From Thalassotalea crassostreae (GTDB lineage: Bacteria > Pseudomonadota > Gammaproteobacteria > Enterobacterales > Alteromonadaceae), in NCBI RefSeq assembly GCF_001831495.1, contig NZ_CP017689.1, forward strand, positions 2,852,001 through 2,916,000: a DNA stretch of 64,000 nt, read 5' to 3'. Of the stretch, positions 1-64,000 are shown piece by piece. A program made the position numbers and the translations under genes. Every line of letters begins with the position of its first letter. Within the stretch, counting starts at the first letter, position 1. The notes beneath the pieces are model-generated. The model did not search any database. It was not told the DNA's origin and saw only the letters and a program-made list of their open reading frames with translations.

Positions 1-907
1 CCGAGATTGATTCAGATAGTTTATTAAGAGATAAACTATCTTGTAAAAATAATTGCTCTGTTTGCATCGCTGTCTCGAGTTTTAATGCTATTTCTTGCAT
101 CTTTTCATCGCTAAGTATCGCCGTTCGACTTTGTTTAAACGCATTAGTCTGAGGTTCGCTTTTATCCGATTCCTTTAGTACTTTTTGAGCTAATGCTTTT
201 TGAATAAATATGGCCAATGCAATCACTTCAAAAATTGGTAATAATTTTCCAGAGCCAAACCAATGCCAACCCAATGCCCCTAAAGCAAACTCGGCGGCAT
301 ACATTAGCCATATTGCTCCCCAAATAATTAATACTGGTTTAAACCAATCTAAAGCGCATTGCTCTATATCGGAAAAACGTTCCATTAATTGTTGTAAGTG
401 TCGATTATGAAGTTTTAATGCTAACACTAAAAATATCACGGTAAACGAAATGAATAAAATGGTCGCGAACAGGCAGGTATACACTGCAATTTTCCAAAGT
501 TCAGGATCTCTTGTTGTAGGATCTGCTAAGGCTAACTTTTCAGCCGGACTGATCAACAACATAAATGGCATCATTGCTAATACAACGAGAATAGGCCCTG
601 AGAAAGTAAGTGCTAATAACGATTTACTGATCGCTTTGTCAGGCGACATTGTTGCATGAGCATAAAAATAAAACGCTGGCCCTAATAACACTCTAAATGG
701 GAGTTGTGTACCTGCTAAAACTGGTGCATAAACATAAGCACCAGAATATATAAATAATTCGCCAGCCAAATGGAACAACAATAATAATAACAAACCTTTA
801 AAGAACATATTTTGCCTTACATTTGGCCTATTGAAAGCCTCGAATAATGCAAATACAGTCATTCCCATCATGCAGGAATATAAAATTGTCGGTAAAAGGT
901 TAACCAT
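1..907 (-). CDS. AraC-family membrane-bound transcriptional regulator (partial, 3' end outside window)
   Basis: An open frame on the minus strand starts at the ATG at 907 and runs off the left edge without a stop, so about 302 residues are visible. I see seven hydrophobic segments in the first ~240 residues (for example near MVNLLPTILYSC, GLLLLLLFHLAG and PVLIIWGAIWLMYAAEF). A charged cytoplasmic stretch follows, ending in QDSLSLNKLSESIS, which looks like the start of an AraC helix-turn-helix domain. A seven-helix membrane sensor fused to AraC HTH is a known architecture in marine Gammaproteobacteria. The DNA-binding domain itself lies outside the window, so the family call is an inference from the start of the motif. 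The ribosome binding site is weak, so the exact start is uncertain. Confidence 0.7.
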   Translation of the reverse strand, partial: MVNLLPTILYSCMMGMTVFALFEAFNRPNVRQNMFFKGLLLLLLFHLAGELFIYSGAYVYAPVLAGTQLPFRVLLGPAFYFYAHATMSPDKAISKSLLALTFSGPILVVLAMMPFMLLISPAEKLALADPTTRDPELWKIAVYTCLFATILFISFTVIFLVLALKLHNRHLQQLMERFSDIEQCALDWFKPVLIIWGAIWLMYAAEFALGALGWHWFGSGKLLPIFEVIALAIFIQKALAQKVLKESDKSEPQTNAFKQSRTAILSDEKMQEIALKLETAMQTEQLFLQDSLSLNKLSESIS

Positions 908-1042
908 GCTTTGGCCAAATATAATGATTCTTAATGCGTTAAAAGATTATAAAGTTAAATCGACGCTGAATCTACAATCTGACTAATTGAGAGTTCAATA
1001 CCTTAAATAAGCTATTCTATAGCTATTAAATAGCGATGATTA

Positions 1043-1462
1043 TTATGTAGTTTCCGCTACAACTTTCTTCCACGTGAATGCCAAATAAATAATAAATAGA
1101 CCTGTAAAAATCTCAATTGTACTAAAAAATTTATAATGCAGTGTACTGCCGCCCATGGTTAACGTAAACGCTTGCACTGAGGTGGTAAAAATACCTGTGA
1201 TGATATTAAGATACTTATTTAGTTTGAATGTTAAATACCTAGACAAGACGATCATAATTAATGGCACTTGCATGATAAAAGCAAACATTAACAAAAATTC
1301 TTCGGTGATCTTCATACCACCAACGTCGCCTGACAAAAACGCTTTTAGATAGGGAGCGAGGTGCATAGTAAATACATCGCAATAGATATAGTTCACCGTT
1401 AGAAAAATCCACAGTACAGATAAAAGTTGCTCTCGATTACCGTCGAAGTTAAAAATTTTCAT
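1043..1462 (-). CDS. Small integral membrane protein, DUF6326-like
   Basis: About 139 residues with four hydrophobic helices (LLSVLWIFLTVNYIYCDV, FLLMFAFIMQVPLIMIVL, IITGIFTTSVQAFTLTM, IEIFTGLFIIYLAFTW). The overall pattern resembles the DUF6326 family of small membrane proteins; no function is known. Two ATG codons lie six bases apart. The upstream AGGA abuts the first and sits at a normal distance from the second, so I place the start at 1462. The gene lies 135 bp upstream of the AraC-type regulator on the same strand and may be co-transcribed with it. It could be any small four-helix protein; the family name is from memory, not a search. Confidence 0.65.
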   Translation of the reverse strand: MKIFNFDGNREQLLSVLWIFLTVNYIYCDVFTMHLAPYLKAFLSGDVGGMKITEEFLLMFAFIMQVPLIMIVLSRYLTFKLNKYLNIITGIFTTSVQAFTLTMGGSTLHYKFFSTIEIFTGLFIIYLAFTWKKVVAETT

Positions 1463-1468
1463 ATTCAT

Positions 1469-1873
1469 TCCTGTATAAAGTTTATTAGCTTTAGTTTTGT
1501 TTTTAGTGATAGAACTTGGTTTTGATATGAAAAGTGCCCTAATTTAGAGGTGTTGTCGTTCAAATGGGCATATTCGAACGTTTTATTGCATTTATTTTTA
1601 GATTTTTAAACAAAAGCTATAATTTTGCTATCACAGTCAATCTAGATTCTATCTTTTCAAAATTTTCTTATTTACTTTTAAGCTGAACTCTAAATCCGCC
1701 TTAACAATCAGCCCTGCCATTTATGCATGCGTTTATTGAAGATTTTGGATAATAAAGATTTTGCCAAATATTTTATTCATTATTCGTGCAAATGGGCCCA
1801 TTAAGGCGATCAAAAAAATATCTTTAGATATGTTAAGTCAAATTTTCATAAAAATTATAAATAGGAAAAATCG
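1469..1873. other. Intergenic region with a 12-bp palindrome and a repeated half-site
   Basis: This AT-rich divergent spacer lies between the DUF6326-like gene and the DUF4386-like gene. CAAATGGGC occurs at 1561-1569 and again at 1789-1797. The second copy is part of the perfect palindrome AATGGGCCCATT (1791-1802), about 72 bp upstream of the plus-strand start codon. I see no open frame or RNA gene here. The palindrome is a plausible operator. Confidence 0.4.
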
Positions 1874-2557
1874 ATGACTAAACATCAAAACTTTTACGCA
1901 AAATTGGCGGGCATTTCATATGTTACTTTTACAATCGCGGGTCTAACAAAAATGTTCTTAAATTTAAAATTAACAAGTATCGATATGTTAGAAACAAATG
2001 GTTTGTTTCAAGATGAGATGCAATTTCGGTTTGGCATCTTTTTGGAAATAATTTTATTTTTAGCTGTAATTCTTGCTTCCACTTCTTTTTACGCTGTAAC
2101 TAAATCTATAAATAAGCAGCTTTCTCAAACTGCTTTGTGTTTACGGTTGGTTGAATTAATTGTCGGAGGTATGGCTGTCGTTTTTGGTATCACTATGTTG
2201 GCAATTGCTAATAAATCGTATTTTCCCGAGCTATTGGATATAGAACAAATGCGTATAGTATTGATTGTAGTCAGTAACTTTATTAATCCAGCTTATGAAT
2301 ATAGTTGGATATTTATGGGTTTTGCCGGAATAATTACATTTTATTTACTTTCACAGGCTCGCTACATACCTAAGTTTTTAGGTGTTTGGGGAGTGATAAC
2401 TTATAGTTCTTTAATTATATATCCCATCGCAAAACTGTTAATTCCAAATTTGCCTCGGGAAGTAATGTTTGTAATGTTTCCCGGCGCATTATTCGAACTT
2501 ACTGTAGGAATATGGTTAATGATAAAAGGAATAAATATCCCGATAAAAACAAGTTAA
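1874..2557 (+). CDS. DUF4386-family integral membrane protein
   Basis: A protein of 227 residues with about six hydrophobic segments. It opens with FYAKLAGISYVTFTIAGL, the typical opening of DUF4386 proteins (an A-[KR]-[IL]-A-G-x-x-Y motif before the first helix). Later helices include FLEIILFLAVILAS, VVFGITMLAIA and YSWIFMGFAGIITFYLL. No enzymatic residues stand out and function is unknown. AGGAAAAATCG before the ATG supports the start. The gene stands alone; the palindrome AATGGGCCCATT lies in its upstream region. DUF4386 genes often accompany small stress or antibiotic-response regulators, but nothing here proves such a link. Confidence 0.75.
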   Translation: MTKHQNFYAKLAGISYVTFTIAGLTKMFLNLKLTSIDMLETNGLFQDEMQFRFGIFLEIILFLAVILASTSFYAVTKSINKQLSQTALCLRLVELIVGGMAVVFGITMLAIANKSYFPELLDIEQMRIVLIVVSNFINPAYEYSWIFMGFAGIITFYLLSQARYIPKFLGVWGVITYSSLIIYPIAKLLIPNLPREVMFVMFPGALFELTVGIWLMIKGINIPIKTS

Positions 2558-2733
2558 ATCGATCTTAATTTAATATTACCGGGTTTCAATCAAGCTCGGT
2601 ATGTTCATTTTAAATTATTCATCCTCATTTCTGCATTATTTTACCCTGTTATTTAATGCTGCAGCTGTTGAATTTACGATTTTCAAACGTTGACCAAATT
2701 AGCTTAAATTTAGATTCCTAAAATCAAAGAAAA

Positions 2734-2760
2734 AGCGAGTACTACTTGGTAATACTCGCT
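2734..2760. terminator. Bidirectional hairpin terminator
   Basis: AGCGAGTA (2734-2741) pairs with TACTCGCT (2753-2760) across an 11-nt loop. An A-run lies on the left and CTTTAATTT on the right, so it can end the DUF4386 transcript and any transcript arriving from the right. Confidence 0.6.
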
Positions 2761-2850
2761 CTTTAATTTATCAACGGTAAACCTTGATAGCCTACCTGCT
2801 CACCTACTAATGTGATCACGACAATTCTAGTTGGAAACAAGCTACAACTC

Positions 2851-3048
2851 TTATTCTTCAGTATCAGTTTGGATCTCAGCTTCATGTTTTGTATTATAAG
2901 TATGCTTTAGCATCCCCTCTACCGCAGTGCAACTATCACACATTTTATTCTGTAATTCTCCTGGTTGAGATGCAAGGTTCCCTAAGCGTAAACTTTCATG
3001 GGGATTGAAAAAGGGACGAATATTTGAATAATTGATTTTACTCAGCGT
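2851..3048 (-). pseudogene. Orphan open frame without a start codon; probable gene remnant
   Basis: On the minus strand an open frame of 65 codons ends at TAA 2851-2853 and is bounded upstream by a TGA at 3049-3051. It reads like real protein (FNPHESLRLGNLASQPGE, then NKMCDSCTAVEGMLKH) with a CxxC pair, yet the only in-frame ATG is deep inside, before CDSC. It lies downstream of the anti-sigma gene on the same strand, with a hairpin between them. I do not recognise the parent family. It may be the degraded 3' end of a longer gene, or a 30-residue peptide starting at that internal Met. Confidence 0.35.
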
Positions 3049-3060
3049 TCATATGGAATT

Positions 3061-3092
3061 GCCAACAACAAAAAAATCGTCTTGTCGTTGGC
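3061..3092 (-). terminator. Hairpin downstream of the anti-sigma gene
   Basis: GCCAACAACA (3061-3070) pairs with TGTCGTTGGC (3083-3092), ten base pairs with one wobble. It lies just beyond the stop of the anti-sigma gene on the minus strand. The U-run falls in the loop rather than after the stem, so terminator function is only likely. Confidence 0.4.
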
Positions 3093-3112
3093 TAGCAAAA
3101 AGATAAAGGGCT

Positions 3113-4258
3113 TTATAAATGGGTTTGATAGTTAAACCAATGATTTTCTATAGGCGCTGTAGAGAGTAAAGTCATGGTTACCTTTTTAAGACTTGGATCT
3201 CCTTGCAAATGGACCTTATCAAAAATCATTTGTTGAATAACGTGAGTATCAGGATTAAAAAACAACACTAATTCCTTAACTCCTTTGGTTTTATTATCTA
3301 TTTTTTTTAGGGTGATTTTAGACCATAAACCAGCAATATTATTCGCTTGTTGATCATACTCAATCGTTAAATGGTAGCTTTGTTTCAATGCATTTAACAT
3401 CTCAGAAATATTCATGAAGGTTAACTCTGCACTTTTCGCAGCGAGGGGCAAGTTAACCTTTGCCTGGCTATTGGCTTGAGTCTCGATTTTAACCTTACCC
3501 TTTCCACCGATAGACCAACTTTCAACACCATTACTGCCAGTGATTTTGCCTTTTCTAAGTTGGTTATTGGCAATCAATACAAATTGTTCCCTGCCACTTA
3601 GATACAATTTTCCTCCCGAGAAACTGGACTTTTTATTTTTACGGTTGTCATCTTGACGTTCAGGTCCATTACTTTTCTGCTTATGCTTTGAACCCTTTTT
3701 ACCTTGTTTAGCTATTTCTACTTTAACGTCATAAACACGCCCCGCCATTTCAGAGAATGTCTCAATAACTTTATCCATTGCTGCAATGGCTTCATTACTG
3801 GGTAGCATCAAAGTAAAACTCAAACCAATAAGTATCAAAACAGATGCTGCGATACTAACCCAGCGCCTAAATAAAGGGATGACATTATTATTTTTACTGG
3901 TGCTGTTGGTAGTGGATAGTTCTTCTTGCCTAGAAAGTTGTGACATAACTTTTTCAATGCGAACACTTGTTTCAGCATCCCTGTCTTTTTGCTGAAGCAA
4001 TAAAGCATGTACTAACTGCTGTTGAGCATGCTCTGTTGAAGATAGTTCATTTGAGGATAACTCAGTTGCAACTAACTTCTCCTTTTCATCTGTAACACCC
4101 TCATTGTTCTGTGACAATTCTGTTGCTGTATTACACATTTGTTCGCCATAAAGCCAATACTCAACCTCAGCTTTGTCTTGGAGAGGTGAAACTTTATGAC
4201 TTGCTGACTCATTTTCGGATTTAGTCTCTGACTTCTTTTCTGAATGGATATCTTTCAT
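3113..4258 (-). CDS. Membrane-anchored anti-sigma factor with periplasmic LolA/RseB-like domain
   Basis: About 381 residues. The N-terminal ~130 residues are cytoplasmic, charged and Gln/Ser-rich, and should hold the sigma-binding part. One membrane helix follows (about 134-152, VSIAASVLILIGLSFTLML). Then come a lysine-rich linker (about 185-213, with KQGKKGSKHKQK) and a C-terminal beta-rich domain ending in VLFFNPDTHVIQQMIFDKV, which resembles LolA/RseB-type folds. A longer frame reaches 4306 but overlaps the sigma gene by 40 bp. I chose the ATG at 4258 because TTAGGAATTTCC supplies a well-spaced ribosome site and starts right after the sigma stop, giving sigma/anti-sigma coupling. The role is inferred from topology and neighbour; no zinc anti-sigma motif is visible. 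Confidence 0.7.
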   Translation of the reverse strand: MKDIHSEKKSETKSENESASHKVSPLQDKAEVEYWLYGEQMCNTATELSQNNEGVTDEKEKLVATELSSNELSSTEHAQQQLVHALLLQQKDRDAETSVRIEKVMSQLSRQEELSTTNSTSKNNNVIPLFRRWVSIAASVLILIGLSFTLMLPSNEAIAAMDKVIETFSEMAGRVYDVKVEIAKQGKKGSKHKQKSNGPERQDDNRKNKKSSFSGGKLYLSGREQFVLIANNQLRKGKITGSNGVESWSIGGKGKVKIETQANSQAKVNLPLAAKSAELTFMNISEMLNALKQSYHLTIEYDQQANNIAGLWSKITLKKIDNKTKGVKELVLFFNPDTHVIQQMIFDKVHLQGDPSLKKVTMTLLSTAPIENHWFNYQTHL

Positions 4259-4266
4259 GGAAATTC

Positions 4267-4797
4267 CTAACTCATCGCCATTAAGATGTTTTTTTGTTGT
4301 AAACATTGAAACAACTGTTTTTTCGCACGCCGTAATCTTTTTTTCAAAGCCTCTCTGGAGATATCAACATGCTGTTGAACTTCTGCTGTTTTGCGCTCCT
4401 CAAGATAACGTAAGCGAACGACTTGTTGATACTTTTCAGGTAACTGTTCAATGCATTGATGTAACACCTTGGTTTTTTCTTGCCAACTATCTCCAGAAGA
4501 TAATTCGATTTGAAGTAGCTGTTGATCTAAGTATTCAAGAATAGCGTCGTTACACATTAACATGTCGCGTTTAGCACAACGAAAATGTGCCAAAGCATGA
4601 TTTTTAGCAATGCCTCTTAACCAAGGTCCAAAACTACGAGTTTTATCAAAACTATCTAGTTTTTTCCATGCCGTAAGCATCGTTTCTTGATAAATGTCAT
4701 CAACGGCAGCAGGAGAACCAACAATGGCACGAAGATAGGTTAATAACATGCCCGTTTGTTCACGCATTAGAATTTCGAATACTTGTTCAGATTTCAT
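4267..4797 (-). CDS. ECF-type RNA polymerase sigma factor
   Basis: A protein of 176 residues with the two conserved sigma regions and none of the housekeeping extras. Region 2 is visible around DDIYQETMLTAWKKLDSF and SFGPWLRGIAKNHALAHFR. Region 4 is visible around LPEKYQQVVRLRYLEERK, with the DNA-reading helix DISREALKKRLRRAKKQL. The wording of region 2 (WLRGIAKNHALAHFR) resembles ECF groups common in Planctomycetes and Verrucomicrobia rather than RpoE; this is from memory. It is the first gene of a two-gene operon with its anti-sigma factor. It is divergent from the sulfatase operon, which is its most likely target. The shared 205-bp spacer holds a large inverted repeat. Confidence 0.88.
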   Translation of the reverse strand: MKSEQVFEILMREQTGMLLTYLRAIVGSPAAVDDIYQETMLTAWKKLDSFDKTRSFGPWLRGIAKNHALAHFRCAKRDMLMCNDAILEYLDQQLLQIELSSGDSWQEKTKVLHQCIEQLPEKYQQVVRLRYLEERKTAEVQQHVDISREALKKRLRRAKKQLFQCLQQKNILMAMS

Positions 4798-4847
4798 TTA
4801 GTCTGCTCTTTTCATTAAGCTTTCATTTAATATTGTCGTTAATCACT

Positions 4848-4955
4848 AAAAAGGGGACATTTATTGAAAAAAATTATGACAGCTGCTTATATTGACAAGT
4901 AAATGATCGTTAAGTCAATAAACAGAATTATTCTTAACTATTTTGTCCCCTTTTT
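4848..4955. promoter_or_regulatory. Divergent control region with nested inverted repeats
   Basis: AAAAAGGGGACA (4848-4859) and TGTCCCCTTTTT (4944-4955) form a perfect 12-bp inverted repeat. Inside it, TATTGAC (4890-4896) and GTCAATA (4914-4920) form a second one. The inner pair reads as TTGAC(A/T)-N17-TCAATA on both strands, that is two overlapping promoter-like elements facing apart. The outer GGGGACA arms point at the sulfatase and the sigma gene, each about 145-150 bp from a start codon. Either reading (operator/promoter, or a small mobile palindrome of REP type) fits. Confidence 0.5.
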
Positions 4956-5002
4956 GGATGTTGGTGACAATACTAGGTAATGACATACTCCTGAGGTGAT
5001 AA

Positions 5003-6478
5003 ATGAGCATAAATTTAATGAAGACCGCTAGCGGATTAATAGCCTTGATCTTCTCAAGCATGACCATGGCAAAGCAGCCTATAGACAAACCGAACATTCT
5101 GTTTCTATTGTCAGACGATCAAAGCTGGTCAGGCTTATCTGTAACAATGGACCCTAATCACCCAGACTCCAAAAGTAAGGTGATTGCAACACCCAATATT
5201 ACCCAACTGGCAGCTCAGGGAATGCTCTTTAGCCGTGCTTATGCTCCTGCCCCGGTATGTTCACCGACACGAATAAGTTTGCAAACGGGTAAAAGTCCAG
5301 CACAGTTACACTGGACCAAGGCTGCACCTGTGATGACAGCACGTGATGGATTGAAACTATTCCCCCCCTCTATCAACAAAAACATTGCCCAAAGTGAAAT
5401 CACCATTGCCGAGTTATTGCGACAACGAGGGTACGCTACAGCACACTACGGTAAATGGCATATCGGGGGGGGTGGCCCCAAAAACCATGGTTATGATGAA
5501 TCCGACGGTGATACCGGCAATAACGATGCAATTCCACACACGCCTCCCAACCCTGTCGATATTTTTGGCATGGGAGAGCGTGCTATAGATTTTATGGACC
5601 GTAATATTAGCAAAGGAAAACCTTTTTTTATTCAGATGTCCTATCATGCATTGCATCATCCTGAGAATGCTGATCCCAAACTGGTGAAGAAGTACGAAGG
5701 TTTAATGAAAAAGACCAGTGCCAAACAAAGTGGTCGTGCTGCCCTGGCTGAAGATCTCGATCGTGGCGTGGGTATTCTACTTGCAAAACTAGAGGCATTG
5801 GGTATTAGCAATAATACCTATGTTGTGTATATGTCAGATAACGGTTCAGGAGGCAATAAACTACTAAAAGGTGGCAAAGGATCCTTATGGGAAGGAGGTA
5901 TCAGAGTACCGTTAATTATTCGTGGACCTGGTATTAAAGCAGGTCAAATAAGCGATGAATCTATTGTTGGTTATGACTTATTTCCTACTTTTTATCATTT
6001 GGCAGGAGGTAATAAACCTTTGCCCAATGGTGTTGAAGGAGGTGATATTTCATCACTGTTAACTGGCGAGTCAGGACCTGTAAAAAGACCTTCGGAAGAT
6101 CTGGTATTTCATTTTCCCCATTATCAAGGAACTACTCCCCATAGTGTTATTTATCAGGATAACTTCAAGCTGATCTATTTTTATGAAACAGATAGCTCCA
6201 AATTGTTTGATCTAGACAAGGATATATCTGAATCTCAAGATTTGTCGTTAAATAATTCTAAGTTAAGTGCAAATTTATTAACCAGACTAAAAAGTCAATT
6301 GGCCAGCATTAATGCCCAGCTACCTGAAATGAATCCTGATTATGATGGTGTGACTCAGTATGATCCCAAGGGACGTAAAAAAGGAAAAGGCGATAAGGGT
6401 AAAGGTAAGAACAAAGGAAAAGACAAAAATAAAAACAAGCGCAAGAATAAAGATAACAATGGAGGGAAAAACCAATGA
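5003..6478 (+). CDS. Secreted sulfatase (alkaline-phosphatase superfamily) with lysine-rich tail
   Basis: A protein of 491 residues. A signal peptide covers about 1-23. PNILFLLSDDQ gives the first metal-binding aspartates (38-39). The sulfatase signature CSPTR lies at 86-90; its Cys is the residue converted to formylglycine in type I sulfatases. Further landmarks are GKWHIGGGG and YMSDNGSGG. The last ~40 residues are a low-complexity Lys/Gly/Asn tail (GRKKGKGDKGKGKNKGKD) that is not part of the family. The ribosome site GAGGTGAT supports the start. The protein should hydrolyse sulfate esters, perhaps of algal polysaccharides, outside the cytoplasm; the substrate is unknown. It overlaps the next gene by ATGA and so is translationally coupled. 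It is a likely target of the divergent ECF sigma factor. Confidence 0.9.
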   Translation: MSINLMKTASGLIALIFSSMTMAKQPIDKPNILFLLSDDQSWSGLSVTMDPNHPDSKSKVIATPNITQLAAQGMLFSRAYAPAPVCSPTRISLQTGKSPAQLHWTKAAPVMTARDGLKLFPPSINKNIAQSEITIAELLRQRGYATAHYGKWHIGGGGPKNHGYDESDGDTGNNDAIPHTPPNPVDIFGMGERAIDFMDRNISKGKPFFIQMSYHALHHPENADPKLVKKYEGLMKKTSAKQSGRAALAEDLDRGVGILLAKLEALGISNNTYVVYMSDNGSGGNKLLKGGKGSLWEGGIRVPLIIRGPGIKAGQISDESIVGYDLFPTFYHLAGGNKPLPNGVEGGDISSLLTGESGPVKRPSEDLVFHFPHYQGTTPHSVIYQDNFKLIYFYETDSSKLFDLDKDISESQDLSLNNSKLSANLLTRLKSQLASINAQLPEMNPDYDGVTQYDPKGRKKGKGDKGKGKNKGKDKNKNKRKNKDNNGGKNQ

Positions 6479-9342
6479 TTAAATTACCTCATAAAATAAT
6501 CAATACATCCCTTGTTTTAGCTTTCTCTTTGCTAACGTTCAATGCCTATAGTGTCTCTAATTCCGACAGTAATAATAGCAACGACAAAAGCAAAACAGAT
6601 CGCCGTGGTGGTCGAACCGCACCAACAGAAGTTGACTTTCCTAAGATCAACCTTGGCCCCAAACCGGCTCTCGCTAAGGTTTTTGAACCTTTTGCAGACA
6701 AGGTGAACATCGCCTGGGATGAAAACTATCTATACGTTGAGGCCGATTCCATGGCCGATCATCAAATGATGGTAGGTATTACTGCATGGAATCGTCAAGT
6801 ACCAATCCCACAACCCTATAAAGGTGGAAATGCTTGGCGCATTCCTCTGGATCCCAAAATCGCAGAGACAGCCATTTCTGCAAAGAATACTCTGTTCAAG
6901 GGTTCTATCGCTGTTGCAGCAAACGGCATACCTATTTTTAACCCTATTAAACAAGATGGCCGTACAGATACATTTCTCAATGGAGAGCTGGATGAATTTG
7001 GTGGCCATGCCGGTCGTGCTGATGATTATCATTACCACATCACACCTTGGCATCTTGAGAAGACGGTTGGCAAAGGTGTTCCTGTTGCCGTCGCCCTTGA
7101 TGGTTTTCCCATTCACACCAGCATCGAGCCTGATGGCAAACCTGCAAAAGAGGTTGATTGGTTAAACGGCCATACTTACCCAAATGGTTTAGTTAGCAAT
7201 CGTGTGCATTTTCATGAAAATGGCGACTCCGGTCACGAAAAATCCAGTGACGAGGAATATCATTATCATGGTTCTAAAAGTTATCCCTATTTAAATGGTG
7301 GTTTCAAAGGCACAGTCGCCTTAGAGGGGGGAGAGGTTAAAGTACAACCGCGTGCCCAAAGTATTCGGCCCTATACAAGACCATTGCGCGGCGCTGAAAT
7401 AACGGATTTCAAAAGGCAGGGCAATAAATACCAATTAACTTATAGTTACAATGACACAATTCGGCACATCGAATATACCGATAATGAAGATGGCACCTTC
7501 ACATTCAAATTTGATGATGGCGATGGTGTTCTGCGTGAAGAAAAGTACCAACGGCGACTACGTGGCAGCCAACAAAAAAATAAACAGCGAAAGAACAAGC
7601 CAGGTAAAAATAAGAAAACTCAACATAACGAACCTCAAGACGGCCAACGCAAACCTTGGGTTGTCGCCCACCTGACAGAATTAGATCAGGACAAAAATGG
7701 TGTTGTTTCAAGAAAAGAAATGCTCTCAGAGGCTGAGGCAACATTCGCAGGTTATGATCTTGATGGTAGTGGCTACATAGAAACTGAAGAAAGTAAATCA
7801 GCCCGGGTTCGCCAAGCGATGGCTGGATTTGTTCGTGGCCATTTTGAAGAGATAGATATTGATGTTGACCAAAAAATTTCCCGTAATGAATTGGTTGGCT
7901 TGGCAATAAAGATGTTTGAGAAATCAAATGGTCAGGGACGCAAGGATAAAGATAAAAAAAACAAAAAAACAAAAAAAAATAAGAAAGTAAAAGGTTCTAA
8001 GGGTGGAGGATCAAGCCAAACTCAATCTGCTGCTGCTATGCAAGAAATTCTATCAAGCCCAATGGCTGCTGAACAAGCCTATGATATTATTCTCGGTCGC
8101 CCCTCTGACGAGAATGTAACAGCTCGGATTTTACCGAAAAGTGATGGCAGTGGACATATTATATTTGGCCCGGAAGAAGCCAATTTACAGGTCAGAACCA
8201 AGACAATTAATTTTATTGCTGGCAATCCTTTTGATATTGTCATCAATAAGTTACAGGCTGATACCCGTTACTATTATCGATTTGTACACAATGGTACTTT
8301 GTCTGAACAAACCTATAGTTTCCATACTGCTAGGGCACCAAGTAAGGCTTTCAGCTTTACCGTACAGTCAGATTCTCATTTAGACTCGGGAACTAAGGCA
8401 GACGTCTATGCAAGTACTTTAGCCAACATTCGAGCCAAACGTCCTGACTTTCATATGGCCCTAGGTGATACTTTCATGGTGGATAAATATGATGATTACC
8501 GAGACTCGAAAGCCCAATACTTAGCGCAACGCTATTTTCTTGGTTCAGTAAGTCATTCATCACCGCTGTTTTTTGTACTTGGCAACCATGATGGCGAATC
8601 TGGCCGATGGGATGATGGCACTGCCGACAACATGGCAGTTTGGTCGGCGAAAATGCGAAAACGTTATTTTCCCAACCCGTATCCAAATGATTTTTATTCA
8701 GGTAATACCACCGAGCATCCCTATGCGGGTCAGTTAGAAAATTATTATTCCTGGCAATGGGGCGACGCCTTATTCGTGACACTCGATCCTTTTTGGTTCA
8801 CAAGTGATCAAGGTCGACGCGACATGTGGTCACGCAGTCTGGGCAAGCAACAATATGACTGGCTGAAAAAAACATTACGTGAAAGTCAGGCTAAGTATAA
8901 ATTTATCTTTATCCATCACCTTGTCGGTGGCTTAGACAAGTCAGCGCGTGGTGGGCGCGAGGCAGCGCAATATTTTGAATGGGGTGGAGACTCACTGAAT
9001 GGGGATAATGAATTCAAAAAACACCGTCCAGACTGGGAAAAGCCTATCCATGACTTATTGGTTGAAAATAAGGTCACCATGGTCTTTCATGGTCATGACC
9101 ATTTATACGTTAAACAGGAACTTGATGGCATTATCTATCAGGAAGTACCTCAACCAGGACACGGAGGACGAGGTAATACACGGAGTGCTTTGGAGTATGG
9201 CTACAAGAGTGGAAAATTGCTCGGAAGTTCAGGTCATGTACAAATTAACGTTTCCGAGGACGAGGTAAAAGTAGATTATGTAAAATCCTCCGGTGACATA
9301 GCCCACTCCTACTATATCGCCGGTTCAAAAGAGGTGTTATGA
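6475..9342 (+). CDS. Secreted YHYH / EF-hand / purple-acid-phosphatase-like fusion protein
   Basis: A protein of 955 residues with a signal peptide (about 1-26). An N-terminal YHYH domain shows YHYH at 185-188 and again at 262-265. A basic linker follows (about 366-382). EF-hand-type calcium loops lie near 404-415 (DQDKNGVVSRKE), 428-438 (DLDGSGYIETE) and 461-472. A second lysine-rich linker covers about 489-510. The C-terminal half has a fibronectin-like lead (about 535-620), then a metallophosphoesterase with SDSH (632-635), GD (664-665), GNHD (703-706), IHH (813-815) and HGHDH (872-876). All five metal-site motifs are present. It starts inside the sulfatase stop and ends one base before the next ATG, so the three genes form a tight operon. 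The joining of these domains in one chain is unusual. The substrate is unknown; a phosphodiester or phosphoester is expected. Confidence 0.85.
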   Translation: MIKLPHKIINTSLVLAFSLLTFNAYSVSNSDSNNSNDKSKTDRRGGRTAPTEVDFPKINLGPKPALAKVFEPFADKVNIAWDENYLYVEADSMADHQMMVGITAWNRQVPIPQPYKGGNAWRIPLDPKIAETAISAKNTLFKGSIAVAANGIPIFNPIKQDGRTDTFLNGELDEFGGHAGRADDYHYHITPWHLEKTVGKGVPVAVALDGFPIHTSIEPDGKPAKEVDWLNGHTYPNGLVSNRVHFHENGDSGHEKSSDEEYHYHGSKSYPYLNGGFKGTVALEGGEVKVQPRAQSIRPYTRPLRGAEITDFKRQGNKYQLTYSYNDTIRHIEYTDNEDGTFTFKFDDGDGVLREEKYQRRLRGSQQKNKQRKNKPGKNKKTQHNEPQDGQRKPWVVAHLTELDQDKNGVVSRKEMLSEAEATFAGYDLDGSGYIETEESKSARVRQAMAGFVRGHFEEIDIDVDQKISRNELVGLAIKMFEKSNGQGRKDKDKKNKKTKKNKKVKGSKGGGSSQTQSAAAMQEILSSPMAAEQAYDIILGRPSDENVTARILPKSDGSGHIIFGPEEANLQVRTKTINFIAGNPFDIVINKLQADTRYYYRFVHNGTLSEQTYSFHTARAPSKAFSFTVQSDSHLDSGTKADVYASTLANIRAKRPDFHMALGDTFMVDKYDDYRDSKAQYLAQRYFLGSVSHSSPLFFVLGNHDGESGRWDDGTADNMAVWSAKMRKRYFPNPYPNDFYSGNTTEHPYAGQLENYYSWQWGDALFVTLDPFWFTSDQGRRDMWSRSLGKQQYDWLKKTLRESQAKYKFIFIHHLVGGLDKSARGGREAAQYFEWGGDSLNGDNEFKKHRPDWEKPIHDLLVENKVTMVFHGHDHLYVKQELDGIIYQEVPQPGHGGRGNTRSALEYGYKSGKLLGSSGHVQINVSEDEVKVDYVKSSGDIAHSYYIAGSKEVL

Positions 9343-9343
9343 C

Positions 9344-10036
9344 ATGAAAATCCTGCAATTTTTGTTATTCGTTTTTGTTGCATCTTTTGGTGTTCTAGCA
9401 GGGGCAGAACAAATCCGAAAACCCCGTATTACCGACACAATCAAGGCCAATATCTATGCAGACAATAGCTTCAAACTTTATATCAATGGTACCTTGATTG
9501 CAGTAGATAGCATTGCCTTTATGCCCCACAATGTAATATCCGTTGATATTCTGCCGTCCTACCCCATGACTATCGCTGTAATGGCTATGGATAATGCAGA
9601 TCCAGTGACAGGGTTGGAATATGGCAACACTTCAATCGGTGATGGGGGATTTATTCTAAAACTAGGTGACGGTACTGTCACAAACAGCAGGTGGAAAGTT
9701 AAAAAAATCTCCTGGGGTCCCATCGACAGAGACATCAAAAAACCACGAACCAAGCATATGACAGTGCCCGAGAAATGGTTTACGAGTAACTTTGATGACA
9801 GAGGTTGGGTACAGGCCACGGAATTTACACAACAACACGTCAGGCCAAAAGCTCCGTTCTTCGACTATGATTTCAAGGGTGCCAGTTTTATCTGGAGCGA
9901 TGATTTGGAACTCGATAATATAGTACTATTTCGCCGTAAGATCACAAAAGCACCCGATGGTCTCGACCGTCCCAATTTCACAGGTCTGAGTGATCAGGTA
10001 CCGAGCAAAGGTAAACGACAGAAAAAACGAAAATAA
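9344..10036 (+). CDS. Secreted beta-rich protein, possibly galactose-binding-like
   Basis: A protein of 230 residues with a clear signal peptide (about 1-21, MKILQFLLFVFVASFGVLAGA). The body reads as beta strands: FKLYINGTLIAV, TIAVMAMDN, and later a WFTSNFDDRGWVQA motif. This pattern occurs in jelly-roll domains of the galactose-binding type, where N-G-x-x-I and D-x-x-W recur. It ends in a short basic tail (KGKRQKKRK), like its operon partners. The start is one base after the stop of the phosphatase fusion, so translation is coupled. It may bind the carbohydrate or polymer attacked by the sulfatase and phosphatase; that role is inference and the fold is a guess. Confidence 0.6.
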   Translation: MKILQFLLFVFVASFGVLAGAEQIRKPRITDTIKANIYADNSFKLYINGTLIAVDSIAFMPHNVISVDILPSYPMTIAVMAMDNADPVTGLEYGNTSIGDGGFILKLGDGTVTNSRWKVKKISWGPIDRDIKKPRTKHMTVPEKWFTSNFDDRGWVQATEFTQQHVRPKAPFFDYDFKGASFIWSDDLELDNIVLFRRKITKAPDGLDRPNFTGLSDQVPSKGKRQKKRK

Positions 10037-10122
10037 TATTGTTATATTCAGGTGAGATGTGAGCCTTTACTGAAATTGAACGACCATTACAATCGAGTAT
10101 AGAAATAGAAATTTGTATAAAT

Positions 10123-10152
10123 AAAAGGCGAATCACCTCTGATTCGCCTTTT
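10123..10152. terminator. Bidirectional terminator between the sulfatase operon and gcvP
   Basis: AAAAGGCGAATCA (10123-10135) pairs perfectly with TGATTCGCCTTTT (10140-10152) across a 4-nt loop. A T-rich tail lies on one side and an A-rich flank on the other. It serves two convergent operons. Confidence 0.85.
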
Positions 10153-10206
10153 ATTTTAGTTTTTTTAAAAGTTTCCAACTTCAATTGTCGTGATCAATGT
10201 CGGAAA

Positions 10207-13095
10207 TTAATCTTCGTAAGTAGATACCGCAGGACACGAACAAATTAAGTTACGGTCGCCATATACGTCATCGATACGGTTCACTGTTGGCCAGAATTTG
10301 TTCGCTGCTGCCGCAGGCACCGGGAATACAGCTTCTGCAACTGTGTAACCACGATCCCAAGATGCATCAGTAATGTCAGCTAGTGTATGTGGCGCATTAT
10401 GAAGAGGGTTATCTTCAAGTGTCCACTCACCGCTTTCTACTTTAGCAATTTCGCTACGAATGCTTGTCATTGCTTCAACGAAACGATCAAGTTCTACTTT
10501 CGCTTCAGATTCCGTTGGCTCAATCATTAATGTACCCGCTACTGGGAATGACATTGTTGGGGCATGGAAACCATAGTCCATTAAACGCTTAGCAACATCC
10601 ATTTCAGTGATGCCAGACGCTTCTTTAAGTGGACGTAAATCAACGATACATTCGTGCGCAACACGGCCATTTTGACCGGTATACAAAATTGGGTAGTGTT
10701 GGCTTAGTTTGTGCGCTAAGTAGTTAGCATTGGTGATTGCGTACTTAGTTGAATCAGTCACACCTTTTTTACCTAACATCGCAACGTAAAGGTAAGAAAT
10801 ACAAAGAATACCCGCAGAGCCAAATGGTGCAGCAGAAACAGCGCCATTGCCTTTAGTGTCTTCGTTAACCGTGACCAATGCGTGATCTGGTAAGAACGGA
10901 GCAAGATGAGCTTTAACACCTATTGGTCCCATACCTGGGCCACCGCCGCCGTGTGGGATAGCGAATGTTTTATGAAGGTTTAAGTGTGATACATCAGCAC
11001 CAATAAAACCAGGTGAAGTAATACCAACCTGTGCATTCATGTTGGCACCATCAAGGTATACTTGGCCACCATGGCTGTGAATGATTTCGCAAATTTCTTT
11101 AATCGTCGCTTCGTAGATACCGTGTGTCGATGGGTAGGTGATCATAATACAAGCTAGGTTTTCAGAATGCTCTTCTGCTTTCGCTTTTAAATCATCCATG
11201 TCAACGTTACCGTCTTTATCACAAGCAGTAACAACAATCTTCATACCAACCATTTGCGCAGACGCTGGGTTAGTACCGTGCGCCGAAGAAGGAATTAGAC
11301 AGATGTTACGGTGTGAATCGCCGCGGCTTTCATGGTATTTATGAATCGCGATAAGACCAGCATACTCACCTTGTGCACCCGAGTTTGGTTGCATTGAGAT
11401 GTTATCGTATCCAGTTAATTCAACTAACCAGTCACCTAACTCATCAATCATGTGCTTGTAACCTTGCGCTTGATCGATTGGAGCAAATGGGTGCATGTTA
11501 GCAAATTCAGGCCATGATACAGGGATCATTTGTGCCGTTGCATTCAGTTTCATCGTACATGAGCCTAAAGAAATCATTGAGTGGTTCAATGCTAAATCTT
11601 TATTCTCAAGTTTTTTGATGTAACGTAACATCTCAGTTTCTGAGTGGTACGAGTTAAATACTTTGTGCGTTAAGATTGCAGATTCACGTACTAGCGCCGC
11701 AGGAATTGATGAACAACCTGAAGCAATAACTGATGCATCTAACTCAGCTACGTCTAAGTTATGACCTTCACCTAGTAAGATATCAAATAATGTTGCAATA
11801 TTTTCACGTGTCGTAGTCTCATCTAGAGAAACGCTAATTTGCCCTTCAACGTCGGTACGTAAGTTAACGCCGTTTGCTAGGCTACGTGCAACAATTTCAG
11901 CTTTGTTTTCTACATTAAACGTTAATGTATCAAAGTAGTTGTTATGAATAGCAACTAAACCATTTTGTGCCGTACCTAAACATAAAATATCAGTGAAACG
12001 GTGAATACGCTCAGCAATAACTTTTAAACCTTTCGGTCCGTGGTAAACCGCGTAGAACGCTGCCATGTTGGCTAATAATACTTGTGCAGTACAAATATTT
12101 GAGTTGGCTTTTTCACGACGGATATGTTGTTCACGAGTTTGCATCGCCATGCGCAATGCATCTTTACCGCGTGTATCTTTTGAAACACCGATAATACGAC
12201 CTGGTAGTGAACGCTTGTATTTATCTGAAGTCGTGAAGAATGCCGCGTGTGGACCACCGTAGCCCATTGGTACACCAAAACGTTGGCTTGAACCAATAAC
12301 TACGTCTGCGCCAAGTTCGCCCGGTGCTTTTAATAGTACTAATGACATAATATCAGCAGCTACAGCAACAATACCTTTGTTTGCATGTACCGCTTCGATA
12401 AGTGGTGTAATGTCACTTACTTCACCAGTCGCCGTTGGGTATTGTAATAACGCACCGAATACATTGTGGTTAACAACGTCTTCTGCAGGACCCATAACAA
12501 GATCAAAACCAAACATTTCTGCACGTTGTTTAACAACGTCAATTGTTTGTGGGTATACGCTATCCGCGATAAAGAATAAGTTAGATTTTTTGTTTTTAGA
12601 AACACGTTTTGCTAACGCCATCGCCTCTGCTGCTGCTGTACCTTCATCAAGAAGTGATGCAGAAGCAAGGTCTAGACCCGTTAAGTCTAAACACATTTGT
12701 TGGTAGTTTAATAATGACTCTAAACGACCTTGAGCGATTTCTGGTTGGTAAGGCGTATACGCTGTGTACCAACCTGGATTTTCTAACACGTTACGTAAAA
12801 TTACGTTAGGCGTGTGCGTTGGGTAGTAACCTAAACCAATGTTTGATTGGTTTACAATGTTCTTACTTGCTACCGCTTTTAAATCGCTTAACGCTTTAAC
12901 TTCAGTTTTACTTTCATTAATGTTTGGTAATTCGTTTAAACGAATATTCGCCGGTACGATTTCATCAATTAATGCATCGACTGAGTCAGCACCAATTTCG
13001 CTAAGCATTGCTGCTGTTTGCTCGGCATCAGGACCGATATGACGACGGATAAAATCTTGAGTTTGTTCTAACTGTGTTAGAGTTTGAGTAGACAT
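10207..13095 (-). CDS. gcvP: Glycine dehydrogenase (decarboxylating), P protein
   Basis: A protein of 962 residues, the usual length of the single-chain bacterial P protein. It decarboxylates glycine and passes the aminomethyl group to lipoyl-GcvH, in the cytoplasm. Landmarks are the N-terminal [27 protein letters not shown], and the PLP-site region [21 protein letters not shown] with its Schiff-base lysine. It is last in gcvT-gcvH-gcvP, 98 bp after gcvH, and that gap contains a terminator-like hairpin. The operon ends at the bidirectional terminator at 10123-10152. Confidence 0.97.
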
Positions 13096-13148
13096 AAACT
13101 GCAGTTCCCAAAAAATACTAAGTGAATCTTTCTTATAAAAACAATAAA

Positions 13149-13168
13149 CCCCGAGCTATTGCCCAGGG
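13149..13168 (-). terminator. Attenuator-like hairpin between gcvH and gcvP
   Basis: CCCCGAGC (13149-13156) and GCCCAGGG (13161-13168) form an 8-bp stem with two G-U pairs. On the minus strand it is followed by TTTATTGTTTTTAT. Since gcvP lies just beyond, it probably acts as a partial terminator that lowers gcvP relative to gcvH. Confidence 0.55.
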
Positions 13169-13193
13169 CTTATAAGTGGTTGTTTATTATGAA

Positions 13194-13583
13194 TTAGTCT
13201 TCATCAACAACGTTTGCATAACCTTCAGCATCTAATAATGCGTCTAGTTCACTTGCGTCGTCTAATTTAATTTTGAACATCCAACCGTCGCCGAAAGCAT
13301 CAGAGTTAACCAACTCTGGTGAATCTTCTAGGTCTTCGTTTACTGCAACAACTTCACCCGAAACTGGAGCATAGATATCTGAAGCTGCTTTAACAGATTC
13401 TGCAACGGCAATATCATCGCCAGTCGCTACTTCATCACCAACATCTGGTAATTCAACAAATACCATATCGCCTAAAAGACCTTGCGCGTGCTCAGTAATA
13501 CCGATAGTTACCGTACCGTCACCTTCGTTACGAACCCACTCGTGAGACGTTGCATATTTTAACTCAGAAGGAATGTTGCTCAT
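13194..13583 (-). CDS. gcvH: Glycine cleavage system H protein
   Basis: A protein of 129 residues, standard for GcvH. The lipoyl-attachment lysine is K65, within [17 protein letters not shown]. The N-terminus ([25 protein letters not shown]) and the acidic C-terminus are typical. It shuttles the aminomethyl intermediate between GcvP, GcvT and the lipoamide dehydrogenase. It lies 201 bp after gcvT across a strongly structured spacer, and 98 bp before gcvP. Confidence 0.97.
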
Positions 13584-13704
13584 TTTATTGTTCCTAAATA
13601 TTTATTAAATTTTATGATTTTGTCACTTACGCTAATTACTTTAATATCTTAATTACGTTAGCTACGTTAATTTCACTCAAACAAACTGACTACATTTTAG
13701 TCAA

Positions 13705-13783
13705 TTAATTTCAGAAATGAAGGTCTTTTTACTATTTTTTGAAATTAATCTAAAGACCTTCCATATAAGCGCTTTGCGCTTAT
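13705..13783 (-). other. Structured spacer between gcvT and gcvH: crossing inverted repeats and a hairpin
   Basis: Three paired elements fill the gap. ATTAATTTCA (13705-13714) matches TGAAATTAAT (13740-13749). GAAGGTCTTT (13719-13728) matches AAAGACCTTC (13752-13761). ATAAGCGC (13765-13772) pairs with GCGCTTAT (13776-13783). The first two pairs interleave, so as RNA they are either mutually exclusive hairpins or a pseudoknot. The third is a simple hairpin just after the gcvT stop. Confidence 0.6.
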
Positions 13784-13784
13784 C

Positions 13785-14873
13785 TTAAAATACTTTTTCG
13801 CCGTTACGTACGAAGCTTGGTTTGATCACTTTTACGTCAACCATTTTCTTACGCATTTCAACTTGTACTGTCTCTTCTAATTTCACTGCACGCGGCACTC
13901 GAGCCATGGCAATTGAGAAACCAAGAGTTGGCGAGAATGTACCTGATGTTATAACACCTTCACCGTGCGGTGTAACAACTTTAAGGCCAGTACGAAGTAC
14001 GCCTTTCGCTTCCATTACTAAACCAACAAGTTTTGGTTGGTCGCCAGCAGCGCGTTGTGCAGCCAATACTTCACGACCATTGAAATTACGAGATTCATCA
14101 TCCCATGCAATTGTCCATGCCATGTTTGCCGCAAGTGGTGATACAGACTCATCCATATCTAAACCGTATAGGTTCATACCAGCTTCTAAACGTAATGTAT
14201 CGCGAGCACCTAAACCACATGGCTTAACACCAGCGTCTAGTAGTTGTTGCCATAAGTCACTAGCTTGGTCAGCAGGTAATGCGATTTCGTAACCGTTCTC
14301 GCCTGTGTAACCTGTTGTTGCGATAAATAAATCGCCAGCTTGTGCGCTAAAGAATGGCTTCATACCATCAACGGCTGCAGTTTGCTCAGCATCCAATAAG
14401 GTTGCTACTTTTGCTTTTGCTTGTGGGCCTTGAACGGCGATCATGGCAAATTCAGGGCGTTCCGTAATCGTTACTTCAAAGCCATTTGCTTGCTCACCAA
14501 TCCACGCTAAATCTTTTACGCGAGTTGCAGAGTTTACCACTAAGCGGTAGTCAGTATCTGTGAAGAAGTAAACGATTAAGTCATCGATTACGCCACCTTC
14601 AAGGTTACACATACCGGTGTATAACGCTTTACCAGCAGTTTCTAATTTAGCGACGTCATTGATCACCAATTTGCGTAAAAATGCTTTTGCATCTGCGCCT
14701 TGAACATCAACGATTGTCATGTGAGACACATCGAACATACCAGCGTCGTTACGCACTGCATTATGCTCTTCAATTTGTGAACCATAATTGATTGGCATTT
14801 CCCAACCGTAGAAATCTACCATTTTGGCGCCAGCTTCAAGGTGCTTGGCATGTAGAACTGTTTTGTTAGTCAT
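13785..14873 (-). CDS. gcvT: Glycine cleavage system T protein (aminomethyltransferase)
   Basis: A protein of 362 residues, matching the family length. It transfers the methylene group from aminomethyl-GcvH to tetrahydrofolate and releases ammonia. Recognisable stretches are [25 protein letters not shown] (substrate-side N-terminus), [18 protein letters not shown] and [18 protein letters not shown]. It is the first gene of gcvTHP, behind a good sigma-70 promoter at 14988-15016 and a ~110-nt leader. I found no glycine riboswitch in that leader. Confidence 0.97.
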
Positions 14874-14987
14874 GATGTGTTTTCACTCTGAATCGATGAT
14901 AAATCAGTTTGTCTATTTGGCTAGTTAACCAAAGATAAAACTGAACTAGTTTAAAAAGTAACCATTTGATTACAAAAATTTGACGCG

Positions 14988-15016
14988 ATTATACGCCTCA
15001 GTTGCACAGGGATCAA
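14988..15016 (-). promoter_or_regulatory. Sigma-70 promoter of gcvTHP
   Basis: On the minus strand TTGATC (15011-15016) lies exactly 17 bp from a consensus TATAAT (14988-14993). This predicts a leader of about 105-110 nt before gcvT. In that leader TTGGCTAGTTAACCAA (14917-14932) is a near-palindrome and possible regulator site. The rest of the 335-bp gap up to the ubiI stop holds only the ubiI terminator. Confidence 0.7.
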
Positions 15017-15152
15017 TTCAAAATCACCATAATCAAAACAATTAACCAAGGAGCAAACAAATACCGAATAAAGACTCAATATTAATAAAATTACAAAATT
15101 AAATTCGGAATATTTTAGAGTTATGAATAAATCGCCCAGATAAAACTAAAAC

Positions 15153-15176
15153 GCCAGAGCAAATTTTTGCACTGGC
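15153..15176 (-). terminator. Terminator after ubiI
   Basis: GCCAGAGCAAA pairs with TTTGCACTGGC with one internal mismatch. On the minus strand it is followed by GTTTTAGTTTTA. It closes the ygfB-pepP-ubiH-ubiI transcript. Confidence 0.7.
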
Positions 15177-15208
15177 TTTTATGAAGCTGTTTAGAAGGAT
15201 ACGTTTCG

Positions 15209-16468
15209 TTATAAACTGAGAGGATCTTTGGCTTTTAATAAGGAAGGTAAATCGTCTCGTAAACCTAATGCTTGTTTAATTAACATCGGTTTCAAAATAG
15301 GCTTAAGCAGTGGCGCGTTATTTAACAAACTCATGCCGACACCTCTGACAATTTTCGGCAATTTTTGCTGTAAAGAAAAACCTTGTTTAATAGACTCCAT
15401 CGCCGCCATCATATCCACAGCATCTGATTTTCGATAGCGCGCAAATTGACCAAGTAACTTACTATCATTAAGAGATTTGTTAGTGCTTACCATGTCGCGC
15501 AAGGTATCTGCTATCGCTGCGGCATCAACAAATCCAAGGTTTACGCCTTGTCCTGCCAATGGATGAATTGTATGCGCTGCATCGCCAATTAATACCACTC
15601 GACCACGAACAAAGTCCCGTGCTAATCGCATAGTTAATGGAAAGCTCACCCGCTCACTTTTAAGCTGGATACGTCCTAGTTTTCCATCACTTGCCGCAGT
15701 AATCGATTTATTAAACTCTGCTTGGTTCAGCGCTTTTACTTGTTCAGCTTTCGCTGGTGGTAATGACCAGACGATTGAACAATGATCAGCTTGCTCTGCT
15801 TGTTGATACAAAGGCAGAAACGCTAACGGGCCAGTTTCTAAAAATACTTGCCACGCCGTTTGTTGATGGCCTTGCTCACAGTCAACCGTGGCGACAACCG
15901 CATGGTGATCATAATCTCTAAAGGTCATTTCCATATTGAGCTGCTTGCGCACCCAAGAATTTGCCCCATCGGCAGCGATCACCAATCGAGAGATAATTGG
16001 CGTATTTTCAGCAAAGCTTAAAAACACCTCTGAATCGCCTTGTGCAATAGAAGTAAGTTGCTCACTTATAATGGTAATATTTGTGTCTTGCTGAGCCTTG
16101 TGCCACAGCGCATTTCGAATCACATCGTTTTCAATGATATGACCTAAGCCTTGATTCTTATTAACATTTTTAGGCAGATGCTCAACACCAAAATCTAAAT
16201 GACCATATCCGTCTTTATCCCAAACGTGCATGTTTTCATACGCTTGGGCGCGTTGTTTGATAATCGTATTCCACACACCTAGGTTTTTAAGTAATTGCTG
16301 ACTGGCGGCGTTTATTGCACTGACTCTTAAATGCGGAGTATTGGCTAATTCGTTAAGTGGCTGAGGCTCAATAATAGCAATAGATAAATCTGTGGTACTG
16401 CGAATGGCCAGTGCTGAAGCTAAGCCAACCATACCACCACCGACAATTGTAATATCAAACTTTTGCAT
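15209..16468 (-). CDS. ubiI: FAD-dependent ubiquinone-biosynthesis hydroxylase (UbiI/VisC)
   Basis: A protein of 419 residues of the UbiH/UbiF/VisC/Coq6 flavin monooxygenase family. The N-terminal dinucleotide motif is IVGGGMVGLASALAI. The second FAD motif is VVLIGDAAHTIHPLAGQGVNLG. UbiI hydroxylates C5 of the polyprenylphenol ring during ubiquinone synthesis, at the inner membrane. The gene name rests on position: it directly follows ubiH and pepP, as visC does in E. coli. A UbiF-type role cannot be excluded from sequence alone. The gap after ubiH is 35 bp. Confidence 0.85.
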   Translation of the reverse strand: MQKFDITIVGGGMVGLASALAIRSTTDLSIAIIEPQPLNELANTPHLRVSAINAASQQLLKNLGVWNTIIKQRAQAYENMHVWDKDGYGHLDFGVEHLPKNVNKNQGLGHIIENDVIRNALWHKAQQDTNITIISEQLTSIAQGDSEVFLSFAENTPIISRLVIAADGANSWVRKQLNMEMTFRDYDHHAVVATVDCEQGHQQTAWQVFLETGPLAFLPLYQQAEQADHCSIVWSLPPAKAEQVKALNQAEFNKSITAASDGKLGRIQLKSERVSFPLTMRLARDFVRGRVVLIGDAAHTIHPLAGQGVNLGFVDAAAIADTLRDMVSTNKSLNDSKLLGQFARYRKSDAVDMMAAMESIKQGFSLQQKLPKIVRGVGMSLLNNAPLLKPILKPMLIKQALGLRDDLPSLLKAKDPLSL

Positions 16469-16503
16469 AGCTAATCAAAGTGCTCCATTAGTCAAAGATT
16501 CCA

Positions 16504-17691
16504 TTAGTCAAAATGTCCCATTGTTTTGCCAGCAAATGCGGCTTTCAATGACGGAATATAGTTCAACACTTTCAAACCGATATTACGTCCAACGACTAAC
16601 GGTATATGTTGATTAGAAAACAAATGTACAAGAGAATCTGTTAGCGCAATCACTTGTTGATGATCTTGCGCCCGCAATTTTGCATAGTTTTGCAAATTAT
16701 GAAAATCACCTAAATCGTTGCCACTTTGCAGAGTTTGTTCAAACAGTTCAGCAAATACTTGCACATCTCGCATACCAAGGTTAAAACCCTGCCCTGCAAT
16801 AGGGTGCAATGTATGACTTGCATTGCCAATTAATGCCATACGATGAGCTACCTGATCATTAGCCTTTATCAATTTCAGCGGAAAACTAAAACGTTTGCCA
16901 ATATTACTAAAGCCACCTAACCAAGCGCCAAATTCTTGCTCTAACTCAGCTGCAAAATCTTCATCACTCAATGCAAGTAGGTGAGCAACCTGTTCTGGTT
17001 TAACGGTCCATACTAACGAGCTGCGATTATCGGTCATCGGCAATAAAGCAATTGGACCAGAATCACTAAAACGTTCAAACGCTTTATTTTGATGGGCTTG
17101 TTCTGTGCTCACATTAGCGATTATTGCGCATTGTTGATAGTCACTATAATCACACTCTATTTTAGCAAGTTCACGACACTTAGATTGACCACCATCACAA
17201 CCAAGTAATAGCGGCGCAGATAAGGTTTCGCCTGATTCTAAGGTAACTTCAACGTACTGCTTATGCCACTGAATGTGGTCAATAGTTTGAGGCGCAAAAA
17301 AAGTAACGTTATCGAATTGTTTTAGTGTGCTAATTAAGGCATTGCCAATGGCCTGGATTTCAGCGACATAACCAAGGCCCTGAATGTCAAAATCTTCAGC
17401 GTTAATTCGCGCTTTACCATAATGACCTCGATCAGAGATATGGATGGTTTTTATCGCCATCGCATCGTCTTTTAACTGCTGCCAACAACCCAGTTGCTTT
17501 AAGTAACAGGCACTGCCATGGGATAAAGCGATAACTCTGGCATCATAATTTAATGCTAAATCATCACGAATCGCGAATGCTTCAACCACAGCAATACTCA
17601 ACGGTGTGCCGTCTTTTTTTTGTAGTTTAGCTAACGCTAGTGCCATGCTTGCCCCTGCAAGTCCGGCACCGGAAATGATCACATCAAACAT
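16504..17691 (-). CDS. ubiH: 2-octaprenyl-6-methoxyphenol hydroxylase
   Basis: A protein of 395 residues of the same flavin monooxygenase family as ubiI. The FAD-binding start is ISGAGLAGASMALALAKL. The later motif reads LIGNASHTLHPIAGQGFNLGMRD; an Asn in place of the common Asp of GDA is, as I recall, characteristic of UbiH itself. It hydroxylates C1 of the ring in aerobic ubiquinone synthesis. It lies 29 bp after pepP and 35 bp before ubiI, in one operon. Confidence 0.92.
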   Translation of the reverse strand: MFDVIISGAGLAGASMALALAKLQKKDGTPLSIAVVEAFAIRDDLALNYDARVIALSHGSACYLKQLGCWQQLKDDAMAIKTIHISDRGHYGKARINAEDFDIQGLGYVAEIQAIGNALISTLKQFDNVTFFAPQTIDHIQWHKQYVEVTLESGETLSAPLLLGCDGGQSKCRELAKIECDYSDYQQCAIIANVSTEQAHQNKAFERFSDSGPIALLPMTDNRSSLVWTVKPEQVAHLLALSDEDFAAELEQEFGAWLGGFSNIGKRFSFPLKLIKANDQVAHRMALIGNASHTLHPIAGQGFNLGMRDVQVFAELFEQTLQSGNDLGDFHNLQNYAKLRAQDHQQVIALTDSLVHLFSNQHIPLVVGRNIGLKVLNYIPSLKAAFAGKTMGHFD

Positions 17692-17720
17692 AGATTTTTA
17701 AACTTAGACTTATAGATAAA

Positions 17721-19061
17721 TTAGTTTTTCTTATTTGCCATCATAGCTTCAATGTCGCTAATGGTTTTAGGCGCATTGACTGTAAGGTTTTCATAACCGT
17801 CTGCGGTGACTAATATATTATCTTCAATACGAATGCCTAAGCCTTGCCATTTATGCTCAACGTCAGCTTCGCCGTCGATATAAAGACCCGGCTCAATAGT
17901 CATCACCATGCCCGGTTCAAAACTGCGTAACTGCTGCTTATTCTCGTCCATTTGATAATCACCAACATCGTGAACATCCAGTCCTAACCAGTGACCTAAA
18001 CCATGAATGAAATACTTTTTACAAGCTCGCTGTTCAATCAAGGTATCGATATCACCGGATAGAATACCTAGCTTTAGTAGACCTTCAGTTAATACTTTTT
18101 CTGCGGCAATATTAGCGAGTGAAAAATTACTGCCTGGCTTGATGGTTTCAATCGCTGCAATTTGTGCATCTAATACCACTTGATAAAGCGCCGCTTGTTC
18201 TTCGCTAAACTTACCGTTAACAGGAAAGGTTCGAGTAATATCAGCGGCATAACCACTTAGCTCTGCGCCAGCATCAATCAATAACAATTCCTCGTCAATC
18301 AACACTTCATCATTGTCGGTATAATGCAATATCGTGGCATTTTCACCACCACCAATAATTGAACCATATGCCGCAGCTCTAGCGCCATTAAAGGCAAACT
18401 CATGCAATATTTCTGCTTCCACTTGATACTCAAAGGTACCGTGTTCGGTAAAACGCATAGCACGGGAATGGGCATTACCTGAAATAATATTGGCTTCTCG
18501 CATTACCGCGATTTCAGCGTCCGATTTAATTAACCGCATTTCGCTGATCATTGGTCGTATATCAATAGTCGTAGTCGGCGCACTAAAACCTTGTTTAGCG
18601 CCGTTGCGCAATACATCAAGACAAGCAAACACTAATCGATCGAATTCTTCTTGCAGACCTTGGGCAAACAAAATAGCGTCTCGACCATTAATATACATAG
18701 GTAATACTTGCTCAAGCTCATCTAATGTATAGGCATGATCAACTTTAAAATCTTGCTGCGCTTTTTCTGCGCCTACTCTGCGGCCATGCCAAACTTCTTG
18801 CAGTGGATCTTTGTCTCGGCAAAATAAAATCGTTTCGCATTCAAAGGTTTTCACTAATACCAGCAATGCATCAGGCTCATGAAAACCAGTTAAATAATAG
18901 AAATCTTTATCTTGGCAAAAAAGGAATTCGGTATCTCGAGAGCGAGTAACTTCTTTATTGGCAGGAATTAACGCCACTGAGTTTTCTGGCATTTGTGCCA
19001 TTAATTTTTCACGGCGCTCTATAAATTCGCTGATGTCTATTCGAGTGTGTTTCATCGACAT
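17721..19061 (-). CDS. pepP: Xaa-Pro aminopeptidase P
   Basis: A protein of 446 residues, typical of bacterial aminopeptidase P, a dinuclear manganese enzyme that removes an N-terminal residue before proline. The metal ligands are visible: DAGAELSGYAADITRTFP (two Asp), HGLGHWLGLDVHD (His), TIEPGLY (Glu) and GIRIEDNILV (Glu). The start could be the ATG at 19061 or the one two codons later; neither has a strong ribosome site. It lies between ygfB and ubiH, the usual gammaproteobacterial order. Confidence 0.95.
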   Translation of the reverse strand: MSMKHTRIDISEFIERREKLMAQMPENSVALIPANKEVTRSRDTEFLFCQDKDFYYLTGFHEPDALLVLVKTFECETILFCRDKDPLQEVWHGRRVGAEKAQQDFKVDHAYTLDELEQVLPMYINGRDAILFAQGLQEEFDRLVFACLDVLRNGAKQGFSAPTTTIDIRPMISEMRLIKSDAEIAVMREANIISGNAHSRAMRFTEHGTFEYQVEAEILHEFAFNGARAAAYGSIIGGGENATILHYTDNDEVLIDEELLLIDAGAELSGYAADITRTFPVNGKFSEEQAALYQVVLDAQIAAIETIKPGSNFSLANIAAEKVLTEGLLKLGILSGDIDTLIEQRACKKYFIHGLGHWLGLDVHDVGDYQMDENKQQLRSFEPGMVMTIEPGLYIDGEADVEHKWQGLGIRIEDNILVTADGYENLTVNAPKTISDIEAMMANKKN

Positions 19062-19080
19062 GATTAATTTCTACTTATAA

Positions 19081-19683
19081 TTAATGAATAGTGGCCGCAG
19101 CATCATCTGCTTTCGGTTTTTGACCTAGTTCGGCAAAACATAATAAAGATGAGATACGTACATATTCCATAATTTCGTAATAGGCATGTTCGGTTTCTTC
19201 ATCTTCTTCAAGTTCACTAGAAAGGTTGGCGATGTCACCAAAGTCTTTAATGATTTCTTTCACGTCTTCGGAAAACGCATCTTTATTTTTTTGTTGTAAG
19301 CCAAAGCCTAAGTTAAAACCTTGCACCCACAATCCCAGAGCTTGGCCACGCTCAACAATCGCTTCGTCGTCATCTGGCAATAACATTTGAAAGGTAAAGC
19401 TGTCATCAAGAACACTTTGCCAAATCTCACCATAAACCGTCTTAATTACATCTTTAAGTGATTTACTTAAACCTTCACCATTGTTGAAAAAATCATTGAG
19501 TAGGGTTAAGTAAGATTCATCTTCAAAAGCAAATCCGGCACTAATAATGCCCGTTAATAAGCCGTGAATTTCAGATGCGTGAGCAGCAAGGTTATCGCCA
19601 CCAAGTGCCGCTTGTACTTGTGCGAAAGAAAGCAAATTATTCTGTGCCATAAAATTAAAGTTCTTAGTATTGTGTGAGTTCAT
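19081..19683 (-). CDS. ygfB: YgfB, UPF0149 family protein
   Basis: About 200 residues, acidic and helical, with the UPF0149 hallmarks HASEIHGLLTGIISAG near the N-terminus and GLWVQGFNLGFGL in the middle. The biochemical role is not well defined in most bacteria; in Pseudomonas YgfB acts in regulation. It leads the ygfB-pepP-ubiH-ubiI operon. The first 11 residues (MNSHNTKNFNF) look atypical, so MAQNNLLSFAQ at 19650 is an alternative start. In E. coli zapA lies between ygfB and the 6S gene; I find no such frame here. Confidence 0.9.
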   Translation of the reverse strand: MNSHNTKNFNFMAQNNLLSFAQVQAALGGDNLAAHASEIHGLLTGIISAGFAFEDESYLTLLNDFFNNGEGLSKSLKDVIKTVYGEIWQSVLDDSFTFQMLLPDDDEAIVERGQALGLWVQGFNLGFGLQQKNKDAFSEDVKEIIKDFGDIANLSSELEEDEETEHAYYEIMEYVRISSLLCFAELGQKPKADDAAATIH

Positions 19684-19950
19684 TCAATAGCGACTAATGT
19701 ACCATTGTACGGCGCTTTTCTCTAGTAACTATTGTAGTTCAATATGGTTAAAAACCTAGCAAATTGATGGCATTAACAGCAGTCGGTATTAATTTGCTAA
19801 TAAAGCACTTGAATAATCAAACGCTTCTTACTAAAGTGCAAGCCTGTCAACGAGTGCTAGCGGTTAAACTAGCGATTGAATGAGTATTCGTTGACCGAAT
19901 ATTTTATGTTAAATATTTAACCAAAAGTTACCCTTTCATCGCTGGCAAGG

Positions 19951-19989
19951 TGTATACTGTTTAAACCAATTGAAATTTATTTCTATTGG
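19951..19989 (+). promoter_or_regulatory. Upstream region of the 6S RNA gene
   Basis: TGTATACT (19951-19958) is an extended -10-like element about 40 bp upstream of the predicted 6S 5' end and could start a longer precursor. The nearly perfect hairpin CCAAT-T-GAAAT / ATTTC-T-ATTGG covers 19966-19989, directly before the mature RNA. I cannot assign the promoter of the mature form with confidence. Confidence 0.35.
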
Positions 19990-19995
19990 ATATTT

Positions 19996-20176
19996 TGTTC
20001 CCTGGGGTGTTTGTGGTTGACTACGTCCCTGAGCCGATAAGTTTTACCTAAGGAGATTTATCAGTTGCTTTTGAGCAAGCTCGGCTAGTATCGAGAAGCC
20101 TACGGCAGTTGTGCGATTTCCGCCCTGAACACACGGTGTTCTAGGGCTGACGTTAATTACGGCATCTTGGGGGGCA
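19996..20176 (+). ncRNA. ssrS: 6S RNA
   Basis: About 181 nt. The 5' arm (UGUUCCCUGGGGUGU) pairs with the 3' arm (GGCAUCUUGGGGGGCA). The diagnostic CCCTGAGCCGATA segment lies at 20027-20039, with TCGAGAAGCC at 20091-20100 on the opposite side of the central region. GCCCTGAACACACGG then GTGTTCTAGGGC forms the 3' hairpin. 6S RNA mimics an open promoter and sequesters sigma-70 RNA polymerase in stationary phase. Its position just upstream of ygfA is the classic one. The exact ends are estimated from base pairing. The 3' third is repeated three times downstream. Confidence 0.93.
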
Positions 20177-20200
20177 CCCACTTCTTTTTCTATATCCCAT

Positions 20201-20543
20201 ATTTACCTTCAAGGCGGACCGCCCTGAACACTAATACCCAACTGTGTTCTAAGGCTGACGTTAATTACGGCATCTTGGGGGGCACCCTATATATTTTATC
20301 TTTTAAAATTTTTTCTATTTCCCAAATACTTAATGCTATTTACCTTCAAGGCGGACCGCCCTGAACACTAATACCCAACTGTGTTCTACGGCTGACGTTA
20401 ATTACGGCATCTTGGGGGGCACCCACTTCTTTTTCTATACCCCAAAACTTATGATTATTTACCTTCAAGGCGGACCGCCCTGAACACTTATACCCAACTG
20501 TGTTCTATGGCTGACGTTAATTACGGCATCTTGGGGGGCACCC
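20201..20543 (+). repeat. Three tandem copies of the 3' third of 6S RNA
   Basis: Units of 87 nt lie at 20201-20287, 20338-20424 and 20457-20543. Each begins with ATTTACCTTCAAGGCGGA, absent from the true 6S gene. Each then repeats the 6S 3' part from CCGCCCTGAACAC to GGGGGGCACCC (in the true gene at 20120-20179). The copies differ from the parent by a loop nine bases longer (TAATACCCAACT) and from each other by only a few bases. After GGGGGGCACCC most copies carry TTCTTTTTCT, which resembles a terminator tail. The array ends about 100 bp before ygfA. Confidence 0.9.
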
Positions 20544-20646
20544 ATTTCTTTTTCTAATTCTAATTCTAATTAGACGCCGCATTACACATTATCTGCGTTA
20601 TATGATTAACTATAAACAATAGTTAAATTATCGAGTTCACAAATCG

Positions 20647-21270
20647 ATGACCAAAGAGTCGAACCTTAATAAACAACAATTATCTAAAATAGAAAACGCT
20701 ACTGAGCGAAATGCATTACGCAAACTAGTGCGCAGTCGTCGTCAACAAATGTCGCCAGCCGAACAGCTGCAAGCAAGCCAATCAATTAAGTTAGTTTTAA
20801 GTAAACACCCACAAATAATTAAAGCCAAAACCATCGCTTTGTATTTAGCCAATGATGGTGAGCTAGATTTGGCCGAATTTATTCATTGGTGTTGGCAACA
20901 AAATAAACAGCTTTATTTACCTGTTTTACATCCATTTAGTGCTGGGCATTTATTGTTTTTAAATTACCAAGCAGATACAAAAATGCAGCAAAACAAATAT
21001 GGTATTAGCGAGCCAAAACTCGATGTGACAAAGGTATTACCCGTATCTCAGCTCGATGTTTTGTTAACGCCATTAGTCGCCTTCGACTCAGCAGGTAATC
21101 GCATGGGTATGGGCGGTGGTTACTATGACCGAACGTTAGCACAGTGGCACCAACAACATGCAAGTAAGCCTTTCCCCATTGGTGTTGCTCATAGCTGCCA
21201 ACAAGTTGACAAAATTCCCGTTGAACAATGGGATATTGCAATCCCTGAAATTCTTACCCCAGATTTTTAA
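20647..21270 (+). CDS. ygfA: 5-formyltetrahydrofolate cyclo-ligase
   Basis: A protein of 207 residues that converts 5-formyl-THF to 5,10-methenyl-THF with ATP. The family signature GMGGGYYDRTLAQW is present, as are KAKTIALYLANDGELDL and LLTPLVAFDSAGNRMGMG. The N-terminus has a ~20-residue extension (MTKESNLNKQQLSKIENATE) before the usual start region ALRKLVRSRRQQMS. It sits downstream of the 6S RNA array and is probably co-transcribed by read-through, as in E. coli. It is 113 bp upstream of rpiA. Confidence 0.95.
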   Translation: MTKESNLNKQQLSKIENATERNALRKLVRSRRQQMSPAEQLQASQSIKLVLSKHPQIIKAKTIALYLANDGELDLAEFIHWCWQQNKQLYLPVLHPFSAGHLLFLNYQADTKMQQNKYGISEPKLDVTKVLPVSQLDVLLTPLVAFDSAGNRMGMGGGYYDRTLAQWHQQHASKPFPIGVAHSCQQVDKIPVEQWDIAIPEILTPDF

Positions 21271-21383
21271 CACAACGCTTAAGAAAACCGTTTATTGAGT
21301 GCCTATAAACAGGTTACAATATGCGCAATTCGATTTAGATACTAATATTTAGGTGCTATTTAGCACAAGGTTCAGGATTTATC

Positions 21384-22043
21384 ATGACTCAAGATGAAAT
21401 GAAAAAAGCAGCAGCAATAAAAGCGCTGGAATTTGTAGAAGCAGACACTATTGTTGGTGTTGGTACAGGTTCAACAGTTAATCACTTTATTGATGCTCTA
21501 GCGACAATGAAAGATAAAATTGTTGGCGCTGTTTCTAGTTCTGAAGCATCTACAGAGCGATTAGAGTCATACGGAATTGAAGTGTTTGATTTAAACTCTG
21601 TTGACGATTTATCTGTTTACGTTGATGGTGCCGATGAGATTACCGAACATGGTCACATGATAAAAGGTGGTGGCGCCGCGTTAACTCGAGAAAAAATTGT
21701 TGCCGCAGTAGCAAAGAAATTCATCTGTATTGCCGATAGTTCTAAACAGGTTGGCGTACTTGGTTCATTTCCACTACCGGTTGAAGTGATCCCAATGGCA
21801 CGTAGCTATGTGGCTCGCGAATTAGTAAAACTTGGTGGCGATCCAGAATACCGCACTGGTGTTATTACCGATAACGGAAACGTGATTTTAGATGTTCACA
21901 ATATGGAAATATTAAATCCTATTGAGATGGAAACTAAAATCAATGCTCTTGTTGGTGTAGTAACAAACGGACTATTTGCCGACCGTGGCGCTGATATATT
22001 GGTGCTAGGTACTGAAAATGGTGCAGAAGTTATTTCTTTGTAG
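21384..22043 (+). CDS. rpiA: Ribose-5-phosphate isomerase A
   Basis: A protein of 219 residues, the standard length. It interconverts ribose-5-phosphate and ribulose-5-phosphate in the pentose phosphate pathway. The phosphate loop is [16 protein letters not shown]. The active-site stretch DGADEI and the [14 protein letters not shown] motif with its catalytic Lys and Glu are intact. The gene stands alone behind ygfA and ends at a clear terminator (22081-22110). Confidence 0.97.
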
Positions 22044-22080
22044 AGTTAATTTTCAATAAAGAGCCAGCAGGTTTAGATAC

Positions 22081-22110
22081 AAAAAAAGGAGCTTATTAGC
22101 TCCTTTTTTA
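22081..22110. terminator. Bidirectional terminator between rpiA and cysS
   Basis: GGAGC (22088-22092) and GCTCC (22099-22103) are flanked by seven A's on the left and a T-run on the right. It serves both convergent genes. Confidence 0.85.
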
Positions 22111-22144
22111 ATTTCCAATTGCGATTAGCCGCTGAGCGCTGCAA

Positions 22145-23521
22145 TTAGCCGCGGCGCCAGGTTGTTTTACCTGCGCTATCTTCAAGAATAACATTCATTG
22201 CTTTTAGCTTGTCACGAGCATCATCAGCCATCGCCCAATCTTTGTTTGCACGAGCGCTATTACGTTGCTCGATTAACTGTTCGATTAATTGCGCATCGTC
22301 ATCGCTACCGGCTTTGAAAAACTCTTCCGGCTCAGATTGGGCAATACCAATAATTGCACCAAGTGATTTAAGTACGAATGCTAACTCACCAGCTTTTTGC
22401 GGGTCTTCAGCTTTTAAGCGATTCACTTCTTTTGATAATTCAAAAATAACCGGCAATGCTTCTGCGGTATTAAAGTCATCATTCATTGCTTGCTCAAAGC
22501 GTTTAACGTAATCATTGCTTGATAGTTCAACCGCAATTGGGCTTACACCACGTAACGAGGTATAAATGCGCTCAATAGATGAACGAGCTTGGTCTAAATT
22601 ATCTTGTGAATAATTTAACTGACTACGGTAGTGACTCGATACTAAAAAGTAGCGTACAGATTCTGCATCGTAGGTTTCTAACACACTGCGCAAGGTAAAG
22701 AAGTTGTTTAATGACTTAGACATCTTCTCTTTATTAATTTGTACCATGCCGCCGTGCATCCAGTAATTTACGTACTGGGTTTTCGAAGCACAACATGATT
22801 GGGCAATTTCATTTTCATGATGTGGGAACTGTAAATCACTGCCGCCACCATGAATATCGAAATGCTCACCTAAATGTTTCGAGTTCATTGCCGAACACTC
22901 AATGTGCCAGCCTGGTCTGCCCTCACCCCATGGTGATGACCAAGAAGGCTCTTCTGGTTTAGCCGTTTTCCACAATACAAAATCCATTGGGTTACGCTTT
23001 GCATCATCTACATCGACACGTGAGCCAGCTTGCAACATATCAAGATTTTGCATACTAAGTTTGCCGTAATCTTCGTATGATGGAACATCAAACATTACGT
23101 CACCGTTACTGGCAACATAGGCATGACCATTGTCGATGATCTTTTCAATCATCTCGATAATTTCCGGCATATGAGTAGATACGCGCGGGTCGATATCTGG
23201 GCGGGCTACATTCAATGCATCTAAATCAGCATACATCTCAGCGATCATACGCTCAGTTAACTGCTCAAATGATTCGTTGTTTTCTGCCGCACGTTTAATA
23301 ATTTTGTCATCAACGTCAGTAATGTTACGGACGTGGGTTAAATCAAAACCTAAATGACGAATGTATCGTGAGATCACATCAAACGCGACGTAAGTACGAG
23401 CATGACCAATATGACATAAATCGTAAGTGGTGATACCACAAACATACATACCAACTTTACCTGGGGTAATTGGTTTAAACTCTTCCTTTTGACGGGTTAG
23501 GGTATTGTATATTTGTAGCAT
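22145..23521 (-). CDS. cysS: Cysteinyl-tRNA synthetase
   Basis: About 458 residues. It charges tRNA-Cys. The class I signatures HIGH (in [13 protein letters not shown]) and KMSKS (in [11 protein letters not shown]) are intact. So are the zinc-binding residues in [15 protein letters not shown] and [12 protein letters not shown] longer frame reaches 23557, but its first 12 residues are not family-like. GAGAGAC just before the ATG at 23521 ([15 protein letters not shown]) supports the shorter start. It is divergent from ppiB across a 228-bp spacer. Confidence 0.96.
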
Positions 23522-23749
23522 TGTGTCTCTCGTAATTGATAATTTAACTGCTCGCAATTGTACATTAACCGATTGACTGATGCTATAGAGTACGGCGCTG
23601 TGTTGTTTAAAAATGGAAAAAATTACGCATTTGTGATCATTTTTATAAAGATGATAACAAGCAACTACAGTTTAGCCCTTTTACCGACACATTGATTAGG
23701 TTACAATTCAAGCATAAGTGCCTAACGGCAAACAACAAAGGATAAAAAC

Positions 23750-24241
23750 ATGATCACATTTAAAACTAATTTAGGTGACATTAAAATCGAATTAGATTTT
23801 GACAATGCCCCTAAAACAGCCGCTAACTTTAAGCAATACTGTGAAGAAGGCTTCTACAACGGCACGATATTTCACCGTATAATTAAAGGCTTTATGGCAC
23901 AAGGTGGTGGTTTTGAATCTGGCATGGGTGAAAAAACAACTCGTGCAGCAATTGAAAACGAAGCAAACAACGGCTTAAGTAACACTCGCGGTAGTTTAGC
24001 GATGGCGCGTACTCAAGATCCTCATTCTGCATCGGCGCAATTCTTTATCAACTTAGTTGATAACACTTTCCTTGATTTTAAAGCGGAAAATGTTCAAGGC
24101 TGGGGTTACTGTGTATTTGGTAACGTCGTTGAAGGTATGGATGTTGTTGATAAGATGGCGCTTGCTGAAACTGGTCGTTACGGTTTCCATGATGACGTAC
24201 CAACTAACGATATTTTAGTTGAGTCTGTAGAAGTAGCTTAA
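23750..24241 (+). CDS. ppiB: Peptidyl-prolyl cis-trans isomerase B (cyclophilin)
   Basis: A protein of 163 residues without a signal peptide, so the cytoplasmic cyclophilin. The active-site arginine and surrounding [15 protein letters not shown], the stretch [20 protein letters not shown] and the [16 protein letters not shown] motif are all present. It catalyses proline isomerisation during folding. AAAGGATAAAAAC precedes the ATG. The stop is 4 bp before the lpxH start, so the two genes form one operon. Confidence 0.95.
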
Positions 24242-24245
24242 GACC

Positions 24246-24974
24246 TTGCTGACTTACTTTATCGCTGATTTACATTTAACTCAGGAGCGAACGGATATAA
24301 CCGATTGCTTTCTGAGTTTTTTGCATCATGACGCACCAAAAGCTGAGAAGCTCTATATTCTTGGCGACTTTTTTGAGTTTTGGGTAGGCGATGATGATGA
24401 CGATCCTTTCGTCCTAGATATTGCTCGAGAGCTAAAAGCGTTAAGCGATAAAGGCACAAAAATTTACTTTATTGTTGGTAATCGCGACTTTTTAATCGGC
24501 AAACGATATGCCAAGAAAGCCGGTATGACATTGTTACTTGACGTTCAAGAAATTGATTTATATGGTCAGAAGACAGTGATTATGCACGGTGACTCATTAT
24601 GTACTAATGATCTTGAGTATATGAAGTTTCGTAAGAAATCTCGCTCTTGGTGGTGGCAAACGATCATTCGCTGTTTACCGCTATCTGTTCGTAAAAATAT
24701 GGCCCGCAATTACCGTGAAAAAGTTGCAATGCGACCAGACAACCATAAGCCGCAAGAGATTATGGATGTAACGCCAATAGAAGTCGTTAAGACATTAGAG
24801 CAGTACAATTCGCAATTGATGATCCACGGCCACACACACCGACCATTTGTGCATAACTTAACGGCAAATGGTAAAGACGCTCAGCGTATCGTGTTAGGCG
24901 ATTGGTACGATCAAGGCTCCTATTTAAAAGTCACTGAAGATGGTTTTGAATTATTAAACCAATCATTTAAATAA
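24246..24974 (+). CDS. lpxH: UDP-2,3-diacylglucosamine diphosphatase
   Basis: A protein of 242 residues, a manganese-dependent phosphoesterase of lipid A synthesis that makes lipid X from UDP-diacylglucosamine. The metal motifs are IADLHL, GDFFEFWVGDDDDD, GNRDF, MHGDSL and HGHTHRP, all intact. No ATG is available near the N-terminus. The frame begins with TTG at 24246 (TTG CTG ACT TAC), four bases after the ppiB stop, with TTAAGA as a weak ribosome site. Translation is therefore probably coupled to ppiB. Ends at a strong palindromic terminator. Confidence 0.94.
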   Translation: MLTYFIADLHLTQERTDITDCFLSFLHHDAPKAEKLYILGDFFEFWVGDDDDDPFVLDIARELKALSDKGTKIYFIVGNRDFLIGKRYAKKAGMTLLLDVQEIDLYGQKTVIMHGDSLCTNDLEYMKFRKKSRSWWWQTIIRCLPLSVRKNMARNYREKVAMRPDNHKPQEIMDVTPIEVVKTLEQYNSQLMIHGHTHRPFVHNLTANGKDAQRIVLGDWYDQGSYLKVTEDGFELLNQSFK

Positions 24975-25003
24975 AAAAAGGGATTCAATTGAATCCCTTT
25001 TTT
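24974..25003. terminator. Bidirectional terminator after lpxH
   Basis: GGGATTCAATTGAATCCC is a perfect 18-bp palindrome flanked by A-run and T-run. It separates lpxH from the convergent DUF885 gene. Confidence 0.85.
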
Positions 25004-25048
25004 ATTGTTTCTTTATTAAGACCGCGTGTTAACAACGGTCTTTAGCGA

Positions 25049-26908
25049 CTAAGCAGACTTAACCGTCTCAATCCAAGTTTTCACTCGACGCTCCAAAATA
25101 TCTAGAGGCATAGCACCGCCGCCTAAGATAGTGTCATGGAAGCCACGAATATCGAACTTATCACCAAGTTCTTTTTCAGCCATCGCTCGAAGTTCCTGAA
25201 TCTTCAACATACCAATTTTGTATGCTGTTGCTTGCCCAGGTAAAACCATATAGCGTTGAACTTCAGATTTCACTGTCGTCATCGGTGTTGGTACATTGGC
25301 AGCAAAATATTCGATTGCCTTGTCTTCGCCCCAACCTTTTGAATGAATACCAGTATCAACTACTAAGCGTACTGCGCGCCAAATTTCATTCACCAATCGA
25401 CCGAAATCAGAATATGGGTCTTGGTAACCGCCCATCTCTTTAGCCAAGATTTCAGAGTATAAGCCCCAACCTTCACTATAAGCGGTAAAGCCTGCTTGAG
25501 TTCTGAACTGTGGAACAGACTCTAACTCTTGCGCAATTGAGATTTGCATATGGTGACCAGGATTACCTTCATGATATGCCACACCCTCTAATTCAGTTTT
25601 CGGCATTGCACTCATGTCAGATAAATGTAAGTAATAAATACCATTGCGACTTCCATCTGGCGTGCCAGGGAAGTAATGTGCTGCAGCACCTGGTTGTTCA
25701 CGGAATGCTTCTACACGTTTAACCTCTAGACCTGCTTTCGGTAAGATACCAAAGTACTCAGGTAACTTTTTATCTATAGTGGCGTAAAATGCTTCGGTGT
25801 CATCGATATAACCTTGGCGGCCTTCATCGGTATTTGGATAATAGAACTGTGGATCAGTTTTAATAAATTTAAAGAACGCTTGTAAGTCACCTTCAAAGCC
25901 AACTTTTTCTTTAATAGCTTCCATCTCAGCCGTTAATCTTGCAACTTCCGACAAACCGATTTGATGAATTTCATCGGCAGTTAAGTTGGTAGTCGTAGAG
26001 GCTTTTAAACGGAAATTGTAATAGGCTTTACCATTTGGTTGGTTAGCTACACCTTGAGCAATTTCATCTGTATTTTTGATATCTTCTTTAAACCATGCAA
26101 CTAAATCTTGATACGTAGGCAAGAAGTTTTCCATCAGCACCTTCTTACTCTGTGCAAGTAATTCATCTGCCTGTGCTTGGTCGATTTTTTTCGCATCAAC
26201 TAAGGCGGCAACTTTACGCTTAGCATCCTGCCATAACGCAGCATCATTCTCACTATCAGTGAACGGTGCGCCGTTAATTAAATTGGAAGCTTGGTCAATA
26301 ACGCCTTCATAAGCAAAACGAGGTGGACGAACGCCCATTTCAGCATTCACTTGAGCTCGTTTGAGTAATATACCAATACCTTCACTTAAACCAATGATAC
26401 GCTTGTTATAAGCCTGCATGTCACTCAGTTCATCAACTTTGTGGAAGTTAATCATAAACTGCGCAGCAAATGACTGAATCCCCTGCATTTGAGTAAAGAT
26501 ATAACCATTGTGGTTAAACTTTTCTCCTTCGGCCGTTTGGTTGTATTGGTAAATCCAAATATCGTAAGAGATTTTGCCTTCATCAGTAAGCAAGTCATAG
26601 TTAAAGTTAGACTTCATATCAGCAACAGAATCTGCTTGCCATTTCAGCTGACGTTTTTCTTCCTCTTCGCTAAAGTCTCCAACTTCATCGTATCGGTCTT
26701 TACGCCCTAAAAATGTCATCATAATAGGACTAGTTTGTAACTGTTCTTCATACTTAGCAGCAAACCATTCGTTTAAACGTTTTGTTTCTGCTTGTTGCTG
26801 TTCAGCTGTGATCGCAGTGGTAACTTGTGAAGCAGATTGAGTTGGTTCAGATTGTTGACAGGCTGATAGTGCTGCAACCAAACTTAACGCGACTAAAGAC
26901 TTACGCAT
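25049..26908 (-). CDS. DUF885-family lipoprotein, putative metallopeptidase
   Basis: A protein of 619 residues. The N-terminus MRKSLVALSLVAALSACQQ is a lipoprotein signal with cleavage before Cys17, so the protein should sit on a periplasmic membrane face. The rest matches DUF885 proteins in length and content. The metal-site motif AYHEGNPGHHMQIS (HExxPGHH form) lies at about two thirds of the chain, followed by SEGWGLYSE. Members of this family are thought to be zinc-dependent peptidases; the substrate here is unknown. The gene stands alone. Confidence 0.85.
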   Translation of the reverse strand: MRKSLVALSLVAALSACQQSEPTQSASQVTTAITAEQQQAETKRLNEWFAAKYEEQLQTSPIMMTFLGRKDRYDEVGDFSEEEEKRQLKWQADSVADMKSNFNYDLLTDEGKISYDIWIYQYNQTAEGEKFNHNGYIFTQMQGIQSFAAQFMINFHKVDELSDMQAYNKRIIGLSEGIGILLKRAQVNAEMGVRPPRFAYEGVIDQASNLINGAPFTDSENDAALWQDAKRKVAALVDAKKIDQAQADELLAQSKKVLMENFLPTYQDLVAWFKEDIKNTDEIAQGVANQPNGKAYYNFRLKASTTTNLTADEIHQIGLSEVARLTAEMEAIKEKVGFEGDLQAFFKFIKTDPQFYYPNTDEGRQGYIDDTEAFYATIDKKLPEYFGILPKAGLEVKRVEAFREQPGAAAHYFPGTPDGSRNGIYYLHLSDMSAMPKTELEGVAYHEGNPGHHMQISIAQELESVPQFRTQAGFTAYSEGWGLYSEILAKEMGGYQDPYSDFGRLVNEIWRAVRLVVDTGIHSKGWGEDKAIEYFAANVPTPMTTVKSEVQRYMVLPGQATAYKIGMLKIQELRAMAEKELGDKFDIRGFHDTILGGGAMPLDILERRVKTWIETVKSA

Positions 26909-27078
26909 GTTATTATTTTCCTTATGTATTTCTTTGTCTATGACAAAACATGAAGCTCAAATAATAGTAAGAGTGTCGATGAATAACAACAAAATGACTG
27001 AAATTAAATAGTTTGTTACAACTTAAATTCACTAAAAGCCTTCGAATTTTTTAGTTTGTGCTAGCCAGTCAAATTTCC

Positions 27079-27143
27079 ATAAGTAGGGTCAGATCATACT
27101 TTCTCGACTTTTAAAAAATAAAGTTTGATCTGACCCTACTTAT
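27079..27143. repeat. Palindromic intergenic repeat (RAYT/REP-like unit)
   Basis: The 24-bp arms at 27079-27102 and 27120-27143 are inverted copies with a single mismatch, around a 17-nt AT-rich centre. The core GTAGGGTCAGATCA is familiar from marine Gammaproteobacteria as a recurrent palindrome linked to REP-associated transposases. It lies between miaE and the DUF885 gene. No transposase is present nearby. Confidence 0.65.
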
Positions 27144-27148
27144 TTTTG

Positions 27149-27910
27149 TTAAATTGGCAGGCCTGAATGAAACTTAAAATCACTATCGGGTGACGAGATT
27201 AACTCAGCTTCTTTTTCACCGAAAAACTTCACTCGTTCAGTAATGTCTTTACCGGCAATTTCTTCTGCAAGGGTCAGGTAATCTTGATAGTGTCGAGCTT
27301 CAGAGCGTAATAAAGAAATATAAAAGTCCCCTAACCGCTTATCAACGTGTGGCGCCAATTTCGCAAACCGCTCACAAGAGCGCGCTTCGATATAAGCACC
27401 ACAAATTAATTTATCCACTAGCGTATCAGGTTCATGGGTTTTCACATGCGACAACATACCTTTTGCATATCGTCCTGGCGTTATATGTTTATACGCTATT
27501 CCATATTCATCCATTATTTCTAATACTTGATAAAAATGATGCAACTCTTCTTTGATCAGCAATACCATTTTATCAATCAAGTCTTGACCATATGGAGAGT
27601 TAGATTTTGGTATAACAGATTTTGAGAGCTTATTTTTATTTGGAAACTCTTTCCAATCACCTGTTTTTTTATATACAAACTGCTCAAATGGACGAAGCCA
27701 TTCTAATAACGCCTGACCACTTTCTGCATCAACCGCATATTTACGAATTAGAAACATTGCAGATTGCGCCGCTTTTAGCTCACAGACGAGGTGATCAATT
27801 AAAATCATAGTAAGATTTTGTTTTTTCTTGGCTTGCTCTACCCATTCGTCAGGGGTCGTGCATTTTAAGAACTTATAGATAGGTGCTAAAAGGTTTTCGT
27901 TGGCTGTCAT
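27149..27910 (-). CDS. miaE: tRNA-(ms2io6A37) hydroxylase
   Basis: A protein of 253 residues. MiaE is a diiron monooxygenase that hydroxylates the isopentenyl group of ms2i6A37 in tRNAs reading U-initial codons. The four-helix-bundle ligands are visible in KEELHHFYQVLE, GAYIEARSCERFAKL and RSEARHYQDYL. The N-terminal ~20 residues and the internal KKTGDWKEFPN loop also fit. It stands alone. A 65-bp palindromic repeat lies 6 bp beyond its stop and may also act as a transcript end. Confidence 0.92.
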   Translation of the reverse strand: MTANENLLAPIYKFLKCTTPDEWVEQAKKKQNLTMILIDHLVCELKAAQSAMFLIRKYAVDAESGQALLEWLRPFEQFVYKKTGDWKEFPNKNKLSKSVIPKSNSPYGQDLIDKMVLLIKEELHHFYQVLEIMDEYGIAYKHITPGRYAKGMLSHVKTHEPDTLVDKLICGAYIEARSCERFAKLAPHVDKRLGDFYISLLRSEARHYQDYLTLAEEIAGKDITERVKFFGEKEAELISSPDSDFKFHSGLPI

Positions 27911-28319
27911 AGTTAATTTCGTTGTGGTCGATTAGCACACTTAATAGATGCTTTGATGTTTATTCTTTACCCATTTTAACACAGAGAAAGCTAATGACTC
28001 TAGATATGAATACAGGTTATTAAACATTTCCTATTTAAAACATTCGTCGGAATAATATTCCGATATCGAGTGCCAATTATCAAAATATAGACTTTAAGTG
28101 TTAGTTATATACAATAATACTACACCTTCAAAATAGACCTTAAAATCGTTGCGTAATAATCACTTCAGTTATAGCTAAATAGTATATTTAATAACACCTG
28201 CACATAAGAAAAATAATTCTCTATTTTGCCAAAATACAGTGCAAAAGATTTGCTTATTTGGGGTGTTGCAATTATGTTAACCGCATAGTTGTTAACTCCA
28301 ACATTGGTATTTAAAAATA
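27911..28319. promoter_or_regulatory. Divergent spacer between miaE and the TetR gene with operator-like palindrome
   Basis: TCGGAATAATATTCCGA (28047-28063) is a perfect 17-bp palindrome. TGTTAAC occurs twice, 15 bp apart (28275-28281 and 28290-28296), just before the TetR start. Both are candidates for TetR binding; neither is proven. I see no gene or RNA in the rest. Confidence 0.45.
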
Positions 28320-28979
28320 ATGTCTACACAAAAAGTAAATCGCAGAGCAAAAGGCGAACAAACTCGTCTTAAAATATTGCAAGCGGCAATCGAAGTAATC
28401 GCAACTCAAGGGGTAAAAGCAACCACTCATAGAGCTGTTGCCCAAAAAGCAGACACGCAACTTTCATTAACCACGTATTATTTTAAAGATATAAAAGAGT
28501 TAGTTAGAGAAGCCATTTTATTAAGCTCAGATCAGATGCTATATACGTCCAGCGAAGAATGGCGCCAAGCATTTGAGCTTTTAGATAGTTATGATGCAAC
28601 AAGTTTACGTAAAGTATCTGTGCGCGAGCAGTTATGTGAACAATTGAGCAACCTAGCTGCCCATCACATGTATGAAAACATTCTTCAGCGTCCAATTGGT
28701 TTAGCGGTAGAACAAATATTTTTCACTGAAATGGTATATTCTGCAGAACTAAAAGATTTAGCAAATAAACATATCGATATTATGCTAAATCAATTTATAA
28801 TGTTTGCTCGATATTTTAATAAAGTAGACCCAGAGGTCGATGCAGAATTAACTATGATTGCATTGACTCGGACCCAATATAAATACTTATCTATGGATAA
28901 TACGGATATTAACTTAAGTGATATTTTAGTATTAGTTAAACGTCAGTTAAGTTGGGTTATGGGGCTTAAACGTCAGTAA
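28320..28979 (+). CDS. TetR-family transcriptional regulator
   Basis: A protein of 219 residues. The N-terminal TetR helix-turn-helix is clear: GEQTRLKILQAAIEVIATQG, then THRAVAQKADTQLSLTTYYF. The C-terminal ~150 residues are helical and would bind a ligand. It is 13 bp upstream of an aldehyde dehydrogenase, so it very likely senses a related metabolite and controls this two-gene operon. Specificity is unknown. No strong ribosome site is visible before the ATG at 28320. Confidence 0.92.
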   Translation: MSTQKVNRRAKGEQTRLKILQAAIEVIATQGVKATTHRAVAQKADTQLSLTTYYFKDIKELVREAILLSSDQMLYTSSEEWRQAFELLDSYDATSLRKVSVREQLCEQLSNLAAHHMYENILQRPIGLAVEQIFFTEMVYSAELKDLANKHIDIMLNQFIMFARYFNKVDPEVDAELTMIALTRTQYKYLSMDNTDINLSDILVLVKRQLSWVMGLKRQ

Positions 28980-28992
28980 AAATGGACAAACA

Positions 28993-30360
28993 ATGCAATA
29001 TCAGTCGTTAATTGAAAATCAGAAAAAATACTTTAACCAAGGTATCACTCGAGATCTAACTTGGCGGAAACAGCAATTAAAACAAATCAAAGCTATGATT
29101 GCTGACAATGAATCTCGTTGGTTAGAGGCCTTAGATTCAGATTTAGGTAAACCCGCATTAGAGTCATGGGTAACTGAGCTTTCTTATATTACCGGCGATG
29201 TTGATCACGTCATTAAAAAACTGAATAAGTGGAGCAAAAAACGTAGGGTTTCAACACCTATCGTCGCACAACCTGGTTCATCTTATATTAAACCTGAACC
29301 AAAAGGTTCAGTGTTAATCATGAGCGCATGGAATTACCCTGTGCAATTGGTGTTTGCACCATTAGTGGCAGTAATCGCTGCGGGTAACTGTGCAGTAATA
29401 AAACCATCAGAATTAGCACCTGCTGTTTCTTCACTTATTGCAGAATTAGTGCCTAAATACTTAGATGAAAATGCTGTCAATGTTGTTGAAGGTGCTGTAC
29501 CCGAAACTACTGCTCTATTAGAGCTACCTTTCGACCATATTATGTATACCGGTAATGGCATGGTCGCTAAGATTGTAATGACTGCCGCGGCAAAACATTT
29601 AACTCCTGTAACACTTGAGTTAGGTGGTAAGAGCCCTGTATTTGTTGATAGCAATATCGACATCAACATCGCGGCGCAACGTTTGGCTTGGGGAAAATGG
29701 ATTAATTCAGGACAAACATGTATTGCCCCTGATTACATTCTAACGACCAAAGACATGGTTGAACCATTAATCAACGCTTTAAAACAACAAATCACTTTAA
29801 TGTTCGGCGATAACCCAAAGACTAGCGATAGCTATGGTCGTATCGTCAATGAACGTCACACAGAACGTCTTAGTACCTACCTTGATAGCGGTGACATTGT
29901 TTGTGGTGGTGAGTTTGATATTGCAGCAAAATATTTTTCACCAACCATCATTAAAGATCCAGCTCTGGATTCTAAACTAATGACCGATGAAATATTCGGC
30001 GCAATTTTCCCAATTATTACTATTGATAATTATCAAGCGGCGAAAGAATTTATTGTCGCCCGAGACAAACCACTAGCGTCTTACATCTTTACTAAAGACA
30101 GTGCCAAGCAAAACGATTGGGTCGCTAACATTTCTTCGGGTAGCCAATGTATTAACGATGTGATCATGTTTAACGCGGTACCAGAATTGCCATTTGGTGG
30201 TGTTGGACCAAGTGGTATGGGTCAATACAGCGGCAAAATAGGCTTTGATAATTTTAGCCATTTAAAATCGGTACTTAAGCGTCCATTTTTAAAAGACTTG
30301 CCGGTTAGATTCGCGCCTTATACTAGTTTGAAGTTTAAACTACTACGCATGATTCGCTAA
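28993..30360 (+). CDS. NAD(P)-dependent aldehyde dehydrogenase (class 3-like)
   Basis: A protein of 455 residues, shorter at the N-terminus than the ~500-residue class and close to class 3 or coniferyl-aldehyde dehydrogenases. NAD-site motifs are SAWNYPVQLVFAPLVAVIAAGN and MYTGNGMVAK. The catalytic Glu lies in LELGGKSPVFV and the nucleophilic Cys in NSGQTCIAPDY. The C-terminus (SLKFKLLRMIR) is basic and hydrophobic and might associate with membrane, as in fatty aldehyde dehydrogenases; that is conjecture. It is co-transcribed with the TetR gene 13 bp upstream. Confidence 0.92.
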   Translation: MQYQSLIENQKKYFNQGITRDLTWRKQQLKQIKAMIADNESRWLEALDSDLGKPALESWVTELSYITGDVDHVIKKLNKWSKKRRVSTPIVAQPGSSYIKPEPKGSVLIMSAWNYPVQLVFAPLVAVIAAGNCAVIKPSELAPAVSSLIAELVPKYLDENAVNVVEGAVPETTALLELPFDHIMYTGNGMVAKIVMTAAAKHLTPVTLELGGKSPVFVDSNIDINIAAQRLAWGKWINSGQTCIAPDYILTTKDMVEPLINALKQQITLMFGDNPKTSDSYGRIVNERHTERLSTYLDSGDIVCGGEFDIAAKYFSPTIIKDPALDSKLMTDEIFGAIFPIITIDNYQAAKEFIVARDKPLASYIFTKDSAKQNDWVANISSGSQCINDVIMFNAVPELPFGGVGPSGMGQYSGKIGFDNFSHLKSVLKRPFLKDLPVRFAPYTSLKFKLLRMIR

Positions 30361-30388
30361 GGCTATTAGCAATATGTACAAATAAAAA

Positions 30389-30405
30389 GGTGATCAATGA
30401 TCACC
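30389..30405. terminator. Terminator after the aldehyde dehydrogenase
   Basis: GGTGATCAATGATCACC is a 17-nt palindrome with AAAAA before it and TTTTCTATTTT after it. Confidence 0.75.
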
Positions 30406-30488
30406 TTTTCTATTTTCGCTAGTTTAAAATAATTGCTATCATTGGCGTGCATTCAAACAACAGCGAACAGCTCTGATAAACTAATCAT

Positions 30489-30767
30489 ATGACTAATAAA
30501 GACGTTAAAAAGCTTCTTAGCAATCACCAAGAGCTCATTCATAGTGATGCGGTTAAAGTGACATCTCACGTACAACGTCAAGATGATGATTGGTATATCA
30601 ATACTTTGATGATAGATAATCATCAAGTACCATTTATTTATAAGCGTAAGAAGCCTTACCAATCACTAAAAGGCGCTAGAGTTAATATCACCTATTACCG
30701 AGACATTAAACAACTTGCCGGAATGGATTTTGAGACAATGAAAGTGGTTCGACTGAAAGTGTGTTAA
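30489..30767 (+). CDS. Small conserved hypothetical protein
   Basis: A protein of 92 residues with no signal peptide or membrane helix, charged and mixed alpha/beta (DDWYINTLMIDNHQVPFIYKRKKPYQSLKG). I do not recognise a family. The codon pattern and the natural protein composition suggest a real gene rather than a chance frame. It stands alone between the aldehyde dehydrogenase terminator and the Yip1 gene. The ribosome site is weak, so the start is less certain. Confidence 0.6.
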   Translation: MTNKDVKKLLSNHQELIHSDAVKVTSHVQRQDDDWYINTLMIDNHQVPFIYKRKKPYQSLKGARVNITYYRDIKQLAGMDFETMKVVRLKVC

Positions 30768-31148
30768 TCCCCCCTATTAAGCGCTGCTTTTATCCTTAAC
30801 TTCTCGATATCGGGGCTTTTTCATATCCCACTTTATTGGTTTTTGTATTCACTTTTCTTTTGAAATTGCTTAACTGAAAATAAGCATTTATTGATAATCA
30901 TTAGCATTGTAATAAGCATTAATATTTCGATTCGCGCCAAACTGCTAAATTTTTAGACTTTTTTTGATTATATTTCAATCATCTCTTGACGAATTGACCA
31001 ACATATTACATAACTAGATGTAAGCAATTATAAAAATAATAATAAAAAACAAATCTATTGCTTAAAAGATGTACAATTTTTTTAAAACTTAAATTTAAAA
31101 TAGAGTTTTGGAAAGATTGTTTTATGGGGATCAATCGAGGAAGTTAAA
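30768..31148. promoter_or_regulatory. Intergenic region with Fur-box-like site
   Basis: TTTATTGATAATCATTAGC (30887-30905) matches 15 of the 19 positions of the E. coli Fur consensus. AATAAGCATT flanks it twice (30879-30888 and 30911-30920). The site is 244 bp upstream of the Yip1-family gene. No other gene lies in this spacer, and most of it is plain AT-rich sequence. Confidence 0.4.
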
Positions 31149-31748
31149 ATGATACTAAATCATATTTGGGGACTATATACACATCCAAAAGACGAATGGG
31201 CAGATATCGATAATCGCCACGAAAGTATAATGTATGGATTATCACACATAATGCTAGTTGCTTTAATACCGTCTATTTGTGGCTATTACGCTGCCGCTCA
31301 TATTGGTTGGAGCATAGGTGCTGGTGATCCAGTTAAAGTTACTGAAAGCAGTGCTATGGTATTAGCAGCAGGTATGTACGCAGCAATTATCGCGGGTGTA
31401 TTTGCGTTAGCATATTTAATTCAATGGATGGCAAAGACTTTTGATGCTACTCCTAATTTCACCCAAGCGCTTGAGCTAGCAGCTTATGCTGCAACACCAA
31501 TATTAATGGTAGGTTTAGCGGCCTTATATCCTGTACTTTGGTTCGTTGCAATGGCAGGTATGTTGGCTGTCGCTTACTCAGTCTATTTACTTTATTCTGG
31601 CGTACCAATCATGATGCATATTCCAGAAGAAAAAGGCTTTATCTATGCCAGTTCTGTGGTCACCGTTGGTTTAGTATTGTTGGTGTGCGTGCTAGCAAGT
31701 ACCGCGATGATTTGGACGTTAGGTTTTGGCCCTGAATTTATGGGTTAA
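31149..31748 (+). CDS. Yip1-family inner membrane protein
   Basis: A protein of 199 residues with five or six hydrophobic helices (for example AGMYAAIIAGVFALAYLIQWM and VVTVGLVLLVCVLAS). It opens with ILNHIWGLYTHPKDEWADI, the typical lead of bacterial Yip1-domain proteins such as YohC. Function is not established. CGAGGAAG before the ATG supports the start. It is convergent with purF and shares its terminator. Confidence 0.85.
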   Translation: MILNHIWGLYTHPKDEWADIDNRHESIMYGLSHIMLVALIPSICGYYAAAHIGWSIGAGDPVKVTESSAMVLAAGMYAAIIAGVFALAYLIQWMAKTFDATPNFTQALELAAYAATPILMVGLAALYPVLWFVAMAGMLAVAYSVYLLYSGVPIMMHIPEEKGFIYASSVVTVGLVLLVCVLASTAMIWTLGFGPEFMG

Positions 31749-31786
31749 CCATTAACCTTTTACCAAAAACAGATATTAAATTGATC

Positions 31787-31820
31787 AAAAAAGGCGCTAT
31801 TATTAAGCGCCTTTTTTATT
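31787..31820. terminator. Bidirectional terminator between the Yip1 gene and purF
   Basis: GGCGCT (31793-31798) and AGCGCC (31806-31811) form the stem, with an A-run before it and TTTTTTATT after it. Confidence 0.85.
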
Positions 31821-31885
31821 GGATAGATTTTTTAAAGCTTCTTGATATAGCTATTCAAAAACTTATACCAATTATTGTTCGAGGT

Positions 31886-33403
31886 TTAATCTGAACCTTC
31901 GTTGTACATCTCAAGAATAGAATCAGCTTCTTTATCTGTTTCTTCTTTGGTTTCGTTATTACGTAATGCGTTTAATTGCTCAAGGTAATCATTATCGATA
32001 TCTTGCGTAATGTAACGACCATCAAATACAGATGTTTCAAATTGCTTAATATCAGGGTTGCCAGTACCTACCGCTGTAATTAGATCATCAAGATCTTGGA
32101 ATATTAACTTGTCTGCGCCAATTAATTCACAGATATCATCTAGTTCACGACCATGGGCAATCAATTCATTCGCGCTTGGCATATCAATACCATATACGTT
32201 AGGGAAACGAACTTCAGGTGCTGCAGAAGCAAAGTAAACTTTCTTTGCGCCCGCTGCGCGAGCCATTTCAATGATTTGACCTGACGTTGTACCACGTACA
32301 ATCGAATCATCTACTAGTAATACGTTTTTGCCTTTAAATTCACGCGCAATTGGGTTCAACTTACGACGCACTGATTTCTTACGCTCTGCTTGACCAGGCA
32401 TAATAAACGTACGACCAACATAGCGGTTTTTAACAAAACCTTGGCGATATGGAATATCTAATTTTTGTGCGATTTGTAAGGCGATGTCACATGATGTTTC
32501 TGGAATTGGAATAACAACATCAATATCGTCATCTTCCCATTCACGAGAAATTTTCTTACCTAACAAAGTCCCCATTTCAACACGAGATCCATATACCGAC
32601 ATTTTATCGATAGTTGAATCAGGACGAGCAAAATATACGAACTCAAAAATACAAGGATTGTACGTTGGGTTTTGCGCACATTGTTGTGAATGTAATTTAC
32701 CGTCTAATGTAACGTAAATTGCTTCACCAGGTGCAACGTCGCGGATAAATTCAAAATCACACGCATCTAGTGCAACAGATTCTGACGCTACCATGTATTC
32801 AGTACCTGATTCAGTTTCACGTTTACCAAATACTAACGGGCGGATGCCGTGCGGGTCACGAAATGCAACCATACCATGACCAACAATCAAGGCCACAGTC
32901 GCATAAGCGCCACGTACATGACGATGAACATTAGTCACCGCTTTAAAAATATCTTCTGGAGTTAAATCAAGGTTATCGGTTTTTTGCAATTCGTGAGCAA
33001 ATACGTTCAATAATAACTCAGAGTCAGATGTCGTATTTACATGACGACGAGCATTATTGTATAACCAATCTGCCAGTTGATCAGCGTTAGTTAAATTACC
33101 GTTATGGGCTAATGAAATACCGTACGGTGAATTTGCGAAAAATGGTTGAGCTTCAGACGAGCTAGACGTCCCGGCTGTAGGATAACGTACGTGACCAATA
33201 CCAATGTCACCTTGTAAGCGCAACATGTGTCTAGTATGGAATACATCCTTTACTAGGCCATTTCCTTTACGTAATCTAAATTTGTTGTCACTTATTGTAA
33301 CGATACCAGCAGCATCCTGACCGCGATGTTGAATTACTGTTAAACCATCATATAAAGCTTGTCCAACTGGTGTTGAACCTACTATGCCAACAATACCACA
33401 CAT
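31886..33403 (-). CDS. purF: Amidophosphoribosyltransferase
   Basis: A protein of 505 residues that catalyses the first committed step of purine synthesis (PRPP plus glutamine to phosphoribosylamine). The mature catalytic Cys is residue 2 (MCGIVGIVG). The PRPP loop [17 protein letters not shown] is intact. The C-terminal ~50 residues are acidic. It is last in the supercluster, 57 bp after cvpA, as in E. coli. I saw no clear PurR box in that short gap. Confidence 0.97.
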
Positions 33404-33460
33404 GAAATTTCTCTCCGCAAGAAAACTTAAATTTTAAACGCTAAATTACTTTAAATAACA

Positions 33461-33943
33461 TTAAGTTAGAAAACTTGAAGTGTTTTTTATATATTCAAAA
33501 AACCACTCGATTATTATTTTGAACTCAGGGATAAGTTTAGCCTGTTGCCACCAATCACTTTCCTTAGCTGGTGTAAAAGCATCCATAAAAAATAGTATGG
33601 CACTTACAACGAGCGCTCCTCTAAGAGCGCCGAACGCTAAACCCAGTACTCTGTCGGTTCCCGACAGCCCTGTTTTTGAAACCAATTGACCAATTAAATA
33701 GTTTATTACTGCACCGATAATCAATGTCAGAATAAATAAAATTGCGATCGCCGCAGCATTACGCAACATTGGGTCAGTAATATTGGTCAAATATGCTGCA
33801 AGGTCTTGATAGAAACCACTTGCAACGAAAAAAGCAGATATCCATATAATCAGTGAAACCGCTTCTTTTACAAAGCCTCTGACTAAGCTGATCAACGTTG
33901 ATATGCCTATTATTATTAGGATGGCATAATCGATCCAAACCAT
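33461..33943 (-). CDS. cvpA: CvpA family inner membrane protein
   Basis: A protein of 160 residues with four membrane helices, starting WIDYAILIIIGISTLISLVRG, the usual CvpA opening. CvpA is required for colicin V production in E. coli; its physiological role seems to be in envelope stress, with no enzyme activity known. It lies between dedD and purF, a very conserved order. Confidence 0.94.
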   Translation of the reverse strand: MVWIDYAILIIIGISTLISLVRGFVKEAVSLIIWISAFFVASGFYQDLAAYLTNITDPMLRNAAAIAILFILTLIIGAVINYLIGQLVSKTGLSGTDRVLGLAFGALRGALVVSAILFFMDAFTPAKESDWWQQAKLIPEFKIIIEWFFEYIKNTSSFLT

Positions 33944-34034
33944 ATTAAAGTCTTCCTACTTTTTACGGGGCGCATTTTAACAGAATCGCCCGCTGTTTTA
34001 CTAATTATTTGTACTAAAAATCACAGTTAAGCAA

Positions 34035-34673
34035 TTAATCAACTGGTTGAAACTTAGCAATTCTTCCTTGCACGCCTGTCATCTTCTTTAATTTCGGTAA
34101 CTTACGTTCCAAAGATGCTTTACTTATCTCTGGTCCAATAAATACTTTGGTTAAATTTTTTCCGGCAGAAGTTCTGATTGGTTTGGTAAAGGTTGTGTAA
34201 CCCGCAGCTTTTAATTCTTTTAAAAGCTTATCAACATTGTTTTTATCACTAAAGCTACCAAGCTGAATCACATAAGCTTGTTGTTTATTAACGCTTGGCG
34301 GCGTCACATTAACAACTTTTGGCTTTTCTTTTTTTGTCGTAGTTTGCTTTGGAGTGGCTTGTTTGGTTTCTTCAATCACCGCTTCTTTAATCGGCGGTTT
34401 ATTTAACGCTGAATTTTGTTCGGTTTGAGCAATCAATTGTGAATCACTCGGCTCTTCATCAACTATTGGTTGTTGATCTGATATATCTTCAAAATCTTCA
34501 TTGGGGAAATCTTTGATTTCTATTTGAGTGACTGGCTCTTCACCAGCAGGAATAGATTCAAACTGGGCTTGATACTGTTGTTTTTCACCATCGAAAAAAT
34601 TCGGTAGGAAAATGATAGCTGCGGCTGCAACAATGATTGTACCAACTATTCGGTTTTGAAACGGGGTCGACAA
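34035..34673 (-). CDS. dedD: DedD-like SPOR-domain cell-division protein
   Basis: A protein of 212 residues. It has a short cytoplasmic N-terminus, one membrane helix (about 9-25, IVGTIIVAAAAIIFLPNFF), then a low-complexity periplasmic linker rich in Glu, Gln and Thr. The C-terminal SPOR domain begins AYVIQLGSFSDKNNVDKLL. SPOR domains bind denuded peptidoglycan at the septum. It is 9 bp after folC and 91 bp before cvpA. The symbol follows position and architecture. Confidence 0.9.
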   Translation of the reverse strand: MSTPFQNRIVGTIIVAAAAIIFLPNFFDGEKQQYQAQFESIPAGEEPVTQIEIKDFPNEDFEDISDQQPIVDEEPSDSQLIAQTEQNSALNKPPIKEAVIEETKQATPKQTTTKKEKPKVVNVTPPSVNKQQAYVIQLGSFSDKNNVDKLLKELKAAGYTTFTKPIRTSAGKNLTKVFIGPEISKASLERKLPKLKKMTGVQGRIAKFQPVD

Positions 34674-34682
34674 AACGGCTCC

Positions 34683-35942
34683 TTAAAATATGGCCTTTTT
34701 AATACTGGCTACTGTATAGAAAGAGCCAAAGACCAAAATCATGTCGTTATTATTTGCATTCTTTACAGCTATTCTATAGGCATCATTGACATTGTCAAAG
34801 CTATTCACAGAATTAGCTGATTGTTGCAGTATTTTTTCCAGCTTTTCAGCTTTCGCTCCGCGCGATACATCAAGATTTCCTACATACCAATGGTCAATAC
34901 AATCGAGCATTTCAGTTAGCGTAGATTCAATATCTTTATCGGCGAGCATGGCGCATACGGCATGCACTTGTGGTTTATTATTACTTTTTACAAATTTATT
35001 CAAATACCTCGCGGCATGTGGATTATGTCCAACATCGAGTACAATCATTGGCTCATTTTGAACAACCTCTGTTCGTCCCTCAACACAGGTATCACTGATC
35101 CATTGGTTAATATCATCTGTTTTTAATGACATGCCAAGGACGCTAAGCGTCATTAATGCTGTCGCGACATTATCTCTTGGAATATTCGTTGCCGCTAATG
35201 ATTTAAAAGACTCGCTTTCAATAGTGAGGTCCCAAGGCTGTAACAGGCGATCACCGGTAATATTAAATTCAGCGCCGCGTTTATACATTTGGCAATTGAG
35301 TAACTGGCAGTGTTCAATAACGCTGATTGGAATATCGGTATCACCGATAATAATAGGTTTATCAGCGCGAGCTATACCAGCTTTTTCATAACCAATGAGT
35401 TCTCTTGTATCACCTAAGTAACTTTGATGATCTAAATCAATACTAGTGATCACTGCAACATCGCAATCAATCATATTAGTTGCGTCTAATCGCCCACCTA
35501 AACCAACTTCTAAAATAAGAAAGCTTGTTTTTTTATCACTAGCGATCATTAGAGCGGCTAACGTGGTGTACTCGTAATAGGTTAAGGTAATTTCAGCACG
35601 GGCAGTTTCAATTTGCGCAAAGGCATCAATTAACGACTTATCGTCTACTAACGCTTTATTAAATCGCAAACGCTCATTGAATGTTTCGATATGAGGACTG
35701 CTATATACCGCAACACTGTGACCCAATGACAAAAGAGCGTTTTCAATAAACGCACAGGTTGTGCCTTTGCCATTAGTACCCGCCACGGTGATGATTTTTG
35801 AATTAGTTAAATCAATATTAAGACGCTGCCCGACTTCTCGGATACGTGTTAGTCCCATATCAATTTCACTAGGATGGATTGATTCTAAATAAAAAAGCCA
35901 CTCATCTAAACTAGAAAATGAGTGGCATTTGTTTGTGTTCAT
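34683..35942 (-). CDS. folC: Bifunctional folylpolyglutamate / dihydrofolate synthase
   Basis: A protein of 419 residues. It adds glutamates to folates and makes dihydrofolate from dihydropteroate. The ATP loop is VAGTNGKGTTCAFIE. The Mur-ligase-like stretches LEVGLGGRLDATN, TSIDLDHQSYLGDT and VLDVGHNPHAARYL are present. It lies 36 bp after accD and 9 bp before dedD. Confidence 0.96.
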   Translation of the reverse strand: MNTNKCHSFSSLDEWLFYLESIHPSEIDMGLTRIREVGQRLNIDLTNSKIITVAGTNGKGTTCAFIENALLSLGHSVAVYSSPHIETFNERLRFNKALVDDKSLIDAFAQIETARAEITLTYYEYTTLAALMIASDKKTSFLILEVGLGGRLDATNMIDCDVAVITSIDLDHQSYLGDTRELIGYEKAGIARADKPIIIGDTDIPISVIEHCQLLNCQMYKRGAEFNITGDRLLQPWDLTIESESFKSLAATNIPRDNVATALMTLSVLGMSLKTDDINQWISDTCVEGRTEVVQNEPMIVLDVGHNPHAARYLNKFVKSNNKPQVHAVCAMLADKDIESTLTEMLDCIDHWYVGNLDVSRGAKAEKLEKILQQSANSVNSFDNVNDAYRIAVKNANNNDMILVFGSFYTVASIKKAIF

Positions 35943-35978
35943 AGCTATTTATTCGACTATTGAGTAATCAACTAATAA

Positions 35979-36842
35979 TTAGATAGTTGGCTCTGGATGT
36001 CCCATAAATTTAGCAATCATGCGAGACAGCGTAGAGCGCATTTCTCGACGATCAACGATCATATCAATTGCACCATGCTCTAATAAGAATTCAGAACGTT
36101 GGAAGCCTTCTGGTAACTTCTCACGAACAGTCTGCTCAATAACACGAGGGCCAGCAAAACCGATTAGTGCTTTAGGCTCACCAACGTTGATATCACCTAA
36201 CATTGCTAAACTTGCAGATACACCGCCCATTGTAGGGTCAGTTAATACCGAAATAAACGGCAAGCCTTTTTCGCTCATTTTAGCTAGCGCCGCACTTGTT
36301 TTAGCCATTTGCATTAATGACATTAGTGCTTCTTGCATACGCGCTCCACCACTGGCAGAGAAACATACAAGCGGCAGATCATGCTTTAAACATTCTTCAG
36401 CAGCTTTAACAAATCTTGCACCAACCACAGATGCCATTGAACCGCCTAAGAATGAAAATTCAAATGCTACCGCAACGACCGGGATACCATTTAATTCACC
36501 ACGTAAAGCAACTAATGCGTCTTTTTCGCCAGTCGCTTTTTGTGCTGCAGCGATTCGGTCCTTGTAACGTTTAGAATCTTTAAACTTCAATTTATCTTGA
36601 GGCTCTAATTCTGCACCGATTTCTACTTTTTCGCTTTTATCTAGGAATGAATCTAAACGAGTACGAGCATTTAAACGCATGTGATGGTCACATTTAGGAC
36701 AAACTCCTAACTGACGTTCTAGCTCAGCTTTATATAGTACGGCACCACATGCTGTACACTTACTCCAAACACCTTCAGGAATATTATGCTTACTAACAGG
36801 TGTAGATTTTGCTTTTGGTAGAATTTTTTCAATCCAGCTCAT
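35979..36842 (-). CDS. accD: Acetyl-CoA carboxylase carboxyltransferase subunit beta
   Basis: A protein of 287 residues. It is half of the carboxyltransferase that makes malonyl-CoA. The N-terminal zinc ribbon has four Cys in [10 protein letters not shown] and CPKCDHH. The crotonase-fold core shows [21 protein letters not shown] and [16 protein letters not shown]. It precedes folC in the conserved order. A 261-bp spacer separates it from truA, so it may have its own promoter. Confidence 0.97.
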
Positions 36843-37103
36843 AATTGAGTATACCTATTCTCTGCTCATGAAACTTTAACCGCTGATTGTATCTTAATTA
36901 GAAACTACCTAGCCATTAAAGTCATTAAATGTAAGTCCGCTAGTGGTTATTATTTAAACACGAGCAAACCATAAAATAAAATTGCGCTAATTTAACCACA
37001 TTTCCACTATCAATTCACAGTAAAAACTGGTCTGTTTTGTCGCATTTTAACCCAACTTCTATACTTTTGCCTAACTTTTAACCGATTTTTACGATTTTAT
37101 CAT

Positions 37104-37886
37104 CTATAACAAAAATAATGGGCCAGCATTTTGTTGTGGAATATTAAAATGTTCAGGAAAATCCACACCAACAAAATAAAGACCACCAGATGGTGCAGTC
37201 ATTCCTGCTTTACAACGGTTTTTCATTGATAATACATCACCAATCCATGCGACAGTTTCTTGTTTACGACCAACGCGAATTAAGCTACCGGCAATATTTC
37301 GTACCATATGATGCAAAAATGCATTCGCTTTAATATCAATAACGACATAATTACCTTGTCGCGTCACATTAAGATGTAATACCGTACGCTCAGGTGAACT
37401 CGCCTGACAATGTACGGTTCGATACGAGGTAAAGTCATGTTTACCAACTAACTGTTGTGCAGCTTCATGCATCAATACTTCGTCTAAATGTTCGTAACAA
37501 TGGCTAAGGCCCTTGTGAAAGATAGCGGGTCTTAAAGGACTGTTATAAATTACGTACTTATAGCGACGTGCAGTCGCGCTAAAACGAGCATGAAAATCGT
37601 CAGCAACTCGCATTCCCCAGCGCACAGAAATGTCTTTCGGTAAATTAGTATTAATGCCCATTGTCCAAGCACGCTCCCCTCTATCGACAGGGGCATCAAA
37701 ATGAATCACTTGGTTGGTGCCATGCACGCCAGTATCCGTGCGGCCCGCACAGATCACTTCAGTCGGTTGATTAACCACTTTCGATAAAGCCCGTTCAAGC
37801 TCTTGTTGAACACTGTTTACGTGATTTTGACGTTGCCAACCACAATAGTTGCTACCGTCATACTCAATTCCAAGAGCAAAACGCAT
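37104..37886 (-). CDS. truA: tRNA pseudouridine(38-40) synthase
   Basis: A protein of 260 residues. The catalytic aspartate lies in [14 protein letters not shown]. The N-terminus [19 protein letters not shown] and the [15 protein letters not shown] motif are typical of TruA. It modifies the anticodon stem-loop at positions 38-40. It lies between fimV and accD, 148 bp after fimV, with the fimV terminator in between. Confidence 0.96.
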
Positions 37887-37992
37887 GATTACTTATCCAA
37901 TAAAAATTTTGCGCTAATATAGCAAATATTATCTTTGGGTTAAATATAAGAAAATATTAGTTAAAGCGGTAATGACGATTTAGAAAACAAAA

Positions 37993-38010
37993 ACGCCGGC
38001 AAACCGGCGT
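37993..38010 (-). terminator. Terminator after fimV
   Basis: ACGCCGG (37993-37999) pairs with CCGGCGT (38004-38010). On the minus strand it is followed by TTTTTGTTTTC. Confidence 0.8.
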
Positions 38011-38034
38011 CTTATAATTGATAGTAAATTGGTT

Positions 38035-40215
38035 CTATTTCATTGAGTAAAGTAAATCTTGAGCTTGTTGTTGCTGTGCTGAATTACCTAACTTCATGAC
38101 ATTTTTTAAGATAACAGCGGCATTATCCAAATCGCCAATTTCAATATAAACCTGAGCTAAATCCAGCTTTGCCTTAACACCGTGTTTGTCATCATCTACA
38201 TTAACGTGATTAACATTGTTAGCAAATTCAGGGAATTCATTAAGACCTACATCGATGCTATCGGCTTTGTATACTTCAGACTCTTCTTCATGAACAGAGT
38301 ATTCTTCAATAAGCTCATCTATTTCAATGAACTCGTCTGATTTCTTATCTGAACTTTTAGCCGTGTTCGCTGCATCACTAGCACTGTCTTTATCATCAGA
38401 GGCAGTTGCTGTATTTACGTTCTCAGCACTTACTTGCTCTTCGCTAGTGTCTTTATTTTCCTGTTGAGTTATCTCTTTCTCTACTGCTTTTTTCTGCGGA
38501 CGCAAAGGAGTTACATTGCTGCTGGCTTTAGCAGTGGGTTTACTGTTGGTATCAGTTTCTGGTTCAGATTGAGTTGATATTTCAGCAAGAAGTTTATCAA
38601 ACTCAACATCATCATAATCATTGATTTCAGGAATAGTCTCGCTGGCAAATTCTTCGTCAACGAACTCTTCATTCACAAAGTTCTCTTCAACCTTACTATC
38701 TTCATTGTCTGGTTCTGATTTCGCACTGCGCAGTTTTCTTGGTCTTGATTCATCTTCAAGCATTCCATCGATAATTTGATCAATATCTAGATCATCAGCA
38801 TTAGCTTGGATTTCAACTTCCTTATTATCTTGCTCGCGTTGTTCTTTTTGTTGTTTTTCAAGATCGGCAACTAAATTATCAAGTAACGCTTTTTCATCCA
38901 ACAAGCTGCTGTCTTCTTCTACCGGGGTAAAGTCCATCGATGAAAATGCAGAGCTTACATTAGGGTTTTCATCTATGGTAAAAGATTCAGTTTTAGGATC
39001 AACAATTTGAGTATTGTCTTGTTGTGCATCAGTTTCAGCACGAATTTCTGATTTTACTTGGGATTGCTCGACAGGCTGCACTTCAGCTACGTCTGTAATA
39101 TCCGGTTTTGATTCAGCAACAACGTCTGCTTCCGTTTTCGACACATCATCAGTTATTAACGGTACGCTTTCATTACTAAGACTTACCGCTTCATCTTTAT
39201 TGGTATTCTTGTTTTTATCAGATTTCTTACTTTCATTTGCAGCAGATTCTTTGCTCGTCGTGGTATTTTTTTGCGATGCTTGTTCAGCCGCTTTACGGCG
39301 AGAAACTTTTACGAATAGGACGATAACCAAAATGGCCAAGATAGCATTAACCGACCAGTAAGCAATTGGATTAGCTAAAAGGCCTTGTTCTGATAGTTTT
39401 TTCTGTTGTGCTAACAAGCGTTGCTCACGTAACTTAGCTTGTTGCAATAATTTATTTTGTTGCTCTAATTGTTCGTCGAGCTTTAATTGCATTTCATTGG
39501 CTTTAGCCACTTCATATTGCAAATAAGAAAGTTGATCATCTACAGAAGATAAACTCTCTTTTAATTCATTATTTTCTTGTTGTAGTTCGGTATAAGTATT
39601 TTCTTGAACTGCTGCTTCAGCAACCGCTACTTGGGGTTGAGAATTCTCCTGCTCTAGTTCAGTTACTTCAACATCGCTTGATACTTCTGCAACAATTACT
39701 TCTTGCTCAACTTCGCTGTTTTCAACACTAACGCTTTCAGTACTGGCGATTTCAATATCAGCGGCATCTTCACTGCCATTGTCAGCCACATTGATTTGAT
39801 CTTGTTCAGCAACTGACTCCAACGCTTGCTGTTGATCCGCTTCGGATTTGCCATATGGGAATGGCGGTATTTCACGTATTTGTTCTATCGTTGGGATCCT
39901 AAGATACTGTCCCTCAACCATAGTATTAATATCATCTCGCAAGAATGCGTTAGGGTTAGTTTTAAATAGCGCCATCATCACCTGGTAATTAGATACGCTA
40001 GTATCTGGGCGGTGGGCAACCGCTATCTTCCATAACGTGTCCGATGATTGGATTGGTCCGTAGGTTTTCTTGTTTTCTTCAACAAAGTCGCTATCAGTGT
40101 TGTCAGCAATAGTTTGCTGTTCAGCAAAAGATGATGTACTAAGCGCAACAGAAATACCAACGAAAAATGTCAGTAGAATATTATGGCGTGATGTTCTTGC
40201 GTTATTGGCTGCCAT
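38035..40215 (-). CDS. fimV: FimV-like polar hub protein with LysM domain
   Basis: A protein of 726 residues. It has a signal-type N-terminus (about 1-31) and a LysM-like peptidoglycan-binding domain (YGPIQSSDTLWKIAVAHRPD onward). An acidic linker and a coiled coil follow (LQQENNELKESLSSVDDQL, QLKLDEQLEQQNKLLQQ). Next come one membrane helix (VNAILAILVIVLFV) and a long acidic cytoplasmic region. The C-terminal FimV motif is DVDDKHGVKAKLDLAQVYIEIGD with its TPR-like helix. FimV organises the cell pole, twitching motility and type IV pilus assembly in Pseudomonas. Its place between asd and truA is conserved. Confidence 0.93.
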   Translation of the reverse strand: MAANNARTSRHNILLTFFVGISVALSTSSFAEQQTIADNTDSDFVEENKKTYGPIQSSDTLWKIAVAHRPDTSVSNYQVMMALFKTNPNAFLRDDINTMVEGQYLRIPTIEQIREIPPFPYGKSEADQQQALESVAEQDQINVADNGSEDAADIEIASTESVSVENSEVEQEVIVAEVSSDVEVTELEQENSQPQVAVAEAAVQENTYTELQQENNELKESLSSVDDQLSYLQYEVAKANEMQLKLDEQLEQQNKLLQQAKLREQRLLAQQKKLSEQGLLANPIAYWSVNAILAILVIVLFVKVSRRKAAEQASQKNTTTSKESAANESKKSDKNKNTNKDEAVSLSNESVPLITDDVSKTEADVVAESKPDITDVAEVQPVEQSQVKSEIRAETDAQQDNTQIVDPKTESFTIDENPNVSSAFSSMDFTPVEEDSSLLDEKALLDNLVADLEKQQKEQREQDNKEVEIQANADDLDIDQIIDGMLEDESRPRKLRSAKSEPDNEDSKVEENFVNEEFVDEEFASETIPEINDYDDVEFDKLLAEISTQSEPETDTNSKPTAKASSNVTPLRPQKKAVEKEITQQENKDTSEEQVSAENVNTATASDDKDSASDAANTAKSSDKKSDEFIEIDELIEEYSVHEEESEVYKADSIDVGLNEFPEFANNVNHVNVDDDKHGVKAKLDLAQVYIEIGDLDNAAVILKNVMKLGNSAQQQQAQDLLYSMK

Positions 40216-40306
40216 GAAAAGATCCTTCCTTTTAAGGGCACTTTATTATTAATTCGCGAATATATTAATCGATTAACATTCAATTAATAAACCACTATAT
40301 AACAGA

Positions 40307-40342
40307 AACCGCTGGGATTCTATTAAAAATCCTCAGCGGCTT
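40307..40342 (-). terminator. Terminator after asd
   Basis: AACCGCTGGGATT and AATCCTCAGCGGCTT pair with minor mismatches, between asd and fimV on the minus strand. Confidence 0.65.
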
Positions 40343-40361
40343 TCAGTGGTATTACCAGTAA

Positions 40362-41378
40362 TTATAAGTAATCGCGAACCAATACTTCTGCAATCTGTAC
40401 TGAGTTAGTTGCGGCACCTTTACGAACGTTATCAGCAACAATCCACATGTTGATTCCATTTGGATGTGAAATATCTTCGCGAATGCGACCTACAAACGTT
40501 TCATCTTTGCCTGAACAGCTGCTTACTTGCGTAGGGAAGTCTTCATCGTTTTCACACAATACAACGCCTTGTGCTTGCGCTAACAAAGCTTTAACTTCAT
40601 CGGCAGAAGTTTGTTGTGTCGTTTCAATGTGCAATGCTTCACCATGACCATAAAACACCGGAACACGCACTGCTGTTGGATTTACCAAAATTTCTTGATT
40701 ACCAAGAATTTTCTTAGTTTCCCACACCATCTTCATTTCTTCACGGGTATAACCATTGTCTTCGAAGCTATCAATCTGAGGTATCACGTTAAAGGCGATT
40801 TGACGAGAAAACGCTTCTACTTTTACTGGCTTACCAGATAATAAATCAGCACATTGTTTTGCTAATTCTTCAATCGCTTCTTTACCTGCACCTGAAACTG
40901 ATTGATAGGTTGAAACGTTTATACGTTCGATACCAACGGCATCATAAATTGGTTTCAACGCAACCATCATTTGAATAGTAGAACAATTTGGGTTGGCGAT
41001 AATATTGCGGTTACGGTAATCCACTAACGCTTCTGGATTTACTTCTGGTACCACTAACGGAATATCATCGTCGTAACGAAACTCAGAGGTGTTATCAATA
41101 ACAATACAGCCTGCATCTGCAGCAATTGGAGCAAACTTAGCTGACGTAGCGCCGCCGGCTGAGAAAAAACCGATTTGTGCTTGTGAGAAATCAAAAGTAT
41201 CAGCATCAATAACTTCAATACTCTTACCATTAAATTCAACTACTTCGCCAGCAGAGCGCGCACTTGCTAATGGGTATAAATTATTAATTGGAAATTTTCT
41301 TTCTTCTAAAATTTCCATCATATGTTTGCCAACCAAACCAGTTGCACCTAATACAACTACATCAAATTTTTGGGTCAT
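40362..41378 (-). CDS. asd: Aspartate-semialdehyde dehydrogenase
   Basis: A protein of 338 residues that reduces aspartyl phosphate to the semialdehyde for Lys, Met, Thr and diaminopimelate synthesis. The NADP loop is VVLGATGLVGKHMMEIL. The catalytic Cys lies in ANPNCSTIQMMVAL, so this is the active enzyme rather than the degenerate E. coli Usg paralogue at the same position. It lies 22 bp after pdxB. Confidence 0.95.
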   Translation of the reverse strand: MTQKFDVVVLGATGLVGKHMMEILEERKFPINNLYPLASARSAGEVVEFNGKSIEVIDADTFDFSQAQIGFFSAGGATSAKFAPIAADAGCIVIDNTSEFRYDDDIPLVVPEVNPEALVDYRNRNIIANPNCSTIQMMVALKPIYDAVGIERINVSTYQSVSGAGKEAIEELAKQCADLLSGKPVKVEAFSRQIAFNVIPQIDSFEDNGYTREEMKMVWETKKILGNQEILVNPTAVRVPVFYGHGEALHIETTQQTSADEVKALLAQAQGVVLCENDEDFPTQVSSCSGKDETFVGRIREDISHPNGINMWIVADNVRKGAATNSVQIAEVLVRDYL

Positions 41379-41400
41379 TTTGATTCTCGTTATCGATTTC

Positions 41401-42582
41401 TTATAAATGTTTTATGGTAAAGCCAAGATTTTGCAATATCATGACATTACTCATGTTTTGTGGCGTCAATTCTAACGCACTAAACTCTCTTCTTACAGGA
41501 TAATTTTTTCTTAAATAGTCAAATGTTTTATCACCTAACTGAGTGCGAAAAATCTTATCATCACGTCTCACATCATAAACTCGTAACACGTGATTTATCA
41601 CTTCTTTAAAGCCTTCACTAAAACCTTCACCAATGCAAGTATCAACAGCTTCAAGTTTACCCTCTGAATCTCGCATAAAATCATGCTCAGGTAAATACGC
41701 AGACAGGGTTTTATCCACCATTTCTGAATTATTTTTCACTATCCCTGCATTTTCTTGCAAAAATGCATGGTAAAGCATTTCGGTTCCCCGCGATTTACCC
41801 TCTAATGAATAGCCTGCAATATGTGCTGTCGCTAGCTGACAGTAATCAATAAGCTCAGTCAATATGTCCGGCTCTGACTCCCATACATCAAGAACTATAT
41901 GTGGTCCTTTATTTTGTTTTTTTATGGCTAACAACGCGTGATTGTTAATCACTTCACCACGACAAGCATTAATCAGTATTTGAGCACTGGACAGACGCGA
42001 TAACTCAGTGTCATCAAACATATGAAATGTTGGACTGTCACCATCTCTAGTGATTGGCACATGCAGCGAAATAATATCGCATTGCATAATCTCTGGCAGT
42101 TCAACAAAGGTTCGGGTATCACCGCTTTGTTGTAACAATGGATCGCACAATGAATATTTCACGCCAACAGCATCAAGTTTTTTCGCTAATTGACTACCGG
42201 TATTACCACCACCAACTATGCCAACGGTTTTATCACGTAAATCAAAATCTAAACGCTGTGATAACACCAACATCGCACTCAATACGTACTCGGCGACAGA
42301 TACAGCATTGCAACCAGGAGCACTACTAAAAGCAATACCACGTTGCTGCAAATAGGTTTGGTCGATATGATCGACGCCTATCGTTGCCGTGCCAACAAAC
42401 TTAATTTTGTTATTTAACGAAAGTAACTGCTCATCTACTTGGGTAATGCTGCGAACTAATAATACATCTGCATCAATTAATTGCTCTGCGCTAATTTCTC
42501 TTCCAGGAAAACGAATTACGTCACCTAGATCAGCAAAGAATTCTTCGGCGAAAGGGATATTTTCGTCAATAAATATTTTCAA
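41401..42582 (-). CDS. pdxB: Erythronate-4-phosphate dehydrogenase
   Basis: A protein of 393 residues that acts in the pyridoxal phosphate pathway. The start MKIFIDENIPFAEEFFADLG is characteristic of PdxB. The NAD motif VGIVGGGNTGSQLAKKLDAVG and the C-terminal PdxB dimerisation domain are present. It belongs to the D-2-hydroxyacid dehydrogenase superfamily but is assigned by the N-terminus and by synteny with asd and fabB. A (TTTGCAA)4 tandem repeat lies about 38 bp upstream of its start. Confidence 0.95.
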   Translation of the reverse strand: MKIFIDENIPFAEEFFADLGDVIRFPGREISAEQLIDADVLLVRSITQVDEQLLSLNNKIKFVGTATIGVDHIDQTYLQQRGIAFSSAPGCNAVSVAEYVLSAMLVLSQRLDFDLRDKTVGIVGGGNTGSQLAKKLDAVGVKYSLCDPLLQQSGDTRTFVELPEIMQCDIISLHVPITRDGDSPTFHMFDDTELSRLSSAQILINACRGEVINNHALLAIKKQNKGPHIVLDVWESEPDILTELIDYCQLATAHIAGYSLEGKSRGTEMLYHAFLQENAGIVKNNSEMVDKTLSAYLPEHDFMRDSEGKLEAVDTCIGEGFSEGFKEVINHVLRVYDVRRDDKIFRTQLGDKTFDYLRKNYPVRREFSALELTPQNMSNVMILQNLGFTIKHL

Positions 42583-42619
42583 TCGGGAAAACCTTAAATC
42601 AGCTATTCAAATTTTGCAT

Positions 42620-42647
42620 TTTGCAATTTGCAATTTGCAATTTGCAA
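42620..42647. repeat. Four perfect tandem copies of TTTGCAA
   Basis: A 7-bp unit is repeated four times, preceded by a degenerate copy (42611-42619). It lies in the short gap between the fabB terminator and the pdxB start. Confidence 0.85.
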
Positions 42648-42670
42648 TTGTTGTGAATATTACAAACAAA

Positions 42671-42695
42671 AAGAGCCGGGTAAAACCCAGCTCTT
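42671..42695 (-). terminator. Terminator after fabB
   Basis: AAGAGC-c-GGGT pairs with ACCC-a-GCTCTT. On the minus strand it is followed by TTTGTTTG. Confidence 0.75.
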
Positions 42696-42729
42696 GATAT
42701 TATCGCTAAATAATAAGAATAAATTCTTC

Positions 42730-43941
42730 TTATTTATATTTTTTCAATACTAACGTTGAGTTTGTACCACCAAAACCAAAGCTGTTAGACATTGCAAGTT
42801 CAATGTTCGCTTCTTTAGCTTCTGTAACGATATTTAGGCCTTCAGCCTTTTCATCTAGTTCTTCAACGTTTACTGATGGTGCGATGAAATTATTTTCCAT
42901 CATCATCATAGTATAAATTGCTTCGTGTACACCAGCAGCACCTAATGCGTGACCAGTCATTGCTTTCGTTGCAGAAATCGCTGGTGATTTACCACCAAAC
43001 ACTTCTTGAATCGCACCAAGCTCTTTCACATCACCAACAGGTGTTGATGTACCGTGAGTGTTTAAGTAATCAATTTCACCTTCAACACCTTCCATTGCTT
43101 GTTGCATACAACGAACCGCACCTTCACCACTAGGAGCAACCATGTCATATCCGTCAGATGTTGCGCCGTAACCAACAACTTCAGCGTAGATATGTGCACC
43201 ACGAGCTAGAGCGTGTTCAAGTTCTTCAACAACAACCATACCGCCACCGCCAGAGATAACAAAACCATCGCGGTTTGCATCATAAGTACGAGACGCTTTT
43301 TCAGGCGTATCATTATACTTTGTTGATAATGCACCCATGCCATCAAACATCATTGCTAATGACCAATCAACCTCTTCACCACCACCGGCGAAAACGATGT
43401 CTTGCTTGCCTAATTGAATCAATTCAGCAGCATGACCAATACAGTGTGCTGAAGTTGCACAAGCTGAACTGATTGAGTAGTTATTACCTAAAATTTTAAA
43501 AGGTGTTGCTAAACATGCAGAACATGTAGACGACATTGTTTTAGGAACTGCGTAAGGACCAACACGCTTAACACCACGATTACGTAATGTATCTGCAGAA
43601 TTAACTACGTTTAACGATGAAGCACCACCTGAACCGGCAATTAAGCCTGTACGGTAGTTAGATACTTGCTCGTCAGTTAATTTTGCATCTTTAATCGCTT
43701 CTTCCATAGCAATGTATGCGTAACCCGCAGCATCACCCATAAAACGGAAAACTTTACGATCAATATGTTCTTTTGGTTCCATGTTTGGCTTACCCCAAAC
43801 ATTTGAACGCAAACCCATCTCTTCAAAGCTTTCAGAGCGAGTGATACCAGAGCGACCTGTCTTTAAAGATTCTAATACTTCTTCAGCATTGTTACCGATA
43901 GACGATACAATACCCATACCTGTAATAACTACACGTTTCAT
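42730..43941 (-). CDS. fabB: 3-oxoacyl-[acyl-carrier-protein] synthase I
   Basis: About 403 residues. It elongates acyl-ACP and is needed for unsaturated fatty acids. The Cys-His-His triad is visible: [30 protein letters not shown] and [21 protein letters not shown] longer frame reaches 44082, but its first 47 residues are unrelated to the family. The start [18 protein letters not shown] at 43941 is canonical. A FabR-like palindrome lies 72-91 bp upstream of the start. It is first in the minus-strand supercluster and divergent from mnmC. Confidence 0.96.
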
Positions 43942-44012
43942 TCTTAATAAACCTAAGTTGATTGATTTAACTGTGCGTATGATACTACGATTTTTCAAGA
44001 AACTGGTCTGTC

Positions 44013-44032
44013 CAGTGTACGCGTGTACACTG
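44013..44032. promoter_or_regulatory. FabR-like operator upstream of fabB
   Basis: CAGTGTACGCGTGTACACTG has perfect 8-bp inverted arms around a 4-bp centre. It resembles the GTACA-containing palindrome bound by FabR upstream of fabB in enterobacteria. A second dyad, ACTGG/CCAGT, lies next to it on the fabB side. Confidence 0.6.
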
Positions 44033-44160
44033 ATTTTAAAAAAGGTGTGAATATCTTGTTCTAAATCAGCGCTGGTTTTCATTTAAACGACAAGGTAAAA
44101 TTCGTTTTGCAGTAACACTTATTGTTATCTAATCACTTGAAAAAGAAAGGTTTCAGCGCT

Positions 44161-46155
44161 GTGCCATTGAATAAAACCGCAAACATAAAGTTTAACGAAC
44201 ATGGTGAGCCGTACTCTGCTGACTTTGATGATATTTATTTTGATCACCAACATGGCAGCTCACAAAGTGAACAAGTGTTTCTTGACAACAACCATATTCC
44301 GAAAGTTTGGCACACGTTTCGAGGGGATAAATTCAGTATTGTAGAAACTGGTTTTGGTAGCGGATTAAATTTTTTCATTACCGCGGCAAAATTCATTCAA
44401 TTCAAACAAAGCAATAACTCGCCACTGTCGCTGCATTTTATTAGTTGCGATAAATACCCATTAAACAAAGATGACTTTGCCAAAGTAATGGCACTTTGGC
44501 CGCAATATAGTGATTTATCGTCGCGTTTATTACAACACTACGATCCGCTACAAAACAGCCTAGACATATGCTTTGACGAATTAAGCATAAGGTTGACCAT
44601 ATACTTTGATGATGCGACAGAAAGTTTAAGCAAGCTGAGCTCTGATAACGCACAACATATTGATGCCTTTTATCTTGATGGTTTTGCGCCAAGTCGCAAT
44701 CGCGATATGTGGAATGATGACTTGTTTGCACAATTAGCGTTACTGGCGAGAAAAGGGGCTACTATAGGCACATTCACTGTCGCCGGTTTCGTGCGCCGTG
44801 GTTTAGAAGCGGTTGGTTTTAAACTTGAAAAGCATGAGCACAATGATGACGCCTATAAGAGCGAGTCAACCAAAGGGCGATTTGTGGGCGTCAGTAAACA
44901 AAAGCCATTAACCGGATTTAAAATACGCTCAAAAGTAGAAAGCTCGCAACACGCCACTATTATTGGTGGTGGCTTAGCTGCTGCTTGTACCGCACTGGCA
45001 CTTGCTAAACGCAATATCAAAGTAACAGTATTATGCCAAGACGATGAAATTGCCATGGGCGCATCGAGTAACGCTATTGGTGCGATATACCCACTGCTGC
45101 ACCAACAAAAAGATACTATTAGTGAATTTTATCAACTCGGTTTTGAACACTCGCTCAAGCTATTTCAGCAACTTTTAGCCGAAGGCTATCAATTCAGTCA
45201 CGGCTTTGATGGCTTAATAGAAGTAAGTTTTAAACACGCATTAGTCCAGCGACAACAAAAGTTCGCTGAGCTTAACGCTTGGCCTAATGATTTAATTCAC
45301 CCAATTAGCGCTGAACAAACTAATGAAATTTCAGGGATTAATGTTGATAAACCGGGACTGTTTATGCCACGAGCTGGTTGGGTTTGCCCACCTGAATTAG
45401 TCAAGGCAATAATGAAAGCTGCAAATGACACCGGTAATGTAAAAGTTAAACTAAAACGAAAATTAGAATCGGTAAAACAAGTTGCCAAAAATCGCTGGTT
45501 AATCACTACCAACAAAGAACAAAAACAAGTTCAAAATGTCATTTTTTGCACTGGCGCAGACAGTTTAGATATCGACATATTAGGCGACTTGCCTTTAAGC
45601 GCTGTGCGCGGCCAAGTAACGCAAATGCAAACCAACGCAACCATTAATAACTTAAAAACTGTGCTGTGTCATAAAGGTTATCTAACCCCGGCCAATAATG
45701 GCATGCATTGTATTGGCGCAACCTTTGATAAAGACGATGTTGACTTATCTTATCGCCAGCAAGACGATGAATATAATTTGAATATGCTAGATAAATGCTT
45801 AGGCGATATTGCCGGCTGGCAGCTCAAAGACGTCAAAGGTGGTAAGGCCCGACTACGTTGTTGCACTCCCGATCATTTACCCGTTGTTGGCAGACTGCCA
45901 GAAATAGAGTTGCATAAAGAGTATTATCAACACCTGAGTAAAGATAAAAACTGGCACTTTAAAGAACCCGCACCGTTTAAACCAGGTTTATATATCTTAT
46001 CTGGGTTAGGAGCTCGTGGCTTATGTTCAGCGCCGCTTTTAGCAGAAATACTAGCCGCAGAGCTATGTAATGACGAGCAAATAGTTGATGAAGAAATGTT
46101 ATTTAACTTATCAACAAACCGATTTGTTATTCGAGATATGATCAAACGAAAATAG
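44161..46155 (+). CDS. mnmC: Bifunctional tRNA mnm5s2U methyltransferase / FAD oxidoreductase
   Basis: About 664 residues. The N-terminal methyltransferase half has EPYSADFDDIYFD, SIVETGFGSGLNFFIT and DAFYLDGFAPSRNRDMW. The C-terminal FAD-dependent half begins ATIIGGGLAAACTALALAKRN. Together they convert cmnm5s2U to mnm5s2U at the wobble position. No ATG lies near the N-terminus. GTG at 44161 gives MPLNKTANIKFNEHGEP, which fits the family start and has AAAGG upstream; a TTG at 44122 is the longer alternative. It is divergent from fabB and convergent with yfcL, the enterobacterial order. Confidence 0.93.
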   Translation: MPLNKTANIKFNEHGEPYSADFDDIYFDHQHGSSQSEQVFLDNNHIPKVWHTFRGDKFSIVETGFGSGLNFFITAAKFIQFKQSNNSPLSLHFISCDKYPLNKDDFAKVMALWPQYSDLSSRLLQHYDPLQNSLDICFDELSIRLTIYFDDATESLSKLSSDNAQHIDAFYLDGFAPSRNRDMWNDDLFAQLALLARKGATIGTFTVAGFVRRGLEAVGFKLEKHEHNDDAYKSESTKGRFVGVSKQKPLTGFKIRSKVESSQHATIIGGGLAAACTALALAKRNIKVTVLCQDDEIAMGASSNAIGAIYPLLHQQKDTISEFYQLGFEHSLKLFQQLLAEGYQFSHGFDGLIEVSFKHALVQRQQKFAELNAWPNDLIHPISAEQTNEISGINVDKPGLFMPRAGWVCPPELVKAIMKAANDTGNVKVKLKRKLESVKQVAKNRWLITTNKEQKQVQNVIFCTGADSLDIDILGDLPLSAVRGQVTQMQTNATINNLKTVLCHKGYLTPANNGMHCIGATFDKDDVDLSYRQQDDEYNLNMLDKCLGDIAGWQLKDVKGGKARLRCCTPDHLPVVGRLPEIELHKEYYQHLSKDKNWHFKEPAPFKPGLYILSGLGARGLCSAPLLAEILAAELCNDEQIVDEEMLFNLSTNRFVIRDMIKRK

Positions 46156-46259
46156 AGAAAGTGCGCTCTTTGAAGTCTCGCTATTGATCCATATATAAAT
46201 TAACGACAAGTATCTTCAGTTGAGTTTTGCCATTGGCGGTCAATCGAGATCTGAAGCTT

Positions 46260-46400
46260 TTAGTAATGATACTTACATGAGATGATAGTTAATGCATTTT
46301 CGTCAACAGCATAAACCAACCTGATTGTATCATCTATGCGTCTTGACCAAAAACCTGAAAGGTTTTCTTTTAAAGGCTCTGGTTTGCCAATCTCCGCCAG
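46260..46400 (-). pseudogene. Remnant of a YoeB/Txe-family toxin (C-terminal 46 residues)
   Basis: On the minus strand a frame reads LAEIGKPEPLKENLSGFW, SRRIDDTIRLVYAVDEN and ends ISCKYHY before TAA 46260-46262. These are the hallmarks of the C-terminal half of YoeB-type mRNA interferases, including the EPLK, WSRRI, RLVY and final YHY motifs. An in-frame TAA (46401-46403) sits directly upstream and no start codon is available, so the N-terminal half is missing. No YefM antitoxin gene is visible. The remnant is therefore almost certainly inactive. Confidence 0.85.
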
Positions 46401-46432
46401 TTACCTTAAGCAATAATAGAAACAATTAACCA

Positions 46433-46543
46433 CGTCATTGCGGCGAAGGCCGAGACCCCCTTCAGATTCGAAGTGGCTTTATAATATACGCTTTTAACGG
46501 CACGCTATTACTGGAGGAGGTTGCGTTCTGCAACGCAATGACG
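46433..46543. repeat. Short element with 10-bp terminal inverted repeats (MITE/REP-like)
   Basis: CGTCATTGCG (46433-46442) and CGCAATGACG (46534-46543) bound 111 bp. An inner hairpin GTTGC-GTTCT-GCAAC abuts the right end. The CGTCATTGCG terminus is common in short dispersed repeats of many bacteria. Confidence 0.6.
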
Positions 46544-46723
46544 GTGCGCACTTTCTTATTATGTGCGCACATCTTTGATGCTCTTTATCGGATATTATTT
46601 AGGTCGCCTAATCGCTCATTACAGCCCGTGGGCTTTTGATTTAACTTACGTTAATTCATCGACTAGCGCAAACATGTCAGTCAAAATTTCTGCTTCAATA
46701 AATATTAGATAACGTTCTAAGAA

Positions 46724-47008
46724 TCAAAAAATCACTTTGATTTTTTGCCAAAAACTGTCAACAATTTCAGCGTCTTGCTTTGACAATTCACCTTTTGCAA
46801 TGATGAGTTGGTTAGTTACTAAATCATATAGTGGCTGACTTAACACTTGCTCTTCATCACCAAAATCCACAGCAGCCACTTCAACGAAACCACGGATATA
46901 GGAGCTGGCAAATAAGATATCGTCATCGTCTAACTCTATTAGCGAATCAAAAAACATATTTAAATGTTCTAGTGTTGTTATGTCTTTTGAAATCGAAAAG
47001 TTTAACAT
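46724..47008 (-). CDS. yfcL: YfcL family protein
   Basis: A protein of 94 residues, acidic and helical, without signal peptide. It resembles the YfcL family (FDSLIELDDDDILFASSYIRGF). Its position beside mnmC, epmC and fabB matches E. coli. Function is unknown. It lies 36 bp after the ATP-NAD kinase-like gene and closes that minus-strand operon. Confidence 0.8.
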   Translation of the reverse strand: MLNFSISKDITTLEHLNMFFDSLIELDDDDILFASSYIRGFVEVAAVDFGDEEQVLSQPLYDLVTNQLIIAKGELSKQDAEIVDSFWQKIKVIF

Positions 47009-47044
47009 TAAAATTCTTTCTCTTTTATTTATATAGCTAGCTAC

Positions 47045-48181
47045 TTATAACAAACCTGGGCTTGCTACAGGGTATAAAACTTGATCGTGAAAACCAGTAA
47101 CCACTGGAATAAAACCAGACAATTCTTTATCCAAAGTTGCATCGCCGGTATCAACAATTAATGGTCGTTGATTTAAGGCCTGAAGTTTGGTTTTAGTGGC
47201 AACAACAATAATATTTTCTTTACCGATAGCGCGGATAATACGAGGGCTTAGCTGTTGGTTACCGCGACCAAAGATATGGCCTTGACCACCAATGACAGTG
47301 ATCACCAATTTGACGCCATGTTTAGACGATGTGACTTGTTCATATAACTGGCTTTCTATGACATCATTTGCCACGAGTTCTTGTTCTAACAAAAGATCTA
47401 CGCCTAACAAAGTGTTATCGATGGCTAGTTCGTCCATTACCGTCGCAACCGTTGAGCCAGAGCCAATAACAAACAATTCGTCATCCATTAGCTCAATCAC
47501 ATGGGCCGCAATATCCATAAGAACCAGTTCATCGGTTTCTTTGCCACCAGATTTTACCGCTTGAATATACTGCAACTCACTTGGAATTTGCATTTCACCA
47601 TAGCGACGTGCGCGCACAGTGCCTTGGCGAAACGCGTCTTCATCAATATCCATTACATCGGCATCAACAAAAGATACAATTTCATTATTAATCATTTGTT
47701 CGACAACTCGGCCAGCTGCACTTGGCGTTAAGGCATAAACACCAGAATGGATTTTACAGCCAGCAGGAATCCCTAATACCGGAAAATAACCGGCAACTTT
47801 GGCGCATACATTTCTCGCAGTGCCATCACCACCAGCAAACAGTAATAAGTCCATATGTTGCTGCTGTAATATATCGACCAAGTTTTCACTGTCTGAAAAA
47901 CTAGAGTGTTCACCTTGATATTGATAAACAACTTCAACATTAAAACCAAGCTCAAGAGCAATATTCTCGCCCATATCATTACCCGCGGTATAAATGGTAA
48001 TTTGCGATTGATAAGGAATGAGCACTTCAAGTGCTAGCTTTGCTCGTAAATTAGCTTTTGGCTCAGCACCTAAGGCCAACGCCTTTTGCGCGGTATCAAT
48101 GCCATCACTGCCTTTTAAAGCAACACTGCCGCCTATCCCTGCAATAGGGTTCACTAAAAACCCAAGTTTGAACTGTTTCAT
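47045..48181 (-). CDS. ATP-NAD kinase-like protein (AcoX-related)
   Basis: A protein of 378 residues. It starts FKLGFLVNPIAGIGGSVALKGSDG and carries the kinase motif LLLFAGGDGTARNV, the GGDGT signature of the NAD/diacylglycerol kinase superfamily. It is longer than NadK (~290 residues) and matches the group annotated as ATP-NAD kinase or AcoX-like. The substrate is unproven. Its ATG overlaps the epmC stop by four bases, so the two are translationally coupled. Confidence 0.85.
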   Translation of the reverse strand: MKQFKLGFLVNPIAGIGGSVALKGSDGIDTAQKALALGAEPKANLRAKLALEVLIPYQSQITIYTAGNDMGENIALELGFNVEVVYQYQGEHSSFSDSENLVDILQQQHMDLLLFAGGDGTARNVCAKVAGYFPVLGIPAGCKIHSGVYALTPSAAGRVVEQMINNEIVSFVDADVMDIDEDAFRQGTVRARRYGEMQIPSELQYIQAVKSGGKETDELVLMDIAAHVIELMDDELFVIGSGSTVATVMDELAIDNTLLGVDLLLEQELVANDVIESQLYEQVTSSKHGVKLVITVIGGQGHIFGRGNQQLSPRIIRAIGKENIIVVATKTKLQALNQRPLIVDTGDATLDKELSGFIPVVTGFHDQVLYPVASPGLL

Positions 48182-48753
48182 AAGTTTATTAATTCTGGTT
48201 GTGAATATTTTATCCCGGTTAACGGGTGGACAAAATCAAAGAGCTCAGGGCTAAGCTCTAATCCTGGCTGATAAAAAGCGATAAGTGCATCAATAAATTG
48301 CTGCGCGCGGACTGGAAAACCATGTTCTAAGTATTCGAGCAATTGTTGATATACTTGACTTTGAAAGGCAAAACGATCGACATCAATTGCCAAGTTATCT
48401 ACCGAGACATTAAACTTAAAGGCACTTGCAACACAAAGTGCCCATTCAATCGCCTGCGGCTTAATCTCAACTTTTTCAAATTCGCTTTGCTGTTGTTCGT
48501 TACGACCATCGGGCGCATACCAATAACCATAATCTTCTAATAACCGGCGCTCTTTGCCGGCAATGCACCAATGAGCTATTTCATGAAATGCACTAGCATA
48601 AAAGCCATGGGCAAAAATAATACGATGGTAGCTCGCACTATTATCCGCAGGTAAATACACAGGCTCACTTTCGCCTTTTAACAGGCGTGTGTTTTCGCTT
48701 ATAGCAAATTGTTCGTTAAAAATTGTGATTAAGTCTTGATAGTGATGATTCAT
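48178..48753 (-). CDS. epmC: Elongation factor P hydroxylase
   Basis: A protein of 191 residues, formerly YfcM. EpmC hydroxylates the beta-lysylated lysine of EF-P. The HGFYASAFHEIAHWCIAG stretch, with its HExxH-like iron site, and DYGYWYAPDGRNEQQQ are characteristic. It is the first gene of a three-gene minus-strand operon (epmC, ATP-NAD kinase-like, yfcL), divergent from the Lrp-type regulator. Confidence 0.92.
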   Translation of the reverse strand: MNHHYQDLITIFNEQFAISENTRLLKGESEPVYLPADNSASYHRIIFAHGFYASAFHEIAHWCIAGKERRLLEDYGYWYAPDGRNEQQQSEFEKVEIKPQAIEWALCVASAFKFNVSVDNLAIDVDRFAFQSQVYQQLLEYLEHGFPVRAQQFIDALIAFYQPGLELSPELFDFVHPLTGIKYSQPELINL

Positions 48754-48864
48754 ATTTAATCGTAAATTAAGATTATGTTGTGCATTTTAACGAAATTGAG
48801 GGCTAAATTTAATCTTTATTTTGCGCTATAGTATTGGTTCAAAAATAATAAACGATTAACCACC

Positions 48865-49332
48865 ATGAAAAAACTAGACGATGTTGATTTAAAAATTTTA
48901 ACGCAACTGTTTAATGATGCAGATATTACCAATAAGGAACTTGCGCAAAAAGTCAGTATTGCGCCTTCGACTTGTCTTGAGCGGGTAAAACGAATGAAGT
49001 CCGCAGGGGTTATTAAAGGCAGTTATATCGACGTCAATTACAATACCATAGGCGGTAATATTCAAGCGATAGCAGCCATTGTATTGCAACCATATTCAGA
49101 ACAAATTGTTGACGCACTAAAAAATGACTTACTTCCAAAAGCTGAAATTATTAGTATGTTTCATATGGGAGGAGCGTTTGATTTTTATATTCATATGTCA
49201 GTGAAAGACACTGAACACTTAAGACGTTTTGTTTTTGAAGCGATTACCTCAAGAGATGAAGTAACAAATGTCGAGACCGCTTTGGTATTTGAGCACAGTA
49301 GAAGTCCGAGTATTCCGCTTTTTAACCGCTAA
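48865..49332 (+). CDS. Lrp/AsnC-family transcriptional regulator
   Basis: A protein of 155 residues. The N-terminal winged HTH shows LDDVDLKILTQLFNDADITNKELAQKV with the recognition helix SIAPSTCLERVKRMKSAGVI. The C-terminal RAM domain follows (AAIVLQPYSEQIVDAL onward), which binds an amino acid. The target is not evident from the neighbours, although it is divergent from epmC. It stands alone. Confidence 0.92.
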   Translation: MKKLDDVDLKILTQLFNDADITNKELAQKVSIAPSTCLERVKRMKSAGVIKGSYIDVNYNTIGGNIQAIAAIVLQPYSEQIVDALKNDLLPKAEIISMFHMGGAFDFYIHMSVKDTEHLRRFVFEAITSRDEVTNVETALVFEHSRSPSIPLFNR

Positions 49333-49385
49333 ACTTAGCCTTTAAAATCAGTATTTAAACTCAGTCTTTAAACTTAATCGCCAAA

Positions 49386-49413
49386 TTGAGCAACAATAAT
49401 AATTATTGCTCAA
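49386..49413. terminator. Hairpin between the Lrp gene and the Sel1 gene
   Basis: TTGAGCAA (49386-49393) pairs with TTGCTCAA (49406-49413). The flanking T-run is weak, so the terminator call is tentative. Confidence 0.45.
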
Positions 49414-49443
49414 CTTAGCAGTATACTCAGACTCAATGTAAGT

Positions 49444-50172
49444 TTATTGGTCCCAACTATAAGGCTTGTAGTCATCTGTTTCTGGAGCGATTTTTAAATA
49501 AAGCTCATCAGCACGTTGACGACAACGTTTAATTTGATCGCGAGACAGCTTTTTAGAGTCCATTTCCATACTTTTTTCTGCCGGCTCGTAACCATTAAAT
49601 GCTGCCACACGGTTCCATATGTATGACTCTTCAATACTTTTTGTCACCCCAAGACCATCAAAATAGAGCAATGCCAAATTAAATTGTGCCAAAGCATAAT
49701 TTTGCATGGCTGAATCACGATACCAAATTGCAGCTTTACTATAGCTTTGCGTAGCACCATCACCCGTTTGATACATCACTCCTAAATTATATTGAGCGGC
49801 AGCTAGCCCTTTATCAGCGGCTCTGCGGGTGTATTCAAAACCTTGACGTTTATTTTTTACCGTGCCGCGGCCTTCTATATACATTTGCGCTAAAGCAAAT
49901 TGCGCTTCAGCAATGCCACGACCAGCAGCACGTTGATACAACTCAAAGGCTTTAACATAATCCTTGCTCACACCTTGACCATTCTCATATAGCCCAGCTT
50001 GCTGATACAAAGCTTGCGGATAACCAAGCTCAACTAAAGGTTTAAGTTCTTCATTGGCCCCGACAAAATCGCCACGATTAATCATTTTGACTGCGTCGTT
50101 ATAATCAGCAACGGCTGTACTTGATACCGTAACAGTAATTAAAGCGACGATAAGTTTTTTAAATAAAGGCAT
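49444..50172 (-). CDS. Exported Sel1-repeat protein
   Basis: About 242 residues. A signal peptide (about 1-22, MPLFKKLIVALITVTVSSTAVA) leads into four or more Sel1-like repeats of the A-x-x-x-L-G-x-x-Y-x-x-G-x-G-V type, for example AEAQFALAQMYIEGRGTV and AAAQYNLGVMYQTGDGAT. Such helical repeats mediate protein contacts in the periplasm; the partner is unknown. A longer frame adds five residues, but AGGAGG lies five bases before the ATG at 50172, which fixes the start. Confidence 0.88.
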   Translation of the reverse strand: MPLFKKLIVALITVTVSSTAVADYNDAVKMINRGDFVGANEELKPLVELGYPQALYQQAGLYENGQGVSKDYVKAFELYQRAAGRGIAEAQFALAQMYIEGRGTVKNKRQGFEYTRRAADKGLAAAQYNLGVMYQTGDGATQSYSKAAIWYRDSAMQNYALAQFNLALLYFDGLGVTKSIEESYIWNRVAAFNGYEPAEKSMEMDSKKLSRDQIKRCRQRADELYLKIAPETDDYKPYSWDQ

Positions 50173-50200
50173 TTCGCCTCCTATCAAGTATCTGAAATTA

Positions 50201-50218
50201 AAAAGGTATTTACCTTTT
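50201..50218 (-). terminator. Terminator after the TrmH-family gene
   Basis: AAAAGGTA (50201-50208) and TACCTTTT (50211-50218) form a tight hairpin followed by T's on the minus strand. It lies upstream of the Sel1 gene. Confidence 0.5.
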
Positions 50219-50314
50219 GTGATAATGGTCTCATTATAGTATTTAATTAGAGAAATTAGATATGCAAATTTCTCTTTTTGTACATTTAACTGTTAAAAAT
50301 ATCATTTTAAAACA

Positions 50315-50776
50315 TTATGATTTAGCTAGTCGGTCGTACAAAACAATCGAGCCAGCGACGGCAACATTTAAACTGTAATCGCCAGGTAATTGGATCAGAT
50401 TATGGCATTTATCGATTGTCTCGCGTGGCAATCCCGACTGTTCATTGCCAAGCAGATAAACGCAGCGATGTGGATGTTGATATTCACCAATCATCACAGA
50501 CTTTTTATCAAGTTCTACCCCGACTAAACGCGTGTCGTATGGCAAATGAGCAATAAGATCATCAATATCATGGTAGTTATACAACGGGATTTTTTGCCAT
50601 GCATTAACCACATCTTGGGTTTGTTTTTTATACCTATCACCGACAGTGAATATAAACGATGCCCCCATAATGTAGGCACTGCGCCATAAGGTACCAATGT
50701 TAACCTGTTCTTTATTGTTATAAATTCCAATACCAAAAAAACCGTCGGTAGGATAAGTCTGCTTTAATCTAGCCAT
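50315..50776 (-). CDS. TrmH/SpoU-family RNA methyltransferase
   Basis: A protein of 153 residues, the SpoU catalytic domain alone. The SAM-binding knot motifs are present: NIGTLWRSAYIMGASFIF (motif 1), YLLGNEQSGLPRE (motif 2) and NVAVAGSIVLYDRL (motif 3). It methylates a ribose 2'-OH in tRNA or rRNA; the target is not known. It lies 31 bp after the Crp/Fnr gene and is probably co-transcribed. Confidence 0.9.
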   Translation of the reverse strand: MARLKQTYPTDGFFGIGIYNNKEQVNIGTLWRSAYIMGASFIFTVGDRYKKQTQDVVNAWQKIPLYNYHDIDDLIAHLPYDTRLVGVELDKKSVMIGEYQHPHRCVYLLGNEQSGLPRETIDKCHNLIQLPGDYSLNVAVAGSIVLYDRLAKS

Positions 50777-50807
50777 TATTACTGCTCATATTTAATTGTT
50801 CTTTGCG

Positions 50808-51530
50808 TTAGTCAAAAGAATTAAAGGTTAAGTTTTCATTTTCTAATAATTGTTTCAATTTAGCTTTATCATGGAGAAATATTTTACCGCGTTCTATGGC
50901 AAGTATGCCCTGCTTTTCAAACTTCTTTAATACCGCATTAACGCGTTGGCGAGTCACATCGGATAAATCAGCCAGTTGCTGTTGAGTAATACTTAAATAA
51001 GATACCGCGCCTTTTATACCGCGTTGCTTATTAATCAAGTCTAATAATGTAAAAGCAACTTTCAAATCAATAGAAAATTTACTATTAAAAAAACCGCGTT
51101 GAATTAATGGTAAACTTTTCTTTTTCAGGTGCTCAAACATAAATTTATAGAATTCTGGCTGCTGCTCTTTTAAAACCTGCATTTGCTGTTCCGGTATCTT
51201 TAAATATTGACTGTCTTGTAGAAACTCAACCGATATCGATTCTTGCAAGCGATACCCCATCAAATCACCATAATAAAGAAATTCATTTTGCCCGATGAGA
51301 TGATAGGTAAAATGATCAAAATCCTTGGTTCGCATCGAAATAATCAAACTGCCATTAAGCAGATAAAACATGCCTTCCTTAGTATCCTCGGTATTTTTAA
51401 ACTCGTAGCCTTGTTGATGGGTTTGTAATACCCCGTACTGCAAAAATGCTCGTTTAAATTCACTTGATAATTCGCAAGGCCATTGAATTTGTTGTTCTAA
51501 TTCGTGAACTTTTATATTCGATAACGACAA
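50808..51530 (-). CDS. Crp/Fnr-family transcriptional regulator
   Basis: A protein of 240 residues. The N-terminal cyclic-nucleotide-binding fold covers about 20-140 (GMFYLLNGSLIISMRT). The C-terminal winged HTH shows LSITQQQLADLSDVTRQRVNAVLKKFEKQGIL. The N-terminus lacks the Cys cluster of FNR, and I do not see the cAMP-contact pattern of CRP, so the signal is unknown. It is divergent from an exported amidohydrolase. Between them lies TGTCCT-CAAA-AGGACA, a dyad of Crp/Fnr format that may be its own binding site. Confidence 0.9.
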   Translation of the reverse strand: MSLSNIKVHELEQQIQWPCELSSEFKRAFLQYGVLQTHQQGYEFKNTEDTKEGMFYLLNGSLIISMRTKDFDHFTYHLIGQNEFLYYGDLMGYRLQESISVEFLQDSQYLKIPEQQMQVLKEQQPEFYKFMFEHLKKKSLPLIQRGFFNSKFSIDLKVAFTLLDLINKQRGIKGAVSYLSITQQQLADLSDVTRQRVNAVLKKFEKQGILAIERGKIFLHDKAKLKQLLENENLTFNSFD

Positions 51531-51616
51531 AACATCCCCTTAAACACTTAATAAATTTTGATTTTTTACAAACGATTACACTGTCAAACAAGTTATAGCA
51601 GATTAATAATCAAAAA

Positions 51617-51632
51617 TGTCCTCAAAAGGACA
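51617..51632. promoter_or_regulatory. Dyad of Crp/Fnr type in the divergent spacer
   Basis: TGTCCT-CAAA-AGGACA is a perfect 6-4-6 palindrome, spaced like an FNR box (5-N4-5). It lies 87 bp from the regulator start and about 111 bp from the amidohydrolase start. Confidence 0.55.
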
Positions 51633-51742
51633 AAACTATGCAAATTAGTTCGCAATAATAGCGTCATCAATTAATTACTCAGTGTTTCAACATCTAGTTA
51701 AACATTGAACTACTTTAAATTAGTTTTAAAAAGGAACTAGCG

Positions 51743-53203
51743 ATGAAAGTAAATAATGTCACTAAACTTGCTGCTGTTATCTCTGCGGTATTTCTATCAA
51801 CTGCAACGGTTTTACCTTCGGCAGTGGCCGCTGGTGCTGCTGCGCCAGTAGTATCAAAAGCGCCAATTGCAGGCACAACTCTTTTTACTAATGTTAATGT
51901 ATTTAACGGCACGGAAAACAAGTTATACAAAAACTTAAATGTTCTAGTTGAAGGCAAAATAATCAAAAGCATCAGCAAAACAAAACCTGCTGTAGGGTCT
52001 GATGTTGTTCTTATTGATGGTGAAGGCCGCACATTAATGCCAGGTATGATTGACTCGCACGTGCATTTAGCAATCAACAGCTTATTTTCAGACTTAGAGC
52101 AAAATTCAGATCATTATGATATTGCGTACCGTGGCGTTCCAATTCTAGAAAACACATTGGAAGACGGCTTTACTTCTGTACGTGATATGGGCGGGCCTGT
52201 ATTTGGTATGGCTCGTGCCGTTAATAACGGCACGTTAGTTGGTCCTCGTATTTATCCATCTGGTGCGTTCTTATCTCAAACATCTGGTCATGGCGATTTT
52301 CGCGACCGCTCTGATGTTGCATTCACCCCTAAAAATGCAAATGATAATTCAAATTTTGAAAACTTGGGTTTTGGTGCAGTAGTTGATGGTGTTCCAGAGG
52401 CATTACGTGCGACCCGCACTAACTTACGAAATGGTGCAACTCAAATTAAAATCATGGCAGGTGGCGGTGGTTCATCAAAATACGATCCACTTGATGTTAC
52501 TCAATTCTCAGTCGAAGAGACTTGTGCCATTGTTGAAACCACTAAAGATTGGAACACCTACGTTGGTGCGCATATTTTTACTGACCGTGCGATTAATCGT
52601 AGTTTAGATTGTGGTGTTAAAACCTTTGAACATGGTTTTTTCGCCTCAAAAGAAACTTATGAGCGTATGGCTAAAGAAGGCGCTTATGTTGTTCCACAAT
52701 TTTGGGCTTTATCTCCAGCGTTATTAGAAAACCCTAATATGCCTGCTGATAAACTGCCATTAGTTAAGCAACTACTTAAAAAGTATGCGGATGTTGGTAA
52801 AGTTATGTTAGATGCGGGTGTTAAAATTGCTTTCCAATCTGATTACTTAGGAACAGTTGATGACGGCTCTCGTGCACGTCGTTATGAAATTTACGCAAGC
52901 TCACAAATGCTTGGTAAAGGCGATTACAATGGTAACTTCGAAACATTGAAATCATTAACATCAGTGCCAGGTGAAATGCTAGCAATGTCAGGTCCTCGTA
53001 ACCCTGCACCAGGTAAGCTAGGTGTAATTGAAGTTGGTGCTACCGCAGATATTTTACTTATCGACGGTAATCCACTAGAAGATATCGGTGTACTTAACGG
53101 TGGTTACACTGAATGGTACTCTCAGCCAGCACCAAGTGAAACGCCAATCGAAACAATAGATATGGTAATGAAAGAAGGTGTTATCTACCGCAACGACCTT
53201 TAA
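51743..53203 (+). CDS. Exported amidohydrolase-family protein
   Basis: A protein of 486 residues with a signal peptide (about 1-29, ending AVAAGA). The amidohydrolase fold shows RTLMPGMIDSHVHLAI (HxH metal pair), IKIMAGGGGSS (the region of the bridging ligand), VGAHIFTDRAI, FEHGFFA and AFQSDYLG. GKLGVIEVGATADILLIDGNPLED is the typical C-terminal sheet. Related exported enzymes include Xaa-Pro dipeptidases and other cyclic-amide hydrolases; the substrate is unknown. AAGGAACTAGCG precedes the ATG. Confidence 0.9.
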   Translation: MKVNNVTKLAAVISAVFLSTATVLPSAVAAGAAAPVVSKAPIAGTTLFTNVNVFNGTENKLYKNLNVLVEGKIIKSISKTKPAVGSDVVLIDGEGRTLMPGMIDSHVHLAINSLFSDLEQNSDHYDIAYRGVPILENTLEDGFTSVRDMGGPVFGMARAVNNGTLVGPRIYPSGAFLSQTSGHGDFRDRSDVAFTPKNANDNSNFENLGFGAVVDGVPEALRATRTNLRNGATQIKIMAGGGGSSKYDPLDVTQFSVEETCAIVETTKDWNTYVGAHIFTDRAINRSLDCGVKTFEHGFFASKETYERMAKEGAYVVPQFWALSPALLENPNMPADKLPLVKQLLKKYADVGKVMLDAGVKIAFQSDYLGTVDDGSRARRYEIYASSQMLGKGDYNGNFETLKSLTSVPGEMLAMSGPRNPAPGKLGVIEVGATADILLIDGNPLEDIGVLNGGYTEWYSQPAPSETPIETIDMVMKEGVIYRNDL

Positions 53204-53219
53204 TTATAAGTTCGTACCA

Positions 53220-53239
53220 GGGCTAGCGTTTGCTAGCCC
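53220..53239 (+). terminator. Terminator after the amidohydrolase
   Basis: GGGCTAGC (53220-53227) pairs with GCTAGCCC (53232-53239), followed by TTTTAATAAG. Confidence 0.8.
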
Positions 53240-53372
53240 TTTTAATAAGTACTTTTTTTAAATTTTTAGAAATTTGCTAATACCATTACAATACAATTGG
53301 TTTACTCTATACTTCACAGTTTATATTTTAAATATGATTTTCCTACAACTAAATCTAAAAAGAGTTAAAGTG

Positions 53373-54059
53373 ATGAAACAACTTCTATCCCTATTTTTAA
53401 TTTTGAGTATAAGTGTTTTCCAATCAGCGTATGCAGAAAATTCTTTTAATTGGGCTACTTTACAGCCAGAGCAACAAGAGGTTATTGATCCGTTTGCCCA
53501 ATTAAGTCCGATGCAATTAGACAAGTTAGGTTATTACCTAGGATTGGTGAAGTATTTGCAGCAACAAAACACTGACGCACCAAAAGATGACAAGTTGGTT
53601 TCGCTTATGCAAAAAAAAGACGAGCTTGAAAGCTGGTTTAAGTCTGAGAAAATGGATGTGGACTTGTTATTAATGCAACGCCAAGAAATTATTAAATTGC
53701 GCACAGAAAATGCAACCAATACTAATCCATTAGCTATTGGTAAGGAAATAACAGTAACCGGCTATATCGTGCCACTTAATGCCAACGAACCAAAATTAAA
53801 TGGCTTCTTTTTACGACAAAACTCACCTTATATTATAATCGGACATCAACACACATCGCCCGATGCCAACCAAACAATTTGGATAGAAAGCGACAAAAAA
53901 TTATCTATAAAAGCACTCGATAAAGCAGTGTCGTTAACAGGGGTGCTGACACCAACTAGCGTCAACAAAACAGTCATTGCAATTGATGGTTATGATGTTG
54001 ACTATGCGGCTTCTTACAAGCTAGAGGCTGCAGAGGTATTAACGACAGATATGCAATAA
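53373..54059 (+). CDS. Exported protein of unknown function, possibly OB-fold
   Basis: About 228 residues. The longest frame starts at 53274, but MKQLLSLFLILSISVFQSAYA at 53373 is a clear signal peptide and I take that as the start. After a helical region, the C-terminal half contains ITVTGYIVPLNANEPKLNGFFLRQ. This resembles the beta-barrel pattern of DUF3299-type exported proteins, without their conserved Cys. That likeness is weak. Function unknown. It ends at a strong terminator. Confidence 0.65.
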   Translation: MKQLLSLFLILSISVFQSAYAENSFNWATLQPEQQEVIDPFAQLSPMQLDKLGYYLGLVKYLQQQNTDAPKDDKLVSLMQKKDELESWFKSEKMDVDLLLMQRQEIIKLRTENATNTNPLAIGKEITVTGYIVPLNANEPKLNGFFLRQNSPYIIIGHQHTSPDANQTIWIESDKKLSIKALDKAVSLTGVLTPTSVNKTVIAIDGYDVDYAASYKLEAAEVLTTDMQ

Positions 54060-54100
54060 GTTTAAGGCAAGTTTTTCACAAAAAATTTAAACAAGATAGA

Positions 54101-54124
54101 AAACAGCGACTTTAAGTCGCTGTT
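54101..54124 (+). terminator. Terminator after the exported protein
   Basis: AAACAGCGACTT pairs with AAGTCGCTGTTT, followed by a run of T's. Confidence 0.85.
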
Positions 54125-54186
54125 TTTTTTTGTGTAAGAATCTTGTTTCTTCAGATATTAGATATAGGTAGTCATTGCATTGGAAG

Positions 54187-54990
54187 TTATTCTTTAAACC
54201 AATTATGTACCCATTGGTAAGACTGCTCAATCTTAAAGCTCTCACTAGCAAATTCACTGTAATCATCGGCAATATCTATATGGTCATGTTTTAACGAAAC
54301 TAACGTCACTATCTCATCGGCATATTGGGCTTCAGACTCACAACCTGAACTTATCGACTGGGCATGAACTGTATAATTAGTAACCCCTAGCGGAATATCG
54401 CGTTTAAATGTGTCACGTTCACAAGGGTCTACTTCCCCTTGAGAATATACATCTTGGTCAACTACCAACTTAGTCAATGGTAAGTCAGAATCCCATGATA
54501 AATCGATATTATCAATACGTGGATTAAAGTCTTCCAGGTATTTGGTAGCGTTGTTTACCGTTAACTCAACCGGTACATAATAACGCGCAAAGCTATTTTG
54601 ATAGTTGATTTCAGTTTCAAATTCTACTTCGTACAAGGTACGTTCAACGTTCTCAATTATTATGGTGTAATCACTATCATTCGAGCTGGTAGTTTCATCA
54701 TAATAGTCACGTAAATCATAGCGTTTTCCATTTAGAATCAATCGAAATTTATCATTTTCGGAAACTTTTACAAACTTATAATCTGTACCAACCTTGGCAT
54801 ATAAGCGAATGACAAACTTAAAGCTTATTGTTTCTTCTTCGCTATCAACTTCTTCGAACAGTGTCTCTGCTTTTACGTTAAGTTTGAAATGCGTATCTTG
54901 TTCAAGTTCATCAGAACTCACATCATCGCTGCAGCCACCTAGGGCTAATAAAGCCAATAGCATTAATAAATATAAAGAATGTTTCATCAT
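54187..54990 (-). CDS. Predicted lipoprotein of unknown function
   Basis: A protein of 267 residues with a lipoprotein signal (LLALLALGGCSDD, lipobox Cys20). The mature part is acidic and rich in beta strands, including YTIIIENVERTLYEVEFETEINYQ. Two cysteines, in VDPCERD and SSGCESE, may form a disulfide. I do not recognise a family. It is convergent with the exported protein at 53.4 kb and stands 204 bp from dnaJ on the same strand. Confidence 0.7.
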   Translation of the reverse strand: MMKHSLYLLMLLALLALGGCSDDVSSDELEQDTHFKLNVKAETLFEEVDSEEETISFKFVIRLYAKVGTDYKFVKVSENDKFRLILNGKRYDLRDYYDETTSSNDSDYTIIIENVERTLYEVEFETEINYQNSFARYYVPVELTVNNATKYLEDFNPRIDNIDLSWDSDLPLTKLVVDQDVYSQGEVDPCERDTFKRDIPLGVTNYTVHAQSISSGCESEAQYADEIVTLVSLKHDHIDIADDYSEFASESFKIEQSYQWVHNWFKE

Positions 54991-55142
54991 TTTCCCCTGT
55001 TACTTTCTTATCGAATTAATTGAAAGAGATGCTAGCAAGGAAAATTATTTGATAATACTGAAACAGGAAAAGTATCACTTTAGTTACTAAAAGGTATTAA
55101 ATAGTGATACCGGCTATGTTTCTAGGACTTTCTCAGAAATAG

Positions 55143-55166
55143 AAAAGGCTGCGGATGCAGCCTTTT
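55143..55166 (-). terminator. Terminator after dnaJ
   Basis: AAAAGGCTGC (55143-55152) pairs perfectly with GCAGCCTTTT (55157-55166). Confidence 0.8.
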
Positions 55167-55194
55167 AGATATAGATTTAACTCTTGTGTAAGAA

Positions 55195-56331
55195 TTAGGT
55201 AAGCGAATCGAAAAACTTCTTCACTCCATCAAAGAAGCCTTGCTCCTTTGGTCGGTATTTAGCCGCTTCTTTTCCTTCACCCATACTCGCTTGTAATTGT
55301 TCCAGTAACTCAATCTGTTCTGACTTAAGGTTCACTGGTGTTTCAATCACAACCTTGCACATTAAATCACCGGTCATAGAACTACGAACTGATTTAACGC
55401 CCTTGCCGCGCATGCGGAACATTTTACCGGTTTGCGTTTCGCTTGGGATCTTGAGCTTAACTTTACCATCTAAGGTTGGTACTTCAATTTCACCGCCAAG
55501 TGCTGCTGTAGTAAAACTAATTGGCACTTCACAATACAAGTTATTTTCATCACGAACAAAAATGTCATGATCACGAACATTAACTTGTACGTATAAGTCA
55601 CCTGCTGGAGCGCCCATTTCACCGGCTTCACCTTCGCCTGATAAACGAATTCTATCGCCAGTATCAACACCTGCAGGGATTTTAGCCGATAACGTTTTAG
55701 TCTTTTCAACACGACCTTGACCGCGACATGATGTACATGGTTCTTTGATCACCTTACCGCGACCAGAACATGTTGGACAGGTTTGTTGAACCGCAAATAG
55801 TCCTTGGCGCATTTGTACTTGACCATGGCCATGACAGGTTTGACATGTCGATGCAGACGAACCTTTCTTAGCACCACTACCATCACAAGGATCACAGTTA
55901 ACGTAAGTAGGAACTTTTAATTCTACTGTCTTACCCTTAACCGCTTCTTCTAACGTCATGTCTAAGTTATAACGTAAATCTGAACCGCGTCGATTGCGAG
56001 ATTGACCACCACGACCGCCACCACCAAAGATATCACCAAAGATATCGCCAAAAGAGTCGCCAAAGCCACCACCGCCAAAACCGCCATGTCCACCATGACC
56101 GCCTTGCTCAAATGCTGCGTGACCATATTGATCATAAGCCGCACGCTTTTGACTATCGTTTAGAATTTCGTACGCTTCTTTAACTTCTTTAAACTGCTCT
56201 TCTTTGCTTTTATCACCCTTGGTTCTATCCGGGTGAAATTTCATCGCTAAGCGTTTATAAGCTTTTTTAATTTCACGTTCACCAGCATCTTTTGAGATAC
56301 CAAGAACTTCATAATAATCGCGTTTTGACAT
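55195..56331 (-). CDS. dnaJ: Chaperone DnaJ (Hsp40)
   Basis: A protein of 378 residues, a full type I J-protein. The J domain has the HPD motif ([12 protein letters not shown]). A Gly/Phe-rich stretch follows ([18 protein letters not shown]). Four zinc-finger repeats of CxxCxGxG type are visible ([32 protein letters not shown]). The C-terminal substrate-binding domains complete it. It stimulates DnaK ATPase. It is 131 bp after dnaK across a hairpin. Confidence 0.98.
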
Positions 56332-56389
56332 AAATATCTTTACTTATCATTTAGCTAAACTGCTAATTTTTTAGCTAGCTGTTATAAAC

Positions 56390-56429
56390 AATAAAGCGCT
56401 GGCATAACCTAAGGCAGCAGCGCTTTATT
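56390..56429 (-). other. Hairpin between dnaK and dnaJ
   Basis: AATAAAGCGCTG (56390-56401) pairs perfectly with CAGCGCTTTATT (56418-56429) around a 16-nt loop. It may be an attenuator or an mRNA-processing site that sets the dnaK to dnaJ ratio. Confidence 0.55.
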
Positions 56430-56462
56430 CATTTTAATAATAAACTCTATTACTAGTAGCTA

Positions 56463-58385
56463 TTATTTTTTGTCGTCTTTAACTTCTTCGAACTCAGCAT
56501 CAACAACGTCATCGCCAGCAGGTTGCGCTTGTTCAGCTTGACCTTCTGGAGCGCCGCCTTGAGCTTGGGCTTTCGCCTGTGCGATTTCCATTAATTTTGC
56601 AGACGCTTCGATAACCGCTTGAGATTTTGCATCAATCGCTTCTTTGTCGTCGCCTTTGATAGCTTCTTCAAGTTCAGTTAATGCTGCTTCAATTTTCTCT
56701 TTGTCTTCAGCAGGAAGATCATCACCAGCTTCTGTGATTTGAGTGCGTGTTGCATGCACCATACCATCAGCTTGGTTACGAGCAGTAACTAGTTCTTCGA
56801 ACTTAGCATCAGCGTCAGCGTTTGCTTCAGCATCACGTACCATTTGTTCTACTTCGTCGTCAGATAAACCTGAAGATGCTTTGATAGTGATCTTCTGTTC
56901 TTTACCTGTGTTCTTATCTTTTGCTGTTACATGCAAGATACCATCAGCATCGATATCGAAAGTAACTTCGATTTGTGGTGTGCCACGTGGTGCTGCATCA
57001 ATACCTTCAAGGTTGAATTGACCAAGAGATTTGTTTAAAGATGCTTGCTTACGCTCACCTTGAACAACATGTACAGTTACCGCAGATTGGTTATCTTCAG
57101 CCGTTGAGAACGTTTGCGATTGCTTAGTAGGAATCGTTGTGTTCTTGTCGATAACTTTCGTCATTACGCCACCCATGGTTTCAATACCAAGAGATAATGG
57201 AGTAACGTCTAATAATAATACGTCAGTAACGTCACCAGAAAGAACACCAGCTTGTACCGCAGCACCAGAAGCTACCGCTTCATCAGGGTTTACGTCTTTA
57301 CGTGGTTCTTTACCAAAGAACTCAGTAACAGTGCTTTGTACTAGTGGCATACGAGTTTGACCACCAACTAAAATTACATCAGTAATGTCAGACGTTGAAA
57401 GGTCTGCATCTGCTAATGCTGTTTTTAATGGATTAAGAGTCGCTTTAACCATATCTTCAACTAATGATTCTAGTTTTGCACGTGTCACTTTAATGTTCAT
57501 GTGCTTAGGACCAGACGCATCTGCCGTGATGTAAGGTAAGTTAACATCAGTTTGTTGTGCTGAAGAAAGTTCACATTTTGCTTTCTCTGCCGCTTCTTTC
57601 AAACGTTGCATCGCAAGTGGGTCAGACGTTAAGTCCATACCTTGGTCTTTCTTAAATTCTTCTACTAGGTAGTTGATTAGACGGTTGTCAAAATCTTCAC
57701 CACCTAAGTGAGTGTCACCATTTGTCGCTAATACTTCAAACGTGTGCTCGCCTTCAACTTCATCGATTTCGATGATAGAGATATCGAATGTACCACCACC
57801 AAGGTCATAAACAGCAACAACACGGTCGCCTTCTTTTTTGTCCATGCCGTATGCAAGTGCAGCAGCAGTTGGTTCGTTGATAATACGTTTAACATCAAGA
57901 CCAGCAATACGACCAGCATCTTTCGTTGCTTGACGTTGTGAGTCGTTAAAGTATGCAGGTACTGTGATAACCGCTTCAGTAACTTCTTCACCTAAGAAGT
58001 CTTCAGCCGTTTTCTTCATTTTCTTAAGTACTTCAGCAGAAACTTGTGGTGGCGCAATAGTTTCGCCTTTCGCTTCTACCCAAGCATCACCATTGTCTGC
58101 TTTCTTAATAGCAAATGGCATGATTTCGATATCGCGTTGAACTTCTTTATCTTCAAAACGACGACCGATTAAACGCTTGATAGCAAATAATGTGTTTTCT
58201 GGGTTAGTTACTGATTGACGTTTAGCTGGTTGACCAACTAACGTTTCGCCTTCCGCTGTATATGCGATGATTGACGGAGTCGTACGATCGCCTTCTGCAT
58301 TTTCAATAACACGTACAGTGTCGCCATCTAGTACAGCAACACATGAGTTTGTGGTCCCTAGGTCAATACCAATTATTTTGCCCAT
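56463..58385 (-). CDS. dnaK: Chaperone DnaK (Hsp70)
   Basis: A protein of 640 residues, the standard length. ATPase signatures are [30 protein letters not shown] and [14 protein letters not shown]. The substrate-binding domain has [17 protein letters not shown]. The C-terminus ends in an acidic EEVKDDKK tail. It uses ATP to fold and refold proteins with DnaJ and GrpE. A sigma-32 promoter lies 50-77 bp upstream of the start. Confidence 0.98.
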
Positions 58386-58434
58386 TTGAGATACTCCAAT
58401 TAAATATAATTCAACAATTCTTTGATAGTTAAGT

Positions 58435-58465
58435 ATGTGGGGAGGGATAGATTGCTTTTCAATAG
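58435..58465 (-). promoter_or_regulatory. Sigma-32 heat-shock promoter of dnaK
   Basis: On the minus strand CTATTGAAA (-35; core TTGAAA at 58457-58462) and CCCCACAT (-10 at 58435-58442) are separated by 14 bp, close to the RpoH consensus CTTGAAA-N13-17-CCCCATNT. Confidence 0.85.
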
Positions 58466-58475
58466 AAAAAACAAA

Positions 58476-58510
58476 AAAACTTTAAAAAATTAAAAATTTT
58501 TTAAAGTTTT
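58476..58510 (-). terminator. Terminator of the HD-GYP regulator gene, adjoining the dnaK promoter
   Basis: AAAACTTTAAAAAAT (58476-58490) pairs with ATTTTTTAAAGTTTT (58496-58510), 15 bp of nearly pure A/T. On the minus strand T-rich sequence follows. It lies 11 bp upstream of the dnaK -35 region and insulates the two units. Confidence 0.7.
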
Positions 58511-58533
58511 TATGATGAACTGGCTATATTTCA

Positions 58534-59598
58534 CTATGAATTGGGGGAGTATAGGTTACCAAAGGTTTGTAATTCTTTTTCATCGGAGTATTCGTTACGA
58601 ATGTTTTCTACTTTATCTAAGCAGGATTTAAAGTGAGTCACTAACACCGGATCAAAATGTTTACCGGCCTGCTCCTCTAAAAACGCCATGGCTTTTTCTA
58701 CGCTCCATGCTTTTTTGTAAGGACGCTCCGATGTTAATGCATCAAAGACATCGGCGATTGCAACAATGCGTGCACTTAGGGGAATGTCTTCACCCGCTAA
58801 GTTATGCGGATAGCCGCTGCCATCAAATTTTTCGTGATGATACAAACAAACTTCTTTAGCCAACATTAACAATGGCGAATCATTACTACCAAGTATTTCC
58901 GCTCCGTAAATCACATGGCGCTGCATTTCTTGCCACTCTTCATCATTGAGTTTATCTTTCTTTTTTAAGATATCGTCGCGAATACCTATTTTTCCAATAT
59001 CATGCATAGGAGCAGCATTAAACAGCAAATCAACCCAATTTTCGTCGGCATTGATTGCCTCGGCGAGATAACGGGAATACCAACTCATGCGGATAACATG
59101 CATCCCGGTTTCGTTATCTTTAAACTCCGCAGCTCGGCCAAGTCGTCGAATAATTTGTGCACGAGTTTGTTCTAACTCTTCGGTGCGTTTGAGTACTTTG
59201 CGCTCGAGTTCGCGCTGTTGATCGTATAATGCAAGCTGTGTCTTTACACGAGCAAGTACAATAGGAACGCTTACCGGTTTAGCGATATAGTCAACAGCGC
59301 CGAGCTCAAAACCAACTCGCTCATCTTCAATTTCACTTTTTGCTGTAACAAATATTACTGGGATATTCGATGTTACAGGATTGGCTTTAAGCTGCCGACA
59401 CACCTCATGGCCGTCCATACCGGGCATCATTACATCGAGTAAGATCAAATCAGGCTTTTGTTTTGCTTGCGCGATTTTCAGCGCCAGTTCGCCATTTAAG
59501 GCAGCTTTGACCTTATACTTTTCACGTAAAATGCCATTCAATACGTCAATATTATCGGCATTGTCATCTACAACAAGTATTATTGCTTGTTCAGTCAT
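58534..59598 (-). CDS. Response regulator with HD-GYP domain (probable c-di-GMP phosphodiesterase)
   Basis: A protein of 354 residues. The receiver domain covers about 1-125 with the phospho-acceptor Asp in [15 protein letters not shown] and the Lys in DYIAKPVS. A short coiled coil follows ([20 protein letters not shown]). The HD-GYP domain has MHDIGKIG and [18 protein letters not shown], the full metal and GYP signature. Such proteins hydrolyse c-di-GMP. Its start overlaps the stop of the upstream kinase gene by eight bases, so the pair is a coupled two-component system. Confidence 0.93.
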
Positions 59599-62500
59599 TT
59601 CTTGTATCCAATTTATAATGTGTTATGAACAATGAGAGTAACTCGCTTGCTTGGTCAAAGTCATAATTCTCAATGTTTTGGCTGATCATTTTAAACTCTT
59701 GTTGAATTGAGCTTTTATTTATCTTAGCCAAAATTTGTTCTGCTAAGTCGAGCGCATCCGTTTCAAAATTATCGACCATCTGTTGCAGCTGCTTTATTTT
59801 CTCAGCCATCGAATCAAGAGTTACTTCATTGGCTTCAAAAGACTCTTCTTTATCGTTTTCTGATGTACTTGCTTGTTTGTCAAAGAAATCTACCAATTCA
59901 GTCATCACTAATTGTAGCTTCTTACTGCATTGTTGAAAGTGACTGCTAATCACTTCAGTTTCGGCATTTTTATTACACGCATTTTCAAGCTCTTCCGCTT
60001 CTGCCTGCAAAGCATTCGCCCCAATGTTTGCTGCTGTTCCCTTTAAAGTGTGGGCAATTAAAGAAGCTTGTTGTAAATCTTGCTCAGCCCAACTCTCTGA
60101 AAACGTTAGATAAAAATCACTTTGATTGGAAATAAATTTCTTCAACAATCGAGCATAAAGCGCTTGATCACCATTACAGGTTTGCAAGCCAAATGCGATA
60201 TTAATTGAGCTAAAACTTGCTATCGATAAATCAATATCCCCATAAGCTTTGGTCGGTTTTGCTTCATCTATTTTTTCAATTTTTTCGACGGTTGTTTTAA
60301 TTTGTGTTGCTGATAAACCTGAAGGCTTGATCCAATGGTGCATAGTGGCAAACATGTCTTTAACTATAATCGGTTTACCAATGTGATCGTTCATGCCTGC
60401 GCTAATAACTTTTTCTTTGTCACCTGCCATAGCATTGGCTGTCATCGCAATTATCGGCAAATCGGCAAAGTCTTGGCGGATAATCGATGTTGCCGTATAA
60501 CCATCCATGATAGGCATTTGTAAATCCATTAAAACACCGTCGTAATGATTAGTATTTACCATTTGCACCGCTTGTTCGCCATTTTCGGCAAGATCAACAA
60601 TCATATCGCCTTGACGTAATAACTCCAATGCTAACTCTTGATTTAGCTCATTATCCTCAACCAGTAAAATTTTAGCGCCAGCGAGAGACAATTGCGCGGT
60701 ACGAATTTTTTCATCTTGCAACGCACCTCGCGTGGTGGCGATATAAGATTCCCCCATAAGTCGCATCATCTCATCGAAAACAGACGAGGCGGTGACCGGT
60801 TTTGCCAGAAAACTATCAACATGTTCACTGACAATTTCTTTGGCGTACTGTTTTATCTCTTCACGACCATGGGCGGTAACCATAATAAAATGTTTGGTTT
60901 TTTCACCGACCAGTTGTTTTAACTTCTCTACAGTTTGCAAACCATCTAGGCCAGGCATTTTCCAGTCAATCATAACAAAATCAAATTCATCTTCGCTTTG
61001 TATTACCGTTGAAATTGCATCGAGTCCATTACTTGCTTTTGTCACCTGACAAGAAAATGACTCCATGATATTACTTAACACATTAAGCGCTAACGGATTA
61101 TCATCAACTAGAAGCACTCGCTTATCTGCCAATAAACCAATTTGCTCTTCACTGAATTTTTGTTGTTGTTCTCCTTTAGGGGCTTCAAGAATCGCATCAA
61201 AGAAAAAACAACTGCCTTTACCGACTTCACTTTCAACCCAAATATCGCCTTGCATTAAGCTGACAATTTTTTTACAAATAGTCAGTCCTAAACCTGTGCC
61301 GCCATATTTGCGTGTTGTTGATGTATCCGCTTGGCTAAACGATTGGAATAATTTTTGTTGTTGCTCGGGACTCATACCAATACCAGAGTCTTGTACTGCA
61401 AAACGAAGCTTAATTTTGTTTTCTGTACGTTCAGCCATTTTGATCGAAATGACGACCTGTCCATGCTCGGTAAACTTAATCGCGTTGGTAGCTAGGTTAA
61501 TTAAAACTTGATTTAAACGCAGCGGATCACCTTTAACATGCACAGGCACATTAGGCTCTATATTAAATAGCAGTTCTAAACTCTTTTCATGTGTTTGCAC
61601 ACCAAGAATATTCGATAAATCATGCATTACATCTTCTAAGTGAAAATCAATACATTCTAAATCTAACTTGCCGGCCTCAATCTTGGAGAAGTCGAGAATA
61701 TCATTAATAATACCAAGTAAAGACTCCGCCGCTTTATGGACTTTTTGAATGTAGTTTCGTGGTTTATTCTCTAAGTCATATTCAAGCGCTAAATGAGACA
61801 TACCTATGATTGCATTCATCGGAGTTCGGATCTCGTGGCTCATGTTGGCTAAGAAATCAGATTTTGCTTTTGAGGCTTCATCAGCTAATTGTTTGGCATC
61901 GAGCAGCGCATTTTTGGCTAAATTTTCTTGGGTAATATCGCGCAAAGACACAATTACAAACCGTTCTTTATCAATTGAAAACGGCGTGTATACACTTTCA
62001 ACTTCCACCACCGAGTTATCGCTTTTTAATATATCTAAAGCGACGTCATCAATGCCACTGCTATGAATAATTGGATCTAACCAGTAATCTTGGGTAAACG
62101 TGCGATGCTCCGCGCGTCTATGCTCAGGAATAATGCACTCTAATGACTGACCGACAAGGTCTGCTGGTTTAAAACCAAGCATACGCTGGGTTGTCGCATT
62201 TGCTTGGACAATGATGTCATGTTCATTAACCAGCATCATGGTAATTGGCGCATACTCAAGAATTAAATTAATGCGCTCTCGTTCTTTTAGTCGATCGCCA
62301 ATGTCTTTAAATGCAATCACCGCTGAAAGGTTATTTTCATTGTCACCAAGAGGTGTCACAGAATATTCGACAAAAACCTTATCATTATGGTCTCGCCAAA
62401 ACACATCAAAGTTGACGTTCATGGTTTTGTTAAGCGTTAACGCTTGCAAAATCGGGCTAGTTTCTCGAGTACGTTCCTCTCCCTCATTGTCATGATGATG

Positions 62501-64000
62501 AAATAACTCTAAATGACTTTGACCTATCGCCTGTTGCTCGCTCAAATTAAGTAATTTTTCAGCCGATTTATTCAAGAACACGCATCGCCCTTGGTTATCT
62601 ATACCAAAAATTCCATCGGCAACAGAAGCCAAGACTGTTCGCGATTTTCGTTCTGAAACTTCAAGTTCAGCGGTACGCTCAAGGACTATAGATTCCAGTT
62701 GCTCTTTCGAACGGTTTGCAAGTTCGTTTGAACGTCTTGCGATAATAAATAAAAAGGCAGAAAGTGATATGATGATCAGTACAGTGATTAAGGTCACCAC
62801 TAAGATTAAATCTCGTAATTTCAGATAGTTTTCATCATATTCAGTTTTATGAATTTCAGTAACAATAGTTAAGTTGTATTTCGACACCCAAGTCCAACTG
62901 CCGACTACTAAATCATTTTTATAATTTAAATACCCTTCAAAATTGCTGCCATTCAATCCAAGTTGCGTGCTTTGTACAATTGGATTTTTTTCAACCTCTG
63001 GCAGTTTTACATTTAAAATACTTGATTGATTTGTCGTTATCGTGCCGTTATTAATTAAATCATTCTTAAAGCGTGTTGCCGAAATCATACTACCGCTGGT
63101 ATCGATAGCATACGCATCAAATGAATCACCTAGTCCTGATTTTGCAAAGAGCGATGAAAAACTCTTTACTGGGTCAAAACTAAGAGCAAAAATAGCTATC
63201 ACCTCTCCTGATTCATCTTTAACAGGTGTTGCGATAAAGACCAAGGCATCACTGGTGTATGCTTTTTTGCCTGACACATCCACCGCAGGAACAAACAAAG
63301 TGCGACCTTCGAGTACCTCATTGAAAACAGCAACCCTTTGCAGTGCTAATTCACTTTTTTGCCCTATCACTAAATCTTCACTATTATATAAATTTCTGCC
63401 ATCGTTATCGATGATATGGAATCCACGTGAATTAATTGTTGTCGAAGGCCTTATCTTGAAAAAGTGTGCTAAATCTTTATTAATTTGCCTTTGCTGGTCA
63501 TCAGTTGCTTGGTTATATGTATTTAATTGGCTAACTAAATCTATAAATTCCGGCAAAAGACTTATTTCTTCAATGAGATCCTTTCTTGATGAATACCAAG
63601 TATCTAGGTCGCTAGTAATCAACGATTGGTCTAAATCAATAAAGTGTTTAATATCCTCTTCTGCTTGTTGTTTATAATCGGTTAAATACCAATTAACGAT
63701 TGAAAACAGCACAGCTAAGATCAGCGTGTTAGTTAAAAAGTAAATGATCTTAAACCTTGAGGTGCCGAACTTTAGAGCAAGCTCGTCGGAGTGTTTTATG
63801 CCATAACGAACTAATAATAGTCCGGTAAGGATGGCAATTAAAATATAAACATAGCTGGTATAATTCGCTTGTACTGATTCTATTAAACCTTGTTCTTCAA
63901 GAGAGTCTGTCCACTGTAATTGACTGTCTATCCAATGGGCCTCACCTAATTGAGAAATGCCCCAATTTAATATTTCAGCAAGTTCTGGTTTATTTTTGTC
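59591..64000 (-). CDS. Large hybrid sensor histidine kinase (partial, 5' end outside window)
   Basis: The frame stays open to the right edge, so 1469 residues are visible and the true start lies beyond 64000. In visible numbering: 1-36 resemble the end of a family-3 solute-binding domain ([18 protein letters not shown]). Membrane helices lie at about 51-67 and 85-104. A dCache-like periplasmic sensor follows to about 395, then a third helix (396-421). PAS domains cover about 450-565 and 580-690, HisKA has His722 ([10 protein letters not shown]), and HATPase covers about 820-940. Receivers lie at about 960-1080 (Asp1012) and 1108-1226 (Asp1159), and HPt has His1317 ([13 protein letters not shown]). 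This is an EvgS/BvgS-style phosphorelay with two sensors. It very likely drives the HD-GYP regulator it overlaps. Confidence 0.92.

What the first reader, a model, noticed from the sequence alone, without database searches (positions are those of the whole stretch)
19996..20543. 6S RNA followed by three tandem copies of its own 3' third
Seen: the 6S gene ends near 20176. Three 87-nt units (20201-20287, 20338-20424, 20457-20543) each repeat the 6S 3' hairpin and 3' closing arm, to GGGGGGCACCC. Each has a leader (ATTTACCTTCAAGGCGGA) that the true gene lacks, and a loop nine bases longer. The copies resemble one another more than the parent, so they probably descend from one diverged copy that was then amplified. 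Inference: each can pair with the single 6S 5' arm, so a read-through transcript could swap 3' arms. Alternatively the units could be small RNAs, polymerase decoys, or stacked terminators before ygfA. I know of no described case.
Basis: partly seen in the sequence, partly recalled or inferred. Interest (0 to 1): 0.88.

Follow-up and report, generated by a model that had tools for sequence, protein, structure and literature searches.

The report
Tandem copies of 6S RNA's tail
Behind the gene for 6S RNA, a bacterial regulator of RNA polymerase, this marine bacterium carries three altered copies of the gene's own tail; similar arrays occur in many Colwellia relatives and in Agarivorans, and resemble known repeats behind other E. 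coli RNA genes.

Summary
6S RNA (19996-20177) is followed by three 87-nt units that repeat its 3' third, differ from one another at 1-2 bases, and carry an 18-nt leader and nine extra bases. It is not a one-off: one test found copies of the genome's own 6S tail behind 6S in 23 of 208 sampled genomes and 38 of 67 named loci, 49 distinct genomes in all. In Colwellia and Cognaticolwellia the units share a leader that 6S lacks, conserved above the spacers. The window's units do not fit that family, so arrays probably arose more than once. The kind is known: the same approach finds three such copies behind E. coli rnpB, with an internal insertion, and behind tyrV, but none behind E. coli ssrS. For 6S I found no description in the papers I could search. 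Most likely the array is a read-through tail acting in Rho-type termination and 3' trimming: units are less structured and more C-rich than their parent, but specific Rho signals are not enriched. Arm swapping is thermodynamically possible but not unit-specific.

The parts
19996..20177 (+). 6S RNA gene (ssrS)
   Evidence: RF00013, 83.2 bits, E 3e-16
20120..20179 (+). parent segment: 3' central-bubble hairpin and 3' closing arm of 6S
   Evidence: blastn match to unit 1, 84%; read directly
20201..20287 (+). unit 1, diverged copy of the 6S 3' third with leader 20201-20218
20338..20424 (+). unit 2, leader 20338-20355
   Evidence: 1 difference from unit 1
20457..20543 (+). unit 3, leader 20457-20474
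   Evidence: 2 differences from unit 1
20205..20282 (+). possible self-closing stem of unit 1: 20205-20213 (ACCTTCAAG) with 20274-20282 (CTTGGGGGG)
   Evidence: RNA fold of the unit, z-score only -0.47 against shuffles
20180..20200 (+). T-rich flank behind 6S; an 18-nt part (20185-20202) recurs at 20310-20327 and 20430-20447
   Evidence: direct repeat family D2
20647..21270 (+). ygfA, 5-formyltetrahydrofolate cyclo-ligase, next gene downstream
   Evidence: TIGR02727 178 bits, cut-off 84.9

Best explanation
Shown: ssrS is followed by a tandem array of truncated, diverged copies of its own 3' end (3' central-bubble hairpin region, 3' closing arm, T-rich flank). The 3' parts track the host's own 6S, while the hairpin region has been rewritten (an arm or the loop, depending on the lineage) so that the units fold less stably than the parent. 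Inferred: the units have no promoter of their own and are made only as the read-through tail of 6S. This tail is a repeated 3'-end module: an open, C-rich, G-poor stretch where Rho loads and stops polymerase, with several copies of the natural 6S end sequence as stopping or trimming points, like the 3' repeats of E. coli rnpB and tyrT. Its size changes by unequal crossing-over, which also homogenises it with the 6S 3' end. The anatomy and the homogenisation pattern are well supported; the Rho step is a hypothesis.
For: Arrays sit directly behind 6S in 49 distinct genomes. A unit search of 17 Cognaticolwellia genomes finds units only at the 6S locus or at contig ends, and one of 7 Agarivorans-group genomes only at the 6S locus. 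They occur whatever gene lies downstream, so the function, if any, belongs to 6S. Arrays have (C-G)/length above the own 6S tail in 23 of 23, and units are less structured in 23 of 23; arrays exceed the following flank in 18 of 21 and the preceding flank in 22 of 23. In 26 further loci fetched after the idea was noted: units more C-rich than the own tail 25 of 26, less structured 26 of 26, array above its following flank 19 of 23. Promoter-like and terminator-like sites are near or below shuffle expectation. Unit 3' part plus flank matches the own 6S best in 36 of 49. E. coli ssrS is Rho-terminated according to a paper whose title I saw only in reference lists. E. coli rnpB shows the same anatomy.
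Against: Windows with the regular C spacing used by Rho predictors (my own simplified version) are no commoner in arrays (31 of 44) than behind 6S without an array (152 of 184), nor than in shuffled arrays (mean fraction of window starts 0.14 against 0.15); upstream of 6S it is 27 of 46, fraction 0.06. The same C excess exists, weaker, behind 6S without arrays (mean 0.055, 184 loci), so it may be ancestral. Loss of structure is also what decay would give. One of the 26 further arrays (L298) is not C-rich. In E. coli rnpB the downstream repeats are not C-rich (74 C, 86 G). No transcript data were available.
Confidence: 0.4

Rival explanations
1. By-product of tandem duplication: the 3' end of a heavily transcribed gene is duplicated by slippage or unequal crossing-over, and copies drift and are homogenised without a function.
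For: Patchy presence and copy number (4 of 15 in the window's genus, 12 of 17 in Cognaticolwellia, none in most other genera sampled); broken units in G008; concerted evolution (36 of 49); a near-identical copy of the RNase P 3' end in G004 shows that such events happen.
Against: In Colwellia and Cognaticolwellia a unit-specific leader is conserved (mean identity 0.73) while the spacers are at the shuffled level (0.56 against 0.55); 'CTA' in the 32-nt leader in 36 of 38 genomes and in 0 of 38 parents.
Confidence: 0.27
2. The units are small RNAs or protein-binding RNA elements in their own right, cut from the read-through transcript (as RttR is thought to be from the tyrT transcript; recalled) and recognised through the conserved motif CCGCGCANCTCTAGAAAAGCAC.
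For: Conservation of the motif in 25 genomes picked by a motif pattern and, without that pattern, of the leader in 38 genomes; a possible pairing of the leader with the unit's own 3' arm.
Against: No Rfam family matches; no covariation support, most pairs never vary and the consensus energy is only -1.8 kcal/mol; folding energy of the window units is not better than shuffles; the window's units do not fit the motif's profile.
Confidence: 0.2
3. Arm exchange: in the read-through transcript a unit's 3' arm replaces the 6S 3' arm and makes 6S inactive until the tail is removed.
For: Equilibrium folding prefers a unit in 29 of 35 transcripts; cross-pairing gain averages -5.3 kcal/mol in 28 arrays against -1.7 in 30 loci without arrays.
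Against: The 30 controls reach -12.4. An exact copy of the tail would do the same or more (-8.4 against -6.0 kcal/mol, 32 of 32 against 28 of 32). Closing arms are lost or interrupted in several lineages. Co-transcriptional folding favours the own arm, which is made first (inference).
Confidence: 0.08
4. Remnants of a mobile element that uses the 6S 3' end as attachment site.
For: A copy of a gene's 3' end is what integration into a gene end leaves behind (established knowledge; no call).
Against: Units were not found away from 6S. No match in viral contigs (one exact motif only) or phage records. In Colwellia the homology also extends 5' of the rewritten segment. The periods are short. Integrase genes near 6S were not searched for.
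Confidence: 0.03
5. Assembly artefact.
For: Several draft contigs end inside arrays (G127, G177, G214).
Against: Arrays in single-contig genomes (G000, G004, G021, G229, G278, G042, G280, G281); copies differ in sequence and spacing.
Confidence: 0.01

Closest known systems
E. coli rnpB (RNase P RNA) 3' tandem repeats
   Same: Stable RNA gene followed by three copies of its own 3' end (last ~50 nt, period 113 nt); each copy keeps the end and carries an internal insertion in place of a parental stretch.
   Different: The rnpB repeats contain strong intrinsic terminators (read directly) and the tail is not C-rich; 6S units lack such terminators.
E. coli tyrT/tyrV tail repeats and RtT/RttR RNA (RF00391)
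   Same: Three copies of the last 19 nt of the tRNA, period 178 nt, behind the tRNA gene; RF00391 matches four stretches there.
   Different: Only 19 nt of the parent are copied; unrelated sequence; a protein (Tpr) is annotated in the repeat.
Rho-dependent termination of E. coli ssrS (Chae et al. 2011; title only, seen in reference lists)
   Same: Same parent gene; 3' end formed from a longer transcript.
   Different: No 3' copies behind E. coli K-12 ssrS in the same test (score 24.5, shuffles up to 29.5).
6S RNA (RF00013)
   Same: The parent gene is a clear member.
   Different: The units lack the 5' two thirds and match nothing in Rfam.

Membership tests
6S RNA (RF00013) | full-length covariance-model match | tested here: met
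   gene 19996-20177: 83.2 bits, model 1-187
6S RNA (RF00013), for the units | units match the model on their own | tested here: not met
   no unit listed at E up to 1; same in 8 other array loci
rnpB-type 3' repeat array (works like) | stable RNA followed by tandem copies of its 3' end | tested here: met
   same method on E. coli rnpB
rnpB-type 3' repeat array (works like) | copies differ from the parent by an internal rewritten segment | tested here: met
   E. coli rnpB
rnpB-type 3' repeat array (works like) | intrinsic terminator in each unit | tested here: not met
   one site (end of unit 1) in the window, none on the array strand in three other arrays
RtT RNA (RF00391) | covariance-model match | tested here: not met
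   no hit in window 19000-22000 at E up to 1; positive control in E. coli
Rho-dependent terminator | C-rich, G-poor, little-structured RNA | tested here: met
   one exception, L298
Rho-dependent terminator | regularly spaced C windows above background | tested here: not met
   31 of 44 arrays against 152 of 184 non-array loci; not above shuffles
Rho-dependent terminator | termination depends on Rho | not testable with these tools
   needs bicyclomycin or Term-seq
Colwellia/Cognaticolwellia unit family | window units score above the window's own 6S with the unit profile | tested here: not met
   6S 21.3 bits; units 13.0, 10.9, 9.4
mobile-element attachment sites | copies elsewhere in the genome | tested here: not met
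mobile-element attachment sites | integrase-bearing element beside the copies | not tested
   no integrase search was made

The most novel reading that the evidence does not exclude
The arrays are a recurrent, selected accessory of 6S RNA in marine bacteria. The units are 6S-derived RNAs; in Colwellia and Cognaticolwellia the hairpin's 5' arm has been replaced by a conserved motif, so that the strand complementary to 6S stays open and can act on 6S (or on its complex with RNA polymerase) from the read-through tail or as a released fragment. Copy number would then set the dose.
Probability: 0.1. Interest if true: 0.85.

Novelty: new variant of a known kind. Interest (0 to 1): 0.6.

Why it matters
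3'-terminal copies behind stable RNA genes are known from E. coli rnpB and tyrT, where their purpose has stayed unclear (recalled). A third RNA, 6S, showing the same anatomy in dozens of genomes, apparently from more than one origin and with a conserved leader that the parent lacks, turns an oddity into a comparative system. The arrays can be deleted and their number varied in culturable Colwellia, so the question whether such repeats end, trim or regulate the parent RNA becomes testable.

Tried and rejected
Blastn of the unit against 246 family genomes: outside the own genome it found only 6S tails or short pieces (7 genomes), too insensitive. It was replaced by aligning each genome's own 6S tail to its own downstream DNA.

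Integration-site idea: rejected on location; integrases were not searched. Independent promoters: 2, 1, 0 and 0 promoter-like sites in four arrays against 2.1, 2.4, 2.2 and 1.2 expected. Leader hairpin in Colwellia units: 74% of its cells paired, but no excess of double changes or pair types over shuffles, and a slid control pairs more overall. ygfA attenuation as a general role: rejected. Control RNAs in 11 array genomes: RNase P 1 of 11 with a copy (G004), tmRNA 0 of 11. A likeness between the window's insert (CTAATACCCAACTG) and the E. coli rnpB insert (GCTATACCCAAAAGAAAG) was seen but not tested.

Limits. The 208 genomes are those whose loci I fetched. Beyond the loci, family members could be fetched only if their 6S match was printed (94.6 bits or more), so 23 of 208 is not an unbiased prevalence. 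Two of the 23 (G244, G276) are single weak hits. Of the 67 named loci, 3 had no downstream DNA and 2 had 80 nt or less; these loci are blocks of at most 8000 bases, so some counts are cut short. The named scan used a 6S pattern chosen to cover the array genera, so 38 of 67 is not a prevalence either. Alignment A1 holds 24 of 25 picked units (L307 left out, interrupted closing arm), and the 25 were picked by a pattern that includes CTA; avoids that pattern. Spacer identities rest on 406 of 703 genome pairs. Folding tests used 35 of 49 genomes, 28 of those 35 (length limit) and 32 of 49.

Full report
Observation. The 6S gene (19996-20177, 83.2 bits) is followed by three 87-nt units at the stated coordinates. 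They differ from one another at 1-2 positions, all have the 18-nt leader and all end in GGGGGGCACCC; to the parent segment 20120-20179 identity is 84%. The tail-versus-downstream score is 92 against at most 29.5 in 100 shuffles. In the own single-contig genome the units were found only here. No Rfam family matches the units at E up to 1.

How widespread. For each genome I aligned the last 70 nt of its own 6S (plus 3 nt) with its own next 1 kb, with a threshold from Markov shuffles. Copies were found in 23 of 208 genomes: 4 of 15 in the window's genus, 12 of 17 in genus g8 (two of them weak single hits), 1 of 1 in g59, 6 of 7 in genus g29 of another family, and 0 of the other 168. A pattern scan of named genome contigs then gave 67 6S loci, 38 with copies. 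Twelve of the 38 are genomes already counted, judged by identical hit coordinates or contig lengths; together 49 distinct array genomes. On the same grounds g8 is Cognaticolwellia (C. aestuarii, mytili, sediminilitoris), the window's genus holds records named Thalassotalea (for example ND16A) and Thalassomonas sp. M1454, and g29 includes Agarivorans sp. Toyoura001. Colwellia psychrerythraea ND2E has 4 hits, C. demingiae 2, Colwellia sp. RSH04 5, sp. E2M01 5; Cognaticolwellia G278 has 7. E. coli K-12 ssrS has none.

Anatomy across lineages. The arrays copy roughly the same part: from the 3' side of the central bubble to the closing arm and the flank behind it. The 3' part and flank resemble the own 6S most (best match in 36 of 49), which points to concerted evolution. 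The hairpin is rewritten in different ways: in Colwellia and Cognaticolwellia CCCTGAACAC becomes roughly GCANCTCTAGAAAAGCAC; in Agarivorans the 5' arm and loop edge change; in the window the arms stay and the loop is replaced; in G004 the loop and the 3' arm change. Some units also have an insertion in the closing arm (L304, L307, G004, G013). In all 49 genomes the mean unit folds less stably per base than the same length of its parent (23 of 23; 26 of 26).

Selection on units. In 38 Colwellia and Cognaticolwellia array genomes, anchored on the 6S-like part and not on the motif, the leader has mean pairwise identity 0.73, the spacer 0.56 and shuffled leaders 0.55. 'CTA' is in the 32-nt leader of at least one unit in 36 of 38 genomes and in the homologous 6S segment in 0 of 38. 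This is hard to explain by homogenisation with 6S, which lacks the motif. A sequence profile made from 24 such units scores the window's own 6S (21.3 bits) above the window's units (13.0, 10.9, 9.4), so the window's array is not of that family; Agarivorans units score no better than about their 6S. Either the arrays arose several times, or the units were rewritten beyond recognition.

Composition. In 23 of 23 arrays of the survey (C-G)/length exceeds that of the own 6S tail. It exceeds the following flank in 18 of 21 and the preceding flank in 22 of 23. In 26 further loci the unit is more C-rich than its parent in 25, and the array exceeds its following flank in 19 of 23. Against the Rho reading: windows with regularly spaced C are not enriched in arrays (31 of 44) over non-array loci (152 of 184), nor over shuffled arrays; both exceed the upstream DNA (27 of 46). 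So a C-rich stretch behind 6S may be general, and arrays only lengthen it.

Context. In the 38 named array loci ygfA was found within 3.5 kb in 2; the first ORF of at least 90 aa is convergent in 14, co-directional in 16, and none was seen in 8 with short DNA. In the window the next gene is ygfA. The scans found few promoter-like and terminator-like sites, near or below shuffle expectation; one terminator-like site lies at the end of unit 1.

Arm exchange. Whole-transcript folding pairs the 6S 5' arm with a unit in 29 of 35 transcripts, with its own arm in 5, with neither in 1. The mean cross-pairing gain is -5.3 kcal/mol in 28 arrays against -1.7 (down to -12.4) in 30 loci without arrays. Replacing the first unit by an exact copy of the tail gives the same preference (32 of 32; real units 28 of 32) and a larger gain (-8.4 against -6.0). 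So the possibility follows from any copy, and the units are if anything worse at it. These are equilibrium predictions.

Known relatives of the kind. The same method finds three copies of the last ~50 nt of RNase P RNA behind E. coli rnpB (period 113) and three copies of the last 19 nt of the tRNA behind tyrV (period 178). The rnpB copies carry GCTATACCCAAAAGAAAG or nearly so where the parent has AGAACC. In 60 genomes of the family of G051 (taken to be Enterobacteriaceae) 41 had some match to the repeat, most of the listed ones short or to its terminator part; of 8 loci read, 4 show a copy with a comparable insertion. RF00391 (RtT) marks the tyrV repeats. In 11 array genomes RNase P has a copy in 1 (G004, near-identical 3' part) and tmRNA in none, so among these three RNAs the arrays are largely specific to 6S. 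That the E. coli repeats have been discussed as extra terminators is recalled, not read here.

Literature. Searches '6S RNA + ssrS + tandem repeat' (4 papers, unrelated by title and start of abstract), '6S RNA + Colwellia' (none), '6S RNA + tandem + duplication + gammaproteobacteria' (1), and '6S RNA + ssrS + downstream + repeat + Alteromonadales' (the same one). That paper, PMC7641849, was read only in 12 passages; it treats ssrS neighbourhoods and those passages do not mention 3' copies. Searches for papers on the rnpB or tyrT repeats and on Colwellia transcriptomes gave nothing to the point in their listings. Chae et al. 2011 on Rho-dependent termination of ssrS was seen only as a title in reference lists and is not held. 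Only open-licence papers were searchable.

Verdict. A real, recurrent architecture of a known kind, new for 6S as far as searched; the function is open, with a 3'-end module the most likely.

Noticed in passing
L320 (G004), RNase P RNA and the DNA behind it: A near-identical copy of the 3' part of RNase P RNA lies about 24 nt behind the gene: probably a recent event of the same type at another stable RNA gene.
   Followed up: partly
window 19684-19995: No ORF of 60 aa or more on the + strand between ygfB (-) and 6S, although a paper states that 6S genes in these operons always follow zapA (passage) and E. coli shows zapA there: zapA seems to have moved or been lost here.
   Followed up: no
window 20231-20244 and L343: The window's loop insert (CTAATACCCAACTG) resembles the insert of the E. 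coli rnpB repeats (GCTATACCCAAAAGAAAG); not tested, possibly chance.
   Followed up: no
L136, L139, L141 (contig ends); L295 and L301 (record ends by their lengths): Several draft contigs end inside or just behind these arrays, so copy numbers in drafts are lower bounds.
   Followed up: partly
L042 2187-2414, L046, L049: The units of three genomes of the window's genus share a loop insert (CTCATATAATTGCG / GCTCAGATAAATGCG) that their 6S lacks and that the window's units lack.
   Followed up: partly
L139 (G127), array unit 2: A Cognaticolwellia array is interrupted by an unrelated insertion with an inverted-repeat look (GGCGAATAAATTCGCC), perhaps a MITE.
   Followed up: no
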